This document shows, one piece after another, positions 1 through 40,318 of a DNA stretch of 40,318 nt. This DNA comes from a virus. Under the pieces are notes generated by a model. That model ran no database searches. It was not told the DNA's origin and worked only from the letters and a program-made list of their open reading frames with translations. Every line of letters starts with the position of its first letter. Positions within the stretch are counted from its first letter, which is position 1. The DNA lies in the IMG/VR virus record IMGVR_UViG_3300009545_000040, positions 1 through 40,318 of that record; one strand, given 5' to 3'. The translations under genes were made by a program, and so were the position numbers.

Positions 1-312
1 CGCGCAGGTCACCAGGCAGCGCGCATGCAGTGTCGGCTGGCCATTGTTGATGCCGCGTTCGGGTGCCAGCCCGACGACGATGTCCTGGTACAGAAGAGAC
101 GGATCGGACGAGCCCGTCGAGATATAGCCGGGACTGACGAAGACGGACCATGGCCCGTCCCCGACGAAACGCTCGCGCTCGACGGAGGCAAAAGCGGCGA
201 TCAGCTTCGCGTCGGAAGAGCCGGCGCGTCTTACGACGAAGTTGGCGTAGAAGGCGCGGTGAGAATGGGTGGGGGGCATGGCAGATGTAGCAATGCTGTT
301 GACGATCGACAT
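1..312 (-). CDS. Protein-L-isoaspartate methyltransferase-like protein (5' part, runs off window)
   Basis: Partial gene on the minus strand that continues beyond base 1; only the N-terminal ~104 codons are visible. In-frame ATGs lie at 312 and 279; neither has a good Shine-Dalgarno sequence, so the start is uncertain. The protein reads FYANFVVRRAG early, then VERERFVGDGPW, LLYQDIVVGLAP and INNGQPTLHARCL. This order matches the pre-SAM-domain segment of PCMT/rRNA-adenine-methyltransferase-like proteins, where a PRExF-like element is followed by a YxD segment and then the glycine-rich SAM motif (outside the window). Known role of the family: SAM-dependent methyl transfer, in PCMT to isoaspartyl residues for protein repair. 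It is most likely a chromosomal gene, as it lies outside the attachment junction. Recognised by sequence memory only; the catalytic part is not visible. Confidence 0.6.
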   Translation of the reverse strand, partial: MSIVNSIATSAMPPTHSHRAFYANFVVRRAGSSDAKLIAAFASVERERFVGDGPWSVFVSPGYISTGSSDPSLLYQDIVVGLAPERGINNGQPTLHARCLVTCA

Positions 313-395
313 AGATTTGACGGGGCTCGCTTTAGAGAGAGGCGTGGAGCCGATTATGACTGGACTTAATTGCATATGGATTTACGTGCTTGCGT

Positions 396-690
396 CCCCT
401 TTATTCCGTGCTCCCTTGCACGTCGATTTCCAAGCTCTCCCGCGTCCACTCGTCAATGACAGTGAGACACTTCAACTGCTGACCGATGGCGCACGCGTCC
501 AACACGAAATCATACCCACATCTGGTTCGGACCCGTGGCCGGCAGTGGCCGCGGACACTCGCTGGCCACGCGCTGACGCGGGCGCTTGCGCGGCACCTGC
601 AACCTCGCCACTCTCCACAGCCGGTGCGTGCGGCCCCAGCTCATCGCGTGTCCGGCGCATTCCAGATAACCAATCGCGCCATTCCGCGCC
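396..690 (-). pseudogene. Decayed IS3-family transposase OrfB fragment
   Basis: No intact frame exists here, but reading the minus strand across frames gives a continuous IS3-type OrfB segment. From about 690 downwards it reads GHAMSWGRTHRLWRV, LQVPRKRPRQRV, PRPLPATGPNQMWV, then after a short deletion near 513-516 DFVLDACAIGQQLKC and LTVIDEWTRESLEIDV, ending at a TAA near 396. In intact IS3 transposases the motif is NQVWxYDF followed by KCLTVIDExTRE; the aspartates belong to the DDE catalytic core. The Tyr codon of the expected WxYDF has been lost, which shifts the frame, and the C-terminal part with the last catalytic Glu is absent. This explains the otherwise empty stretch 313-844. No terminal inverted repeats were recognised. 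Confidence 0.72.
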
Positions 691-844
691 AGCCCTTAAG
701 TACGGTGCAAGTGGCGCGACTCACGTGACCAGGGCGGTAGATTTCCCTTCTCTGCAGGATTGTGCGCTACGCTGTTACAGCAAGAAGGATGGTCGTGCGT
801 TGCGGAGACCAAGAAGAATCGGCCAGTTCATCGTGGGGGCTCCA

Positions 845-2176
845 ATGGAACGATTTCTCGCGGCGGGCTTCAGAGCTTTCTTCGTAGTGTCGCTTCTGTG
901 TCTCATTGCGTCGATTGCATATTTCGTTTGGCGTCAAAGTTGGGACCTTGTTGGGCTATTGGCGGGAGTCTTGGTCGTCGGCGCCCCCTGCTTGGCGCTG
1001 TTCCTTCTCCCCGCCAATCTAACCTCGTATGCGACGTCCTGGATCGCAAAGAGGGGATGGCGACTAGCCACGCGACTAGCGCTTTTCGTCAACCTGACTC
1101 TGACCAATGCAAGTTGCGCGATCGCGACTATCGCAGTCTTCTCCGCGGTGCTCTGGAAGGGCGCTCCGATCAACCAGAAGTGGGCACTAGTTGCCAGCTT
1201 CGGAGCCGCTACCTTCCCGGGTTGCTGGATTGCCTTTCGAGAGCGCGAAGCGGCAGGCGGCTTATTTCTTGCCTTCTTTGCAGGACTGGCCAGCGCCGCG
1301 ATGGCGAGTGCGCTTCTTTGGGCTCCTCCTTTGGCGATTCCTTCGGCGCTCTGCGTGTATTTTCTCGCGCTGATAGTCAATTTTGCATTCACCGCTCCGA
1401 AGGTGGTACCCAAGAAGCCCAGAACTGCTTTCGATGCGGTGATTTTCGCGATGTACGGAAATCCGCCTCCTCCAAACACCGCTGACCCTACGCAAGCCGC
1501 GGCTTTGGTGGAGGAACTTCTAGCCGGTGTCGTCAATGGCGATGAGGTAAAGGGTGCTACGGTGCGGCTCAACGACAAAGATATGCCCTTCAATACACAT
1601 GAACTTGCTGTCGCCGTGTTACTGCATTTTCTTCGACGCAAGGATCTGATGCCGCATCTAGCCCAGGTGCAGTTGGGTGCACGCCTCGCTGCGTTGAAGT
1701 GGTTTGAAGAGGGAAAGATCAACCGGGTGGCTATCGAATCGTTCGAGAACGTAATCTATCGGGCGTACCAGCAGGTTATTTGCGCCCCAAGCCCACCGAC
1801 TAGGACGGCAAGTCAGTCGAGCCGTGACGCTCGGGATAACGGCACTCTGAAGTCGCCGCCAAGTGGGACGGGCGGGATCAGCACAGATGCGTTCCCCAAT
1901 GGGAGGGGCGAGTTCGGGCTCACTGCAACGAATCCTATACCTTGCAGAAAGGAACACGGCGCAAATGTCTATCTGAGTCGCCTTCGAACCACCGATGGAC
2001 GGAAGGTGCTCTTCAGGCGAATAGGAGCAGCTCAGAATGATGTCTCGTCTCATCCCATTGAGTGTTATTCGATACAACTCCTCGATGGGCAGGAGCTAGT
2101 GAAGCTCTACCTGTCCCTGTACCAGATGCGGGACTCGGGCAAAGCGCCTAGGGGATTCACTCTTGCTCCGACCTGA
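845..2176 (+). CDS. Multi-pass membrane protein of unknown function
   Basis: 443 residues. I start it at ATG 845, preceded by a G-rich stretch at short distance, rather than at an in-frame ATG 192 codons upstream, because that upstream part is low-quality sequence overlapping the IS3 remnant on the other strand. About six hydrophobic segments fill the first ~180 residues (e.g. AFFVVSLLCLIASIAYFVW near residue 10, then around 35-55, 75-105, 112-130, 137-158 and 162-181). A cytoplasmic or periplasmic domain follows, with VEELLAGVVNGDEVKG and HELAVAVLLHFLRRKDL, a low-complexity Ser/Thr/Gly linker and a C-terminal segment with SIQLLDGQELVKLYLSLY. No family recognised. It lies outside the prophage and is taken as a chromosomal gene. 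Confidence 0.6.
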   Translation: MERFLAAGFRAFFVVSLLCLIASIAYFVWRQSWDLVGLLAGVLVVGAPCLALFLLPANLTSYATSWIAKRGWRLATRLALFVNLTLTNASCAIATIAVFSAVLWKGAPINQKWALVASFGAATFPGCWIAFREREAAGGLFLAFFAGLASAAMASALLWAPPLAIPSALCVYFLALIVNFAFTAPKVVPKKPRTAFDAVIFAMYGNPPPPNTADPTQAAALVEELLAGVVNGDEVKGATVRLNDKDMPFNTHELAVAVLLHFLRRKDLMPHLAQVQLGARLAALKWFEEGKINRVAIESFENVIYRAYQQVICAPSPPTRTASQSSRDARDNGTLKSPPSGTGGISTDAFPNGRGEFGLTATNPIPCRKEHGANVYLSRLRTTDGRKVLFRRIGAAQNDVSSHPIECYSIQLLDGQELVKLYLSLYQMRDSGKAPRGFTLAPT

Positions 2177-2392
2177 GGCTACGGGTGGATGTGCATCGGT
2201 GGTTCGATGGTTTGGAAGAGACGTTCAACATTGTGTGGAATTCAGAGTCATATCATGTCCGCTGCATATTGGCTGACGCGCGCTGACAAATCCGACGGGT
2301 CGAATACACCGGCCCGACGATCCTCCGCAGCAGTGCGGTTCTGACAGTCCCCTCTCGCTTGGCCCAAGGGAGGGGATAACTTGAGTAGTAAA

Positions 2393-2630
2393 CCGCTTCG
2401 TCAGCGATGTCGATAGTTCGCGAAGGACTCAGGGCCGCTTGCGCGGCCCAGGCGGGGGAATGACTCGCGCCATCCATGGCGCTCGCCCTCCGCGGCTGCG
2501 CCGCTGCGGGCCATCGCTGTGCGATGTTCGCTTCGGCATCCTGCCTCTTGCAGTGGACCGCTTCGTCAGCGAAGTCGACAGTTCCCGAACGACTCAGGGC
2601 CGCTCGCGCGGCCCGGAGGCGGGGGGAATG
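2393..2630 (+). repeat. Tandem imperfect direct repeats in the chromosomal spacer
   Basis: Two copies of a ~70-bp unit, at 2393-2462 and 2558-2630, begin CCGCTTCGTCAGCGA and end GGCGGGG(G)GAATG, and share a central CTCAGGGCCGCT-GCGCGGCCC part that can form a hairpin. The sequence after each copy is also related: both run on to GGCATCCTGCCT, so the whole unit is about 165 bp. The spacer 2177-2811 has no credible gene. Such GC-rich, hairpin-bearing intergenic repeats next to stable RNA genes are common in some GC-rich proteobacteria. Function unknown. Confidence 0.6.
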
Positions 2631-2774
2631 TGCTGGCCTTCCTGGCCCGCACCTCGCGCGATGCGCGAGGCCAGCTACGCTGCGCTCCGCTGTCCGCTCC
2701 GGCATCCTGCCTGCGCAGTCGAACGTGGCTTTGCTGCGCAAAGCGACGTTCTCGCGCCGCCCTGCCTTCTCCAA

Positions 2775-2803
2775 ACAAAAAAGGGCCCCGCAAGGGGGCC
2801 CTT
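2775..2803 (-). terminator. Rho-independent terminator (native tmRNA terminator)
   Basis: Perfect 9-bp stem AAGGGCCCC/GGGGCCCTT (2781-2789 with 2795-2803) around a 5-nt loop, followed in the minus direction by a T-rich tract. It lies 8 bp beyond the CCA end of the tmRNA-like fragment, where the host gene's terminator is expected. It would also stop leftward transcription from the integrase gene. A weaker T-rich run on the plus side makes it potentially bidirectional. Confidence 0.8.
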
Positions 2804-2811
2804 ATTTTGTT

Positions 2812-2846
2812 TGGTGGAGGCGGGGGGAATCGAACCTGCGTCCGAA
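2812..2846 (-). other. Attachment junction: displaced tmRNA (ssrA) 3'-end fragment
   Basis: The minus strand reads a T-arm (GGTTCGATTCC) followed by CCCCGCCTCCACCA, that is, the acceptor 3' strand, discriminator A and encoded CCA. Only this 3' end is present; no body or 5' acceptor strand adjoins it. The integrase stop codon is immediately upstream. This is the classic result of a tyrosine recombinase using the 3' end of a tRNA or tmRNA gene: the phage carries its own copy to rebuild the RNA at the far junction and leaves the old end here. The position-70 U (CTCCACCA) is the alanine-identity feature found in tmRNA and tRNA-Ala. The first T-stem strand pairs poorly (GCAGG against CCCCC), so bases above about 2837 are probably phage-derived and the shared core is about 25 bp. 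tRNA-Ala is the alternative. Confidence 0.68.
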
Positions 2847-4010
2847 CTAGGCGCGGCGCGGCTTTGCGGCGTCATCCCCCACGGAAACCCCACAAACGGC
2901 CGCAGCTTTGTCACCGGCGGTGGGGTCGACTTCTGGTATCCAGCGCCCGTAGGTCCGCACGATCATCACCCAATCCTTATGCCCCATCTGCGACGCGACC
3001 CAGACCGGGTTCTCGCCAGCGCTGAGCAGCGTCGAGGCGTAGGTATGCCGCGTCTGGTAGGGGTAGCGGTACCGCACGCCTGCGCGCTTCAGGGCCGGCC
3101 TCCAGTGCCACTCACGGATCGGCTTGTCGCCGCCCCAGCCAACGCCTGTACGCGGATCGTGGAACACCATGCCGCCCTGCAAGAGGGTGTACTCGCGCTG
3201 CGCCTGCAGCGCTTCCCGCGAGGCCGGCAACAGTTTGACCTCCCGCCGGCCAGCCTTCGTCTTTGGCCCCTTCAGCTCGCCAGAGACCATCGCCTGGCGC
3301 ACGCGCACGAATCCACGCGACCAGTCGACATCCTGCCAGCGCAACGCGATCAGCTCTGACGTGCGCATGCCGGTCCAGAACGCGAACTGCACCAGGTTGC
3401 GAAACTGACCGGTGCACTCGGCAAGGATTGCTTCGCGCTCGGCCGGCGTGAACGGATCGATATCGTCTTCCTTCACGCCTTTGCGCTTGACTTTGATGCC
3501 GGCGATCGGATTGACCTTGATCGTGCCGGCGATCATTTCCTCGGCGAGCATCCCGCGCAGCGGCGTCAGGACGTTGTTCACGCGCTTGGCCGTGGACGTT
3601 TGCCCGGCGATCCATGTGCGAATCTGGCCGCGTGACAGGTCGCGCAGTAGCGTCGCACCGAAAGTGCGACTCAGTACGCCGACGGCGCGCTCGTAGCCTT
3701 CGAAGGTGCTCAGCTCGACGGAAGCCTTTGCGGATGCCAGCCACGCCTCGAGCTTCTTCGCAACCGTGACCATCGCTGCCGGCTCTTTGGCCAGAAGCAC
3801 TGATCGCGCTGAGCCTGGGAAGTACTCGTGATAGTCGAAGATGCCCTTGGCGATCTCGTCAAGGATCCGGCCGCGCATGTTGCGGGCATAGTTGAGGTTG
3901 CGCGGGGTAGGAGCCAGCCTAATTCGTTCCTCGCAAGCCACGCCGCGATAGCGGAACCGAATCCCTATGCTGCTTTCGGATGCGCGGAAGACGCTGCCCC
4001 GGTCGCCCAT
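2847..4010 (-). CDS. int: Tyrosine-recombinase integrase
   Basis: 387 residues. It integrates and, with a directionality factor, excises the prophage by site-specific recombination. The N-terminal ~70 residues (GIRFRYRGVACEERIRL) resemble the DUF3596 arm-binding domain, residues ~75-160 form the SAM-like core-binding domain, and the catalytic domain shows TGMRTSELIALRWQDVDW (first Arg), YPYQTRHTYASTLLSAG (R-H-x-x-Y/R box) and MGHKDWVMIVRTYGRW with the nucleophilic Tyr. Full length for the family. The last codons abut the tmRNA-like attachment fragment, which is typical. The start ATG at 4010 lies inside the preceding excisionase-like gene (46-bp overlap), so translation is probably coupled. 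It is the last gene of the long leftward operon. Confidence 0.93.
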   Translation of the reverse strand: MGDRGSVFRASESSIGIRFRYRGVACEERIRLAPTPRNLNYARNMRGRILDEIAKGIFDYHEYFPGSARSVLLAKEPAAMVTVAKKLEAWLASAKASVELSTFEGYERAVGVLSRTFGATLLRDLSRGQIRTWIAGQTSTAKRVNNVLTPLRGMLAEEMIAGTIKVNPIAGIKVKRKGVKEDDIDPFTPAEREAILAECTGQFRNLVQFAFWTGMRTSELIALRWQDVDWSRGFVRVRQAMVSGELKGPKTKAGRREVKLLPASREALQAQREYTLLQGGMVFHDPRTGVGWGGDKPIREWHWRPALKRAGVRYRYPYQTRHTYASTLLSAGENPVWVASQMGHKDWVMIVRTYGRWIPEVDPTAGDKAAAVCGVSVGDDAAKPRRA

Positions 4011-4171
4011 GATTCAAATCCCTCCACATCGATGAGAGTGCGCCCGTCTGGCGCTTTGATCCAGACGCGGCCCTCAAGCCACTCACCACGCTTTATCTTC
4101 GCGCGGATCGCGTCCTCGGTATAGCCAGACTGCGCCGCGAAGGCCGGAATGGTCAAATGTCGCAAGCTCAC
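3965..4171 (-). CDS. xis: Excisionase-like DNA-binding protein
   Basis: 68 residues. The sequence LTIPAFAAQSGYTEDAIRAKIKRGEW fits a MerR/Xis-type winged helix-turn-helix (helix, turn, recognition helix, then the wing segment VWIKAPDGRTLIDVEGFESW). Proteins of this size and fold just upstream of a phage integrase usually act as recombination directionality factors that bind and bend the attachment site to favour excision. It overlaps the integrase start. The call rests on fold pattern and position; a general small regulator is the alternative. Confidence 0.75.
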   Translation of the reverse strand: MSLRHLTIPAFAAQSGYTEDAIRAKIKRGEWLEGRVWIKAPDGRTLIDVEGFESWATGAASSAHPKAA

Positions 4172-4189
4172 GTCTTCACTGTCTCGGTT

Positions 4190-4525
4190 TCAACCCTGAG
4201 AGATTTTCGCGCATTCAACAGCCTCGCGCCCCTGTCCTGCCAGTTCGCGGGCGCGGCGTTCGATCCTTTCCCAAATCGTAGGAGTGAGCGACGACGGACT
4301 GAATCCTGCTATCGCCTCGCTGATCGCCAAGCGCCAGTCGCGTGAGTCAGGCACCGCCTCACGCTCGCCTGACTGAGACTGTTGGGCGTCATCCAATCGC
4401 CGCAGCAACAGGTGGTCGTTGCAGTTGCACAGATCAACGTTTCCTCGGCACTGAATAGCCTCGCCGATGAATTCGCGTGCGTCGCGCAGCGCCTCGGCAA
4501 GTTCGCGGGTTGTTGTGGGGGTCAT
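4190..4525 (-). CDS. Hypothetical phage protein
   Basis: 111 residues. I use ATG 4525, which overlaps the upstream gene's TGA in an ATGA arrangement, rather than an in-frame ATG 12 codons earlier. The sequence is acidic and probably helical, with RELAEALRDAREFIGEAI, a Cys pair (DLCNCND) and a second helical part WERIERRARELAGQG. No family recognised. It sits between the DUF6527-like gene and the excisionase in the leftward operon, a zone of small non-essential genes in lambdoid phages. Confidence 0.6.
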   Translation of the reverse strand: MTPTTTRELAEALRDAREFIGEAIQCRGNVDLCNCNDHLLLRRLDDAQQSQSGEREAVPDSRDWRLAISEAIAGFSPSSLTPTIWERIERRARELAGQGREAVECAKISQG

Positions 4526-4875
4526 GGATTCAATACTCCGTTCGTGATTGTTCCGTGCCAATGACCAATCTGCTCAAAGCCAACGGATGGTGATATTGTC
4601 AAGGTGTCAAACGTGTCCCCTGATTCACGTCGATGTTCTTTCCTTCCGCGCCCATTTTCCGGCCACCATTCAGGGCCGTATCGCCCAATCAAATTGTCGG
4701 GATCAATTGGAGGGAAGAAGTAGAACGCAAGGCGTCTGCCGCGTTGATGACCGCAAGTTGGGCAAGGCGTGTGTTCGCAATGCGGGCACAAGAACGAAAC
4801 CCCGACATAAAAGCGCACGCCATCGACGGCATTAGGTAACACCAGCCATTTGGGCGAAAGATCAACCAGCTTCAC
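4522..4875 (-). CDS. DUF6527-like phage protein (copy 1)
   Basis: 117 residues. It starts MKLVDLSPKWLVLP, then has a Cys cluster (CPHCEHTPCPTCGH), an aromatic segment, and ends DTFDTLTISPSV...HWHGTITNGVL. This order, an N-terminal L-x-P-x-W, a Cys-rich centre and a C-terminal TLxxSPSI...CxWHGxIxxGxV, is what I know from the small phage proteins grouped as DUF6527. The Cys usually found before the final WHG is here His-Trp-His. Function unknown; a metal-binding role is plausible from the four to five Cys. A second, diverged member lies in the lysis region at 31072-31515. It overlaps both neighbours by 4 bp. Confidence 0.6.
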   Translation of the reverse strand: MKLVDLSPKWLVLPNAVDGVRFYVGVSFLCPHCEHTPCPTCGHQRGRRLAFYFFPPIDPDNLIGRYGPEWWPENGRGRKEHRRESGDTFDTLTISPSVGFEQIGHWHGTITNGVLNP

Positions 4876-5351
4876 CCCACACCTCCACTATCCACCCCAC
4901 CCTGCGCACGGGACTGTGCGGCGGTAAAGGCATCATGTATGTCTCGCGCCATTCGTTCCAGCGTCTCATGCAAATACGGGCGGTCCTCGATTAGCAACCG
5001 GAATTTGTCGGGACCGACGATGCGAAACGGCGAGCCGCGTCCCTTCGTCTGGACTTCCCATCCGCCCGGTAGCGGAATGTACGTGCGGTCATAGTCCTCG
5101 TCGCGCTCGATGGGTCGAACCAACGCCCGCACCGCATCCTCGGCTGACGTGCCCGCGACTGACGGCGGTTTGGCGGCGGCGAGTTCATTGGCAAAAATCA
5201 TCGAGTCGCGTGTTACCCATGCACCGGATTCGCCAATATCTTTGTTCCAGTCCGCAATCCAAAAATACTTCATGCCGTCATGTGACGAACAAACTAGCGC
5301 CGTCATCGCATTCTGCGTCGGGCGTGGCGTGGGGTCGGTTGTATTGGTCAT
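4872..5351 (-). CDS. Hypothetical phage protein with PGGWEVQTKGRGSPFRI motif
   Basis: 159 residues. A central stretch YIPLPGGWEVQTKGRGSPFR is a pattern I have met in uncharacterised phage proteins; the N-terminal part (MKYFWIADWNKDIGES) is aromatic and the C-terminal part is amphipathic helix (LHETLERMARDIHDAF). No catalytic motif is seen. Start ATG 5351 overlaps the upstream stop by 4 bp, and the stop overlaps the DUF6527-like gene. Probably a leftward-operon accessory gene; function unknown. Confidence 0.6.
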   Translation of the reverse strand: MTNTTDPTPRPTQNAMTALVCSSHDGMKYFWIADWNKDIGESGAWVTRDSMIFANELAAAKPPSVAGTSAEDAVRALVRPIERDEDYDRTYIPLPGGWEVQTKGRGSPFRIVGPDKFRLLIEDRPYLHETLERMARDIHDAFTAAQSRAQGGVDSGGVG

Positions 5352-5566
5352 GGTTCAAATCCTGAGCAGCCGAGAGAATCGGAGCGGTAAGTCAGCCTCA
5401 CGATCCCAGCCGGATAGTCCTGGCTGAGCGATTCAAGCTGTGCGGTCGCGGTCTGGGTGCGACCGAGCGCGTCGTGGTGCACGAGCACGACAGTGACCGA
5501 CGTCACGGCCGCGGCGCTAGCAGCTATGCCACAGAGCAGGCCCGCGAGGAAGGATGCTGGTTTCAT
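5348..5566 (-). CDS. Small membrane-anchored or secreted protein
   Basis: 72 residues with a single N-terminal hydrophobic segment (FLAGLLCGIAASAAAVTSVTVVLV), which could be an uncleaved anchor or a signal peptide, followed by a ~45-residue soluble tail with one Cys. Overlaps the ATPase gene stop by 4 bp and the next gene by 4 bp. No family recognised. Confidence 0.6.
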   Translation of the reverse strand: MKPASFLAGLLCGIAASAAAVTSVTVVLVHHDALGRTQTATAQLESLSQDYPAGIVRLTYRSDSLGCSGFEP

Positions 5567-7272
5567 GACAGGCCCTTGGGGAAAAGGATCGAGCCGGCTT
5601 TCACGCTGCCAGGTCGCGGAACTTCGGCGAAGCGAAGCGTGACCAGCTGGCCCACGTGTGCAGCACCAGTTCCACCACTGAGCGAGGAGTAACCGACCGC
5701 TGGCGCGAGGTCGGCGCGCGTCGTGCTCTCTGGGTAGATTTCGATCAGGCGCTCAAGAATTCGGCGCTGGCCTTGATCCAGCTTCGACAGCGCGCGCGCG
5801 TGCAGTTCGCCGAGGGAAATGGATCCTGCAGGCCACGTCGCGCGCGCCTCGCCTATATCCGTGAGTTCGACCTGGCCAGGCGCAGGAACCTGCAGCAGCC
5901 CGGCTTCGACCAGCGCGCCGACATGCGCAGCGCCGGTGCCGCCGGAGAGTGACGAATAGCCTGCCATGAACGCGACCTGCGGTCGATCCGCCGGTTTGAT
6001 TCCGAACGAAGCAAGTTCGGCGACCGCGTTCAAGATGCGCTGCTGGCCTTCGTTGATCGCGGCATTCGGCGCCGGAGTTGCGCGGCGCTGTACGGGCTGC
6101 GGCGGCGTCGCCAGCGCTCGGTTCTGGGTCGAGACTGACGATTTAAGCGCAGCGGTCGAATCGGCAGGTTTCGTAAAGTTTGGCGCGTCGATGGCGTCGA
6201 GCGCATCTCGCAATTTTCCGCGCAAATTATTCCGAAAATTATTCACTTCCAAGTCACGATGCTTGAGCGCTTCGGCAACGGCATCGCTAACACGTTGATT
6301 CACTTCCGATACCGGAATTCCGATATCGGGCTTGCGTGTCGACAGTTCGCGCTGCAGTCGCGCAACCTCGGCGCGCAGCAGCTTCGGGTCGTTCGCCTCT
6401 GCCTCTGCTACCGCGTCGCCGACGGCCGCGCGCAGCTTATCGACGTCGATCTGCGCGGTTACGACCTTGGCGCTGGCGTCATTGCCATCAGGCGTTGCGC
6501 TGTTGTCGAATGTGTGGATTCGCGGCAGCTGCACGAGCTCCAACGGCGCCTCGCTGCTGCAGATCCATGCCTGCCCGGTCTTCAGGCCGCGCAAGCTGCG
6601 AGAGATCTCCTGCTGGCGCGCCTTGTCGTCGACGTTGCTCTTCAGCCAGGTCAGGACCGGGGCCTGGTCAGCGGGTGCCGTGAAGCGGTGCACGATCAAC
6701 GTCTCGCAGCTTCCGAGCACGGCATTGTGCAGCGCCTGGACACGTTGACTGCAGACGATCAGGCGAATCCCTTTCGAGCGCCCGGCGGTCGCGAGTTTCT
6801 TCGCGTAGTAGACCGCCATGTTCTCGTCGCCGACGCCGCTGCGTTCTTTCGGTGCGAACTCGTGCGCCTCCTCGATCACGAGGTAGACGACGCCGCGCAT
6901 CTTGCGCATCAGCGAATCGGCGAAGGCGTTGAAGAAACGGTTTGGTCCGCCGGCCTTGAAGTCCGCCATGTCGACGATCGAAAGCGGCAGCGCACCGGTC
7001 CCGACCAGTTCGCCAATTGCCGCGCCTGCTCCATCGTGCAGCGGCACGTGACCATGCGGGCCGCCGAGGATCTGGAAGGGCAGTCCAGGCTTGCGACCGT
7101 CCGCGCTCGAGGTGAGGCCCCACCAGTCAGACTTGACCGGATCGAGGACGCAGACGCGGGCATCTTCGGCGACAGCCTGCTCGACGATCAGCTTCGCAGT
7201 CGAGGTCTTGCCGCTCCCAGTTTTCCCGAGCACGGCGGTGTGATGGCGCAGAACTTCAGCGGGAAACTTCAT
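5563..7272 (-). CDS. HerA/FtsK-type P-loop ATPase (DUF87-like) with two C-terminal winged-helix repeats
   Basis: 569 residues from ATG 7272, which overlaps the upstream TGA and has a GAGG at suitable distance; an in-frame ATG seven codons earlier is less likely. Walker A is GKTGSGKTSTAK at about residue 16-27 and Walker B is VVYLVIEEAHEFAP near residue 140. The sensor-like segment LIVCSQRVQALHNAVL follows, then LKTGQAWIC, as in HerA/VirB4-type DNA-translocating ATPases. A coiled-coil part (LRAEVARLQRELS, HRDLEVNNFRNNLRGKL) joins the motor to two tandem copies of a ~60-residue domain that share GYSSLSGGTGAAHVG exactly, probably winged helices binding DNA. No NurA-like nuclease gene lies next to it. 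It may act on DNA ends or mobile DNA during recombination; this is inference. Overlaps both neighbours by 4 bp. Confidence 0.82.
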   Translation of the reverse strand: MKFPAEVLRHHTAVLGKTGSGKTSTAKLIVEQAVAEDARVCVLDPVKSDWWGLTSSADGRKPGLPFQILGGPHGHVPLHDGAGAAIGELVGTGALPLSIVDMADFKAGGPNRFFNAFADSLMRKMRGVVYLVIEEAHEFAPKERSGVGDENMAVYYAKKLATAGRSKGIRLIVCSQRVQALHNAVLGSCETLIVHRFTAPADQAPVLTWLKSNVDDKARQQEISRSLRGLKTGQAWICSSEAPLELVQLPRIHTFDNSATPDGNDASAKVVTAQIDVDKLRAAVGDAVAEAEANDPKLLRAEVARLQRELSTRKPDIGIPVSEVNQRVSDAVAEALKHRDLEVNNFRNNLRGKLRDALDAIDAPNFTKPADSTAALKSSVSTQNRALATPPQPVQRRATPAPNAAINEGQQRILNAVAELASFGIKPADRPQVAFMAGYSSLSGGTGAAHVGALVEAGLLQVPAPGQVELTDIGEARATWPAGSISLGELHARALSKLDQGQRRILERLIEIYPESTTRADLAPAVGYSSLSGGTGAAHVGQLVTLRFAEVPRPGSVKAGSILFPKGLS

Positions 7273-7499
7273 TTGCGTCCTCGTTTGTACCAATGCAGGC
7301 GGCGCACAGTCGCGCCTTCGGGAATCTCGTTCGCCGGCCAGCGCAGGCAGCGCAGATAGTTGCGGCGCCGAATACGCGGGCTCGCGCGCACCGCCGTGAC
7401 GAAGTAGGCCGTCTTGCCGCTCGACGTCAGGATGTAATCACCCTCAGCTATCGGCGCGTCGTAGAAGATGCGGCATTCGGAGTAGGGCATGCCTTTCAC
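7269..7499 (-). CDS. Small basic protein, paralogue B of the gene at 8925-9191
   Basis: 76 residues from GTG 7499, which overlaps the upstream TGA (GTGA) behind a GGAGG; ATG 7490 is the alternative. The protein shares with the gene at 8925-9191 the layout GxYI(L/I)xxx-G-x-x-xYF/L-xxxR-SP, then LRCLRWP..(E/D)IPEG(A/S)T and a final W(Y/F)KR. The C-terminus is strongly basic. The family is known to me only as uncharacterised phage proteins. The pair brackets the Gp37/Gp68 and SpoU-like genes, which suggests a local duplication or a joint role. Its stop overlaps the ATPase start. Confidence 0.65.
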   Translation of the reverse strand: MKGMPYSECRIFYDAPIAEGDYILTSSGKTAYFVTAVRASPRIRRRNYLRCLRWPANEIPEGATVRRLHWYKRGRK

Positions 7500-7951
7500 G
7501 CTGCCTCCAGCAATCCGAGCTTCGACTGCCGATCGAACATGACCAGCGATCCGGCGACGGCGACGTTGAATGATTCGGTGCGGATCGACGGGATGCTGAT
7601 GACGTGATGGCATCGCGCGAGCACGGCTGGCGGCAGGCCGTGATCCTCGGCGCCGAGCACGTAGCAGGCGCGCTCTGGATGGCTGAAGCGCTGGAGTGGC
7701 TTGCCGCCCATCTCAACCGCGACGAGCTGGCAGTTGTACGGCAGCGCCGCTAGGAACGCGTCGAACGTCTCATGCTCACGCATCGGCACATGACGGTATG
7801 CCTTGACGGTGTCGCTCGCCTGGCGCGGATAGCGCTTTCCGATCGTGAAGATGCCGGCGGCGCCGAGCTGGAACGCACTGCGCCAGAGCGTGCCGACGTT
7901 CTCGGTCGTCTTCGTGTGGCAGATTCCGATTTCGAAGAAGCCGCGGATCAC
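7496..7951 (-). CDS. SpoU/TrmH-family RNA 2'-O-methyltransferase
   Basis: 151 residues from GTG 7951 in a GTGA overlap with the upstream stop; a longer reading from 8158 would overlap the neighbour in a poor frame. Motif 1 of the SPOUT fold is seen as KTTENVGTLWRSAFQLGA (N and R conserved), motif 2 as ACYVLGAEDHGLP and motif 3 as ISIPSIRTESFNVAVAGSLVMF. These build the SAM-binding knot. In TrmL/TrmH-type enzymes the product is 2'-O-methyl ribose in tRNA or rRNA. A phage copy could act on the phage tRNA at 28262, on host tRNA or on rRNA; the target cannot be told from sequence. Motif 2 has E-D-H-G where many members have E-x-x-G, so it fits. Confidence 0.85.
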   Translation of the reverse strand: MIRGFFEIGICHTKTTENVGTLWRSAFQLGAAGIFTIGKRYPRQASDTVKAYRHVPMREHETFDAFLAALPYNCQLVAVEMGGKPLQRFSHPERACYVLGAEDHGLPPAVLARCHHVISIPSIRTESFNVAVAGSLVMFDRQSKLGLLEAA

Positions 7952-8928
7952 GCTGCCTCCGGGAATTCGTTGTGCTCGCGTCCGTCGAGAAGACGACCAG
8001 CGAGGTGCTTGCCGACTCTGCGCACCGTTGCGCCATCGGGGAAGGTGAAATGCGCGCCAGGTCCTTCGACCTCGCTGACGCTGGCGTATTCGCCCCATTG
8101 CTTGAACAGGAACGGCACGCCAGCCGCGGCGCATTGATCGCGAAGGTCGCGAACCCATTGCGGATTCATCGGCCGCGCGCTTCGGCCGCTCTCGCCACCG
8201 GCAATGATCCAGTCGATGGCATGCCGCGCATAGGTGAACTTGCCACTCGTATCGTGATCGGCCTCGCCTCGCATCTTCCGGCAGCCACAGATCGGACTCG
8301 CCTCTGAGCCGTCTCCGGCTTGGCAGCCGATCGTTCGTTCGAAGCCGTGCGCTTCCTCAGGGTGGCCGCAATGCCGGCAGGTTGGAAGCGGCAGCCAACG
8401 CGTGAAGTCGACTGGCCCGAGCGCCGGCTCGTAAGAAATGAAGTGCACCGGCGCTGGCAATTCGAGCAGCTTGTCGACGTCTCGGTCTGCTTCGTCCTGG
8501 TTGACGATCGTCTCGCCGATCCAAGCGTTTCCTGGCCAGTTCGTCCACGGCACTTGCGTCATGCGTTTCACATTGCCGATGCGCTTGGTCAGCAGCAGCC
8601 AGGTCAAATTCGGCGTCCCGCGCACAAGATCGAGGAATCGATCGCGCAAGCCTGCCGGCGCTTCGTTGTCGAATGGATCGCAGATGCTCGGGAAGACACT
8701 GAGCGGCTTGCCTATCTCGGCAGCCTTGGTGTTCCACACGATCGGCTTGCGCCAGTGCGCCTCGCTGAATTCGCGTCGCGGTGCGCCAGAGCCCCAGTTC
8801 GCACCCTTGCGCAGCCAGCGGTTCATCGACTCGGCGTAGCAGTGATCGCAGCCCGGACCGACCTTCGTGCATCCTTCCCACGGCGACCAGGTCGCGTCGC
8901 ACCATTCGATCGACGTCTTGTCGCTCAT
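7948..8928 (-). CDS. Phage Gp37/Gp68 family protein (DUF5131)
   Basis: 326 residues from ATG 8928, which overlaps the upstream TGA (ATGA); an ATG 15 codons earlier lies in another gene. The N-terminal signature is SIEWCDATWSPWEGCTKV-GPGCDHCYAE, then HWRKPIVWN, FPSICDPFDNE, TWLLLTKRIGN, WIGETIVNQ and HFISYEPALGPVD, ending DWIIAGGESG and FLFKQWGE. This order is diagnostic for the Gp37/Gp68 family, common in phages and mobile elements. The CxxC and additional Cys group (LPTCRHCGH, GCQAGD, ICGCRKM) suggest a metal or Fe-S site, and a radical-SAM-like fold has been suggested for the family; the biochemical role is not established. Sits between the two small paralogues. Confidence 0.88.
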   Translation of the reverse strand: MSDKTSIEWCDATWSPWEGCTKVGPGCDHCYAESMNRWLRKGANWGSGAPRREFSEAHWRKPIVWNTKAAEIGKPLSVFPSICDPFDNEAPAGLRDRFLDLVRGTPNLTWLLLTKRIGNVKRMTQVPWTNWPGNAWIGETIVNQDEADRDVDKLLELPAPVHFISYEPALGPVDFTRWLPLPTCRHCGHPEEAHGFERTIGCQAGDGSEASPICGCRKMRGEADHDTSGKFTYARHAIDWIIAGGESGRSARPMNPQWVRDLRDQCAAAGVPFLFKQWGEYASVSEVEGPGAHFTFPDGATVRRVGKHLAGRLLDGREHNEFPEAA

Positions 8929-9191
8929 GCGCTCCGAATCCTCGTGCCGCGCTTCTTCTCGCGCTTGAACCAATAAACGGGAAGGATCGTTGACCCTTCC
9001 GGAATGTCGTCAGGTGGCCAGCGAAGGCAACCGAGATTCCAGCGACCGCGCCGCGATGGGCTCTTGCGAGCGGTCTGGATCAGGTAGGTCGACCGTCCGC
9101 GCGTCTGCGCCTGGATGAACTGACCGGCCAACGGCGCGCGCATGGTCACGTACCAGAGCTTGACTGGCGTGAACATGGCGCGCGTGCGCAT
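8925..9191 (-). CDS. Small basic protein, paralogue A of the gene at 7269-7499
   Basis: 88 residues from ATG 9191; an internal ATG at 9176 is possible. It reads KLWYVTMRAPLAGQFIQ, then TYLIQTARKSP, LGCLRWPPDDIPEGSTI and WFKREKKRG. The second half aligns well with the gene at 7269-7499. It begins 1 bp after the methyltransferase stop and overlaps the Gp37/Gp68 start by 4 bp. Function unknown; small, basic and possibly nucleic-acid binding. Confidence 0.65.
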   Translation of the reverse strand: MRTRAMFTPVKLWYVTMRAPLAGQFIQAQTRGRSTYLIQTARKSPSRRGRWNLGCLRWPPDDIPEGSTILPVYWFKREKKRGTRIRSA

Positions 9192-11009
9192 CTACGCCGC
9201 ATCCTTCATCAGCGCACCCACGAGGGCGCTAGCCGTGCAACCGGGGACCGCGTTTCCGATTTGCTTTGTTATCTCGGTCGAGTTGCCGGCGAACTGATAA
9301 ACGATCCCGTCGACGTCGAACGACATGGCCCGCGCGAGTTCGCGCCAGTGCAGCATCCGATAGAGGATGTCGATTCGATAGCCGGTCGCCGTCGGCTCGA
9401 TCAGCCCGAGCTCGCCACGATGCGCGCCGGTCACTGTGCGCAGCGGTTCATCGATGCCATGCACGTATTCGCCGCCGTGGGTCAGCGGGAGAACGAACGG
9501 CGCCGAAAAAGCGAGCGAATGGCTGCCCGTAACCGTAGGCATTGGTTCGTCGGCGCTGCGCATGTCGCGCGTGCGACCATCGCCGACGTTGCCACGCATG
9601 ATGACTGGCGTTGCAACCGCCATGTCACCGCCCTTCGCCGTCGTGATCGTGCGGATCGGCTCCGAGGCCGCGCGCGGGATTCCCGGGCTGCTGGAATTGC
9701 TGGTGCTGACGATGACCGGATCGGCCAGGCCGAAGCGCGCCTTGGTCGTCACAGCATCGAGCGGGTCGCTGGCAGGCTTCGAGGTCAAGCCGCTGCCGCC
9801 GCCGTAGTAGGGCGCCACGAGCGGTTCGATCAACTGCTGCCGCGCAACGGTCGTTACCGTCGGCGCTGGCTGAGTCGTCGGCTTCGCTGCCGCATTACTC
9901 TGGCCGCCCATCAACAGCGGTTCGATCAGGTGCGGGCGCGCGCCACCCTCGCCGCCGGCAGTGACGGTCGGAATCGGCTGATTCAGATCGCGCGCTACGC
10001 CACCGCCGCCGGTAGCCATCACGAGACCGATGTGACCGCCGCCCGCGCTCAGCGCCGGAATAGGCTGGTCGACGCCAATTCCTGACCCTGCAATCGCGTG
10101 CGCGTGCGTCCCGCGCAGCCGCAAGAGGAACGGCGCGGCTTCCTCCGCCGAGACGTCCAAGCGCGGTGTGCGACCGTCCAGCAGCGCCTGCAGCGCGTCG
10201 ACGTAGACCTGCGGCCAGTGGTAGCGGATGGCGCCGGCGAGGATCCTGCGCAGCGTGTTCGGCTTCAGCGGGCGCTTGCGCGTGAAGATCGACTTGCCCG
10301 GAATCGTCCAGTTGATGATCTCGGCAGCAGCGCGCCAGCGGGCCCGGGCGCCGAGCAGATCAGCGGCGCCACCTTTCGCGTGCGTCGGCTCTGGCCAGCG
10401 CAGCTTGCCGCGATCGCTCCGGCCGATCAGGAAGAACCGCTCGCGCGTCGTCGGGTCGCCATAGTTCGCGCAGCACAGAACGTCGTAGTCGATCCGGAAG
10501 CCGATCGCCTGCAGAGCTGCGCACCAGGCGCGGAAGTACTCGCCCTTGCGTGCGGGCATCGGTCGGCCGGTCTGGAGGCTGCACGGACCCCAGTCAATGA
10601 ACTCGGGAACGTTTTCGACAAGCAGGCGAGATACGCGCAAATCGGTGCACCAGCGCACGACATGCCACGGGTCCATGCGCTGCTGGTCATGGATCGGGCG
10701 ACCGCCGCGCGCGCGACTGTGGAACGTGCACGTCGGCGAGGCGATCAGCAGGTCGAGCCTGCCCTCGGGCACGAGCTCGCGCGGCTTCGCATGTTCCAGG
10801 TCCGTGCAGTGATGCCGAGCCATAGGATGGTTTAGCGTATGCGTGTCGATCGCGATCTGCCAATGGTTGACAGCAACCAGCACCGGCTCGCGGCCGAGTT
10901 CGCGGATCGCGCGGATCGCTCCAGACGAACTCCCGCCAGCTCCGCAGAATAAATCCGCGAAAAGGAATTGCTTCGCTGCGCGTGCGACGATTGCGTTGCC
11001 GTCGGCCAT
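9192..11009 (-). CDS. DNA cytosine-5 methyltransferase with seven internal repeats
   Basis: 605 residues from ATG 11009 (ATGA overlap with the HNH-like gene). Motif I is FADLFCGAGGSSSGA near residue 17, motif IV is LLIASPTCTFHSRARGG with the catalytic Cys, motif VI is LLVENVPEF, motif VIII is CANYGDPTTRERFFLIG, and the C-terminal motif X-like part ends FAGNSTEITKQIGNAVP. The enzyme transfers a methyl group from SAM to C5 of cytosine, usually to protect phage DNA from restriction. Between motifs VIII and IX, in the target-recognition part, there are about seven repeats of ~35 residues built on DEP(L/M)PTVT...LIEP...GG. Motif IV has PTC in place of the usual PCQ, a form I know from related phage enzymes. 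It follows the recombination genes in the operon. Confidence 0.88.
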   Translation of the reverse strand: MADGNAIVARAAKQFLFADLFCGAGGSSSGAIRAIRELGREPVLVAVNHWQIAIDTHTLNHPMARHHCTDLEHAKPRELVPEGRLDLLIASPTCTFHSRARGGRPIHDQQRMDPWHVVRWCTDLRVSRLLVENVPEFIDWGPCSLQTGRPMPARKGEYFRAWCAALQAIGFRIDYDVLCCANYGDPTTRERFFLIGRSDRGKLRWPEPTHAKGGAADLLGARARWRAAAEIINWTIPGKSIFTRKRPLKPNTLRRILAGAIRYHWPQVYVDALQALLDGRTPRLDVSAEEAAPFLLRLRGTHAHAIAGSGIGVDQPIPALSAGGGHIGLVMATGGGGVARDLNQPIPTVTAGGEGGARPHLIEPLLMGGQSNAAAKPTTQPAPTVTTVARQQLIEPLVAPYYGGGSGLTSKPASDPLDAVTTKARFGLADPVIVSTSNSSSPGIPRAASEPIRTITTAKGGDMAVATPVIMRGNVGDGRTRDMRSADEPMPTVTGSHSLAFSAPFVLPLTHGGEYVHGIDEPLRTVTGAHRGELGLIEPTATGYRIDILYRMLHWRELARAMSFDVDGIVYQFAGNSTEITKQIGNAVPGCTASALVGALMKDAA

Positions 11010-11509
11010 CAGTTCGCTTCTCCAGTGGGTTGTGCGGCGATGAATCGACGCGGATGCTTGCTGGTAGCCGGGCCATGAAACGGTCGGCCGCGGACCCACG
11101 AGTCGCGGCGCCAGACATCGCGAACCGTCATGATCGAAACGCCATAGCGCTTCGCATAACGTTCGGCTGTGCGCTTGTCGCGGCACGTCTCGCGCCGAAT
11201 CTCGGCGACGTCATCGCGAAGCAGGATGGTGCCGGCGCCCGAGCGCACCGCATCTGCCTGCGTGCCCATTCGCAAGTGGAACGGATTGATGCAAGAGCCA
11301 CTGCCGCACGAGGTATAGATCACCATGCCAAGCGGGATCGGGCCGAAGAGTTGGCTCCAGAGCCATCGACGCGCCGGAATCTGCTGGCCGTGAAACTGTT
11401 TGAGCGCGCAGCCGTTGTCACCGATGCTGCCGAGCCAGCTCCAGCATTCCTCTGGTGAGCGGCCGAGCTTCACCAGAGGTTTGATCGTCGCGCCGTTGGG
11501 GATCGACAT
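11009..11509 (-). CDS. HNH endonuclease-like protein, catalytic His replaced
   Basis: 166 residues. The layout CWSWLGSIGDNGCALK, ARRWLWSQLFGPIPLG and CGSGSCINPFHLRMGT is that of the HNH_3-type phage endonucleases, which nick or cut DNA. The His normally two residues before the first zinc Cys (HxCxxxxCxNPxHL) is Thr here (YTSCGSGSCINPFHL), so the ββα-metal site may be inactive. The C-terminal half carries a helix-turn-helix pattern (RTAERYAKRYGVSIMTVRDVW). It sits between exonuclease and cytosine methyltransferase with 1- to 4-bp overlaps. It may be a DNA-binding protein derived from a homing-type nuclease. Confidence 0.72.
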   Translation of the reverse strand: MSIPNGATIKPLVKLGRSPEECWSWLGSIGDNGCALKQFHGQQIPARRWLWSQLFGPIPLGMVIYTSCGSGSCINPFHLRMGTQADAVRSGAGTILLRDDVAEIRRETCRDKRTAERYAKRYGVSIMTVRDVWRRDSWVRGRPFHGPATSKHPRRFIAAQPTGEAN

Positions 11510-12288
11510 CAGGCTGCTGCCTTCAATCCGTTGTCACGCAATCGCGCTTCGTTCAGATCGACCAGCGCCTTGAACGCGATCAGGTCGGCTTCCATCTTCT
11601 CGATGTATTCGTCATTGCGCTTCCACTCGCGCCACCATAGTTCCTTGCCGATCGGCGCCAGGGCAGGGCAGTACAGCGCGAAATGCCAGTACTTGCGGCC
11701 AGTGATCCACATGCCGCCCTGCATCTGGTCCTCGAATTCGGACAGGTCGTCGTCGAGCAGCACGGCGCGCAGGCGATCTGGCGCGACCAGGCACTTGTAT
11801 TCCGCGCCGCCGTCATCGCCGATGAATCCGTCCGCGCTCGCACCGAATGCGCGATCGTCGGTCAGGACCAGGCCGCAGGGCTGCACGACGACGTCCGCGG
11901 CGAACTCGTGCGCCGACCGCGCCGCTGGCTCGAGTTCGTGCCCGCGCGCCATAGCCCACGTCTGGAAACCTTCATCCAGCGGTTCGCCGCTGATGCGCTC
12001 GATCGCCAAGCGGAAGGCGTAGTCTTTCGCAGCATCGGACCAGTCGCCAACCGGGAGGCCGGCCAGAGCACGTTCGACAGCCTCGGCGCGCGGCTTGACC
12101 TTATAGCCGGCGATCAGCATCGCCTCGGCTTGGGTCTTGCCGTTGATCATCGCGTTGACGTAGGCAGCCTGCCGTTCGTCCAGTTCGCCGACGCGCTTGC
12201 GGATCGTGCTGAACATGCTCGCGGTGATCACGCCGGCGCGTTCGCCTTTCCAGCGGTCATCGCCTTGCTGACACTGGACGAGGATCAT
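11509..12288 (-). CDS. YqaJ/lambda-type recombination exonuclease
   Basis: 259 residues. The pattern CQQGDDRWKGERAGVITAS near the N-terminus, GHELEPAARSAHEF in the middle, then FGASADGFIGDDGGAEYKC is that of the PD-(D/E)xK exonucleases of the YqaJ/lambda Exo group: Glu of the helix, Asp of the S/A-x-DG element and the E-x-K catalytic pair. A final DQMQGGMWITGRKYWHFALY matches the family. Such enzymes resect 5' ends at double-strand breaks to expose 3' tails that the partner annealing protein (here the ERF-like gene just upstream) pairs with homologous DNA. It overlaps the ERF gene by 4 bp, so both are made together. Confidence 0.9.
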   Translation of the reverse strand: MILVQCQQGDDRWKGERAGVITASMFSTIRKRVGELDERQAAYVNAMINGKTQAEAMLIAGYKVKPRAEAVERALAGLPVGDWSDAAKDYAFRLAIERISGEPLDEGFQTWAMARGHELEPAARSAHEFAADVVVQPCGLVLTDDRAFGASADGFIGDDGGAEYKCLVAPDRLRAVLLDDDLSEFEDQMQGGMWITGRKYWHFALYCPALAPIGKELWWREWKRNDEYIEKMEADLIAFKALVDLNEARLRDNGLKAAA

Positions 12289-13058
12289 TGCGGCTCCCGC
12301 AGCTTTTTCAGCTTGGCGTTGTAGGCGGCGATCAGGTTTCGCTTCGTGCCGGCGCCGACTTTCGCCGCTTCGATTTCAGGCTTGACCTTCTGCAGTTCGG
12401 CGACCGCTTCTGAGATCTCGATCTTGTCGTACAGCGGATTGGCGATCGCGTCATCTGGTTTCTGCTTCGCGTCGCCTGTTAGATTGCTGCCGGCGCCATT
12501 CCCGTCATCGTCCTGGTTACCTTCCCGAGAGGCGATACCGGTCACCGCTTCGAACGTCGCGATCTTGAGATAGGTCATCGTCGACTTGACCTGCTGCAGC
12601 GGGTTCTTCTGACCGCTCGCATCCATTGGGCCCCAGATTTCCACCCGCTTCTCATGCCCGAGCGAATGCGACAGGATGCAGGCGACGCGCATACCTTCCT
12701 TCGTCTGTTCAACGACGTCCCAACTCGCGTTCAGGCCGTGCGGCGCGAGTGCGGCATTCGTCGTATTCACGACGGCAGCGATGCTCGCGTAGGTCGACCC
12801 ATACTGCTTGTTGAGCATGTCACGCACGACGACGGGCGGATTCCGTTTGAACTCGGCGACGGCGAGATTGAAAGCTTTGCGCGCGACATCCGCATCGAGA
12901 CCGCGCTTGATTTCGATCATCTCCTTGACCTTGTCGATATCGAAGTCCGGGTCCTCGGACATCTTTTGCACGATCATCATCAGGACACGCGAGTCCTCGG
13001 ATGCCGGCTGATTGATCGGGGCGAGTTCGCCGCCTTGCGGTTTGACCATAGCGTTCAT
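12285..13058 (-). CDS. erf: ERF-family single-strand annealing protein
   Basis: 257 residues. The region RKAFNLAVAEFKRNPPVV, KQYGSTYASIAAVVNTTNAALAPHGL, VACILSHSLGHEKRVE and STMTYLKIATFEAVTGIAS is the ERF core: the Y-A-x-L-A-x-I-like segment, the G-L strand and the KxxTYxKR-like motif in degenerate form. ERF proteins form rings on ssDNA and promote annealing; with the neighbouring exonuclease they form a two-gene recombination system, used by phages for genome repair and circularisation. Start ATG 13058 follows a GGAGG embedded in the end of the upstream gene (ATGA overlap). Confidence 0.9.
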   Translation of the reverse strand: MNAMVKPQGGELAPINQPASEDSRVLMMIVQKMSEDPDFDIDKVKEMIEIKRGLDADVARKAFNLAVAEFKRNPPVVVRDMLNKQYGSTYASIAAVVNTTNAALAPHGLNASWDVVEQTKEGMRVACILSHSLGHEKRVEIWGPMDASGQKNPLQQVKSTMTYLKIATFEAVTGIASREGNQDDDGNGAGSNLTGDAKQKPDDAIANPLYDKIEISEAVAELQKVKPEIEAAKVGAGTKRNLIAAYNAKLKKLREPQ

Positions 13059-13303
13059 GCTGCCTCCTGAGTTTGGGAATACGGATCACCGCCAGGCGAA
13101 TCGACTGCCCCGAGTTCGCCGGACTGCCACGACGCGCACGTTCGCGCGCCGGTCATGTACTTGCTGCGGTTCGGACTATCAGGCGAAATACACAGTGCCT
13201 CGATTGGTCCGCCGCCATTGCATTGCGCGAGCATCTCGCTCCAGAAGCGGCAGCCTTTGCAGTTCCGCGTCGCGCCCCACGTGCGATAGTCGAGATTGCT
13301 CAC
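13055..13303 (-). CDS. Small Cys-rich protein
   Basis: 82 residues. It has CKGCRFWSEMLAQC early and a further Cys pair (LCISPDS, TCASWQS), which could bind one zinc or an Fe-S cluster. The motif CKGCxFWSExxAxCNGGGP occurs in phage proteins of unknown function near recombination genes. Overlaps both neighbours by 4 bp and carries the Shine-Dalgarno of the erf gene in its last codons. Confidence 0.62.
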   Translation of the reverse strand: MSNLDYRTWGATRNCKGCRFWSEMLAQCNGGGPIEALCISPDSPNRSKYMTGARTCASWQSGELGAVDSPGGDPYSQTQEAA

Positions 13304-14409
13304 GCGGCTTTCCTCTGTGCGGTTTCACGGTCGAGTGCGGCGCTCAACTTGAGCGTCACGAGATGGGTGGCGAATCCGTTGTCCTGTAGGAGTTCGCAGG
13401 CTTCGCGCGCGGAGTCGATTAGGTCGGCGTTCGCGATGGCCTGCTCGCGAGCCTTGCGCTCGGCCTCGGCGCGCGCCTGGTCAATCTGGCGCTGTTGCTC
13501 GGCAAGGCGATCACGTTCGGCCTGTGCGGCCTCCTCGCGCTGCCGGTCGAGTTCACGGCGTTCGGCGTCGAGACGTTCACGCTCGGCCGCGGCGACGCGC
13601 TGGCGCTCAGCCTCTTCATCGGCTAGGCGCTTGCGCTCGGCCGCTGCGGTCTGTTGCTGCTGGCGATCGATCTCTGCCAGCCGTTCGCGTTCGGCCTTGA
13701 GTTCAGCCTGCTGGCGATCTATCGCTTCTTGACGCTTGGCTTCCGCCGCTTCGCGTTCCTCTCGGGCAACGCGGTCTCGCTCAGCCTGCTCGGCTGCCTG
13801 CTGCTGGCGCTGGCGTTCCAGTTCGGCGCGTTCGGCGGCCAGGCGCGCGGTCTCGGCATCGGCGCTAACGCGGTCGGAATGCATCACGACCAGCTTTTCG
13901 ATCGCCTCATCGCGCAACTGGATGGCTTCGGCCTGAACCTGCTCCGGCAGTGCAGAGAACTCCAGCGCCTTCGTGTTCTCGATCAGCGCGGCGATCTCCG
14001 ATGCCGACTTGCCGATCATCGTCAACGGACGCTGCCGGATCGCTTCCAGGCTCGCACGCACGGCGCGCGCTGCTTCCTCAGCCAGCCGGGCCTTCTCGGC
14101 GCGTTCGGCTTCCTTGCGCGCCTCCTCGACCTTGATCGCATCGTCGATCGGATCCTCGAGCTTCGCCAGTTCGCCCGTAATGCGCTTGGCCTCGGCATCG
14201 ATCAGCCGGCAGCGTTCGAGCGCTGGCAGTTTGATCTCGACGCGCTTCTTCTCCAGCGTCGTGCGGATCGAGCGCAGCTCGGCGCGAGCATCCTTCGCGG
14301 CTGCCATGCCCTTCGTCGCCTTGACGTCGAAAACGACCGTTTCGTATTTCTGGCGCAGTTCGGCCAGGGCTTGCTCTGTTGCGGAATACTCGGTGATCGC
14401 GGTCGTCAT
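13300..14409 (-). CDS. Long coiled-coil protein of the recombination cluster
   Basis: 369 residues. A long coiled coil from about residue 185 to 330 is rich in Ala, Glu, Arg and Gln (repeats like ERAELERQRQQQAAEQAERD). The N-terminal part (KYETVVFDVKATKGMAAAKDARAEL) and RTTLEKKRVEIKLPALERCRLID resemble the short N-terminal domain of DUF1351-like phage proteins, which are coiled-coil partners beside recombinases. The C-terminal part is DLIDSAREACELLQDNG. No enzymatic motif. First gene after the leftward terminator at 14613-14666; a structural or recruiting role in recombination is inferred from its position. Extreme Glu/Arg/Ala bias is typical of coiled coils, not of transfer. Confidence 0.72.
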   Translation of the reverse strand: MTTAITEYSATEQALAELRQKYETVVFDVKATKGMAAAKDARAELRSIRTTLEKKRVEIKLPALERCRLIDAEAKRITGELAKLEDPIDDAIKVEEARKEAERAEKARLAEEAARAVRASLEAIRQRPLTMIGKSASEIAALIENTKALEFSALPEQVQAEAIQLRDEAIEKLVVMHSDRVSADAETARLAAERAELERQRQQQAAEQAERDRVAREEREAAEAKRQEAIDRQQAELKAERERLAEIDRQQQQTAAAERKRLADEEAERQRVAAAERERLDAERRELDRQREEAAQAERDRLAEQQRQIDQARAEAERKAREQAIANADLIDSAREACELLQDNGFATHLVTLKLSAALDRETAQRKAA

Positions 14410-14612
14410 GTGATCCTTTGCCGGAATTCCGTCCGGCGCGGTGTTTAATGGGGCGCAGTCGTGACCGTTGCCGGCTCGCGTATTGCGACGAATCAGGGGG
14501 TTTCCTTCTCGGCCTCTGTAGGCCGCGCCGATCAGTGTCTATCCACAACCAACACGGCAAAGGTTCGATCCTGTTTCGCTGCGTGTCCTTCCACGCCGCA
14601 CGACTGCATTGA

Positions 14613-14666
14613 AGAAAAAAACGGCGACGCTCTTACCGGGTCAGAGAAGGTTGACAAGCGTCGCCG
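14613..14666 (-). terminator. Leftward early terminator (tL-like)
   Basis: Perfect 10-bp inverted repeat CGGCGACGCT/AGCGTCGCCG (14622-14631 with 14657-14666) around a 25-nt loop, followed in the minus direction by seven T. The rest of 14410-14813 holds no credible gene. It lies inside the leftward operon, between small accessory genes and the recombination cluster, as tL1 does in lambda, so expression beyond it would need antitermination. The loop is long for a classic terminator, hence the reserve. Confidence 0.65.
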
Positions 14667-14813
14667 CTGGAAACTATTGCACCGTCTGCCCGGTGCCACG
14701 GTGGGACGTGTTACTGACGTGATATCCGAGCCAATCTTTCCGCAGGTACAACCCGGCCGCTATGACTCCACTCCGTGCTGGTGTCGCCACGGTCAACCCC
14801 TCTCTGGTGTATC

Positions 14814-15212
14814 TCATCGTGCCGCCATGCTCAGTAGTCGTGGCCGGCGCACTGCAATCTGAACTTCCGGTTTCGCCCGCAGCGATGCGAGCGGCGCAAC
14901 CTGCAGACGCATCGGAGTTAGCGGACCATCGCCAATGCGCTGCATGACGATCAGTAGCCCCGCTGGCGCGCTCGCAGTTGGTTGGCTGTTGCGCAGATGC
15001 GCCAGCATGCGGCGCTTCGCTATGGCGCCACGGGCTTGCATGTAGACGCGCGCCTCGGAGTGCTGCCCGAGGTCAGCGCAGGCCATGCGACGGTCCCATT
15101 GATGCAGGCGCAGCGCGTTGCTACTCGGTTCCAGGGAGCCATGAACGCGCGTGCTGCGCATGAGGTAGGCGAATACCGCAGCGAAGGTCAGGGCGAGGAG
15201 GATGGTCGTCAC
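14814..15212 (-). CDS. Small membrane protein with basic C-terminal part
   Basis: 132 residues from GTG 15212 in a GTGA overlap with the lipoprotein gene. One N-terminal hydrophobic segment (ILLALTFAAVFAYLM) and a ~110-residue Arg/Ala-rich tail that reads less like a conserved domain (GAIAKRRMLAHLRNSQ, LRAKPEVQIAVRRP). The tail may be weakly conserved; the true end could be earlier if the frame is degraded. No family recognised. Last gene before the leftward terminator. Confidence 0.5.
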   Translation of the reverse strand: MTTILLALTFAAVFAYLMRSTRVHGSLEPSSNALRLHQWDRRMACADLGQHSEARVYMQARGAIAKRRMLAHLRNSQPTASAPAGLLIVMQRIGDGPLTPMRLQVAPLASLRAKPEVQIAVRRPRLLSMAAR

Positions 15213-15394
15213 GGCGCTTTCTTCGGCACGCATTGATAGCCGGTAATCGCGCCATCCCAAGCGCTGCGACGCGAAACCTGCGTCAGGCCATGGTCAGCGC
15301 AGGCCTTGATTTGCTCGGCAGACTGCTCGGCAGTGATCGGATTGTCGCAACCTGCGACTAGGAGGGCGGCGAGAATCACGAAGCGCGTCATCAC
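15209..15394 (-). CDS. Small lipoprotein
   Basis: 61 residues. It starts MMTRFVILAALLVAGC, a lipoprotein signal with lipobox (LVAGC, Cys 16), followed by DNPITAEQSAEQIKACAD and a short tail ending VPKKAP. Two further Cys could form a disulfide in the periplasm. Similar small lipoproteins sit in the early or lysogenic regions of other prophages; a surface or periplasmic role is inferred. Overlaps both neighbours by 4 bp. Confidence 0.68.
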   Translation of the reverse strand: MMTRFVILAALLVAGCDNPITAEQSAEQIKACADHGLTQVSRRSAWDGAITGYQCVPKKAP

Positions 15395-15696
15395 GCGGCC
15401 ATGCTCGGCGGCTGCGGATCAAGCTCCCGCGCCAGACGCATCGCCATGCGCCGGCCTTCCTCGACGGCGGTTGCGCGGCTGCGGCCTGCGTCCAGAAGGG
15501 CGAGCGCGGCATCAACGGGCTTGCGCGAATCGACGCCGGCCCTGGTGCAGATGAACTGCACGGCGATGATGACTCCCTCGCGCTTGCTGTCGCGCAACTT
15601 GAGGATGTCGCCGAAGGTGATCGGGCGGACGTTCGACTCTTTCGGCAGCGAGCGAAGCTGCGGAAGGTCGAGGTCGAGCGTAGAGAGAGTCGTCAT
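15391..15696 (-). CDS. Hypothetical phage protein
   Basis: 101 residues, soluble, with LPQLRSLPKESNVRPITFGDILKL near the start and a helical C-terminal half (DAALALLDAGRSRATAVEEGRRMAMRLAREL). No motif recognised. Start ATG 15696 has AGGA upstream. Follows a 110-bp gap (15697-15806) in which no promoter was obvious. Confidence 0.6.
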   Translation of the reverse strand: MTTLSTLDLDLPQLRSLPKESNVRPITFGDILKLRDSKREGVIIAVQFICTRAGVDSRKPVDAALALLDAGRSRATAVEEGRRMAMRLARELDPQPPSMAA

Positions 15697-15806
15697 TACA
15701 TCCTCCGTTGAAATTGAACCCCACCGACCGGATCGCTACTCCGGCTGTCGCTCAACGCCGCATATGCTCTGCGAAATGCGGGCAGGGCAGTGGGGGTGAA
15801 AAAGGA

Positions 15807-16076
15807 TCACGGCAATACCGCTTTGACCAATCCGGCGCCATTGCAGTTGGCGCACTCGCTGGCGTATTTGCGAACGATGGCGAGAAGGTCAGGAGCCGCA
15901 GCGATCAGGCGCGCGTTGGCTGCTTCGACCTCGGCCGTTTCGGGGCCACCATTGCCGGAGCATTCAGCAATAATGAACGGGTAATTCTGCTCGCCCGCGC
16001 CGTCGCAAATAACCGTTGTCGGCGCATGACAAGACCACGGCCTTGTGATCCACGGGCAGGGAGAATGCGCGCTCAC
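15807..16076 (-). CDS. Small phage protein with ANARLIAAAPDLL motif
   Basis: 89 residues from GTG 16076 in a GTGA overlap with the upstream gene. The sequence PWSCHAPTTVICDG, FIIAECSGNGGPE, EAANARLIAAAPDLL and CANCNGAG follows a pattern very common in small accessory proteins of proteobacterial phages: a mixed β part, then the helix ANARLIAAAPxLL. The C-terminal CANCNGAG resembles half a DnaJ-type zinc finger. Function not known in the family. Upstream part of the leftward operon. Confidence 0.72.
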   Translation of the reverse strand: MSAHSPCPWITRPWSCHAPTTVICDGAGEQNYPFIIAECSGNGGPETAEVEAANARLIAAAPDLLAIVRKYASECANCNGAGLVKAVLP

Positions 16077-16408
16077 TTGTGCGCCCTCCGCTTGACCTTG
16101 CACCGAACGCGCTTGCGGGGCTTGGTGCGGGACGCGACCATTGGTTTGACGCGCGCGTGACGGCGACCACCGTTCGGTTTGGCAGGAGCTTCACCGGACA
16201 GTCCACCGGTGCCGCGCATGGCCTGCCGGATCGCTGCGGCGATGCTCATGGTGCGGTTCGGCAGCGGAGCCTTGGGAGCGGGCTGTGAGCCGTTCTGCGA
16301 GGCCGACTGCGGCTCGACAGGATTCGCCTGCTGCTGCAGGGATGGCGCGACGGCGAAGCCCATCGAACCGAGAAGCGCGGCGACGATTGCGAGAGATGCC
16401 TTTCTCAC
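16073..16408 (-). CDS. Secreted, very basic small protein
   Basis: 111 residues from GTG 16408 (GTGA overlap). Signal peptide MRKASLAIVAALLGSMGFAVA with probable cleavage after Ala-Val-Ala, then a Pro/Gln/Ser-rich linker and a C-terminus rich in Arg and Lys (KPRKRVRCKVKRRAHK). Without a lipobox it would be released into the periplasm. No family recognised. Confidence 0.6.
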   Translation of the reverse strand: MRKASLAIVAALLGSMGFAVAPSLQQQANPVEPQSASQNGSQPAPKAPLPNRTMSIAAAIRQAMRGTGGLSGEAPAKPNGGRRHARVKPMVASRTKPRKRVRCKVKRRAHK

Positions 16409-16560
16409 AGGATCACCTGCGAGGCGATTTCCGCGTCAGCGATCAGGCACACGGCCGTGATCAGGAAGGTCAGGAACGCAGCCAGCAGGAACGGCCAGCG
16501 GACCGTGGCGCCGGGTTCCAGGCGCGGCCAGTGGAAGCCGTAGTCGTCGTAGGCGCTCAT
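16405..16560 (-). CDS. Small single-span membrane protein
   Basis: 51 codons between overlaps with the genes on both sides (ATGA at 16557-16560 and GTGA at 16405-16408). It reads MSAYDDYGFHWPRLEPGA, then a hydrophobic span WPFLLAAFLTFLITAVCLIA and a short tail ending VIL. The double overlap supports real translation. A membrane role at early times is likely, unknown otherwise. Confidence 0.62.
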   Translation of the reverse strand: MSAYDDYGFHWPRLEPGATVRWPFLLAAFLTFLITAVCLIADAEIASQVIL

Positions 16561-16892
16561 GCCACGCGCTCGCACGGCACGAAAGCGGCGAAGCGGTCGC
16601 CGACCTGCGCGTTGCCGAGCCAGCCGAGCAGATCGGCATCGTCGGCGTTCGCCTCGCGCATCTGCGCGGCGGTGAACAGCGCGCCGTCCACGCGGAACCA
16701 GATCGCGTTCGCGTTGCGCGCGTCCGCCGCGGCCTGAGCTTCGGCCAGCGTGGCGAACGTCTGTGACGGGTCAGTCTCGGAAGTTCGGTGCGATCCGAGG
16801 ATCGCGAAGCGCTCGCCTTTGCGGGCCAGGCGGAACTTCAGTCCGTGGTAGACCGGGGCCCAGATGCCGCAGTCGTAGTTCGTCGGTGCCAT
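16557..16892 (-). CDS. First gene of the leftward operon, unknown function
   Basis: 111 residues. Start ATG 16892 has GGAGGG at a good distance, about 28 nt after the predicted pL start. It reads GIWAPVYHGLKFRLARKGERFAILG, TFATLAEAQAAADARNANAIWF and DADLLGWLGNAQVGDRFAAF. The middle resembles the small β-α element of phage proteins that describe a measured value per residue range; no function is known to me. In lambda this is the place of the antiterminator N, but I see no arginine-rich N-like motif. Confidence 0.65.
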   Translation of the reverse strand: MAPTNYDCGIWAPVYHGLKFRLARKGERFAILGSHRTSETDPSQTFATLAEAQAAADARNANAIWFRVDGALFTAAQMREANADDADLLGWLGNAQVGDRFAAFVPCERVA

Positions 16893-16927
16893 GTTCCCTC
16901 CATCGCTCGGGTGAGCGAGTGGAGGCG

Positions 16928-16967
16928 AGTAAACACCATGTTTAGCTTGTTGTCAACAGAATGTTTA
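16928..16967 (-). promoter_or_regulatory. Leftward early promoter pL with two operators
   Basis: Minus-strand -35 TTGACA (16951-16956) and -10 TTTACT (16928-16933) with a 17-bp spacer; start near 16920. Operators TAAACACCATGTTTA (16930-16944) and TCAACAGAATGTTTA (16953-16967) cover the -10 and -35 boxes. Their centres are 23 bp apart, as in the rightward region. The block is the mirror image of 18294-18332 with 35 of 39 identical bases. Bound repressor or Cro would shut the leftward operon. Seen in sequence; binding is inferred. Confidence 0.8.
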
Positions 16968-17104
16968 AGACGAGATAAATTGCAGGCGTGACGGATCGTC
17001 CCTTCGCTTACACGAAAGTCAGAGATGTCCTACAGATTCGGCGCGGCCCCGAGCGGAGAATGCTCGTGCGCCACCAAGCCCGCTAAGTGCAGGCAAAGGA
17101 TTGC

Positions 17105-17623
17105 TCAGCTGGGTGGCGTCCCGCACTCGCCGTAAGCGTTGACCGTAAGGTTATACATGCCATGACCGCTGGAGTCGTCGTCAGTTTCAACGACAGCCAA
17201 TTTGTCGACGACGATGAATTTCTTGAAGCCAATATATCCGCCCATTTTGTTCTTGGCATTTACTTCGCCGCAGGTCATTCGAGCACTGTGCTGGACGTTT
17301 CGAAACTTTGCGGAATCGGCGTCAAATAGGCGTTCGCGGAGGACTGCCAAAGCTGCGGCTTCGTCGGCTTTATCGCGTTCGGCGATCTGCGCCAGCTCCT
17401 CTGTATCCGTGGCGCGCTCGGCGGCCTGGTGCGCAGCGACCATAGCCGCGGCGTCGCGCTTCACCTGTGCATCCCTCTCGCGTTCAATTTGCGCAGCGGC
17501 GGCGGCGGAAGCAGCATCATTCGCAGCGCGTTCAGCGGCTATCTGCTGTTGTGATTTTCCGCATCCTGTCAGCGCGATCAACGCTATGGCCGATATTGCT
17601 GCGAGTTTTGTTCCAGTACGCAT
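17105..17623 (-). CDS. Prophage lipoprotein with coiled coil, next to the repressor
   Basis: 172 residues from ATG 17623; an in-frame ATG 18 codons earlier lacks a signal-type start. Signal MRTGTKLAAISAIALIALTGC with lipobox LTGC, then an Ala/Glu/Arg-rich coiled coil (residues ~25-90) and a C-terminal domain DADSAKFRNVQHS, CGEVNAKNKMGGYIGFKKFIV. That last pattern (DPxSAxFRN ... CGxVNxKNxxGGYxGFxxF) belongs to a small periplasmic domain common in bacteria and prophages. It is transcribed like the repressor and probably expressed in the lysogen, so it may be a lysogenic-conversion or superinfection-exclusion factor (inference). A TTGACA lies at 17679-17684 on the minus strand, without a clear -10. 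Confidence 0.72.
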   Translation of the reverse strand: MRTGTKLAAISAIALIALTGCGKSQQQIAAERAANDAASAAAAAQIERERDAQVKRDAAAMVAAHQAAERATDTEELAQIAERDKADEAAALAVLRERLFDADSAKFRNVQHSARMTCGEVNAKNKMGGYIGFKKFIVVDKLAVVETDDDSSGHGMYNLTVNAYGECGTPPS

Positions 17624-17708
17624 TACAACCTCAGGATTTTCAGCGCGTCTCATCCTGTGATCCAGGCCCACGCTCAACTGTCAAATCAATTGCAGAGGAG
17701 CGGGGGAA

Positions 17709-18257
17709 TCATGAATGCTTTCGAGATCGCGGTTGATGCTTTGATTTTGCGCCGCCTGCGCGAGGCGCGGATAGCTGGCCGGCGTTCTCAGCCTTACTCC
17801 CAGCTCCGTCAAGAATGCGAAGAGCATGTGCGGCAAACTCGTGTTTTTGCCAAACCTCATCCTCATCAGTCGTCCTTGCTCGATAGCCTGCGGCCACCGC
17901 CAGCGCTTCGTCTCGTCTATTCTCGGCCAGCCACTGAAAGTGAGCCGACAGAAACGTCCGAAGTACAAAGACGTCTCCTGCGAGCCCAACTACCTTAGGG
18001 TCGTCGACCGCGACAACCTTGGGGCCGTCAGGGAACGGCGTTGCATCTTTCTTGCCGAGCAGGTAGTCCGCCGAGATGCCAGTGACCGCCGGAAGTATTT
18101 CCAGCGCGGATCTGGGCCAGCCCTTGTCGCGCTTCCACCAATTGTAGAGCGTGGCCTGGCTCTTCAGACCGCATAGGCGCGCAAGCTCGGCCTCAGACGC
18201 GATCTTGCATTCCGCCAAGATCAACTCAATGACCGCGTGTTTGTCTCTATAAACCAT
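17709..18257 (-). CDS. CI-like repressor without peptidase domain
   Basis: 182 residues from ATG 18257. An N-terminal helix-turn-helix covers about residues 6-60: HAVIELILAECKIASEAELARLCGLKSQATLYNWWKR is typical of phage CI-type repressors (recognition helix QATLYNWWKR) and GISADYLLG closes the XRE-like domain. The usual S24/LexA peptidase part with its Ser-Lys dyad is absent; the rest (VVGLAGDVFVLRTFLSAH, RDEALAVAAGYRART) looks like a helical dimerisation region and a basic tail. An operator-like site (18250-18264) overlaps its start codon, which suggests autoregulation. It should hold pL and pR off in the lysogen. Likely mRNA start is at or next to the ATG (CAATAT box seven bases before). 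Confidence 0.85.
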   Translation of the reverse strand: MVYRDKHAVIELILAECKIASEAELARLCGLKSQATLYNWWKRDKGWPRSALEILPAVTGISADYLLGKKDATPFPDGPKVVAVDDPKVVGLAGDVFVLRTFLSAHFQWLAENRRDEALAVAAGYRARTTDEDEVWQKHEFAAHALRILDGAGSKAENAGQLSAPRAGGAKSKHQPRSRKHS

Positions 18258-18333
18258 CTGTTGATATTGCCAGCAGTGCAATTCAGCGGCATCAAAACAT
18301 TCTGTTGACAACAATCTAAACATGGCGTTTAAT
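18250..18333 (+). promoter_or_regulatory. Right operator region with pR and divergent repressor promoter
   Basis: Rightward pR: -35 TTGACA (18305-18310), 17-bp spacer, -10 TTTAAT (18328-18333). Operators: TAAACATGGCGTTTA (18317-18331, over -10), AAAACATTCTGTTGA (18294-18308, over -35) and TAAACCATCTGTTGA (18250-18264, over the repressor start codon). All share (T/A)AAAC-N5-GTT(T/G)A. A minus-strand CAATAT box (18264-18269) fits a repressor promoter whose start would coincide with the repressor ATG; its -35 is weak, as for promoters activated by repressor. Arrangement matches lambda OR1-OR3. Confidence 0.8.
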
Positions 18334-18340
18334 CCGCGCC

Positions 18341-18568
18341 ATGACCAAGCCGACTCAGCAAAAGCTTCGCCTGCTCAAGGCCATCGAACTTCTCGACGGT
18401 GCATCGAATCTCGCTCGCGCCGCGAACGTCTCCCCTCAGGTCATCAACAACGCAGTGCGCCGCGGCAGTGTGTCGCCCGAGCTTGCGCTTGCGATCGAAT
18501 TGGCGACGAAGGGCGAGGTCACGAAAGAAAGCCTCGTTTGGGGCGACGAAAAGAGAAAAGCTGCATAG
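18341..18568 (+). CDS. cro: Cro-like repressor
   Basis: 75 residues. LLKAIELLDGASNLARAANVSPQVINNAVRRGSVSPELALAIELATKGEVTKESLVW is a Cro/YdaS-type helix-turn-helix, with recognition helix PQVINNAVRRG and the usual C-terminal short strand. It is the first gene right of pR, transcribed divergently from the repressor, so it is the lytic antagonist. ATG 18341 is 8 nt after the -10 box and has no Shine-Dalgarno, so the mRNA appears leaderless. Confidence 0.88.
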   Translation: MTKPTQQKLRLLKAIELLDGASNLARAANVSPQVINNAVRRGSVSPELALAIELATKGEVTKESLVWGDEKRKAA

Positions 18569-18601
18569 GTTCATGGCGTAAAAAATTTTGCGCCGGAGAG
18601 G

Positions 18602-18642
18602 TTGTCCGACGCTGTACGACAACATCGGAGCACGTCGGACAA
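18602..18642 (+). promoter_or_regulatory. Long inverted repeat over the start of the CII-like gene
   Basis: Perfect 9-bp arms TTGTCCGAC (18602-18610) and GTCGGACAA (18634-18642), 23 nt apart. The last A of the second arm is the A of the ATG of the CII-like gene, and its GGAG lies in the loop. It could be an mRNA hairpin that hides the start codon or a DNA-binding site. A second small palindrome, GGCG-N12-CGCC, lies just before (18574-18593). Confidence 0.55.
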
Positions 18643-19043
18643 TGACTTCCCCACAGCTTCCTTTGATCGTTGAGGACTACAACGAAGCGATCCGTGCGAC
18701 CGTTGTCGCGATCGGCGGCTTCAAGAGGGTAGGCGCCACGCTTAAGCCGGAGCTTCCGGCAGACCAAGCGGGCCGCTGGCTGAGCGATTGCTGCAATCCC
18801 GATCGGCGTGATGTCCTTCCTCCGGAGCAGCTTGGCCTCATTCGCAGGATGGCACGGGAAGCGAATGTGCATGTCCTGGCTGCATTCGAGGCGCGCGACG
18901 CAGGTTACAGCGACCCGCAGCCGCTCGATTTCGACAAGGCCGCCACCGACCTCGAAATGGAATTCGTCGGCGCGGTCGATCGCCTCGAGGCGATGACGAA
19001 TCGGATCTCCGAACTCCGCGCACGCGCCCGCAAGCGCGCCTGA
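18642..19043 (+). CDS. CII-like regulatory protein
   Basis: 133 residues from ATG 18642 rather than a longer start that would lie in the repeat. It reads YNEAIRATVVAIGGFKRVGATLKPEL, AGRWLSDCCNPDRRDVLPPEQLGLIRRMAREANVHVLAAFEARDAGY, which has the layout of the phage regulatory CII (CP76-like) proteins: helix-turn-helix, then helical dimerisation part. The family activates lysogeny promoters or regulates early transcription. It is second in the rightward operon, as CII in lambda. No own promoter site could be assigned to it. Confidence 0.68.
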   Translation: MTSPQLPLIVEDYNEAIRATVVAIGGFKRVGATLKPELPADQAGRWLSDCCNPDRRDVLPPEQLGLIRRMAREANVHVLAAFEARDAGYSDPQPLDFDKAATDLEMEFVGAVDRLEAMTNRISELRARARKRA

Positions 19044-19067
19044 GCCGCAGGCAGGGGAGTATCAACT

Positions 19068-19259
19068 GTGACCTTCCGACAAGGCGGCATCATGCGCTCC
19101 ATGAGCGACGCCGAGCGCCACGCGCAGCTTGACCGCGTGCGCAACGCCATCTCGATCACCGAGCGCCAGGCAACGCAACAGGAATTGGCTGAGGCGGCTG
19201 CAGTTCTGGCCAGTGCGCCTGGCACGCGGCAGCCGGAACTCGAGTTGAAGGCGAAATAG
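19068..19259 (+). CDS. Small hypothetical protein
   Basis: 63 residues from GTG 19068 with GGGGAG upstream at a good distance (an internal ATG 19092 is possible). Helical and charged: SDAERHAQLDRVRNAISI and ATQQELAEAAAVLAS. No family recognised. It lies between the CII-like and the replication protein genes. Confidence 0.55.
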   Translation: MTFRQGGIMRSMSDAERHAQLDRVRNAISITERQATQQELAEAAAVLASAPGTRQPELELKAK

Positions 19260-19263
19260 ACCA

Positions 19264-20226
19264 GTGTCGAGGATACGCACGATCAAGCCAGAGATGGCCA
19301 AGCACGAAGGTCTGTACGACCTCGAATTGGAAACCGGTCTTCCGATCCGCTTTGCCTGGGCATTGTTTCCGACCGCGTGCGATCGCGAAGGTCGATTCCA
19401 GTGGCGCCCGCGGACCCTTAAGGCTGACGTTCTTCCGCACGACCCCGTCGACTTTTCACGCGTGCTCCACGCGTGGCTGACGCGTGGATTCATCGTCAAG
19501 TATCGCGTCGGGAACGAGTGGTTTGGATGGGTCCCAACCTTCCGCAAGCACCAGGTCGTCAATACCCGTGAAACGGCGTCAGTCATGCCCGGATTGGATG
19601 ACGCTGACGAAGTAGAAGACTTTCGCAATCAATCAGTTCCCAACGCGTCAGCCACGCGTGAACCACGCGATGACGACGCGTCAGCCACGCGTGCAGTGCA
19701 TGCACGTGGGGAAGGGAAGGGAAGGGAAGGGGAAAGGAATGGAACGGAAGGAGAAGAGCAATCCTCACTTCGTTCGGATTCGTCATCTGGCGATGACCCG
19801 AAAAGGCAGCCATCTGCAAAACCAGCTCTTGAGTTAACCGCACCGGCTGACCTGACCGAGCGGAAGGCTGAAAGGCTCCGTCAGGTAACCGACGACGCGA
19901 TCGCCGCGTTCAACGCGCGCCTAGGGAAGCCCAACGGTCTCCTGTCCGCCGTGCACGCGACCGTCGGGCGCGAGAAGCGCCAGGCGCAGGTCAAGCGGTG
20001 CTCGCGCGTTGCCCGGCAAATCTGCGAGCAGCAATTCGGCTCGACGCTGATCACCCGACAGTTCTGGGACGCCTACTTCGCAGAGGTCGACAAGGATCCG
20101 TTCAAGTCCGGCCGGCAGCAACCCGGCCGCGGTCACGAGAACTGGTCCCCGAGTTTCGAATACCTCACGCGTGAAGAGGTCGTACTCGCCGTGTTCGACA
20201 AGGCGACATCGGAGGCAGCCGCCTGA
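19264..20226 (+). CDS. Replication initiation protein (O-like, replisome organiser)
   Basis: 320 residues. The N-terminal ~105 residues (RIRTIKPEMAKHEGLYDLE, FAWALFPTACDREGRF, ADVLPHDPVDFSRVLHAWL, FGWVPTFRKHQVVNTRE) form the winged-helix part known from phage replication proteins, with an unusually strong resemblance to the 'R-I-R-T-I-K-P-E' group. A flexible acidic linker (about 120-185) overlies the candidate origin. The C-terminal part (NARLGKPNGLL, YFAEVDKDPFKSG) resembles DnaT/DUF-type helicase-loading tails. It should bind the origin and load the DnaB-type helicase encoded next (1-bp overlap region). Early, rightward. Confidence 0.82.
   Translation: MSRIRTIKPEMAKHEGLYDLELETGLPIRFAWALFPTACDREGRFQWRPRTLKADVLPHDPVDFSRVLHAWLTRGFIVKYRVGNEWFGWVPTFRKHQVVNTRETASVMPGLDDADEVEDFRNQSVPNASATREPRDDDASATRAVHARGEGKGREGERNGTEGEEQSSLRSDSSSGDDPKRQPSAKPALELTAPADLTERKAERLRQVTDDAIAAFNARLGKPNGLLSAVHATVGREKRQAQVKRCSRVARQICEQQFGSTLITRQFWDAYFAEVDKDPFKSGRQQPGRGHENWSPSFEYLTREEVVLAVFDKATSEAAA
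19468..19732 (+). other. Candidate phage replication origin inside the O-like gene
   Basis: Three exact copies of an 18-bp element: CACGCGTGGCTGACGCGT (19468-19485, inverted) and its reverse complement ACGCGTCAGCCACGCGTG at 19643-19660 and 19676-19693. A run of five G tracts separated by AA (19708-19732) follows at once. In lambda, origin iterons lie in the middle of the O gene followed by an asymmetric purine stretch; this layout is the same. The last two copies are 33 bp apart, near three helical turns. Confidence 0.68.
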
Positions 20227-21650
20227 TGGACGGCAAACGCTCCAGCCGCATCGAAGCTTTGCGTCAGCCGCCGTTCTCCCTCGAGTCAGAGCAGGCCGTG
20301 CTCGGCGGACTGATGCTCAACGAAGCCGCGCTCGCGAAGGTCTCCGACTGGCTGACCGAGGAGGATTTCTTCCGCAAGGATCATCGCCTGATCTACAAGG
20401 CGATCCTCGAACTGGCAGGGCAGGGCAAGCCCTACGATTCCGTGACGCTCGGCGAATGGTTCGAGGCGAACGGCATCGCGGATCTGGTCGACGGATCGAA
20501 CTATATCCTGAGGCTGGCGAACAACACGCCGAGCGCAGCGAACATCGTCGCCTACGCAGAGATCGTGCAGCACAAGTCGCGCCTGCGCCAGCTGATCGAC
20601 GCTGGTACAGAGATCGCTGGCCAGGCCTTCGATCCGAAGGCAGATGCGTCACTGATCGCCTCGCAGGCGACGAACAAGCTTGCGGCCATGACCACGTCGG
20701 CGCGCGCCGGCGGCCACCGGTCGATCAAAGGCAGCGTCGGTTCCTGGTACGCGCGCCTGCACGAGCGCTTCGAGCGGCGCGAGGAATACAGCGGCCTGCT
20801 CACGCCCTGGGAGAAGCTCAACGACCTTACGCTCGGCCTGCAGGCGGGCGACCTGATCATCATCGCCGGCCGCTCGAATATGGGCAAGTCGGTCGCCGGA
20901 TTTCAAATCGCCACGCACAGTGCGCTGGCCGGCTATCACACCGCACTGCAATCGCTCGAGATGCGCGACGAAGCCTTCGTGCAGCGATCGGTCGCGGCGA
21001 TAGCGAAAATATCGCACCGCTCGCTGCGCCGACCGACCGATATCGACGAATCCGAATGGCCGAAGATTTCCGAGACGATGACGCGTCTCGCCGCGGCGCC
21101 GCTGGCCATCGACGACCAGGCCGGCCTGACGGTCAACCAAGTCTGCGCGCGCCTCAAGCGGCAGCACCTTCGGTCATCGCTGAAGCTCGCCGTGGTGGAT
21201 CACCTGCACGCCATACGTCGGCCGGGACGTGACCCGGTAAACGAGATCGCCGACGTCGCGCAGCAGCTGAAGAACACCGCGAAGGAACTGAACGTTCCTA
21301 TCGTGCTGTTGTGCCAGATGAATCGCAGTTCGCACGGCCGCGCCGATCACCGCCCGACGATGGCCGACCTGCGCGGATCCGGATCGATCGAAGAAATTGG
21401 CGACGTGATTTTCTTCCTCCATCGCGAGGACTACTACGACAAAACCACGCACATGAAGGGCGTCGTCGAGATGATCGTCGGCAAGGGCCGTGACATGCCG
21501 ACGGGCGACACGATCTACCTGGCGAACCGCTTCGACCAGATGCGCCTCGACGAGTGGGACGGTCCGCTGCCGACAAAGCACGAAGCGAAAGAATCAAAAC
21601 CGGCTGGCTTCAAGAAGCAGCCGAAGCCCGACCCGAGGAGTCCAGAGTGA
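20226..21650 (+). CDS. dnaB: DnaB-type replicative helicase
   Basis: 474 residues. N-terminal domain (LESEQAVLGGLMLNE, DFFRKDHRLIYKAI, DSVTLGEWFE), linker, then the RecA-like motor: Walker A GRSNMGKSVAGFQIA, Walker B LKLAVVDHLHAI, and DLRGSGSIEEIGDVIFFLHRED, with the DnaB pattern (Q/M)-(M-N-R-S-S) in place of the usual LSQLNR. The hexamer unwinds the fork with ATP. In host DnaB Walker A is GRPSMGKT; Ser for Pro and Ser for Thr are small changes. Its own helicase removes the need for lambda P. It begins in the last codons of the O-like gene. Confidence 0.93.
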   Translation: MDGKRSSRIEALRQPPFSLESEQAVLGGLMLNEAALAKVSDWLTEEDFFRKDHRLIYKAILELAGQGKPYDSVTLGEWFEANGIADLVDGSNYILRLANNTPSAANIVAYAEIVQHKSRLRQLIDAGTEIAGQAFDPKADASLIASQATNKLAAMTTSARAGGHRSIKGSVGSWYARLHERFERREEYSGLLTPWEKLNDLTLGLQAGDLIIIAGRSNMGKSVAGFQIATHSALAGYHTALQSLEMRDEAFVQRSVAAIAKISHRSLRRPTDIDESEWPKISETMTRLAAAPLAIDDQAGLTVNQVCARLKRQHLRSSLKLAVVDHLHAIRRPGRDPVNEIADVAQQLKNTAKELNVPIVLLCQMNRSSHGRADHRPTMADLRGSGSIEEIGDVIFFLHREDYYDKTTHMKGVVEMIVGKGRDMPTGDTIYLANRFDQMRLDEWDGPLPTKHEAKESKPAGFKKQPKPDPRSPE

Positions 21651-21901
21651 GTAAACGCAAACCCAAACGTCCCATCGTGCGCGGCCTCGGCGCAGCGCGC
21701 ATGAGCCATCTGCGAAAAGTCCTGCGCACACGCCGCGCTGAAGCCGCGAAGAACTTCATCGAGCACGCGCTGACCGCGATTCGTGGTGATGCCGCGTTCG
21801 GCGCACCGAAAGACCACTGGACCAGCCTGCCGATCATCCAGTCCGCACGCAGACGCTATCTGTCGGCTCTGGCGTCTGACCTCTATCAGGTCGCTGCGTG
21901 A
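21647..21901 (+). CDS. Hypothetical phage protein
   Basis: 84 residues from GTG 21647 (GTGA overlap with the helicase stop). Basic, helical: RMSHLRKVLRTRRAEAAKNFIEHAL and SARRRYLSALASDLYQVAA. No family recognised. Its stop overlaps the start of the next gene in a TGATG arrangement. Confidence 0.6.
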   Translation: MSKRKPKRPIVRGLGAARMSHLRKVLRTRRAEAAKNFIEHALTAIRGDAAFGAPKDHWTSLPIIQSARRRYLSALASDLYQVAA

Positions 21902-22176
21902 TGGCCACGTTTCGCCCCGGCCAGCGTGTGCGAATCGTCCGAGCCGGCCCGATCTGCGCGCGACTTGTCGGCACGGAGGCAACCGTTGTCGAGCCGCTCG
22001 ATTGCATCGAAGGCGGCGAACGGATGATCGCTCTGATTCGGCCCGATGCGTAGCCGGGAACGCTCGCACGAGCGCCCGAGGGTTACATCGAACCGCTCTA
22101 TGACGGCCACCAGACCGTCAGCTGGGACGCCCTGAAAGACCTCTGGCAGCCGACACCGGAGGCCGAGACCGCGTAA
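21901..22176 (+). pseudogene. Phage protein gene with an in-frame amber codon
   Basis: From ATG 21901 the frame gives MATFRPGQRVRIVRAGP to codon 50, then TAG at 22051-22053, and stays open for 40 more codons (PGTLARAPEGYIEPLYDGHQ, then SWDALKDLWQP) to TAA at 22174-22176. Both halves belong to one family of small phage proteins: an N-terminal KOW-like strand with FxPGQRVRIV and a C-terminal YIEPLYDG(H/N)xxxSW. A single C-to-T change (CAG to TAG) would explain it. Either an inactive gene, a readthrough gene or a local sequence error. Confidence 0.75.
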
Positions 22177-22247
22177 ACGGCAAAACATGCCAACTTGCGC
22201 AATTTAGCAAACTGAACTGAATGCTTGACTCACACGGGAGAAAACAG

Positions 22248-22802
22248 ATGGGCAAGTTCGTACCGTTCGAAATCGCGCAGCAATGTTTGCTGACGCACCT
22301 CAATACCCGGCGCGGCAACAACGATGAATCGCCGGTCGCTGTCGATATCGATTTCACGATCGAGGATCTTCCGGCCAAGGCTGTCGCCGCGGCGCTGCGC
22401 ACTGATGTCGCCGACGTGATCCGCGCATTCTTCGCCGACGACGAAGAGCAGAACCGCCGCTTCCTCGGCATCGGCTCGATCCCTCTGGACGAAGAGTGGG
22501 AAGGAAAACACCAGGTCAAGATCAGCAGCCTCGCCAAGCTGCGTTGCGCGAAGCTGCGCAAGATCAAGTTCCGGCCGATCGCCAAAGGCCTGTTCGAAGG
22601 TTCGTTCCAGGTCACGATCGAAGAACCGCCGGCGGGCGTCCTCGAGGCGCTGGCGCAGAAGATCAACAAGTCGGTGCAGGTGAAGCTGGAGCAGGACGTC
22701 GCCGAACTGGACCTGCCAGAACAGCAGAAGCCGGGCGAGGCCGACAAGAAACCGAGCCGCGCGAAGAAGATTCAGGGCGAGCAGGCAGCGCTGCTGAACT
22801 GA
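22248..22802 (+). CDS. Hypothetical early phage protein
   Basis: 184 residues from ATG 22248 with GAGAAAACAG just upstream; an in-frame ATG nine codons earlier is weaker. FVPFEIAQQCLLTHLNTRRGNNDESPVAVDIDFTIEDLPAKAV is followed by two β-rich parts (KISSLAKLRCAKLRKIKFRPIAKGLFEG and FQVTIEEPPAGVLEALAQKIN) and a Lys/Glu tail. The pattern is that of a phage protein paired with the recombination genes in several proteobacterial phages, function unknown. Strongly acidic-basic mixture, probably soluble. Confidence 0.62.
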   Translation: MGKFVPFEIAQQCLLTHLNTRRGNNDESPVAVDIDFTIEDLPAKAVAAALRTDVADVIRAFFADDEEQNRRFLGIGSIPLDEEWEGKHQVKISSLAKLRCAKLRKIKFRPIAKGLFEGSFQVTIEEPPAGVLEALAQKINKSVQVKLEQDVAELDLPEQQKPGEADKKPSRAKKIQGEQAALLN

Positions 22803-22806
22803 TCCG

Positions 22807-23445
22807 ATGGCTGCCGCATCCGCCAAAGCACGCAAACCAGCAAAGCCGCAGCGCCCGCTTTATTTCCAGGCGCGTCGAGCTTTGCTGGTCGACCACAAGA
22901 CCGGCGAAGTCCTACCGGAGCAGGTCAGCGTGCTGGCACCGCTCACGCAGTGGGATACGCGGGCGATGCGCGATCGCGGCTACAAGGTCGGGCAGACGGT
23001 GCGCGGGCGCATCGAGCGGTCACGCAATCCGAAGTTCAACGGCCTGGCTCACGCGCTAGGTGCGCTCATCGTTGACCACGTTGAAGGGTTCGAAGGCAAG
23101 GACGCGCACGAGGCGCTGAAGAAGATTCAAGGCGAGGCTGGCATCTGCTGCGAAGAATCGACGATCGACGCATCGCCGTTCATGGCGCTTGTGCTCGCCG
23201 CGGCAGAACAGCACCTCGGAGCCGGCGCGAGGACGATCCTTGAGTCCGTGCTGAAAACCGTTCTCGGTGACTTCAATCAGATCACGGTGAAGGTGCCAGA
23301 GTCGATCGCCTTCGATTCGATGCCAGAGGAACGATTCAACAAACTGGTGCTTGAAGTCTGCCAGTACCTGCGCGAGCACTTCCACGGCGTTCCGCCCGGA
23401 GAGCTTTCCGAGATCATCGCCAGCGTTGAGGAAGGGCACGCGTGA
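22807..23445 (+). CDS. DUF1367-like phage protein
   Basis: 212 residues. TGEVLPEQVSVLAPLTQW, VGQTVRGRIERSRNPKFNGLAHALG, and the C-terminal SIAFDSMPEERFNKLVLEVCQYLREHF have the layout of DUF1367 proteins, which sit in the nin-like region of lambdoid phages (basic R-x-R-NPKF segment, then S(I/F)xFxxMxxxxF). The likeness is moderate; the middle (KIQGEAGICCEESTI) is specific. Function unknown, probably late replication or recombination. It begins 4 bp after the preceding gene. Confidence 0.5.
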   Translation: MAAASAKARKPAKPQRPLYFQARRALLVDHKTGEVLPEQVSVLAPLTQWDTRAMRDRGYKVGQTVRGRIERSRNPKFNGLAHALGALIVDHVEGFEGKDAHEALKKIQGEAGICCEESTIDASPFMALVLAAAEQHLGAGARTILESVLKTVLGDFNQITVKVPESIAFDSMPEERFNKLVLEVCQYLREHFHGVPPGELSEIIASVEEGHA

Positions 23446-23795
23446 CCTTCCGTCGCGCCATTGGCTCACCCACGGCCGAGCAGCAAGCACGCCAGGACCT
23501 GTGCCGCGCTCGCGGGTGCATCGCTTGCATCATCGAAGTGTGCCCGCAGCCGGGCCCGTCTGAGATTCATCACCAGACCAAAAGCGGTCGCCAGATCGGG
23601 CAAGACGAAAGCGTCTGCCTCTGCTCTTGGCATCACCGCTCCATCTGTCGATTCGGTATGACGACTTCGCGGATGGAAGCCGCGCATGGTCCGAGCCTTC
23701 ACCGCCCGCGCCGATTCTTCGAGCGCTACGGCGACAACGCCGAGCAATTGACCTTCCAGAACAATCTGATCGCAGCGGGGAGAAAGGCAGCATGA
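23442..23795 (+). CDS. Ref-like HNH nuclease
   Basis: 117 residues from GTG 23442 (GTGA overlap). CRARGCIACI...EIHHQTKSGRQIG, then SVCLCSWHHRSI and GPSLHRPRRFFERYGDNAEQL. This is the Ref (recombination enhancement function) pattern of phage P1 and relatives: a zinc-bound HNH nuclease, with His-His of the first strand and H-H in the last helix. P1 Ref is a RecA-dependent nuclease that cuts at D-loops. It sits next to a RuvC-like resolvase, so both may serve late recombination or concatemer processing. Overlaps both neighbours. Confidence 0.82.
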   Translation: MTFRRAIGSPTAEQQARQDLCRARGCIACIIEVCPQPGPSEIHHQTKSGRQIGQDESVCLCSWHHRSICRFGMTTSRMEAAHGPSLHRPRRFFERYGDNAEQLTFQNNLIAAGRKAA

Positions 23796-24343
23796 CGTTT
23801 CGCGTGACATTAGGCATCGACCCTGGCCTCGCTGGCTGCATCGCGATTCTGGCCGACGGCGATCCAGCGGGCTTCATCGATATGCCGACGGTCGAGCGCA
23901 ACATCGGCACCGGTCGCGCGATCGACTCGCACGAACTGGCCGCACTATTGCGTGGCATCTTCCAGACGCATCAAGGCGCCGACGTCCAAGTCTGGGTCGA
24001 GTACGTCAACGCTATGCCGGCGACGAAAGGCGAGAGCGGCGCACCGCGCGCAGCGATGGGCAGCAGCAGCGCCTTCCGGTTCGGTGAGGGCTACGGTGTT
24101 GTGAAGGGTGTCCTGGGCGCGCTCGGCCTGCACTGGCAACTGGTCTTCCCGCAGAAGTGGAAAGCGCACCATGGCCTGCTCAAGCAAGAGAAAGACGCCG
24201 CGCGCATCCGCGCGATCGAACTGTTCCCGGCACTCGCTGGCGATCTGGCACGCAAGAAAGACATTGGTCGCGCCGACAGTTTGATGATTGCGCTCTACGG
24301 CTGGCAGATAGAGAACGGCCAAACGTCGAAGGAAGCAGCATGA
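23792..24343 (+). CDS. RuvC-like Holliday junction resolvase
   Basis: 183 residues from ATG 23792 (ATGA overlap); the open frame upstream to 23627 belongs to another gene. LGIDPGLAGCIAILADG carries the first Asp of the RNase H-like fold, VQVWVEYVNAMP the Glu, and KKDIGRADSLMIALYGW the last Asp. Family members cut four-way junctions symmetrically, as do the lambda Rap and RusA proteins that fill the same place. Short for RuvC (~170 residues) and therefore full length. Confidence 0.88.
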   Translation: MTFRVTLGIDPGLAGCIAILADGDPAGFIDMPTVERNIGTGRAIDSHELAALLRGIFQTHQGADVQVWVEYVNAMPATKGESGAPRAAMGSSSAFRFGEGYGVVKGVLGALGLHWQLVFPQKWKAHHGLLKQEKDAARIRAIELFPALAGDLARKKDIGRADSLMIALYGWQIENGQTSKEAA

Positions 24344-24534
24344 CCTTCCGCCTGCTCGAAACCATCGACTGCCAGCACTACTCCCAAGGCAACTGCCGCT
24401 ATCCCCACGCCCCGCAACCGCTGATCGCAAAGTGGCCGCGCTGCATTCTGGACAAAGGTGACTGCCGCGTGGCGTGCTGCGTTCGGTGGCCGCATCACCA
24501 GGTCATGCCGGCGACGGTTGAGGTTGCAGCGTGA
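24340..24534 (+). CDS. Small Cys-rich protein
   Basis: 64 residues from ATG 24340 (ATGA overlaps at both ends). It reads TIDCQHYSQGNCRYP and WPRCILDKGDCRVACCVRWP: seven Cys, probably one or two zinc sites. It shares its first four residues (MTFR) with several neighbours. No family recognised. Confidence 0.6.
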   Translation: MTFRLLETIDCQHYSQGNCRYPHAPQPLIAKWPRCILDKGDCRVACCVRWPHHQVMPATVEVAA

Positions 24535-27152
24535 CGGACGCTTACCGCCAATTCCTTGAGCAGAAGGTTGCGGTAGCGCCGCGCCTCGGGTTCGATATCG
24601 CGGAAAGCGAAATCAATCCAATCCTCAAGCCGCATCAGCGCGCGATCGTCCGATGGGCCATTGCCGGCGGCCGGCGTGCGATCTTCGCCGCCTTCGGTCT
24701 CGGCAAGAGCGTCATCCAGATCGAGATCGTCCGGATCATCATGCTGCATACCGGTGGTCGCGGCCTGATCGTCATCCCGCTCGGCGTGCGCCAGGAGTTC
24801 ATTCGCGACGCAGCGATGCTCGGCGTATCGGTCAAGTTCATCCGCCGCATGTCGGAAACGGAATGCGGTCGCTGTGGCGGAACTGGCGAGATTTGCCACA
24901 GTTCGACGCACTACGAGGGGTGCGACTGTTGCGGCGAAGCTGCGACGATCGTCTATCTGACGAACTATGAGACCGTCCGAGACGGTCACATTGACCCGAC
25001 TCAGTTCATCGTAGCCAGCCTGGACGAAGCGGCCGTGCTGCGCGGCTTCGGGGGAACGAAGACCTTCCGCGAGTTCATGCGGCTGTTCGCTGGCGACGAT
25101 CGCGGGACTGGCATCAAGACCGAAGGCGTGCGATATCGGTTCGTCGCGACCGCAACGCCGAGCCCGAACGAGTACATCGAACTGCTCGCGTATTCGGCCT
25201 ACCTCGAAGTGATGGAGGTAGGGCAGGCAAAGACCAGGTTCTTCAAGCGCAACAGCGAAAAGGCCGACAAGCTCACGATCCATCCGCACAAGGTCGAAGA
25301 GTTCTGGCTTTGGATCGCGACATGGGCGCTGTTCGTTACGAAGCCGAGTGATATCGATCCGGCATTCAGCGACGAAGGCTACACGCTGCCGCCGATCGAC
25401 GTGCGCTGGCACGAGATCGCCAGCGATCACAAGAACGCGGGCGAGGAGAAGGACGGGCAGGGCAGGCTATTCCGCAATGCAGCCATCGGCGTGCAGGATT
25501 CGGCAAAGGAGAAGCGTGAAAGCCTCGACGCGCGGATCGCCAAGCTGCTGCAGATTCGCAGCGAGGAACCGGCCGCGCATCGCCTGATCTGGCATGACCT
25601 TGAAGACGAACGCCGCGCGATCGAGCGCGCCATCCCGACATGCATCAGCGTCTACGGCTCACAGGACCTGGACGCGCGCGAGGCCAGCGTGATCGCGTTC
25701 AGTGATGGGAAGATTCAAGAGCTCGCCGGCAAGCCGGTCATGCTCGGCTCGGGCTGCAATTTCCAATATCACTGCCACTGGTCCGTGTTCCTCGGGATCG
25801 GCTTCAAGTTCAAGGATTTCATTCAAGCGATTCACCGCATCTACCGCTTCCTGCAGACCGAGCAGGTTCGCATTGATCTGATCTACACCGAAGCCGAGCG
25901 CGATATTCGCCGCCAGCTCGAACGCAAATGGACCCAACATAATGAGATGGTTGCCCGCATGACAGAGATCATCCGCGAGTTCGGCATGGCGCACGCGGCG
26001 TCCGCATCGCAGCTTGCGCGCTCGCTCGGTGTCGTCCGCGTCGAGGCCTCGGGCCAGACCTATACGATGGTGAACAACGATTGCGTAGTCGAGACACGCA
26101 TCATGGAGGCCAACAGCGTCGACCTGATCGTCACGTCGATTCCTTTTAGTCACCAATACGAGTACACGCCGAGCTTCAACGATTTCGGGCACACCGACGA
26201 CAACCCGCACTTCTGGCGACAGATGGATTTCCTCACGCCGCAGCTGCTGCGAGTACTTCGCCCCGGCCGAGTCGCAGCGATTCACGTCAAAGACCGAATC
26301 ACGCCAGGTGGAATCAACGGCCTCGGTTTCCAGACGGTGCAGCCCTTCAGCGACGAGTGCGTTGCGCACTTCGTGAAGCATGGCTTCGCGTTCCTCGCAC
26401 GCAAGACGATCGTCACTGACGTCGTGCGAGAGAACAATCAGACATATCGTCTCGGCTGGAGCGAACAGTGCAAGGACGGCTCGCGCATGGGCGCTGGCAT
26501 GCCGGAATACATGCTGATATTCCGCAAGCCACCGAGCGACGCGAGCAACGGTTATGCGGACGAACCGGTCGCGAAGGACAAGGCGCAATTCACGCGGCCG
26601 CGCTGGCAGTTCGATGCGCACGGCTTCACTCGCAGCTCGGGCAACCGGCCGCTGAGACCGGAGGAACTCGAAGGCCTCGAGCAGCAGGCGGTGTTCAAAC
26701 TCTTCCGCAAGCACTCGCTGGAAAACGTCTACGATTTTCGCCATGACGTGCGGATCGCCGAACACGTCGACAAATCCGGCTGGCTCCCAAGCACCTTCAT
26801 GCTGCTGCAGCCGCAGTCCTGGCACCCGGACGTATGGACCGACATCACGCGCATGCGCACTCTCAACGGCGCGCAGCACGCGGCAGGGAGAGAGCTCCAC
26901 ATCTGTCCGCTGCAGTTTGATATCGTCGATCGATGCATCGAGCAGTACTCGATGCCGGGAGAAACGATCTTCGACCCCTTCGCTGGATTGGGCACTGTGC
27001 CGTATTGCGCGATCAAGCTGAAGCGCCGAGGCCACGGCGTCGAGTTGAACAACCGATATTTCCTCGATGCTGCAGCCTACTGCGCCGCGGCCGAGCGCGA
27101 TCTCGATATGCCAGACCTGTTCGGCGCGATCGACCTGGAGCAAGCCGCATGA
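24531..27152 (+). CDS. Helicase-like/DNA methyltransferase fusion
   Basis: 873 residues. The N-terminal ~470 residues resemble an SF2 helicase: Q-motif-like PILKPHQRAIVRWAIAGGRRAIFA, Walker A AAFGLGKS (GKS without the usual third Gly), GLIVIPLGVRQEFIRDA, then TATPSPNEY and a C-terminal RecA part (IQAIHRIYRFLQ in place of Q-x-x-G-R-x-x-R). A Cys-rich insert, CGRCGGTGEICH and CDCCGE, interrupts the first RecA domain. The C-terminal ~370 residues are a β-class amino-methyltransferase: motif IV TSIPFSHQYEYTPSFND comes before motif I (FDPFAGLGTVPYCAI). SIPF replaces the usual (D/S)PP(Y/F). Known from siphophages, expected product N4-methylcytosine or N6-methyladenine, used against restriction. The longest gene of the early region. 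Confidence 0.85.
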   Translation: MTDAYRQFLEQKVAVAPRLGFDIAESEINPILKPHQRAIVRWAIAGGRRAIFAAFGLGKSVIQIEIVRIIMLHTGGRGLIVIPLGVRQEFIRDAAMLGVSVKFIRRMSETECGRCGGTGEICHSSTHYEGCDCCGEAATIVYLTNYETVRDGHIDPTQFIVASLDEAAVLRGFGGTKTFREFMRLFAGDDRGTGIKTEGVRYRFVATATPSPNEYIELLAYSAYLEVMEVGQAKTRFFKRNSEKADKLTIHPHKVEEFWLWIATWALFVTKPSDIDPAFSDEGYTLPPIDVRWHEIASDHKNAGEEKDGQGRLFRNAAIGVQDSAKEKRESLDARIAKLLQIRSEEPAAHRLIWHDLEDERRAIERAIPTCISVYGSQDLDAREASVIAFSDGKIQELAGKPVMLGSGCNFQYHCHWSVFLGIGFKFKDFIQAIHRIYRFLQTEQVRIDLIYTEAERDIRRQLERKWTQHNEMVARMTEIIREFGMAHAASASQLARSLGVVRVEASGQTYTMVNNDCVVETRIMEANSVDLIVTSIPFSHQYEYTPSFNDFGHTDDNPHFWRQMDFLTPQLLRVLRPGRVAAIHVKDRITPGGINGLGFQTVQPFSDECVAHFVKHGFAFLARKTIVTDVVRENNQTYRLGWSEQCKDGSRMGAGMPEYMLIFRKPPSDASNGYADEPVAKDKAQFTRPRWQFDAHGFTRSSGNRPLRPEELEGLEQQAVFKLFRKHSLENVYDFRHDVRIAEHVDKSGWLPSTFMLLQPQSWHPDVWTDITRMRTLNGAQHAAGRELHICPLQFDIVDRCIEQYSMPGETIFDPFAGLGTVPYCAIKLKRRGHGVELNNRYFLDAAAYCAAAERDLDMPDLFGAIDLEQAA

Positions 27153-27355
27153 AGCGCTTCCTATTCGAAGGCCGCGAAGCCACGATTGCGGAGATTCGCG
27201 CCATCGTGCCGTGCCTGACAGACTCGACCGTTCGCGCGCATCTTCGCGCGGGACGGAATACGAAGCAGGCAATGCTGACATTTGACTTCAACGCGGCACG
27301 ACGGCGAGGCGGGCAGAAGGGTCGCAAGACTGTGCGGGCGCAGGGCTGGTTCTGA
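27149..27355 (+). CDS. Small basic DNA-binding-like protein
   Basis: 68 residues from ATG 27149 (ATGA overlap). EATIAEIRAIVPCLTDSTVRAHLRAG is a plausible helix-turn-helix and the C-terminal part RRRGGQKGRKTV is highly basic. No family recognised. It lies just before the Q-like gene. Confidence 0.6.
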   Translation: MKRFLFEGREATIAEIRAIVPCLTDSTVRAHLRAGRNTKQAMLTFDFNAARRRGGQKGRKTVRAQGWF

Positions 27356-27377
27356 ATCAGGGTTGGGGAGAGTCGAT

Positions 27378-28157
27378 TTGAATCCGAGAGAACTGCTCGC
27401 GCGACTGAATGTACCGGCGATTCGCTACAGCATCGGCCGCGGTGGAATTCCCGACCTGGTGAATATCGACGTCGCCGGCGCGCTCGGAATGGCCGCATGC
27501 CGCCGGCAGGACGATGGAACCTACATTCCAGACGCCGACATGTCCTTCGCCCGCCAGGTGTTCGAAGCGTGCTGGTGGGAAGATGGCGCACCACGGCAAG
27601 ACACGGCCACCGCTCAGGAAGCGCTACGCCGCATCCTGGACGAACGCAACCGGCGCGAACGGATGGTTCTGCTCGCCCGCCTGGAGTTGAACATCGCTGA
27701 GTGTGGCCTCGCCGGCAAGCGCCGGGCTACCGAATACGACCGGAAGATCCTCGAGGATTGCACCGCGGCCGTGGATCGCGCCAAGAGCCAGACGTGGCCA
27801 TGGGAGCAGCGCACGCGCGGCGCTGATGCCGGTCCGCCGTCACCAGTCGTCTACTCGCGCATGTACCGCGCTGCGATCAGCGAAATTCGCAATCCGCGCC
27901 ATTGCCCAGAGTGCCGCGGTCGTGGCGAGGTTCAAAGCGGTCCGCTCAAGAAGATATGCCAGGAATGCGTCGGCACCGGGGTCAAGGCCGAGAAGAAGAA
28001 AGAGCGCGCCACCGCTCTCGGAGTCGATTTCGAGCAGTACCGGCGCATGTGGTTCAAGGTCTACGAATGGGCGTTTCGGATGATTCGGGACGCTGAGACG
28101 AACGGGGCGCTGGCATTCGCTCAGGCCGTTTCGACCCTTCAAGACGAAGCCGCGTGA
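27378..28157 (+). CDS. Q-like late antiterminator with zinc finger
   Basis: 259 residues from TTG 27378, preceded by GGGGAG at seven bases. The N-terminal part is helical; residues ~170-215 carry HCPECRGRG...KKICQECVGTG, a DnaJ-like four-Cys finger, then EKKKERATALGVDFEQYRRMWFKVYEW. The lambda-type Q proteins have a zinc finger of this kind, bind DNA near the late promoter and let RNA polymerase pass terminators. The position, last early gene directly before a promoter and terminator pair, is that of Q. The family match is from motif and position, not full similarity. Confidence 0.65.
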   Translation: MNPRELLARLNVPAIRYSIGRGGIPDLVNIDVAGALGMAACRRQDDGTYIPDADMSFARQVFEACWWEDGAPRQDTATAQEALRRILDERNRRERMVLLARLELNIAECGLAGKRRATEYDRKILEDCTAAVDRAKSQTWPWEQRTRGADAGPPSPVVYSRMYRAAISEIRNPRHCPECRGRGEVQSGPLKKICQECVGTGVKAEKKKERATALGVDFEQYRRMWFKVYEWAFRMIRDAETNGALAFAQAVSTLQDEAA

Positions 28158-28167
28158 AAAATCGGCT

Positions 28168-28196
28168 TTGCTTAACCACGTCCTGATGGCTATATT
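28168..28196 (+). promoter_or_regulatory. Late promoter (pR'-like)
   Basis: -35 TTGCTT (28168-28173), 17-bp spacer, -10 TATATT (28191-28196), start near 28203. A perfect palindrome GGGCAAATTGCCC follows (28205-28217) and could act as a pause site. The terminator 30 bases downstream makes a pR'-tR' arrangement as in lambda. Confidence 0.65.
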
Positions 28197-28231
28197 CGCG
28201 CGCAGGGCAAATTGCCCCCGCAGCAATCTCG

Positions 28232-28257
28232 AACCCGGCCAAGCGCCGGGTTTTTCG
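28232..28257 (+). terminator. Late terminator (tR'-like)
   Basis: 8-bp stem AACCCGGC/GCCGGGTT (28232-28239 and 28245-28252) with loop CAAGC, then a run of T (28251-28255). It stands about 30-50 nt after the late start and directly before the tRNA gene and the lysis genes. Late expression would require antitermination. Confidence 0.82.
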
Positions 28258-28261
28258 TTTC

Positions 28262-28337
28262 AGCGGCTTGGATCAGGAGGTAGATCGCCGGCCTCATAAG
28301 CCGGAAGTCGTCGGTTCGAATCCGACAGCCGCAACCA
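28262..28337 (+). tRNA. tRNA with CAU anticodon, initiator-like
   Basis: 76 nt including encoded CCA. Acceptor AGCGGCT/AGCCGCA with an A1-A72 mismatch, D stem GATC/GATC, anticodon stem CCGGC/GCCGG with loop CTCATAA, variable loop AAGTC, T stem GTCGG/CCGAC with loop TTCGAAT, discriminator A. The unpaired 1-72, A11-U24 in the D stem and CAU are initiator hallmarks; the third G of the initiator GGG/CCC anticodon stem is C31-G39 here. The 3' half is close to bacterial initiator tRNA. Alternatives: elongator Met or Ile2 (CAU with lysidine). Confidence 0.9.
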
Positions 28338-28414
28338 CCTCCGGCCCTCGAAATTCCGCCGCACGTTCGGCGAGTCCGAGTCTAAAGGCCGGCCTCTTCC
28401 AAGGAGATTCCGTC

Positions 28415-29023
28415 ATGGGTCAATTCGACGCACCGCAGCGCCATCCCGAGCAGTACCAGAAGAATCATCCGCACGCCGTTCTGCCGACCATCGATCAGGT
28501 CGCCGATCTGCCGCAGGATTCGGACTTCCCGGCCGGCTACGACAGCGCTCCGGACCCCGGCGATCCGGCCGCGCTGGTTCATTCGCTCGGCATCGCGAGC
28601 GTCATCGCGTTCGCCTGGTCGTTCCAGTGGTCGTCCTCCGATCAGCGCAAGAGCGCGCGCGGCTGGGCAGCCGATGCTGCCAAGAATGCCGGCGCGGGCG
28701 TGCAGTGGGCGGCAACGCTGCGCGATTTCGGAGGTCAGTTGAATGACGTCCAGAAGGCGAGCCTGAACTACGCCTGCAACTCTGCGAACGACCTGCAGAC
28801 GGGTGGCAACAAGACGTTCGTTCCCCCGGCCTATTCGACGGCGAGCGGCAGCGCCGAAGCTGTCGATGGCGTCGCCTTCCCGGCGAATTTCGCCGAAGGC
28901 AGCGGCGATAGCGGCCAGACCACGTTCGAACTCGGTCCGAAGGATGCCAAGGCGCTGGCCTTCGCGCAGCTGATCAGTTGCGTGCAGTCTGGCGCCTATC
29001 TGCTCGGCGCCAAGCCGGGCTGA
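28415..29023 (+). CDS. First protein gene of the late operon, unknown
   Basis: 202 residues from ATG 28415, with an excellent AAGGAG at 28401-28406. The N-terminal part is Pro/Asp-rich (QYQKNHPHAVLPTIDQ, DSDFPAGYDSAPDPGDP); then LVHSLGIASVIAFAWSFQW, a possible short hydrophobic helix, and an Ala/Asn-rich C-terminal part. No family recognised. The strong ribosome site suggests high expression. It precedes the lysis genes, so a role in lysis control or a minor virion protein are both open. Confidence 0.65.
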   Translation: MGQFDAPQRHPEQYQKNHPHAVLPTIDQVADLPQDSDFPAGYDSAPDPGDPAALVHSLGIASVIAFAWSFQWSSSDQRKSARGWAADAAKNAGAGVQWAATLRDFGGQLNDVQKASLNYACNSANDLQTGGNKTFVPPAYSTASGSAEAVDGVAFPANFAEGSGDSGQTTFELGPKDAKALAFAQLISCVQSGAYLLGAKPG

Positions 29024-29028
29024 GTTCT

Positions 29029-29364
29029 GTGAGCTCAGAGGGGGTCGGACATGTCGAGGAAGCAGGCCGCAAGCACTCCGGCGTGTTCGGGATAGTCCAA
29101 ACCGTCATCGGCGGCTTGCTACTGCTGGTGGCGGCCGGAATCTTCGCAACGCAGCGGGATTCCAATTCGACGGCGCTAGAGCAGACCAAGCAGATCGCCC
29201 GGATCGAAGGCAGTCTGACGTCGCTCACGACGCAAATGGGCCTGATGCAGAACCAGCTCGGCGGAATCGGCCAGATATCAGAACGCCTGGCACGCATTGA
29301 GTCTGAGCTGCAGGACGACCGCCGCCGGATCAACGAAATCGAGCAGGCAAGGAAGCTGAAATGA
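29029..29364 (+). CDS. Membrane protein with coiled coil, holin candidate
   Basis: 111 residues from GTG 29029. One membrane segment (GIVQTVIGGLLLLVAAGIFAT, residues ~20-40) and a coiled coil after it (KQIARIEGSLTSLTTQMGLMQNQL). Single-span with a coiled-coil tail resembles tail-anchored or hemolysin XhlA-like proteins found beside endolysins; XhlA-like proteins have the reverse order. Overlaps the next gene by 4 bp. It belongs to the lysis cluster; holin function is a possibility only. Confidence 0.6.
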   Translation: MSSEGVGHVEEAGRKHSGVFGIVQTVIGGLLLLVAAGIFATQRDSNSTALEQTKQIARIEGSLTSLTTQMGLMQNQLGGIGQISERLARIESELQDDRRRINEIEQARKLK

Positions 29365-29597
29365 TCCGCTCGCTGCCGCTGCTGATCCTGGCCGGATGCA
29401 TCAGCCAGCCAGCGCAGCAGCAATCCGTCTCGCCGCTGTTTGATCGCGCTTCGATTCTTGCGCTCCTGCAGCCGTGCCCAATCGAGCAGCCGAAGCGCTA
29501 TACGGCAGCAGAGGCAACGCGCGTAGCCAATGCTCGCAGGGACGCATTGATCGCCTGCAACAAGGACAAGGAAGCGCTTCGGGCGAAGCTGCAATGA
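29361..29597 (+). CDS. Small lipoprotein of the lysis region
   Basis: 78 residues. MIRSLPLLILAGC is a lipoprotein signal with lipobox ILAGC (Cys 13). The mature part has PCPIEQPKRYTAAEATRVANARRDALIACNKD, with two more Cys. Candidate outer-membrane spanin subunit (Rz1-like) or another envelope lipoprotein; it precedes the Rz-like gene by 1.1 kb, which is unusual for a spanin pair. Overlaps both neighbours. Confidence 0.6.
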   Translation: MIRSLPLLILAGCISQPAQQQSVSPLFDRASILALLQPCPIEQPKRYTAAEATRVANARRDALIACNKDKEALRAKLQ

Positions 29598-29770
29598 CCC
29601 TACGCCGCGCTGCGATCATTCTTGCCGTCGCGTTGCTGCTCCTGCTCATCAGCGTTCACCACGCGCTGACAACGCCGTGGCATCCGACCGAGCAACAGAT
29701 GCTCGAAGGCATGGCCAAACCGCTGAAGCAGAGCACGCAACCGCTCGGCGCGCGGACTTGGCGCGCGTGA
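29594..29770 (+). CDS. Small single-span membrane protein
   Basis: 58 residues from ATG 29594. MTLRRAAIILAVALLLLLISVHHAL forms an N-terminal membrane anchor, the rest is soluble (WHPTEQQMLEGMAKPLKQ). The Leu-rich anchor with two Arg at the N-terminus predicts N-in topology. Its stop overlaps the next ATG. Confidence 0.58.
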   Translation: MTLRRAAIILAVALLLLLISVHHALTTPWHPTEQQMLEGMAKPLKQSTQPLGARTWRA

Positions 29771-29898
29771 TGTTTACGCGATTTACCTTCAATACGCTCT
29801 GCGGGATCGGGCTGGGTATATTCGCGGCCTACGCGTTGGTGATGTGGTTGACCTGGCGCGTGCCGAAGCGCCGCCGCAAATACCGCGATCGAATCTAA
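29770..29898 (+). CDS. Small single-span membrane protein
   Basis: 42 residues from ATG 29770 in a TGATG overlap. CGIGLGIFAAYALVMWLTW is a membrane segment, followed by a basic tail (RVPKRRRKYRDRI). Short basic-tailed membrane proteins of this kind occur among holins and their inhibitors; function not assignable. Confidence 0.55.
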   Translation: MFTRFTFNTLCGIGLGIFAAYALVMWLTWRVPKRRRKYRDRI

Positions 29899-29908
29899 GG
29901 GGAATCCA

Positions 29909-30025
29909 ATGCTCTACTTGATCTGCATCGCTGCAGGCTGGGCGCTTGCTCACGTCCCGCAGGCACGCTGGCAGGCGCTTGAAACGTGGGCGACTGCACA
30001 GATCGCCAAGGTTCGCGGCAAGTGA
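29909..30025 (+). CDS. Very small protein overlapping the endolysin start
   Basis: 38 residues, ATG 29909 behind AAGGGGAA. MLYLICIAAGWALAHV is hydrophobic, the rest amphipathic (QALETWATAQIAKVRGK). Its last bases overlap the endolysin GTG (4 bp). Coupled translation with the endolysin is likely. Confidence 0.5.
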   Translation: MLYLICIAAGWALAHVPQARWQALETWATAQIAKVRGK

Positions 30026-30717
30026 AGCTGTCACCCGCTGGCGAACGCGCGCTCAAGGGCCGCGAAGGTCCGAACGGCCAGCCAGCGCTCGTCGGTTACG
30101 CCGATGACAACGGCACGCCGACGTTCGGCTATGGAACTACCGATGGCGCCGTGATCGGCAAGACGTATACCGAGGAAGAGTGCGACGACGCGTTCGACAA
30201 AGCCTCGGTCTGGGTCGGCGATTGCATCGACAAGAACGTCAAGGTTTCGCTCACGCAAGGTCAGTACGACGCGTTGTTTTCGTTCGTCTACAACATCGGT
30301 TCCGGCGCGTTCGAGAAGTCGACGCTGCTCAAGAAGTTGAACAGCGGCGATTACGCCTCGGTCCCTGCCGAGATGCTGAAATGGACGATCAGCGGTGGTG
30401 TGAAAGACCCTGGTCTGGTCAATCGCCGCAACTCAGAAGGTGGTCAGTGGGTACAAGGCGCCTACGTGCGCGGCTCGAAGATCGATATCGAACCGCCGCC
30501 TAGCATCTGGAAGACTGCGCACATGAAGGCCAAAGCCGCCGGCAGCGCAATTGCCACGAGTGGCGTTACCGCGACCGCGCTCACGAATGGCGCCGAAAAG
30601 GTCAACCAGCTCGCGACGACAGTGCACTTCCTCGCGCCATACCTGACCGGCATCGGGGTCGTTCTGACCGTCGCCGGAATTCTCTGGGGCGTTTTCAAGA
30701 AAGACGGCGCGCCCTGA
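30022..30717 (+). CDS. Endolysin, GH24 lysozyme with C-terminal membrane segment
   Basis: 231 residues from GTG 30022 (GTGA overlap). LKGREGPNGQ, VGYADDNGTPTFGYGTTDG give the catalytic Glu (residue 14), Asp (24-25) and Thr of T4-type/P21-type lysozymes; LTQGQYDALFSFVYNIGSGAF, LLKKLNSGDY and GLVNRRNSEGG fit the family helices. It cleaves peptidoglycan β-1,4-linkages. The core is complete at ~155 residues; the rest is a linker and a membrane helix (LTGIGVVLTVAGILWGVF) at the very C-terminus. There is no N-terminal signal or SAR segment. Tail anchoring to the membrane is unusual for this family and may mean a built-in holin-like part. Confidence 0.9.
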   Translation: MKLSPAGERALKGREGPNGQPALVGYADDNGTPTFGYGTTDGAVIGKTYTEEECDDAFDKASVWVGDCIDKNVKVSLTQGQYDALFSFVYNIGSGAFEKSTLLKKLNSGDYASVPAEMLKWTISGGVKDPGLVNRRNSEGGQWVQGAYVRGSKIDIEPPPSIWKTAHMKAKAAGSAIATSGVTATALTNGAEKVNQLATTVHFLAPYLTGIGVVLTVAGILWGVFKKDGAP

Positions 30718-30718
30718 A

Positions 30719-31075
30719 ATGCCGACCGCACTCGAACTGAAGGGAATCGGATTCGCGATCATCGTCGGCTCTGCTGTCGCGTATCACTACGCCGATGTGG
30801 CGATCAAGGTCCACGACGCGCATGCGGAAGACAAGGCGCAGATCGACGCCGCAAACGCTGCCTATCAGGCTGAGCACGCGCTCGTGCAAGCCAAGCTCGA
30901 TCCGCAGTCAGCACAGCAAAACGCCGATGCGCAGGACAAGTTCGACGCCACGCAGCAAGACATCGCGGCAATCAAGGGAATGCTCGCCAAGCAAACGAAG
31001 TACAGCAAGCCGCTTCCGAAGGATTGCCTATTCGACGACGAGCGGATCAAATCTGCGAACGAGGCGCTGAAATGA
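30719..31075 (+). CDS. Rz-like inner-membrane spanin
   Basis: 118 residues from ATG 30719. An N-terminal membrane segment (IGFAIIVGSAVAYHYADVAI), a long coiled-coil region (EDKAQIDAANAAYQAEHAL, AQQNADAQDKFDATQQDIAAIK) and a C-terminal PLPKDCLFDDERIKSANEAL, which fits the usual end of Rz proteins (C-x-L-x-x-x-R...N-x-A). Rz proteins, with an outer-membrane partner, fuse the membranes in the last step of lysis. Lies directly after the endolysin. Confidence 0.75.
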   Translation: MPTALELKGIGFAIIVGSAVAYHYADVAIKVHDAHAEDKAQIDAANAAYQAEHALVQAKLDPQSAQQNADAQDKFDATQQDIAAIKGMLAKQTKYSKPLPKDCLFDDERIKSANEALK

Positions 31076-31515
31076 AGTCGCTGCCGGCGCCGCTGACTGA
31101 TCCATGGTTTGACGCCAAGTTCTACAACGGCGCGAATGCCGATGTGAGCTACTACTCTACGTTCGATGGCGATCCTGGCTGGAACAATCGGCCAGTCGAG
31201 TTCGCCGAAGCGCAAGGGCTGATCCTCTGGTGCCCATGCGGCTACGGAGAGAAGGATGCCGCTGGCAATGAGCGTTTCCCGACAGACCTTTCGCTCGGCA
31301 AGGGCAGGCCGCACGCCATCCTTGTTCCGTTCGCCAACCCGCCCTGCGGGATCCAATTGCCGGCCGATCACGGCCCCGTGGGAAGAGACGGCAAGACTCG
31401 TCCGAGATGGCAAGTCGCCGGCAGCGGCTTGCATGACCTGACAACAAATCCCAGCATCGCAGTCGGCACACCTGAATGCTGGCATGGCTGGATTCAGGGC
31501 GGCATCGTCAAATGA
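31072..31515 (+). CDS. DUF6527-like phage protein (copy 2)
   Basis: 147 residues from ATG 31072 (ATGA overlap). It reads GWNNRPVEFAEAQGLILWCPCGYGEKD, GKGRPHAILVPFANPPCG, RWQVAGSGLHDLTTNPSI and ends GTPECWHGWIQGGIVK. The same order as the gene at 4522-4875, with the canonical Cys before WHGxI. Typical for the DUF6527 group in phages, often near lysis or terminase genes; function unknown. Confidence 0.72.
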   Translation: MKSLPAPLTDPWFDAKFYNGANADVSYYSTFDGDPGWNNRPVEFAEAQGLILWCPCGYGEKDAAGNERFPTDLSLGKGRPHAILVPFANPPCGIQLPADHGPVGRDGKTRPRWQVAGSGLHDLTTNPSIAVGTPECWHGWIQGGIVK

Positions 31516-31817
31516 AACTGTTCGCGATTGCCTCGTTCTCGGTTTTCCTGTTGACCGGCTGCAACTCCATGCGCCTGTTCACAAAGCCCGACCCGTTCGA
31601 CGTCAAGGTCTCACCCCTGTGCAACGCACCCTGCGAGACGTGCGACGAGAAGAATCCGGTGCAGGTCACTGCCAATCCGGACAGCGCACTGAACGCGCTA
31701 GCGACCGAACATCTGTTGCGCACCATCTGCAACGACCGCGTGAAGGCGTGCGAGACGCGCCGCACGGCATGCAGTGACGCGCTGGAGCGCGCACGCGAAG
31801 CGCAGGCGATCAAGTGA
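31512..31817 (+). CDS. Lipoprotein, o-spanin candidate
   Basis: 101 residues from ATG 31512. Signal MKLFAIASFSVFLLTGC with lipobox LTGC, then NAPCETCDEKNPVQV and a helical C-terminal part with four more Cys (TICNDRVKACETRRTACSDAL). Larger and less proline-rich than Rz1; a role as outer-membrane spanin with the Rz-like protein is possible because both are in the same cluster, but they are separated by the DUF6527-like gene. Confidence 0.6.
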   Translation: MKLFAIASFSVFLLTGCNSMRLFTKPDPFDVKVSPLCNAPCETCDEKNPVQVTANPDSALNALATEHLLRTICNDRVKACETRRTACSDALERAREAQAIK

Positions 31818-31975
31818 TCCTGCTCAAGGGTTTCATCGTCCTGCTGTTCGGCATGGCAATGTGGTACGCAACAGCCGGCGCAAAGGCCACTGACAATCTG
31901 GCAATGGACGCCAGCGCGACCAAGGCAACGGGCGCGTTCATGGCTGGACTGATTCTGGTGTTCTGGGCGCTATGA
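31814..31975 (+). CDS. Two-span membrane protein, holin candidate
   Basis: 53 residues from GTG 31814 (GTGA overlap). VILLKGFIVLLFGMAMWYA and TGAFMAGLILVFWAL form two membrane segments joined by a short loop (KATDNLAMDASAT). This hairpin size is that of class II holins. Its stop overlaps the ATG of the next gene. The most holin-like of the small membrane genes here. Confidence 0.6.
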   Translation: MILLKGFIVLLFGMAMWYATAGAKATDNLAMDASATKATGAFMAGLILVFWAL

Positions 31976-32202
31976 GCCTGTACTGGGAACGCTTCGCCGA
32001 GCGCATGCCAACGCGCGAGCGTGACGGCGCCTGCGTCGTGGCCGCCTATCCAGGCGGCGGATCATTCGTCCTGCACTGGCCCACCGATCCAGAAGGTCAC
32101 ACCGAGCACCCCGATTGCCTATGGCTGTCAGGCGCACGCATCCCCCGCGTACCGCAGCCGCACGAGGTCGAGTGCTGCTGCAAACGTTCCAAGGCAGCCT
32201 GA
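31972..32202 (+). CDS. Small hypothetical protein
   Basis: 76 residues from ATG 31972 (ATGA overlap). MSLYWERFAERMPTRERDGACVVAA, then HEVECCCKRSKAA with three adjacent Cys at the end. No family recognised. Confidence 0.52.
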   Translation: MSLYWERFAERMPTRERDGACVVAAYPGGGSFVLHWPTDPEGHTEHPDCLWLSGARIPRVPQPHEVECCCKRSKAA

Positions 32203-32206
32203 AGCC

Positions 32207-32488
32207 ATGGTGCTCAGGATCCTTTGGCTGTTCTCCCGTCAACTACGAAAGATGGAGTCACGTCTCATGGCCGCAATCGACGATCTCAAAGCCGCAGTCG
32301 CTTCCCTCAACACCTCCGTGTCCGCAGAGCTGGATGCCATCACAGCCAAGCTCAACAGCCTCCCGGCAGGCACGAGCGATGCCGATATCCAGAGCGTCGT
32401 GGCCGACCTCGATGCGCTGCGCGCGAAGATCGACGGCGAGACGGCCACGCTCACTGGCGCCAATACTGGTGCGTCTCAGCCATCCTGA
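32207..32488 (+). CDS. Small coiled-coil protein
   Basis: 93 residues from ATG 32207; an ATG at 32252 or 32267 is also possible. Heptad-like helix in the second part (MAAIDDLKAAVASLNTSV, AELDAITAKLNSLP, VADLDALRAKIDGE). Such short helical proteins precede terminase genes in several phages. No function known. Confidence 0.55.
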   Translation: MVLRILWLFSRQLRKMESRLMAAIDDLKAAVASLNTSVSAELDAITAKLNSLPAGTSDADIQSVVADLDALRAKIDGETATLTGANTGASQPS

Positions 32489-32523
32489 GACTGTTGTCGG
32501 GGTCCCTGAGCCGGTCTGACCTA

Positions 32524-32561
32524 ACCGCGGGTGCAAAGGACCGCGGTAAGGCACTATTTTT
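32524..32561 (+). terminator. Possible terminator before the terminase genes
   Basis: Inverted repeat ACCGCGG/CCGCGGT (32524-32530 with 32541-32547) with a 10-nt loop, and five T only after another nine bases. The gap to the T run makes it weak as an intrinsic terminator; it may be an RNA-processing or stabilising hairpin. Confidence 0.4.
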
Positions 32562-32625
32562 CGGATTTTTCTGACTTCAGCAGCATGGCCGCCAGCACGG
32601 CAAGCTGCCTTGGGAGCGCGTTGTC

Positions 32626-33126
32626 GTGGGTGAAGTGCTGGAGCAGAACGACCGGTACGTCCGTCTGAGCATCGCCCGGCTGGCCGAAGAGTTCGGCATG
32701 GCCCGGGAAACGGTCTCGAAACGGCTGGCTCAGGCAAGCGTTCCGAGCGACGGGTTGCGCAACGGGTATCCGGTCTATCGGCTTCGCGATGCGTGCCCGG
32801 CGCTGATGAGCGGGGCTGGCTTCGACGAGCAGGGAATGCGCGACCCGAAGACGATGCCGCCTGACCAGCGCAACTACTGGTATCAGTCCGAGAGCAAGCG
32901 CATCGATGTCGAGACGCGGGCAGGGCTGCTCATCCCAGCCTCGGAGCACGAAGCGGACCTCGCGGTGATGGTCAAGGACCTGGCGCAGTTCCTGGAAACG
33001 CTGCCCGACCAACTCGAGCGCGATGTGGCGCTGACGCCCGAGCAGGTTCAGGCGCTGCACGACGGCATCGATCGCCGGCGGCAAGAGCTTTACGACCGGA
33101 TCGTAGCGACCGCCGCGGCGGCCTGA
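32626..33126 (+). CDS. Terminase small subunit (DUF1441-like)
   Basis: 166 residues from GTG 32626. RLSIARLAEEFGMARETVSKRLAQA is a helix-turn-helix that binds the packaging site, and the rest is YWYQSESKRIDVETRAGLLIPASEHEADLAVMVKDLAQFLETLP with a helical oligomerisation part. The R-x-x-x-E-T-V-S-K-R-L pattern and place directly before TerL fit the DUF1441/Nu1-like small terminases. It recognises the DNA end (cos or pac) and hands it to the large subunit. Confidence 0.8.
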   Translation: MGEVLEQNDRYVRLSIARLAEEFGMARETVSKRLAQASVPSDGLRNGYPVYRLRDACPALMSGAGFDEQGMRDPKTMPPDQRNYWYQSESKRIDVETRAGLLIPASEHEADLAVMVKDLAQFLETLPDQLERDVALTPEQVQALHDGIDRRRQELYDRIVATAAAA

Positions 33127-35207
33127 TGTACGCGAGCGCTGCGCAGATCCGGATCGGCGTAGCCGAGACAATCCGGCCAGCGCGCCGTGTGTCGGTCAGC
33201 CAGTCGGTCGGCACGAACCTGCGGATCGTCAATCCGTCAGGGGCGTCGCAGAACTGGAGCGTCGACGTCTCGCCGTACATGCGCGAGCCGATGGATCTGG
33301 CGCGCAGTCGACTGTACGAAGCGATCATCTTTGCTGGTCCGGCGCGGTCCGGAAAGACCATTGCGCTGGTAGATGGCGTGGTAGCGTATTCGATCGTGGA
33401 CGATCCGGCGGACACGCTGATCATCCAGACGAACGAATCGCAGGCGCAGGACTACAGCAAGACGCGCATTGGTCGCGCCATCACGGGCAGCCCGGAGCTC
33501 GCGAAGCGTTTGAGTCCGCGCGCTCATGACGACAACGTCTACCTGAAGTTCTTCCGAAGCGGCATGGCTCTGCGCTTCGGCTGGCCGACGCTTGCGCAGG
33601 TCAGCGGCAAGGATCTGCGCCGCGTGTTGCTGACGGACGTCGATAACATCACCGGCGACCTGTCGATCGACGAGTTGTTTGGTCTGGCGCTCAAGCGCAT
33701 TCAGACCTACATGTCGTCAGGGAAGTGCATCGCGGAGTCGAGCCCGGCACGCGACTACACGGACGCCAAGTGGCGGCCGCGGTCGCCGCACGAGGCGCCG
33801 CCGGCGGACGGAATCTTGTCGCTGTACAACCGTGGCGACCGCCGGCGCTGGTACTGGCTCTGTCCGGAGTGCAAGGAACCGTTCCAGGCGGCGCCAGGGA
33901 TCGATGGGTTCGGACTGCCGGCATTTGAGGAATTGCTCGAGCGCGTCGTCGTCGATGACGTGCTGGCTATATCAGAGCGGCATTCGCTCTTGCACTGCAC
34001 CTGCTGCGGTGTCGGCTTGGAGCATCGCTGGAAACGCTCGATGAATCTCAGCGGTCGCTGGGTTGGCGAGGGTCAGCGGATGTGGCCAGACGGCACGGTC
34101 ACCGGTGAGCTTGTGCGATCGCGTACGGCGAGCTTCTGGCTCGGTGGCGTCGCTGCGGCATACCAATCATGGACCTCGCTGGTCGAGCGCTACCTGCAGG
34201 CGGTGAAGCAGTACGCGCTGACCGGCGAGTCGAAGCCCCTGAAATCGACTACGAACGTTGACCAGGCGATGCCGTTCCTGCCGATCTCGGCTCGAAACGA
34301 GCAGACCGGCAATGATCTGCAGGAGCGCGCCGAGGATTGGCCTCAGGGCGAGGTTCCCGCCGGCGTGCGCTTCCTCACTGCGCAGATCGACATTCAGGCC
34401 GGCAAGAACGCGCGGTTTGTGATTCAGGTTATGGGCTACGGAGTCGGCCTCGAGAAGTGGGTCATCGATCGCTATGCGCTGAAGAGTTCCGAGCGAGACA
34501 ACGGACAAGGCGGCGTCTTCCCGATCGACCCGGCCGGATTCGTCGAAGATTGGGAGCGTCTGATCGAAAAGGCTATCACGCGGCGATATCCGCTTGCTGA
34601 TGGCTCAGGCCGTTCGATGCCGGTGCGCCTCACGGTCTGCGACTCCGGCGGCGAGGAGGGGGTAACACAGCGCGCGTACGAGTTCTTTCGCGTGCTGCGT
34701 ACGAAAGGCCTGCAGTCCAAGTTCCGCCTGGTCAAGGGCACCGACCGGGATAGCGCGGCGCGAGTGCAGGAGACGTTCCCTGACGCGCGCAAGCGCAAGG
34801 ATCGCCAGTCCGGCGCGATCGGCGACGTGCCGGTACTGCTGCTGAGCGCAACGGTCCTGAAAGATGCGGTGATGGCAGACGTCAAGCGATCGACGGCCGG
34901 CCCGGGCTATTACCATTTTCCGAAGTGGCTGCCGACATCATTCTTCGATGAACTGACGGCCGAGACACGCGGCGCGCGACGCTGGGAAAACCCGCACAAG
35001 CGGAAGAACGAGACGTTCGACCTTTGCTATTACGGTCACGCTGCGGCCATTGCGCTCGGCGCCGATCGGTTTGATTGGAAATCCCCGCCTTCGTGGGCGG
35101 CCGAGTGGGATGCTAACCCGGACGTGTTCGTCAACGGGACCGAGAAACCGGCCGCGCCAGTAGTGCGCCCCTTGCGCGTCGCGCGCAGTTCTTATCTGGA
35201 ACGGTGA
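33126..35207 (+). CDS. Terminase large subunit (lambda gpA family)
   Basis: 693 residues from ATG 33126, overlapping the stop of the small subunit. ATPase: Walker A FAGPARSGKT near residue 72-81, Walker B RRVLLTDVDN (with TDVD in place of the usual hydrophobic-DE), then SGKCIAESSPARDYTD. A zinc-binding insert shows WYWLCPECKEPF and LLHCTCCGVGL. The nuclease part has LTAQIDIQAGKNARFVIQ, VCDSGGEEGVTQRAYEF and NETFDLCYYGHAA (Asp residues of the RNase H-like site). Length fits gpA. It cuts concatemers and drives DNA into the prohead. Confidence 0.93.
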   Translation: MYASAAQIRIGVAETIRPARRVSVSQSVGTNLRIVNPSGASQNWSVDVSPYMREPMDLARSRLYEAIIFAGPARSGKTIALVDGVVAYSIVDDPADTLIIQTNESQAQDYSKTRIGRAITGSPELAKRLSPRAHDDNVYLKFFRSGMALRFGWPTLAQVSGKDLRRVLLTDVDNITGDLSIDELFGLALKRIQTYMSSGKCIAESSPARDYTDAKWRPRSPHEAPPADGILSLYNRGDRRRWYWLCPECKEPFQAAPGIDGFGLPAFEELLERVVVDDVLAISERHSLLHCTCCGVGLEHRWKRSMNLSGRWVGEGQRMWPDGTVTGELVRSRTASFWLGGVAAAYQSWTSLVERYLQAVKQYALTGESKPLKSTTNVDQAMPFLPISARNEQTGNDLQERAEDWPQGEVPAGVRFLTAQIDIQAGKNARFVIQVMGYGVGLEKWVIDRYALKSSERDNGQGGVFPIDPAGFVEDWERLIEKAITRRYPLADGSGRSMPVRLTVCDSGGEEGVTQRAYEFFRVLRTKGLQSKFRLVKGTDRDSAARVQETFPDARKRKDRQSGAIGDVPVLLLSATVLKDAVMADVKRSTAGPGYYHFPKWLPTSFFDELTAETRGARRWENPHKRKNETFDLCYYGHAAAIALGADRFDWKSPPSWAAEWDANPDVFVNGTEKPAAPVVRPLRVARSSYLER

Positions 35208-35208
35208 C

Positions 35209-35424
35209 ATGCCCTTCACGTTGGACGACGTCGCATCGCTTGACGCGGTCATTGCCAGTGGCGAACTAACCTGGCGATATCGCGATCGCACTGTGACCTA
35301 CCAGTCGACCGAGGCGATGCTGAAGGTGCGGCAATTGATGCTTGAGGAGATCAATGCAGCAAGCGGCACTACGCGACGGAAGATCATGCGCGTGAGCCAG
35401 GGCGGAACGGGCTATGGCTGCTGA
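35209..35424 (+). CDS. gpW-like head-tail joining protein
   Basis: 71 residues. LASLDAVIASGELTWRYRDRTVTYQS-like pattern and LMLEEINAASG fit the small gpW fold (two helices and a β hairpin, with the typical -tyr-x-ser- 'VTYQS' strand). In lambda, gpW follows gpA and closes the filled head. The last codons overlap the portal start. Confidence 0.82.
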   Translation: MPFTLDDVASLDAVIASGELTWRYRDRTVTYQSTEAMLKVRQLMLEEINAASGTTRRKIMRVSQGGTGYGC

Positions 35425-36961
35425 CGGCTTCTCCGTCAACGGAGCTGGATCGGACCCGATCCATAATGCGGCCGGGCAAGGCCGTCGCTTGCGGATGTGG
35501 CGCCCGTCGAATGCCGGCCCGAATCTCGTCACGCTCGGTCAGCAGGGTACGATTCTTTCCCGCGCACGCGACGCTGCGCGCAAGGATCCGTGGGCCGGCA
35601 CGGCGCTCGACAAGCTGGTCAGCAACGAGATCGGCGTCGGCATCCAGGCGAAGACGGTAAACGGCACGCCGCAGTTCAAGAAACTTGTCAAGGCGGTCTG
35701 GGAAGCATGGGCGAAAGTCTGCGACGCAGACGGCATCTTCAATTTCTACGGCCTGCAGGGTTTGACAGATCGCGAGTGGCACGAAGCCGGCGAGATATTC
35801 ATTCGCCTACGCAACCGCCGCGCGTCGGACGGTTTGCCAGTTCCACTGCAGCTTCAGCTTATCGAAGCCGAGCAGTGCCCGTCGAACTACTACGCCACGG
35901 CGAGCAACGGGAATTTCATCCGCGCCGGTATCGAGTTCAACGCCATCGGTCAGCGTGTCGCTTACTGGATGTATCCGCAGCATCCAGGCGACGTGATGGT
36001 CACGAATTTCGCTGACATGCAGCTCCGCCGGATTCCGGCCGAGCAGATCATTCACGTGTATGAGCCGATTCGCGCAGGGCAATTGCGCGGTTTGCCGCAC
36101 ATGACCTCGACCTTGGTCGAGATGTTCAATCTCAACAATTTCAAGGATGCCGTCCTAGAGCGACAGAAGCTGGCGAACCTGTTCACCGGTTTCTACACGC
36201 AACTCGCTGGCGAGGGAGAGCTCGGCTCTCATCCGCTGGACGAGGCTAAAAATGGAACAGCGGCTGATGGAACGCCGCTCGCTGGCCTTGAGCCAGGCAC
36301 GATGCAGGAACTTCCGCCTGGTGTGAAGCCAGAGTTTTCCAATCCGCCGGATGCGGGAACGAACTTCTCGCCGTACATGCGCACGATGCTGATGGCGATC
36401 GCGGCGCGGGCCGGCATCCCGTATGAGGTTCTGACGGGCGATCTGAACGGAATTTCCGACCGCGCGCTGCGTCTTATCCTCAACGAATTTCGTCGGATCG
36501 TAGAGCAGCGGCAATGGCTCGTGCTGATCCCGATGCTATGCCAGCGCGTGCGCGAGGCCTTCTGGGATGCAGCCGTGCTGTCTGGCGCGATCGACGCGCC
36601 GGACTACGCAAGCAAGCGCGATGAGTACATCGAGACGCTTTGGGTGCCGCACGGCTTCCCATACTCGCATCCGGTGCAGGACGTCGATGCTGACCGTAAA
36701 GCTGTGCGCAGCGGGTTCAAATCGCGCAGCAGCGTCATTCTTTCGAACGGCGACGACCCCGAAGAGGTCGAGACGCAGATTGCGGAAGACAACGCGCACG
36801 GCGACGAGCATGGATTCATCTTCGACAGCGATCCGCGCTACACGTCCGATCGCGGTATTACGCAGCAGAAGGCGGCAGGATCGCAAGAACCCGGGACGGA
36901 CAACCCGGCGAATGACAACGCAGGCGATCCGAACGCCGATTCGACACAAGAGGAAAACTGA
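35414..36961 (+). CDS. Portal protein (lambda gpB family)
   Basis: 515 residues from ATG 35414. RARDAARKDPWAGTALDKLVSNEIGVGI, DREWHEAGEIFIRLRNRR, QRVAYWMYPQHPGD, RRIPAEQIIHVYEPIRAGQLRGLPHMTSTL and NFSPYMRTMLMAIAARAGIPYEVLTGDLNG give the family pattern in order. It forms the dodecameric ring through which DNA enters and leaves. The C-terminal part is acidic. The next gene begins in the last codon. Confidence 0.93.
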   Translation: MAADGFSVNGAGSDPIHNAAGQGRRLRMWRPSNAGPNLVTLGQQGTILSRARDAARKDPWAGTALDKLVSNEIGVGIQAKTVNGTPQFKKLVKAVWEAWAKVCDADGIFNFYGLQGLTDREWHEAGEIFIRLRNRRASDGLPVPLQLQLIEAEQCPSNYYATASNGNFIRAGIEFNAIGQRVAYWMYPQHPGDVMVTNFADMQLRRIPAEQIIHVYEPIRAGQLRGLPHMTSTLVEMFNLNNFKDAVLERQKLANLFTGFYTQLAGEGELGSHPLDEAKNGTAADGTPLAGLEPGTMQELPPGVKPEFSNPPDAGTNFSPYMRTMLMAIAARAGIPYEVLTGDLNGISDRALRLILNEFRRIVEQRQWLVLIPMLCQRVREAFWDAAVLSGAIDAPDYASKRDEYIETLWVPHGFPYSHPVQDVDADRKAVRSGFKSRSSVILSNGDDPEEVETQIAEDNAHGDEHGFIFDSDPRYTSDRGITQQKAAGSQEPGTDNPANDNAGDPNADSTQEEN

Positions 36962-38280
36962 TGGCCTCCAAGCCTGGACTGCTGGCGCGAATGTTTGGGC
37001 GCCGGCCGCAGCATTCTGTCGTCGCGAAGCTGTATACGCACGCGTTCGGGCAACCGCTGCTCGTGCATCCAACGATGGGCGAGCGCCTGATCGGTGCATA
37101 CCTCGATGGTGCGGTCGACGCTCCAGAGGAAATGAGCGCGCAGTCAGGATCGATTGCGATCCTCAACATTTCCGGTGCGTTGGTGAATCGCCCAATGCCG
37201 GATATCTGCGGCCCGGGCCCGGCGAGCTATGCCGCTATCCGCTGCGCGTTCGATGAACTGCTCGCCGACGATAACGTCAAAGCGATCGTGCTGAGAATGG
37301 ACTCGCCCGGCGGCATGGCGTCAGGCTGCTTCGATCTGACCGACTACATCTTCGCGGCGCGCGGCAAAAAGCCGATAGTCGCGCAGGTCGACGATATGGC
37401 CTATTCGGCCGCGTATGCGATCGCTGCCGCATGCGACCGAATTCAGGTGACGCGCACCGGCGGCGTCGGGTCGATCGGCGTCTACACCTACCACATCGAC
37501 CAGAGCGGCTACGACGGCAAGCTCGGCGTGAAGGTGACCTACATCTTCTCCGGCGCGCACAAGGTCGACGGCAATCCACACGAGCCGATTTCGGACGATG
37601 CGATGGCCAAGGAACAGGCAGCCGTCGACCAACTTCGCGACCTGTTCGCCAGTTCGGTCTCGCGCTATCGCGTGATGGATCTTGACAAGGTCATGAACAC
37701 CGAAGCGCAGTGGTACGTCGGCGCCGAGGCGATCACAGTCGGCCTGGCCGATTCTGTCGGTACGCTCGAAGATCTGATTGCCGAACTTTCTCAACCAGCA
37801 GAGCCGGACGCGCCGGCGCAGGAGACACAGACCATGCCAGATGACACCGTTCTGCCGGCGCCGGCCGCACAGCCCAGCGCCGAAGCAATCGCCGACGCCG
37901 CACTCGCGGCACTCTCCCGAGCCGTCCAAGTCTCGACGCTGGCCGCTGACGTGAAGCTCGCGCTGCTCGACCCGAAGGTCGCCAGTTCGATTACCGTCGA
38001 GCAGATCCCGGCGCGCATCGAAACTGCCTCGAAGATCGCCGATCTGTGCAAGGCCGCGAAGCTCGAAGACCAGGCCGCGCACTTCGTTACACGCTGCGTC
38101 AGTGTTGAGCAGGCGCGCGCAGAGCTCGCCGGCGCCGTCGCCGACGCACCGGCCGACGAGATCGTCACCGCACTTCCGCAGACGCAGAAGCCCGCTCAAT
38201 CCAATTCACGTCAGGACGTTTACGCCCGCCGCCGCGCTGCCGCCGCGGGGAGCGTTGGCACCCATCGCGGCAACCGCTGA
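36961..38280 (+). CDS. Head maturation protease, S49 family (lambda gpC-like)
   Basis: 439 residues. SIAILNISGALVNRP, DNVKAIVLRMDSPGGMASG, QVDDMAYSAAYAIAAACD (Ser nucleophile) and YIFSGAHKVDGNPHEPI (Lys) give the SppA/ClpP-like active site. The remaining 150 residues are the scaffold-like part. Cleaves head proteins, including itself, during prohead maturation. An internal start yields the scaffold (see next entry). Confidence 0.92.
   Translation: MASKPGLLARMFGRRPQHSVVAKLYTHAFGQPLLVHPTMGERLIGAYLDGAVDAPEEMSAQSGSIAILNISGALVNRPMPDICGPGPASYAAIRCAFDELLADDNVKAIVLRMDSPGGMASGCFDLTDYIFAARGKKPIVAQVDDMAYSAAYAIAAACDRIQVTRTGGVGSIGVYTYHIDQSGYDGKLGVKVTYIFSGAHKVDGNPHEPISDDAMAKEQAAVDQLRDLFASSVSRYRVMDLDKVMNTEAQWYVGAEAITVGLADSVGTLEDLIAELSQPAEPDAPAQETQTMPDDTVLPAPAAQPSAEAIADAALAALSRAVQVSTLAADVKLALLDPKVASSITVEQIPARIETASKIADLCKAAKLEDQAAHFVTRCVSVEQARAELAGAVADAPADEIVTALPQTQKPAQSNSRQDVYARRRAAAAGSVGTHRGNR
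37834..38280 (+). CDS. Nested scaffold protein (lambda gpNu3-like), same frame
   Basis: 148 residues. An internal in-frame ATG (37834) has AGGAG nine bases upstream (37820-37824), better than most starts in this window. The product begins MPDDTVLPAPAAQPSAEAI and is helical, acidic and Ala-rich, typical of scaffolding proteins. In lambda, Nu3 is made in the same way from the C-terminal end of the C gene and fills the prohead core. Confidence 0.75.
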   Translation: MPDDTVLPAPAAQPSAEAIADAALAALSRAVQVSTLAADVKLALLDPKVASSITVEQIPARIETASKIADLCKAAKLEDQAAHFVTRCVSVEQARAELAGAVADAPADEIVTALPQTQKPAQSNSRQDVYARRRAAAAGSVGTHRGNR

Positions 38281-38298
38281 TCTCAGGAGACGACCACC

Positions 38299-38925
38299 AT
38301 GTCCTTCACCGAAACCACCCACGCCGGCGGCCACATCCTCTCGGAGGCCAACGGCAACCGTTCGCGCGAGAACGGCACCCTCAAGTCCGGAAACAACCTC
38401 GCCGCCGGCGCAGTGCTGCACGCGGCGCTGTCCGCCGCCGCAGCAACAGCGGTCGGTTCGCCGTCCGGCAACGGCGTGATCACCGTCGGCGCGCTCGGCG
38501 TCGACGCGCAGCTCGGCAGTTACAAGCTGCGCTGCGTCGCCGCCGCGAGCAATGCTGGAACCTTCGATCTGGAGGCGCCGGACGGTACACTGGTTCGCCA
38601 GATCACCGTCGGCGGCGGCGCATCTGCGAGCGATCACATCACGATCACGATCGCGGACGGGTCCGCCGATTTCGTTGTCGGCGATGCGTTCACCATCGCG
38701 GTCACCTCGACCGGCTACACCGAGTTCGTCGCCGGCACGAATAGCGCCGACGCAATCCTCTACGCCGGCGTCGATGCGACCTCTGCCGATGCCGACTGCG
38801 TCGTCGATGCGCGCGACTGCACCGTGAACGGTCACGAACTCGTGTGGCATTCCGGCACGACCGACGACCAGAAGGCCGCTGCGGCTGCGCAGCTCGCCGC
38901 GCGCGGGATCATCGTCCGTAACTGA
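38299..38925 (+). CDS. Head decoration protein (gpD-like), extended
   Basis: 208 residues. The N-terminal (HAGGHILSEANGNRSRENGTLKSGNNLAAGAVLH) and C-terminal parts (NSADAILYAGVDATSADADCVVDARDCTVNGHELVW) are the head decoration domain (PF02924-like) which binds at the three-fold axes and stabilises the filled capsid. Lambda gpD has 110 residues; here about 85 residues are inserted after LHAALS, forming a β-rich domain (GVITVGALGVDAQLGSYKL, TLVRQITVGGGASASDHITI) of the type used for surface exposure. An AGGAG stands upstream. Confidence 0.88.
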   Translation: MSFTETTHAGGHILSEANGNRSRENGTLKSGNNLAAGAVLHAALSAAAATAVGSPSGNGVITVGALGVDAQLGSYKLRCVAAASNAGTFDLEAPDGTLVRQITVGGGASASDHITITIADGSADFVVGDAFTIAVTSTGYTEFVAGTNSADAILYAGVDATSADADCVVDARDCTVNGHELVWHSGTTDDQKAAAAAQLAARGIIVRN

Positions 38926-38948
38926 CCGAACCTCAACCATCCAACCGG

Positions 38949-38973
38949 AGCCCGCGAAAGCGGGCTTTTTTTT
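38949..38973 (+). terminator. Terminator T1 before the major capsid gene
   Basis: Stem AGCCCGC/GCGGGCT (38949-38955 and 38960-38966) with loop GAAA (GNRA tetraloop), then eight T. A strong intrinsic terminator by shape, inside the late head operon. Confidence 0.85.
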
Positions 38974-38986
38974 CGCCACGAATCCG

Positions 38987-39008
38987 AGCCCGCGCATGCG
39001 GGCTTTTT
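38987..39008 (+). terminator. Terminator T2 before the major capsid gene
   Basis: Same stem AGCCCGC/GCGGGCT (38987-38993 and 38998-39004) with loop GCAT, then five T. In tandem with T1, 21 bases apart. The T-run ends 23 bases before the capsid start codon. Confidence 0.8.
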
Positions 39009-39031
39009 CATTTCTCGACGGAGAAGCCGCA

Positions 39032-40063
39032 ATGCCCATGCTCGATATCTTCAACGACAACGCCTTCGGCGTTACCTCCCTCACGGATGCCGTCAACAAC
39101 ATCCCCTTCGTGCCCGGCCGCTGCGGCCAGGTAATCGACTGGAATGAGCGCGGCATCACGACACTCTCGGTTGCGATCGAACAGATCGATGGTGTTCTGC
39201 AGTTGCTGAATCCTTCGCCCCGCGGTGGACCTGGCGAAACGAAGGCGAAGAACAAGCGCAATCTGCGCTCGCTCGTCGTTCCGCATTACCAGTACGACGA
39301 CGGCTTCAACGCCGATGAGGTCATGGGGGTGCGCGCGTTCGGATCTGAGTCCGAAGTTCAGAGCGTGATGTCGCTCGTGAATCAGCGTCAGACCGACGCC
39401 GTCAACCTCGTGCTCGACCCGACGCTGGAATATCAGCGTCTCGGCGCGGTGAAGGGAATCATCCTCAACCAGGACGGCTCGACGCTCTACAACCTGTTCA
39501 CCGAGTTCGGCGTCAGCCAAGCCGCGACTATCGATTTCAACCTCGACGCATCAACCGATACCGGTGCAATTCGCAAGACCTGCGCCGGCGCGGTGCGTAC
39601 GATCGCCAACAACCTTGGCGGAACGCCGTTCACCGGCGTGTGGGCGCTGTGTGGCGACAACTTCTTCGACTCGCTGATCGCGAATATCGAAGTGCGCAAC
39701 ACCTACAAGAATACCGACATGGCGCAGGTGCTCCGCGACGGTTACCTGCAGCCGAACGGTAACAAGGTGTACGGCGTCTTCGAATTCGGCGGCATCGTGT
39801 TCGAAAACTACCGTGGCGCGATCGGCAACACACCGATGGTAGGTGTCGATGAAGTGCGCATCTTCCCGGTCGGCGTTCCCGGCCTGTTCCGCACGGTGTA
39901 CGCACCGGCCGACTATATGGAGACGGTCAATACCGTAGGCCTGCCGCGTTATTCGCGCCAGTACATGAACCCGAACGGCAAGCGCATCGAGTTCGAGGCG
40001 CAATCCAACCCGCTGTCGTACTGCACGCGTCCGAAGGTGCTCCTGCAGGGTACTACGACCTGA
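39032..40063 (+). CDS. Major capsid protein (lambda gpE family)
   Basis: 343 residues from ATG 39032, with GGAGAA nine bases before; an ATG 12 codons earlier lies in terminator T2. LDIFNDNAFGVTSLTDAVNNIPFVPGR, VVPHYQYDDGFNADEVMGVRAFG, WALCGDNFFDSLIANIEVRNTY, YGVFEFGGIVFENYRGAIG, DEVRIFPVGVPGLFRTVYAPADY and QSNPLSYCTRP give the full gpE pattern of the HK97 fold. Length is that of the lambda protein (341). Confidence 0.95.
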   Translation: MPMLDIFNDNAFGVTSLTDAVNNIPFVPGRCGQVIDWNERGITTLSVAIEQIDGVLQLLNPSPRGGPGETKAKNKRNLRSLVVPHYQYDDGFNADEVMGVRAFGSESEVQSVMSLVNQRQTDAVNLVLDPTLEYQRLGAVKGIILNQDGSTLYNLFTEFGVSQAATIDFNLDASTDTGAIRKTCAGAVRTIANNLGGTPFTGVWALCGDNFFDSLIANIEVRNTYKNTDMAQVLRDGYLQPNGNKVYGVFEFGGIVFENYRGAIGNTPMVGVDEVRIFPVGVPGLFRTVYAPADYMETVNTVGLPRYSRQYMNPNGKRIEFEAQSNPLSYCTRPKVLLQGTTT

Positions 40064-40065
40064 GC

Positions 40066-40318
40066 ATGAGCCAAGCCGCTCGCCTCTCTTCGATGGACGC
40101 CCGCATGTCGCGGGCGTTCCTTCGTTCGGGGCAGGCGGATTCAGGCATCTACACGGCGAAGGGAGGAACACCCGGAACCGATCCGAACTGCACGGTGATG
40201 ATCGATCGCGGTGTGCAGGTGCTTGGCGAGTTCGGCGAGGTCGTCGGCCATCGCGTCGTCGCGAACTTTTTGCGTGCTGAAGTCACACCGGAGCAGGGCG
40301 GCACGCTCACGGTCGGCA
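40066..40318 (+). CDS. Start of the next head gene (head-tail connector candidate), cut by window end
   Basis: At least 84 codons from ATG 40066, open to the window edge. SSMDARMSRAFLRSGQADSGIYTA, CTVMIDRGVQVLGEFGEVVGHRVV, then LRAEVTPEQGG. The N-terminal helix plus β barrel with a ‘G-x-x-V-x-x-x-R’ pattern fits gpFII-like/ATP-binding-sugar-transporter-like head-tail connectors, as expected after the capsid gene. A CG-rich hairpin ACGCCCGC-ATGTC-GCGGGCGT lies at 40097-40117 inside the first codons. Assignment uses position as much as sequence. Confidence 0.6.
   Translation, partial: MSQAARLSSMDARMSRAFLRSGQADSGIYTAKGGTPGTDPNCTVMIDRGVQVLGEFGEVVGHRVVANFLRAEVTPEQGGTLTVG

Follow-up and report, generated by a model that had tools for sequence, protein, structure and literature searches.

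The window, by which we mean the whole stretch of 40,318 nucleotides that was analysed (IMG/VR record IMGVR_UViG_3300009545_000040), belongs to a temperate siphovirus. Its genes follow the order integrase, Erf-like protein, DnaB, helicase-methylase, Q-like antiterminator, tRNA, endolysin, terminase, portal, protease and major head protein. ARAGORN found a sole tRNA in the window, at 28262-28337 on the plus strand, with the anticodon CAT. It starts 104 nt past the end of the gene for the Q-like antiterminator (27282-28157, +), whose C-terminal part matches phrog_127 (E 4e-9). A search of viral contigs for relatives of the Q-like protein returned the same virus only, and local tblastn gave distant homologues. 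Between this gene and the tRNA lies a weak promoter candidate, pR'-like by position (28168-28196, +; TTGCTT with 3/6 and TATATT with 5/6 consensus bases, 17 nt apart), which was read by eye below the promoter-scan threshold and is thus tentative. It is followed by a tR'-like intrinsic terminator with a 9-pair stem and a T-rich tail directly before the tRNA (28231-28258, +), and the strong hairpin within it (28231-28253) ends 8 nt upstream of the tRNA. The first late gene past the tRNA (28415-29023, +) has AAGGAG ahead of its ATG and no family match. The late operon continues with the endolysin (29986-30717, +) and the small and large terminase subunits (32626-35207, +). The preliminary description had placed the tRNA just past the late terminator, at the start of late transcription, and the order of Q-like gene, promoter candidate, terminator and tRNA bears this out on both counts.

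The arrangement before the late operon appears to be the Q-pR'-tR' layout of lambda; a Q-like gene and a terminator are found before the tRNA, and the promoter is weak and was picked by eye. Given this layout, late transcription should yield the tRNA first, and none of it should appear unless the antiterminator is active. In lambdoid Shiga-toxin phages, the tRNA genes ileZ-argN-argO are located behind Q. The window phage shares with them a tRNA just past Q and the (candidate) late promoter, but it is unrelated to them, carries an initiator-type tRNA instead of Ile and Arg tRNAs, and no toxin gene was seen in it.

The integrase is a tyrosine integrase (2847-4010, -). A probable attP core, composed of 33 bp of the 3' end of ssrA (tmRNA), adjoins its gene at 2812-2844 (-), which indicates that the phage does not integrate at an initiator tRNA gene. 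A host among the Gammaproteobacteria is compatible with the nearest terminase matches and with the ssrA-like att core. Beside this core, a sub-threshold match (28.3 bits) to the Xanthomonas sRNA asX2 was found at 2719-2802 (+), which may be only a terminator hairpin. A SpoU-type RNA 2'-O-methyltransferase, already recognized in the preliminary description, was identified by Pfam (PF00588, E 5e-24) in the ORF at 7496-8158 (-). It lies 20 kb from the tRNA, in the early region on the opposite strand, and nothing in the analysis connects either this enzyme or the seemingly leaderless regulator genes of the preliminary description with the tRNA.

Structure and class of the tRNA

ARAGORN, Rfam, direct reading and a class profile agree on an initiator-type tRNA(CAU) at 28262-28337 (+). 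It is a sound tRNA: it matches Rfam RF00005 with 62.5 bits (E 2.3e-11), and the non-standard pair is 1-72. Read from the sequence, the acceptor stem is AGCGGCT/AGCCGCA, with A1·A72 unpaired, followed by G2-C71, C3-G70, G4-C69, G5-C68, C6-G67 and U7-A66. The D stem GAUC/GAUC gives A11-U24 and U12-A23. The anticodon stem CCGGC/GCCGG gives C27-G43, C28-G42, G29-C41, G30-C40 and C31-G39, and the loop CUCAUAA, A73 and an encoded CCA complete the molecule. All features that had been listed for this tRNA are therefore present, including A·A at 1-72, A11-U24 and A73-CCA. The claim that only the third pair of the GGG/CCC anticodon stem is altered is also correct, 29-41 and 30-40 both being G-C. The 3' half had been called close to bacterial initiator tRNA, and it shows 83% identity over 59 nt to host initiators. 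The loop had been named as a further hallmark of initiators; it is present, but elongator tRNA-Met and tRNA-Ile2 have the same loop, so that it is not diagnostic.

Pseudomonadota genomes supplied 22 distinct host initiators, 13 elongator Met and 16 Ile2 sequences, from which class profiles by position were built. Against these, the window tRNA scored 55.3 bits for the initiator class, 30.0 for elongator Met and 28.0 for Ile2, the separation of the latter two being approximate because those sets were split by acceptor 5' ends. The initiator class is thus favoured in a comparison of the kind that the preliminary description had called for. Host initiators scored 106-127 bits in a leave-one-out test, far above the window tRNA. 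Because its score is so much lower, the window tRNA is best described as an initiator by class, but a diverged one.

With bacterial initiator tRNAfMet it shares CAU, A73-CCA, the unpaired 1·72, G2-C71, C3-G70, G4-C69, A11-U24, G29-C41 and G30-C40. It differs in having A1 for C1 or U1, C31-G39 for G31-C39, and U12-A23; the lower acceptor stem also differs, and the 83% identity covers the 3' part only. The determinants of formylation are a 1x72 mismatch, G2:C71, C3:G70 and A11:U24 (PMC7949028), all of which the window tRNA possesses. A bacterial initiator lacks a Watson-Crick pair at 1:72, as is seen here with A1·A72, and has three G:C pairs with G on the 5' side at 29:41, 30:40 and 31:39, the third of which is C31-G39 here. 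Some genuine host initiators also break this 3GC rule, at 29:41 (A-U). Because the third pair departs from the rule, though genuine host initiators depart from it too, we prefer the label initiator-type to that of a canonical member. In some host initiators (L273, L315 and L317-L319), including that of the Lysobacteraceae MAG, U1·U72 replaces C1·A72.

Close relatives

The same tRNA lineage was found on two other viral contigs, L062 and L461. In both, the tRNA follows at once on the end of a terminator, and in L461 a Q homologue lies about 100 nt upstream of the tRNA. Both tRNAs keep the acceptor stem, the D stem, A11-U24 and G30-C40, but they have an A1-U72 pair and G31-C39 where the window tRNA has A1·A72 and C31-G39. 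The tRNA of L461 (at about 1669-1743) has the loop CCCATAA, with C33 in place of the near-universal U33, together with the full G29-G30-G31 stem and A1-U72.

The Lysobacteraceae prophage L261 has a terminase 61% identical to that of the window and also a Q homologue. Just past this homologue, in the same slot as the initiator tRNA of the window, it carries a tRNA-Gly(TCC) (5399-5472). The slot therefore accepts different tRNAs and is not specific to initiation.

Initiator-type tRNAs in other phages

Initiator-type 3' halves were sought by a pattern scan of 2.9 million viral contigs; the counts are among the matches listed, and the scan patterns fixed the CUCAUAA loop, so only tRNAs with that loop were sampled. 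This broad scan matched both complete initiator-type tRNAs, with a large variety of acceptor stems, and 3' halves that continue into unrelated sequence. Viral contigs with only the 3' half of a host tRNAfMet (e.g. L140, L153 and L181) carry apparent att sites and were left out of the initiator-type counts; phages seem often to integrate at the host initiator tRNA gene. Host-type sequences were set apart before counting, and host contamination was accordingly rejected as a source of the phage counts.

Among the matches listed, which were not selected for position 39, the pair 31:39 was changed in 11 of 32 complete, non-host-like phage initiators with A11:U24 and in none of the 22 distinct host initiators (Fisher p 0.0016, which is approximate since the sequences are related by descent). 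A targeted pattern with a changed position 39 matched at least 120 viral contigs versus 1 of 398 Pseudomonadota genomes. This lone match (L333) is located near genes matching uncharacterised phage families, and the same genome has an ordinary initiator. The change to C31-G39 had been taken as incidental, but many phage tRNAs of the initiator type show a change at this pair and hosts hardly ever do, the host comparison covering Pseudomonadota only and the viral hosts being mixed.

From the targeted-scan matches listed and earlier loci, 65 distinct tRNAs with A11:U24 were selected for a changed position 39, and one of them (L354) is the bacterial-genome match just described. G30:C40 was kept in all of these selected tRNAs, although the targeted pattern left 30:40 free. 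With position 1 free and position 72 limited to A or T, 1:72 was unpaired in 42 of them, and the other 23 had a weak pair there, A-U or U-A. Their pair 31:39 was C:G (41), U:G (11), G:U (7), A:U (3), U:A (2) or U:U (1); 30:40 was fixed while 29:41 and 31:39 varied. The class profiles classified as initiators all 64 that have no ambiguous bases. Clustering of these tRNAs gave 32 groups at 85% identity and 13 at 80%, and 31 different acceptor arms occur among them. Judging from these sequences, initiator-type tRNAs occur on many unrelated phage contigs. Our literature search found no paper in which the initiator tRNAs of phages are treated as a class.

A terminase was detectable at 13 initiator-bearing phage loci and was on the same strand as the tRNA in every case, 0.6-4.5 kb downstream of it at 12 loci and just upstream at one. 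The order is antiterminator, tRNA, terminase and portal in L358, and primase, tRNA, small and large terminase and portal in L183. An order similar to that of the window was found in the annotated Rhizobium phage RHph_TM3_3_3 (L463; antiterminator, HTH, tRNA-Met, DUF2280) and in the Devosia phage-plasmid L476 (tRNA, HNH, TerL). In larger phages, initiator-type tRNAs are found within tRNA arrays. A terminator precedes 6 of 81 phage initiator tRNAs versus 0.9% of random windows, a modest enrichment to which the window virus and its relative L062 contribute two of the six. In addition, there are phage tRNA(CAU) hybrids (L149, L166, L356, L357 and others), which combine a 1·72 mismatch, an elongator-type D stem and the anticodon arm ACTCATAAT.

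Discussion

We consider it likely that the window tRNA is a late initiator owned by the phage and controlled by Q, which is charged, receives its formyl group and then supplements the host pool or takes its place. The Q-like protein would let RNA polymerase pass the terminator, so that the tRNA would be the first item on the late transcript, from which it would then be cut out. Host MetRS would charge it with Met. Host Fmt would formylate it, since 1 and 72 are unpaired and G2-C71, C3-G70, G4-C69 and A11-U24 are kept. The retained G30-C40 pair would place it in the P site. Its most likely job would be to sustain or replace the initiator pool during the high-rate translation of lysis and capsid proteins, or upon loss of host tRNA. 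What the analysis shows directly is the features of the sequence, its class score, the order of the genes, the conservation in two relatives and the recurrence in other phages; from these we infer that a Q-controlled promoter drives transcription, that the tRNA is processed, formylated and used in initiation, and that the phage benefits. The preliminary description proposed that an initiator at the start of late transcription could boost or redirect initiation. Its class and late position are supported, while the boost or redirection itself is conjectural.

Several points speak against a late initiator. The third of the conserved G-C pairs is lost through C31-G39, and the score of 55.3 is far below the 106-127 of hosts. 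The relatives L062 and L461 pair A-U at 1-72, and L461 has C33. The corresponding slot of L261 holds a tRNA-Gly(TCC), and the promoter candidate is weak by consensus. Initiation in E. coli becomes weaker when the 3GC set is replaced (PMC7949028). G30, which is kept in the window tRNA, is the most important base of this set, and ribosomal A-minor contacts are seen at 29-41 and 30-40 in structures (PMC7005279). This fits a set of phage tRNAs that keeps G30-C40 and releases 31:39.

Two explanations have been considered for the changed pair, both of which are compatible with the late-initiator role because they explain the pair and not the identity of the tRNA. The first is that 31:39 is near-neutral, the ribosome reading 29:41 and 30:40, and that the phage gains only an extra dose of initiator. 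The unconventional initiators of mycoplasmas, reportedly the subject of work by Ayyub in 2018, are said to depart from G31-C39 and to keep G30-C40. They share these traits with the phage tRNAs, but the mycoplasma tRNA is the cell's own initiator and G-U is involved, whereas C-G dominates in the phages. Both the A-minor contacts at 29-41 and 30-40 (PMC7005279) and the phage tRNAs, in which 30:40 is fixed while its neighbours 29:41 and 31:39 vary, agree with a relaxed or retuned initiator. G31-C39 is, however, almost invariant in Pseudomonadota hosts, so that the pair is probably not neutral there. We regard this explanation as quite possible, though somewhat short of an even chance.

The second explanation, which we hold only tentatively, is that the phage initiator is a nuclease-resistant spare. 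It would replace host tRNAfMet that defence nucleases cut at the end of the anticodon loop, the changed 31:39 spoiling the target while G30:C40 is kept. VapC cuts tRNAfMet between A38 and C39 (PMC4105405), and the changed pair includes residue 39; the VapC reading of the pair is putative. The recurrence of 31:39 changes among the 65 phage tRNAs selected for position 39, their frequency among the unselected matches listed (11 of 32 versus 0 of 22 in hosts, Fisher p 0.0016) and the single match of the targeted pattern among 398 Pseudomonadota genomes are in line with nuclease escape, but relaxed constraint predicts the same pattern, the hosts were sampled in Pseudomonadota only, and the close relatives L062 and L461 keep G31-C39. 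Relaxed constraint is thus as fair a reading of the change as nuclease escape. Elsewhere, phage tRNAs overcome tRNA-cutting defences (PMC11555353, PMC10264068). The window tRNA resembles those tRNAs in being a phage-borne essential isotype altered beside a known nuclease cut site, but it is a single initiator-class tRNA of a small temperate phage. Since tRNA-fMet is generally avoided by phages of VapC-LT2 hosts (PMC10264068), phage initiators changed at the 38/39 site would be an informative test set. It is conceivable, but rather doubtful, that there is a widespread class of temperate-phage initiators at the head of late operons, with 31:39 altered so as to give a preference for phage start sites or to survive nucleases that cut at 38/39.

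It is unlikely that the window tRNA mainly decodes internal AUG as an elongator tRNA-Met. The anticodon and loop are the same, the relatives with A1-U72 could bind EF-Tu better, and a tRNAfMet that is not formylated can elongate (PMC7949028). However, elongator Met has a paired acceptor end (G1-C72) and C11-G24, where the window tRNA has the A1·A72 mismatch and A11-U24, and an elongator identity was rejected by the class scores, being 25 bits below that of the initiator.

TRNA-dependent lysogeny, in which a phage disrupts a host tRNA gene and supplies its own copy (PMC10865867), is very improbable here. The window phage is likewise temperate, with an integrase and one carried tRNA, and many other viral contigs have att-like 3' halves of host tRNAfMet. 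In that system attB lies within the host's own gene for a tRNA of that isotype, whereas the att core of the window phage is the ssrA 3' end beside the integrase gene, not a tRNA-Met gene, and its 33 bp are enough to restore ssrA. The tRNA is in the late region behind a terminator, and should therefore be largely silent in the lysogen. Because it is also complete, and 24 kb separate it from both the integrase and the att core, both tRNA-dependent lysogeny and an origin as an integration remnant were rejected.

A lysidine-type tRNA-Ile2 decoding AUA can scarcely be correct, for although the CAU anticodon is present, the Ile2 set mostly has G1-C72, C4-G69, C5-G68 and C11-G24 where the window tRNA has A1·A72, G4-C69, G5-C68 and A11-U24, and its score of 28.0 bits versus 55.3 led us to reject this identity.

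Phage tRNAs are usually discussed as supplements for elongation. A tRNA of the initiator type at the entry to late transcription points to control or protection of initiation by the phage. Such tRNAs recur in unrelated phages, and many are labelled simply tRNA-Met in the records. By changing 31:39 again and again while G30-C40 stays invariant, phages have run a natural experiment that bears on how much of the universal 3GC signature is required. Phage initiators also make it possible to test directly if the nucleases attacking initiator tRNA serve to defend against phages. If phages do carry a class of initiators altered at 31:39 as outlined above, translation initiation itself would be a front in the conflict between phage and host.
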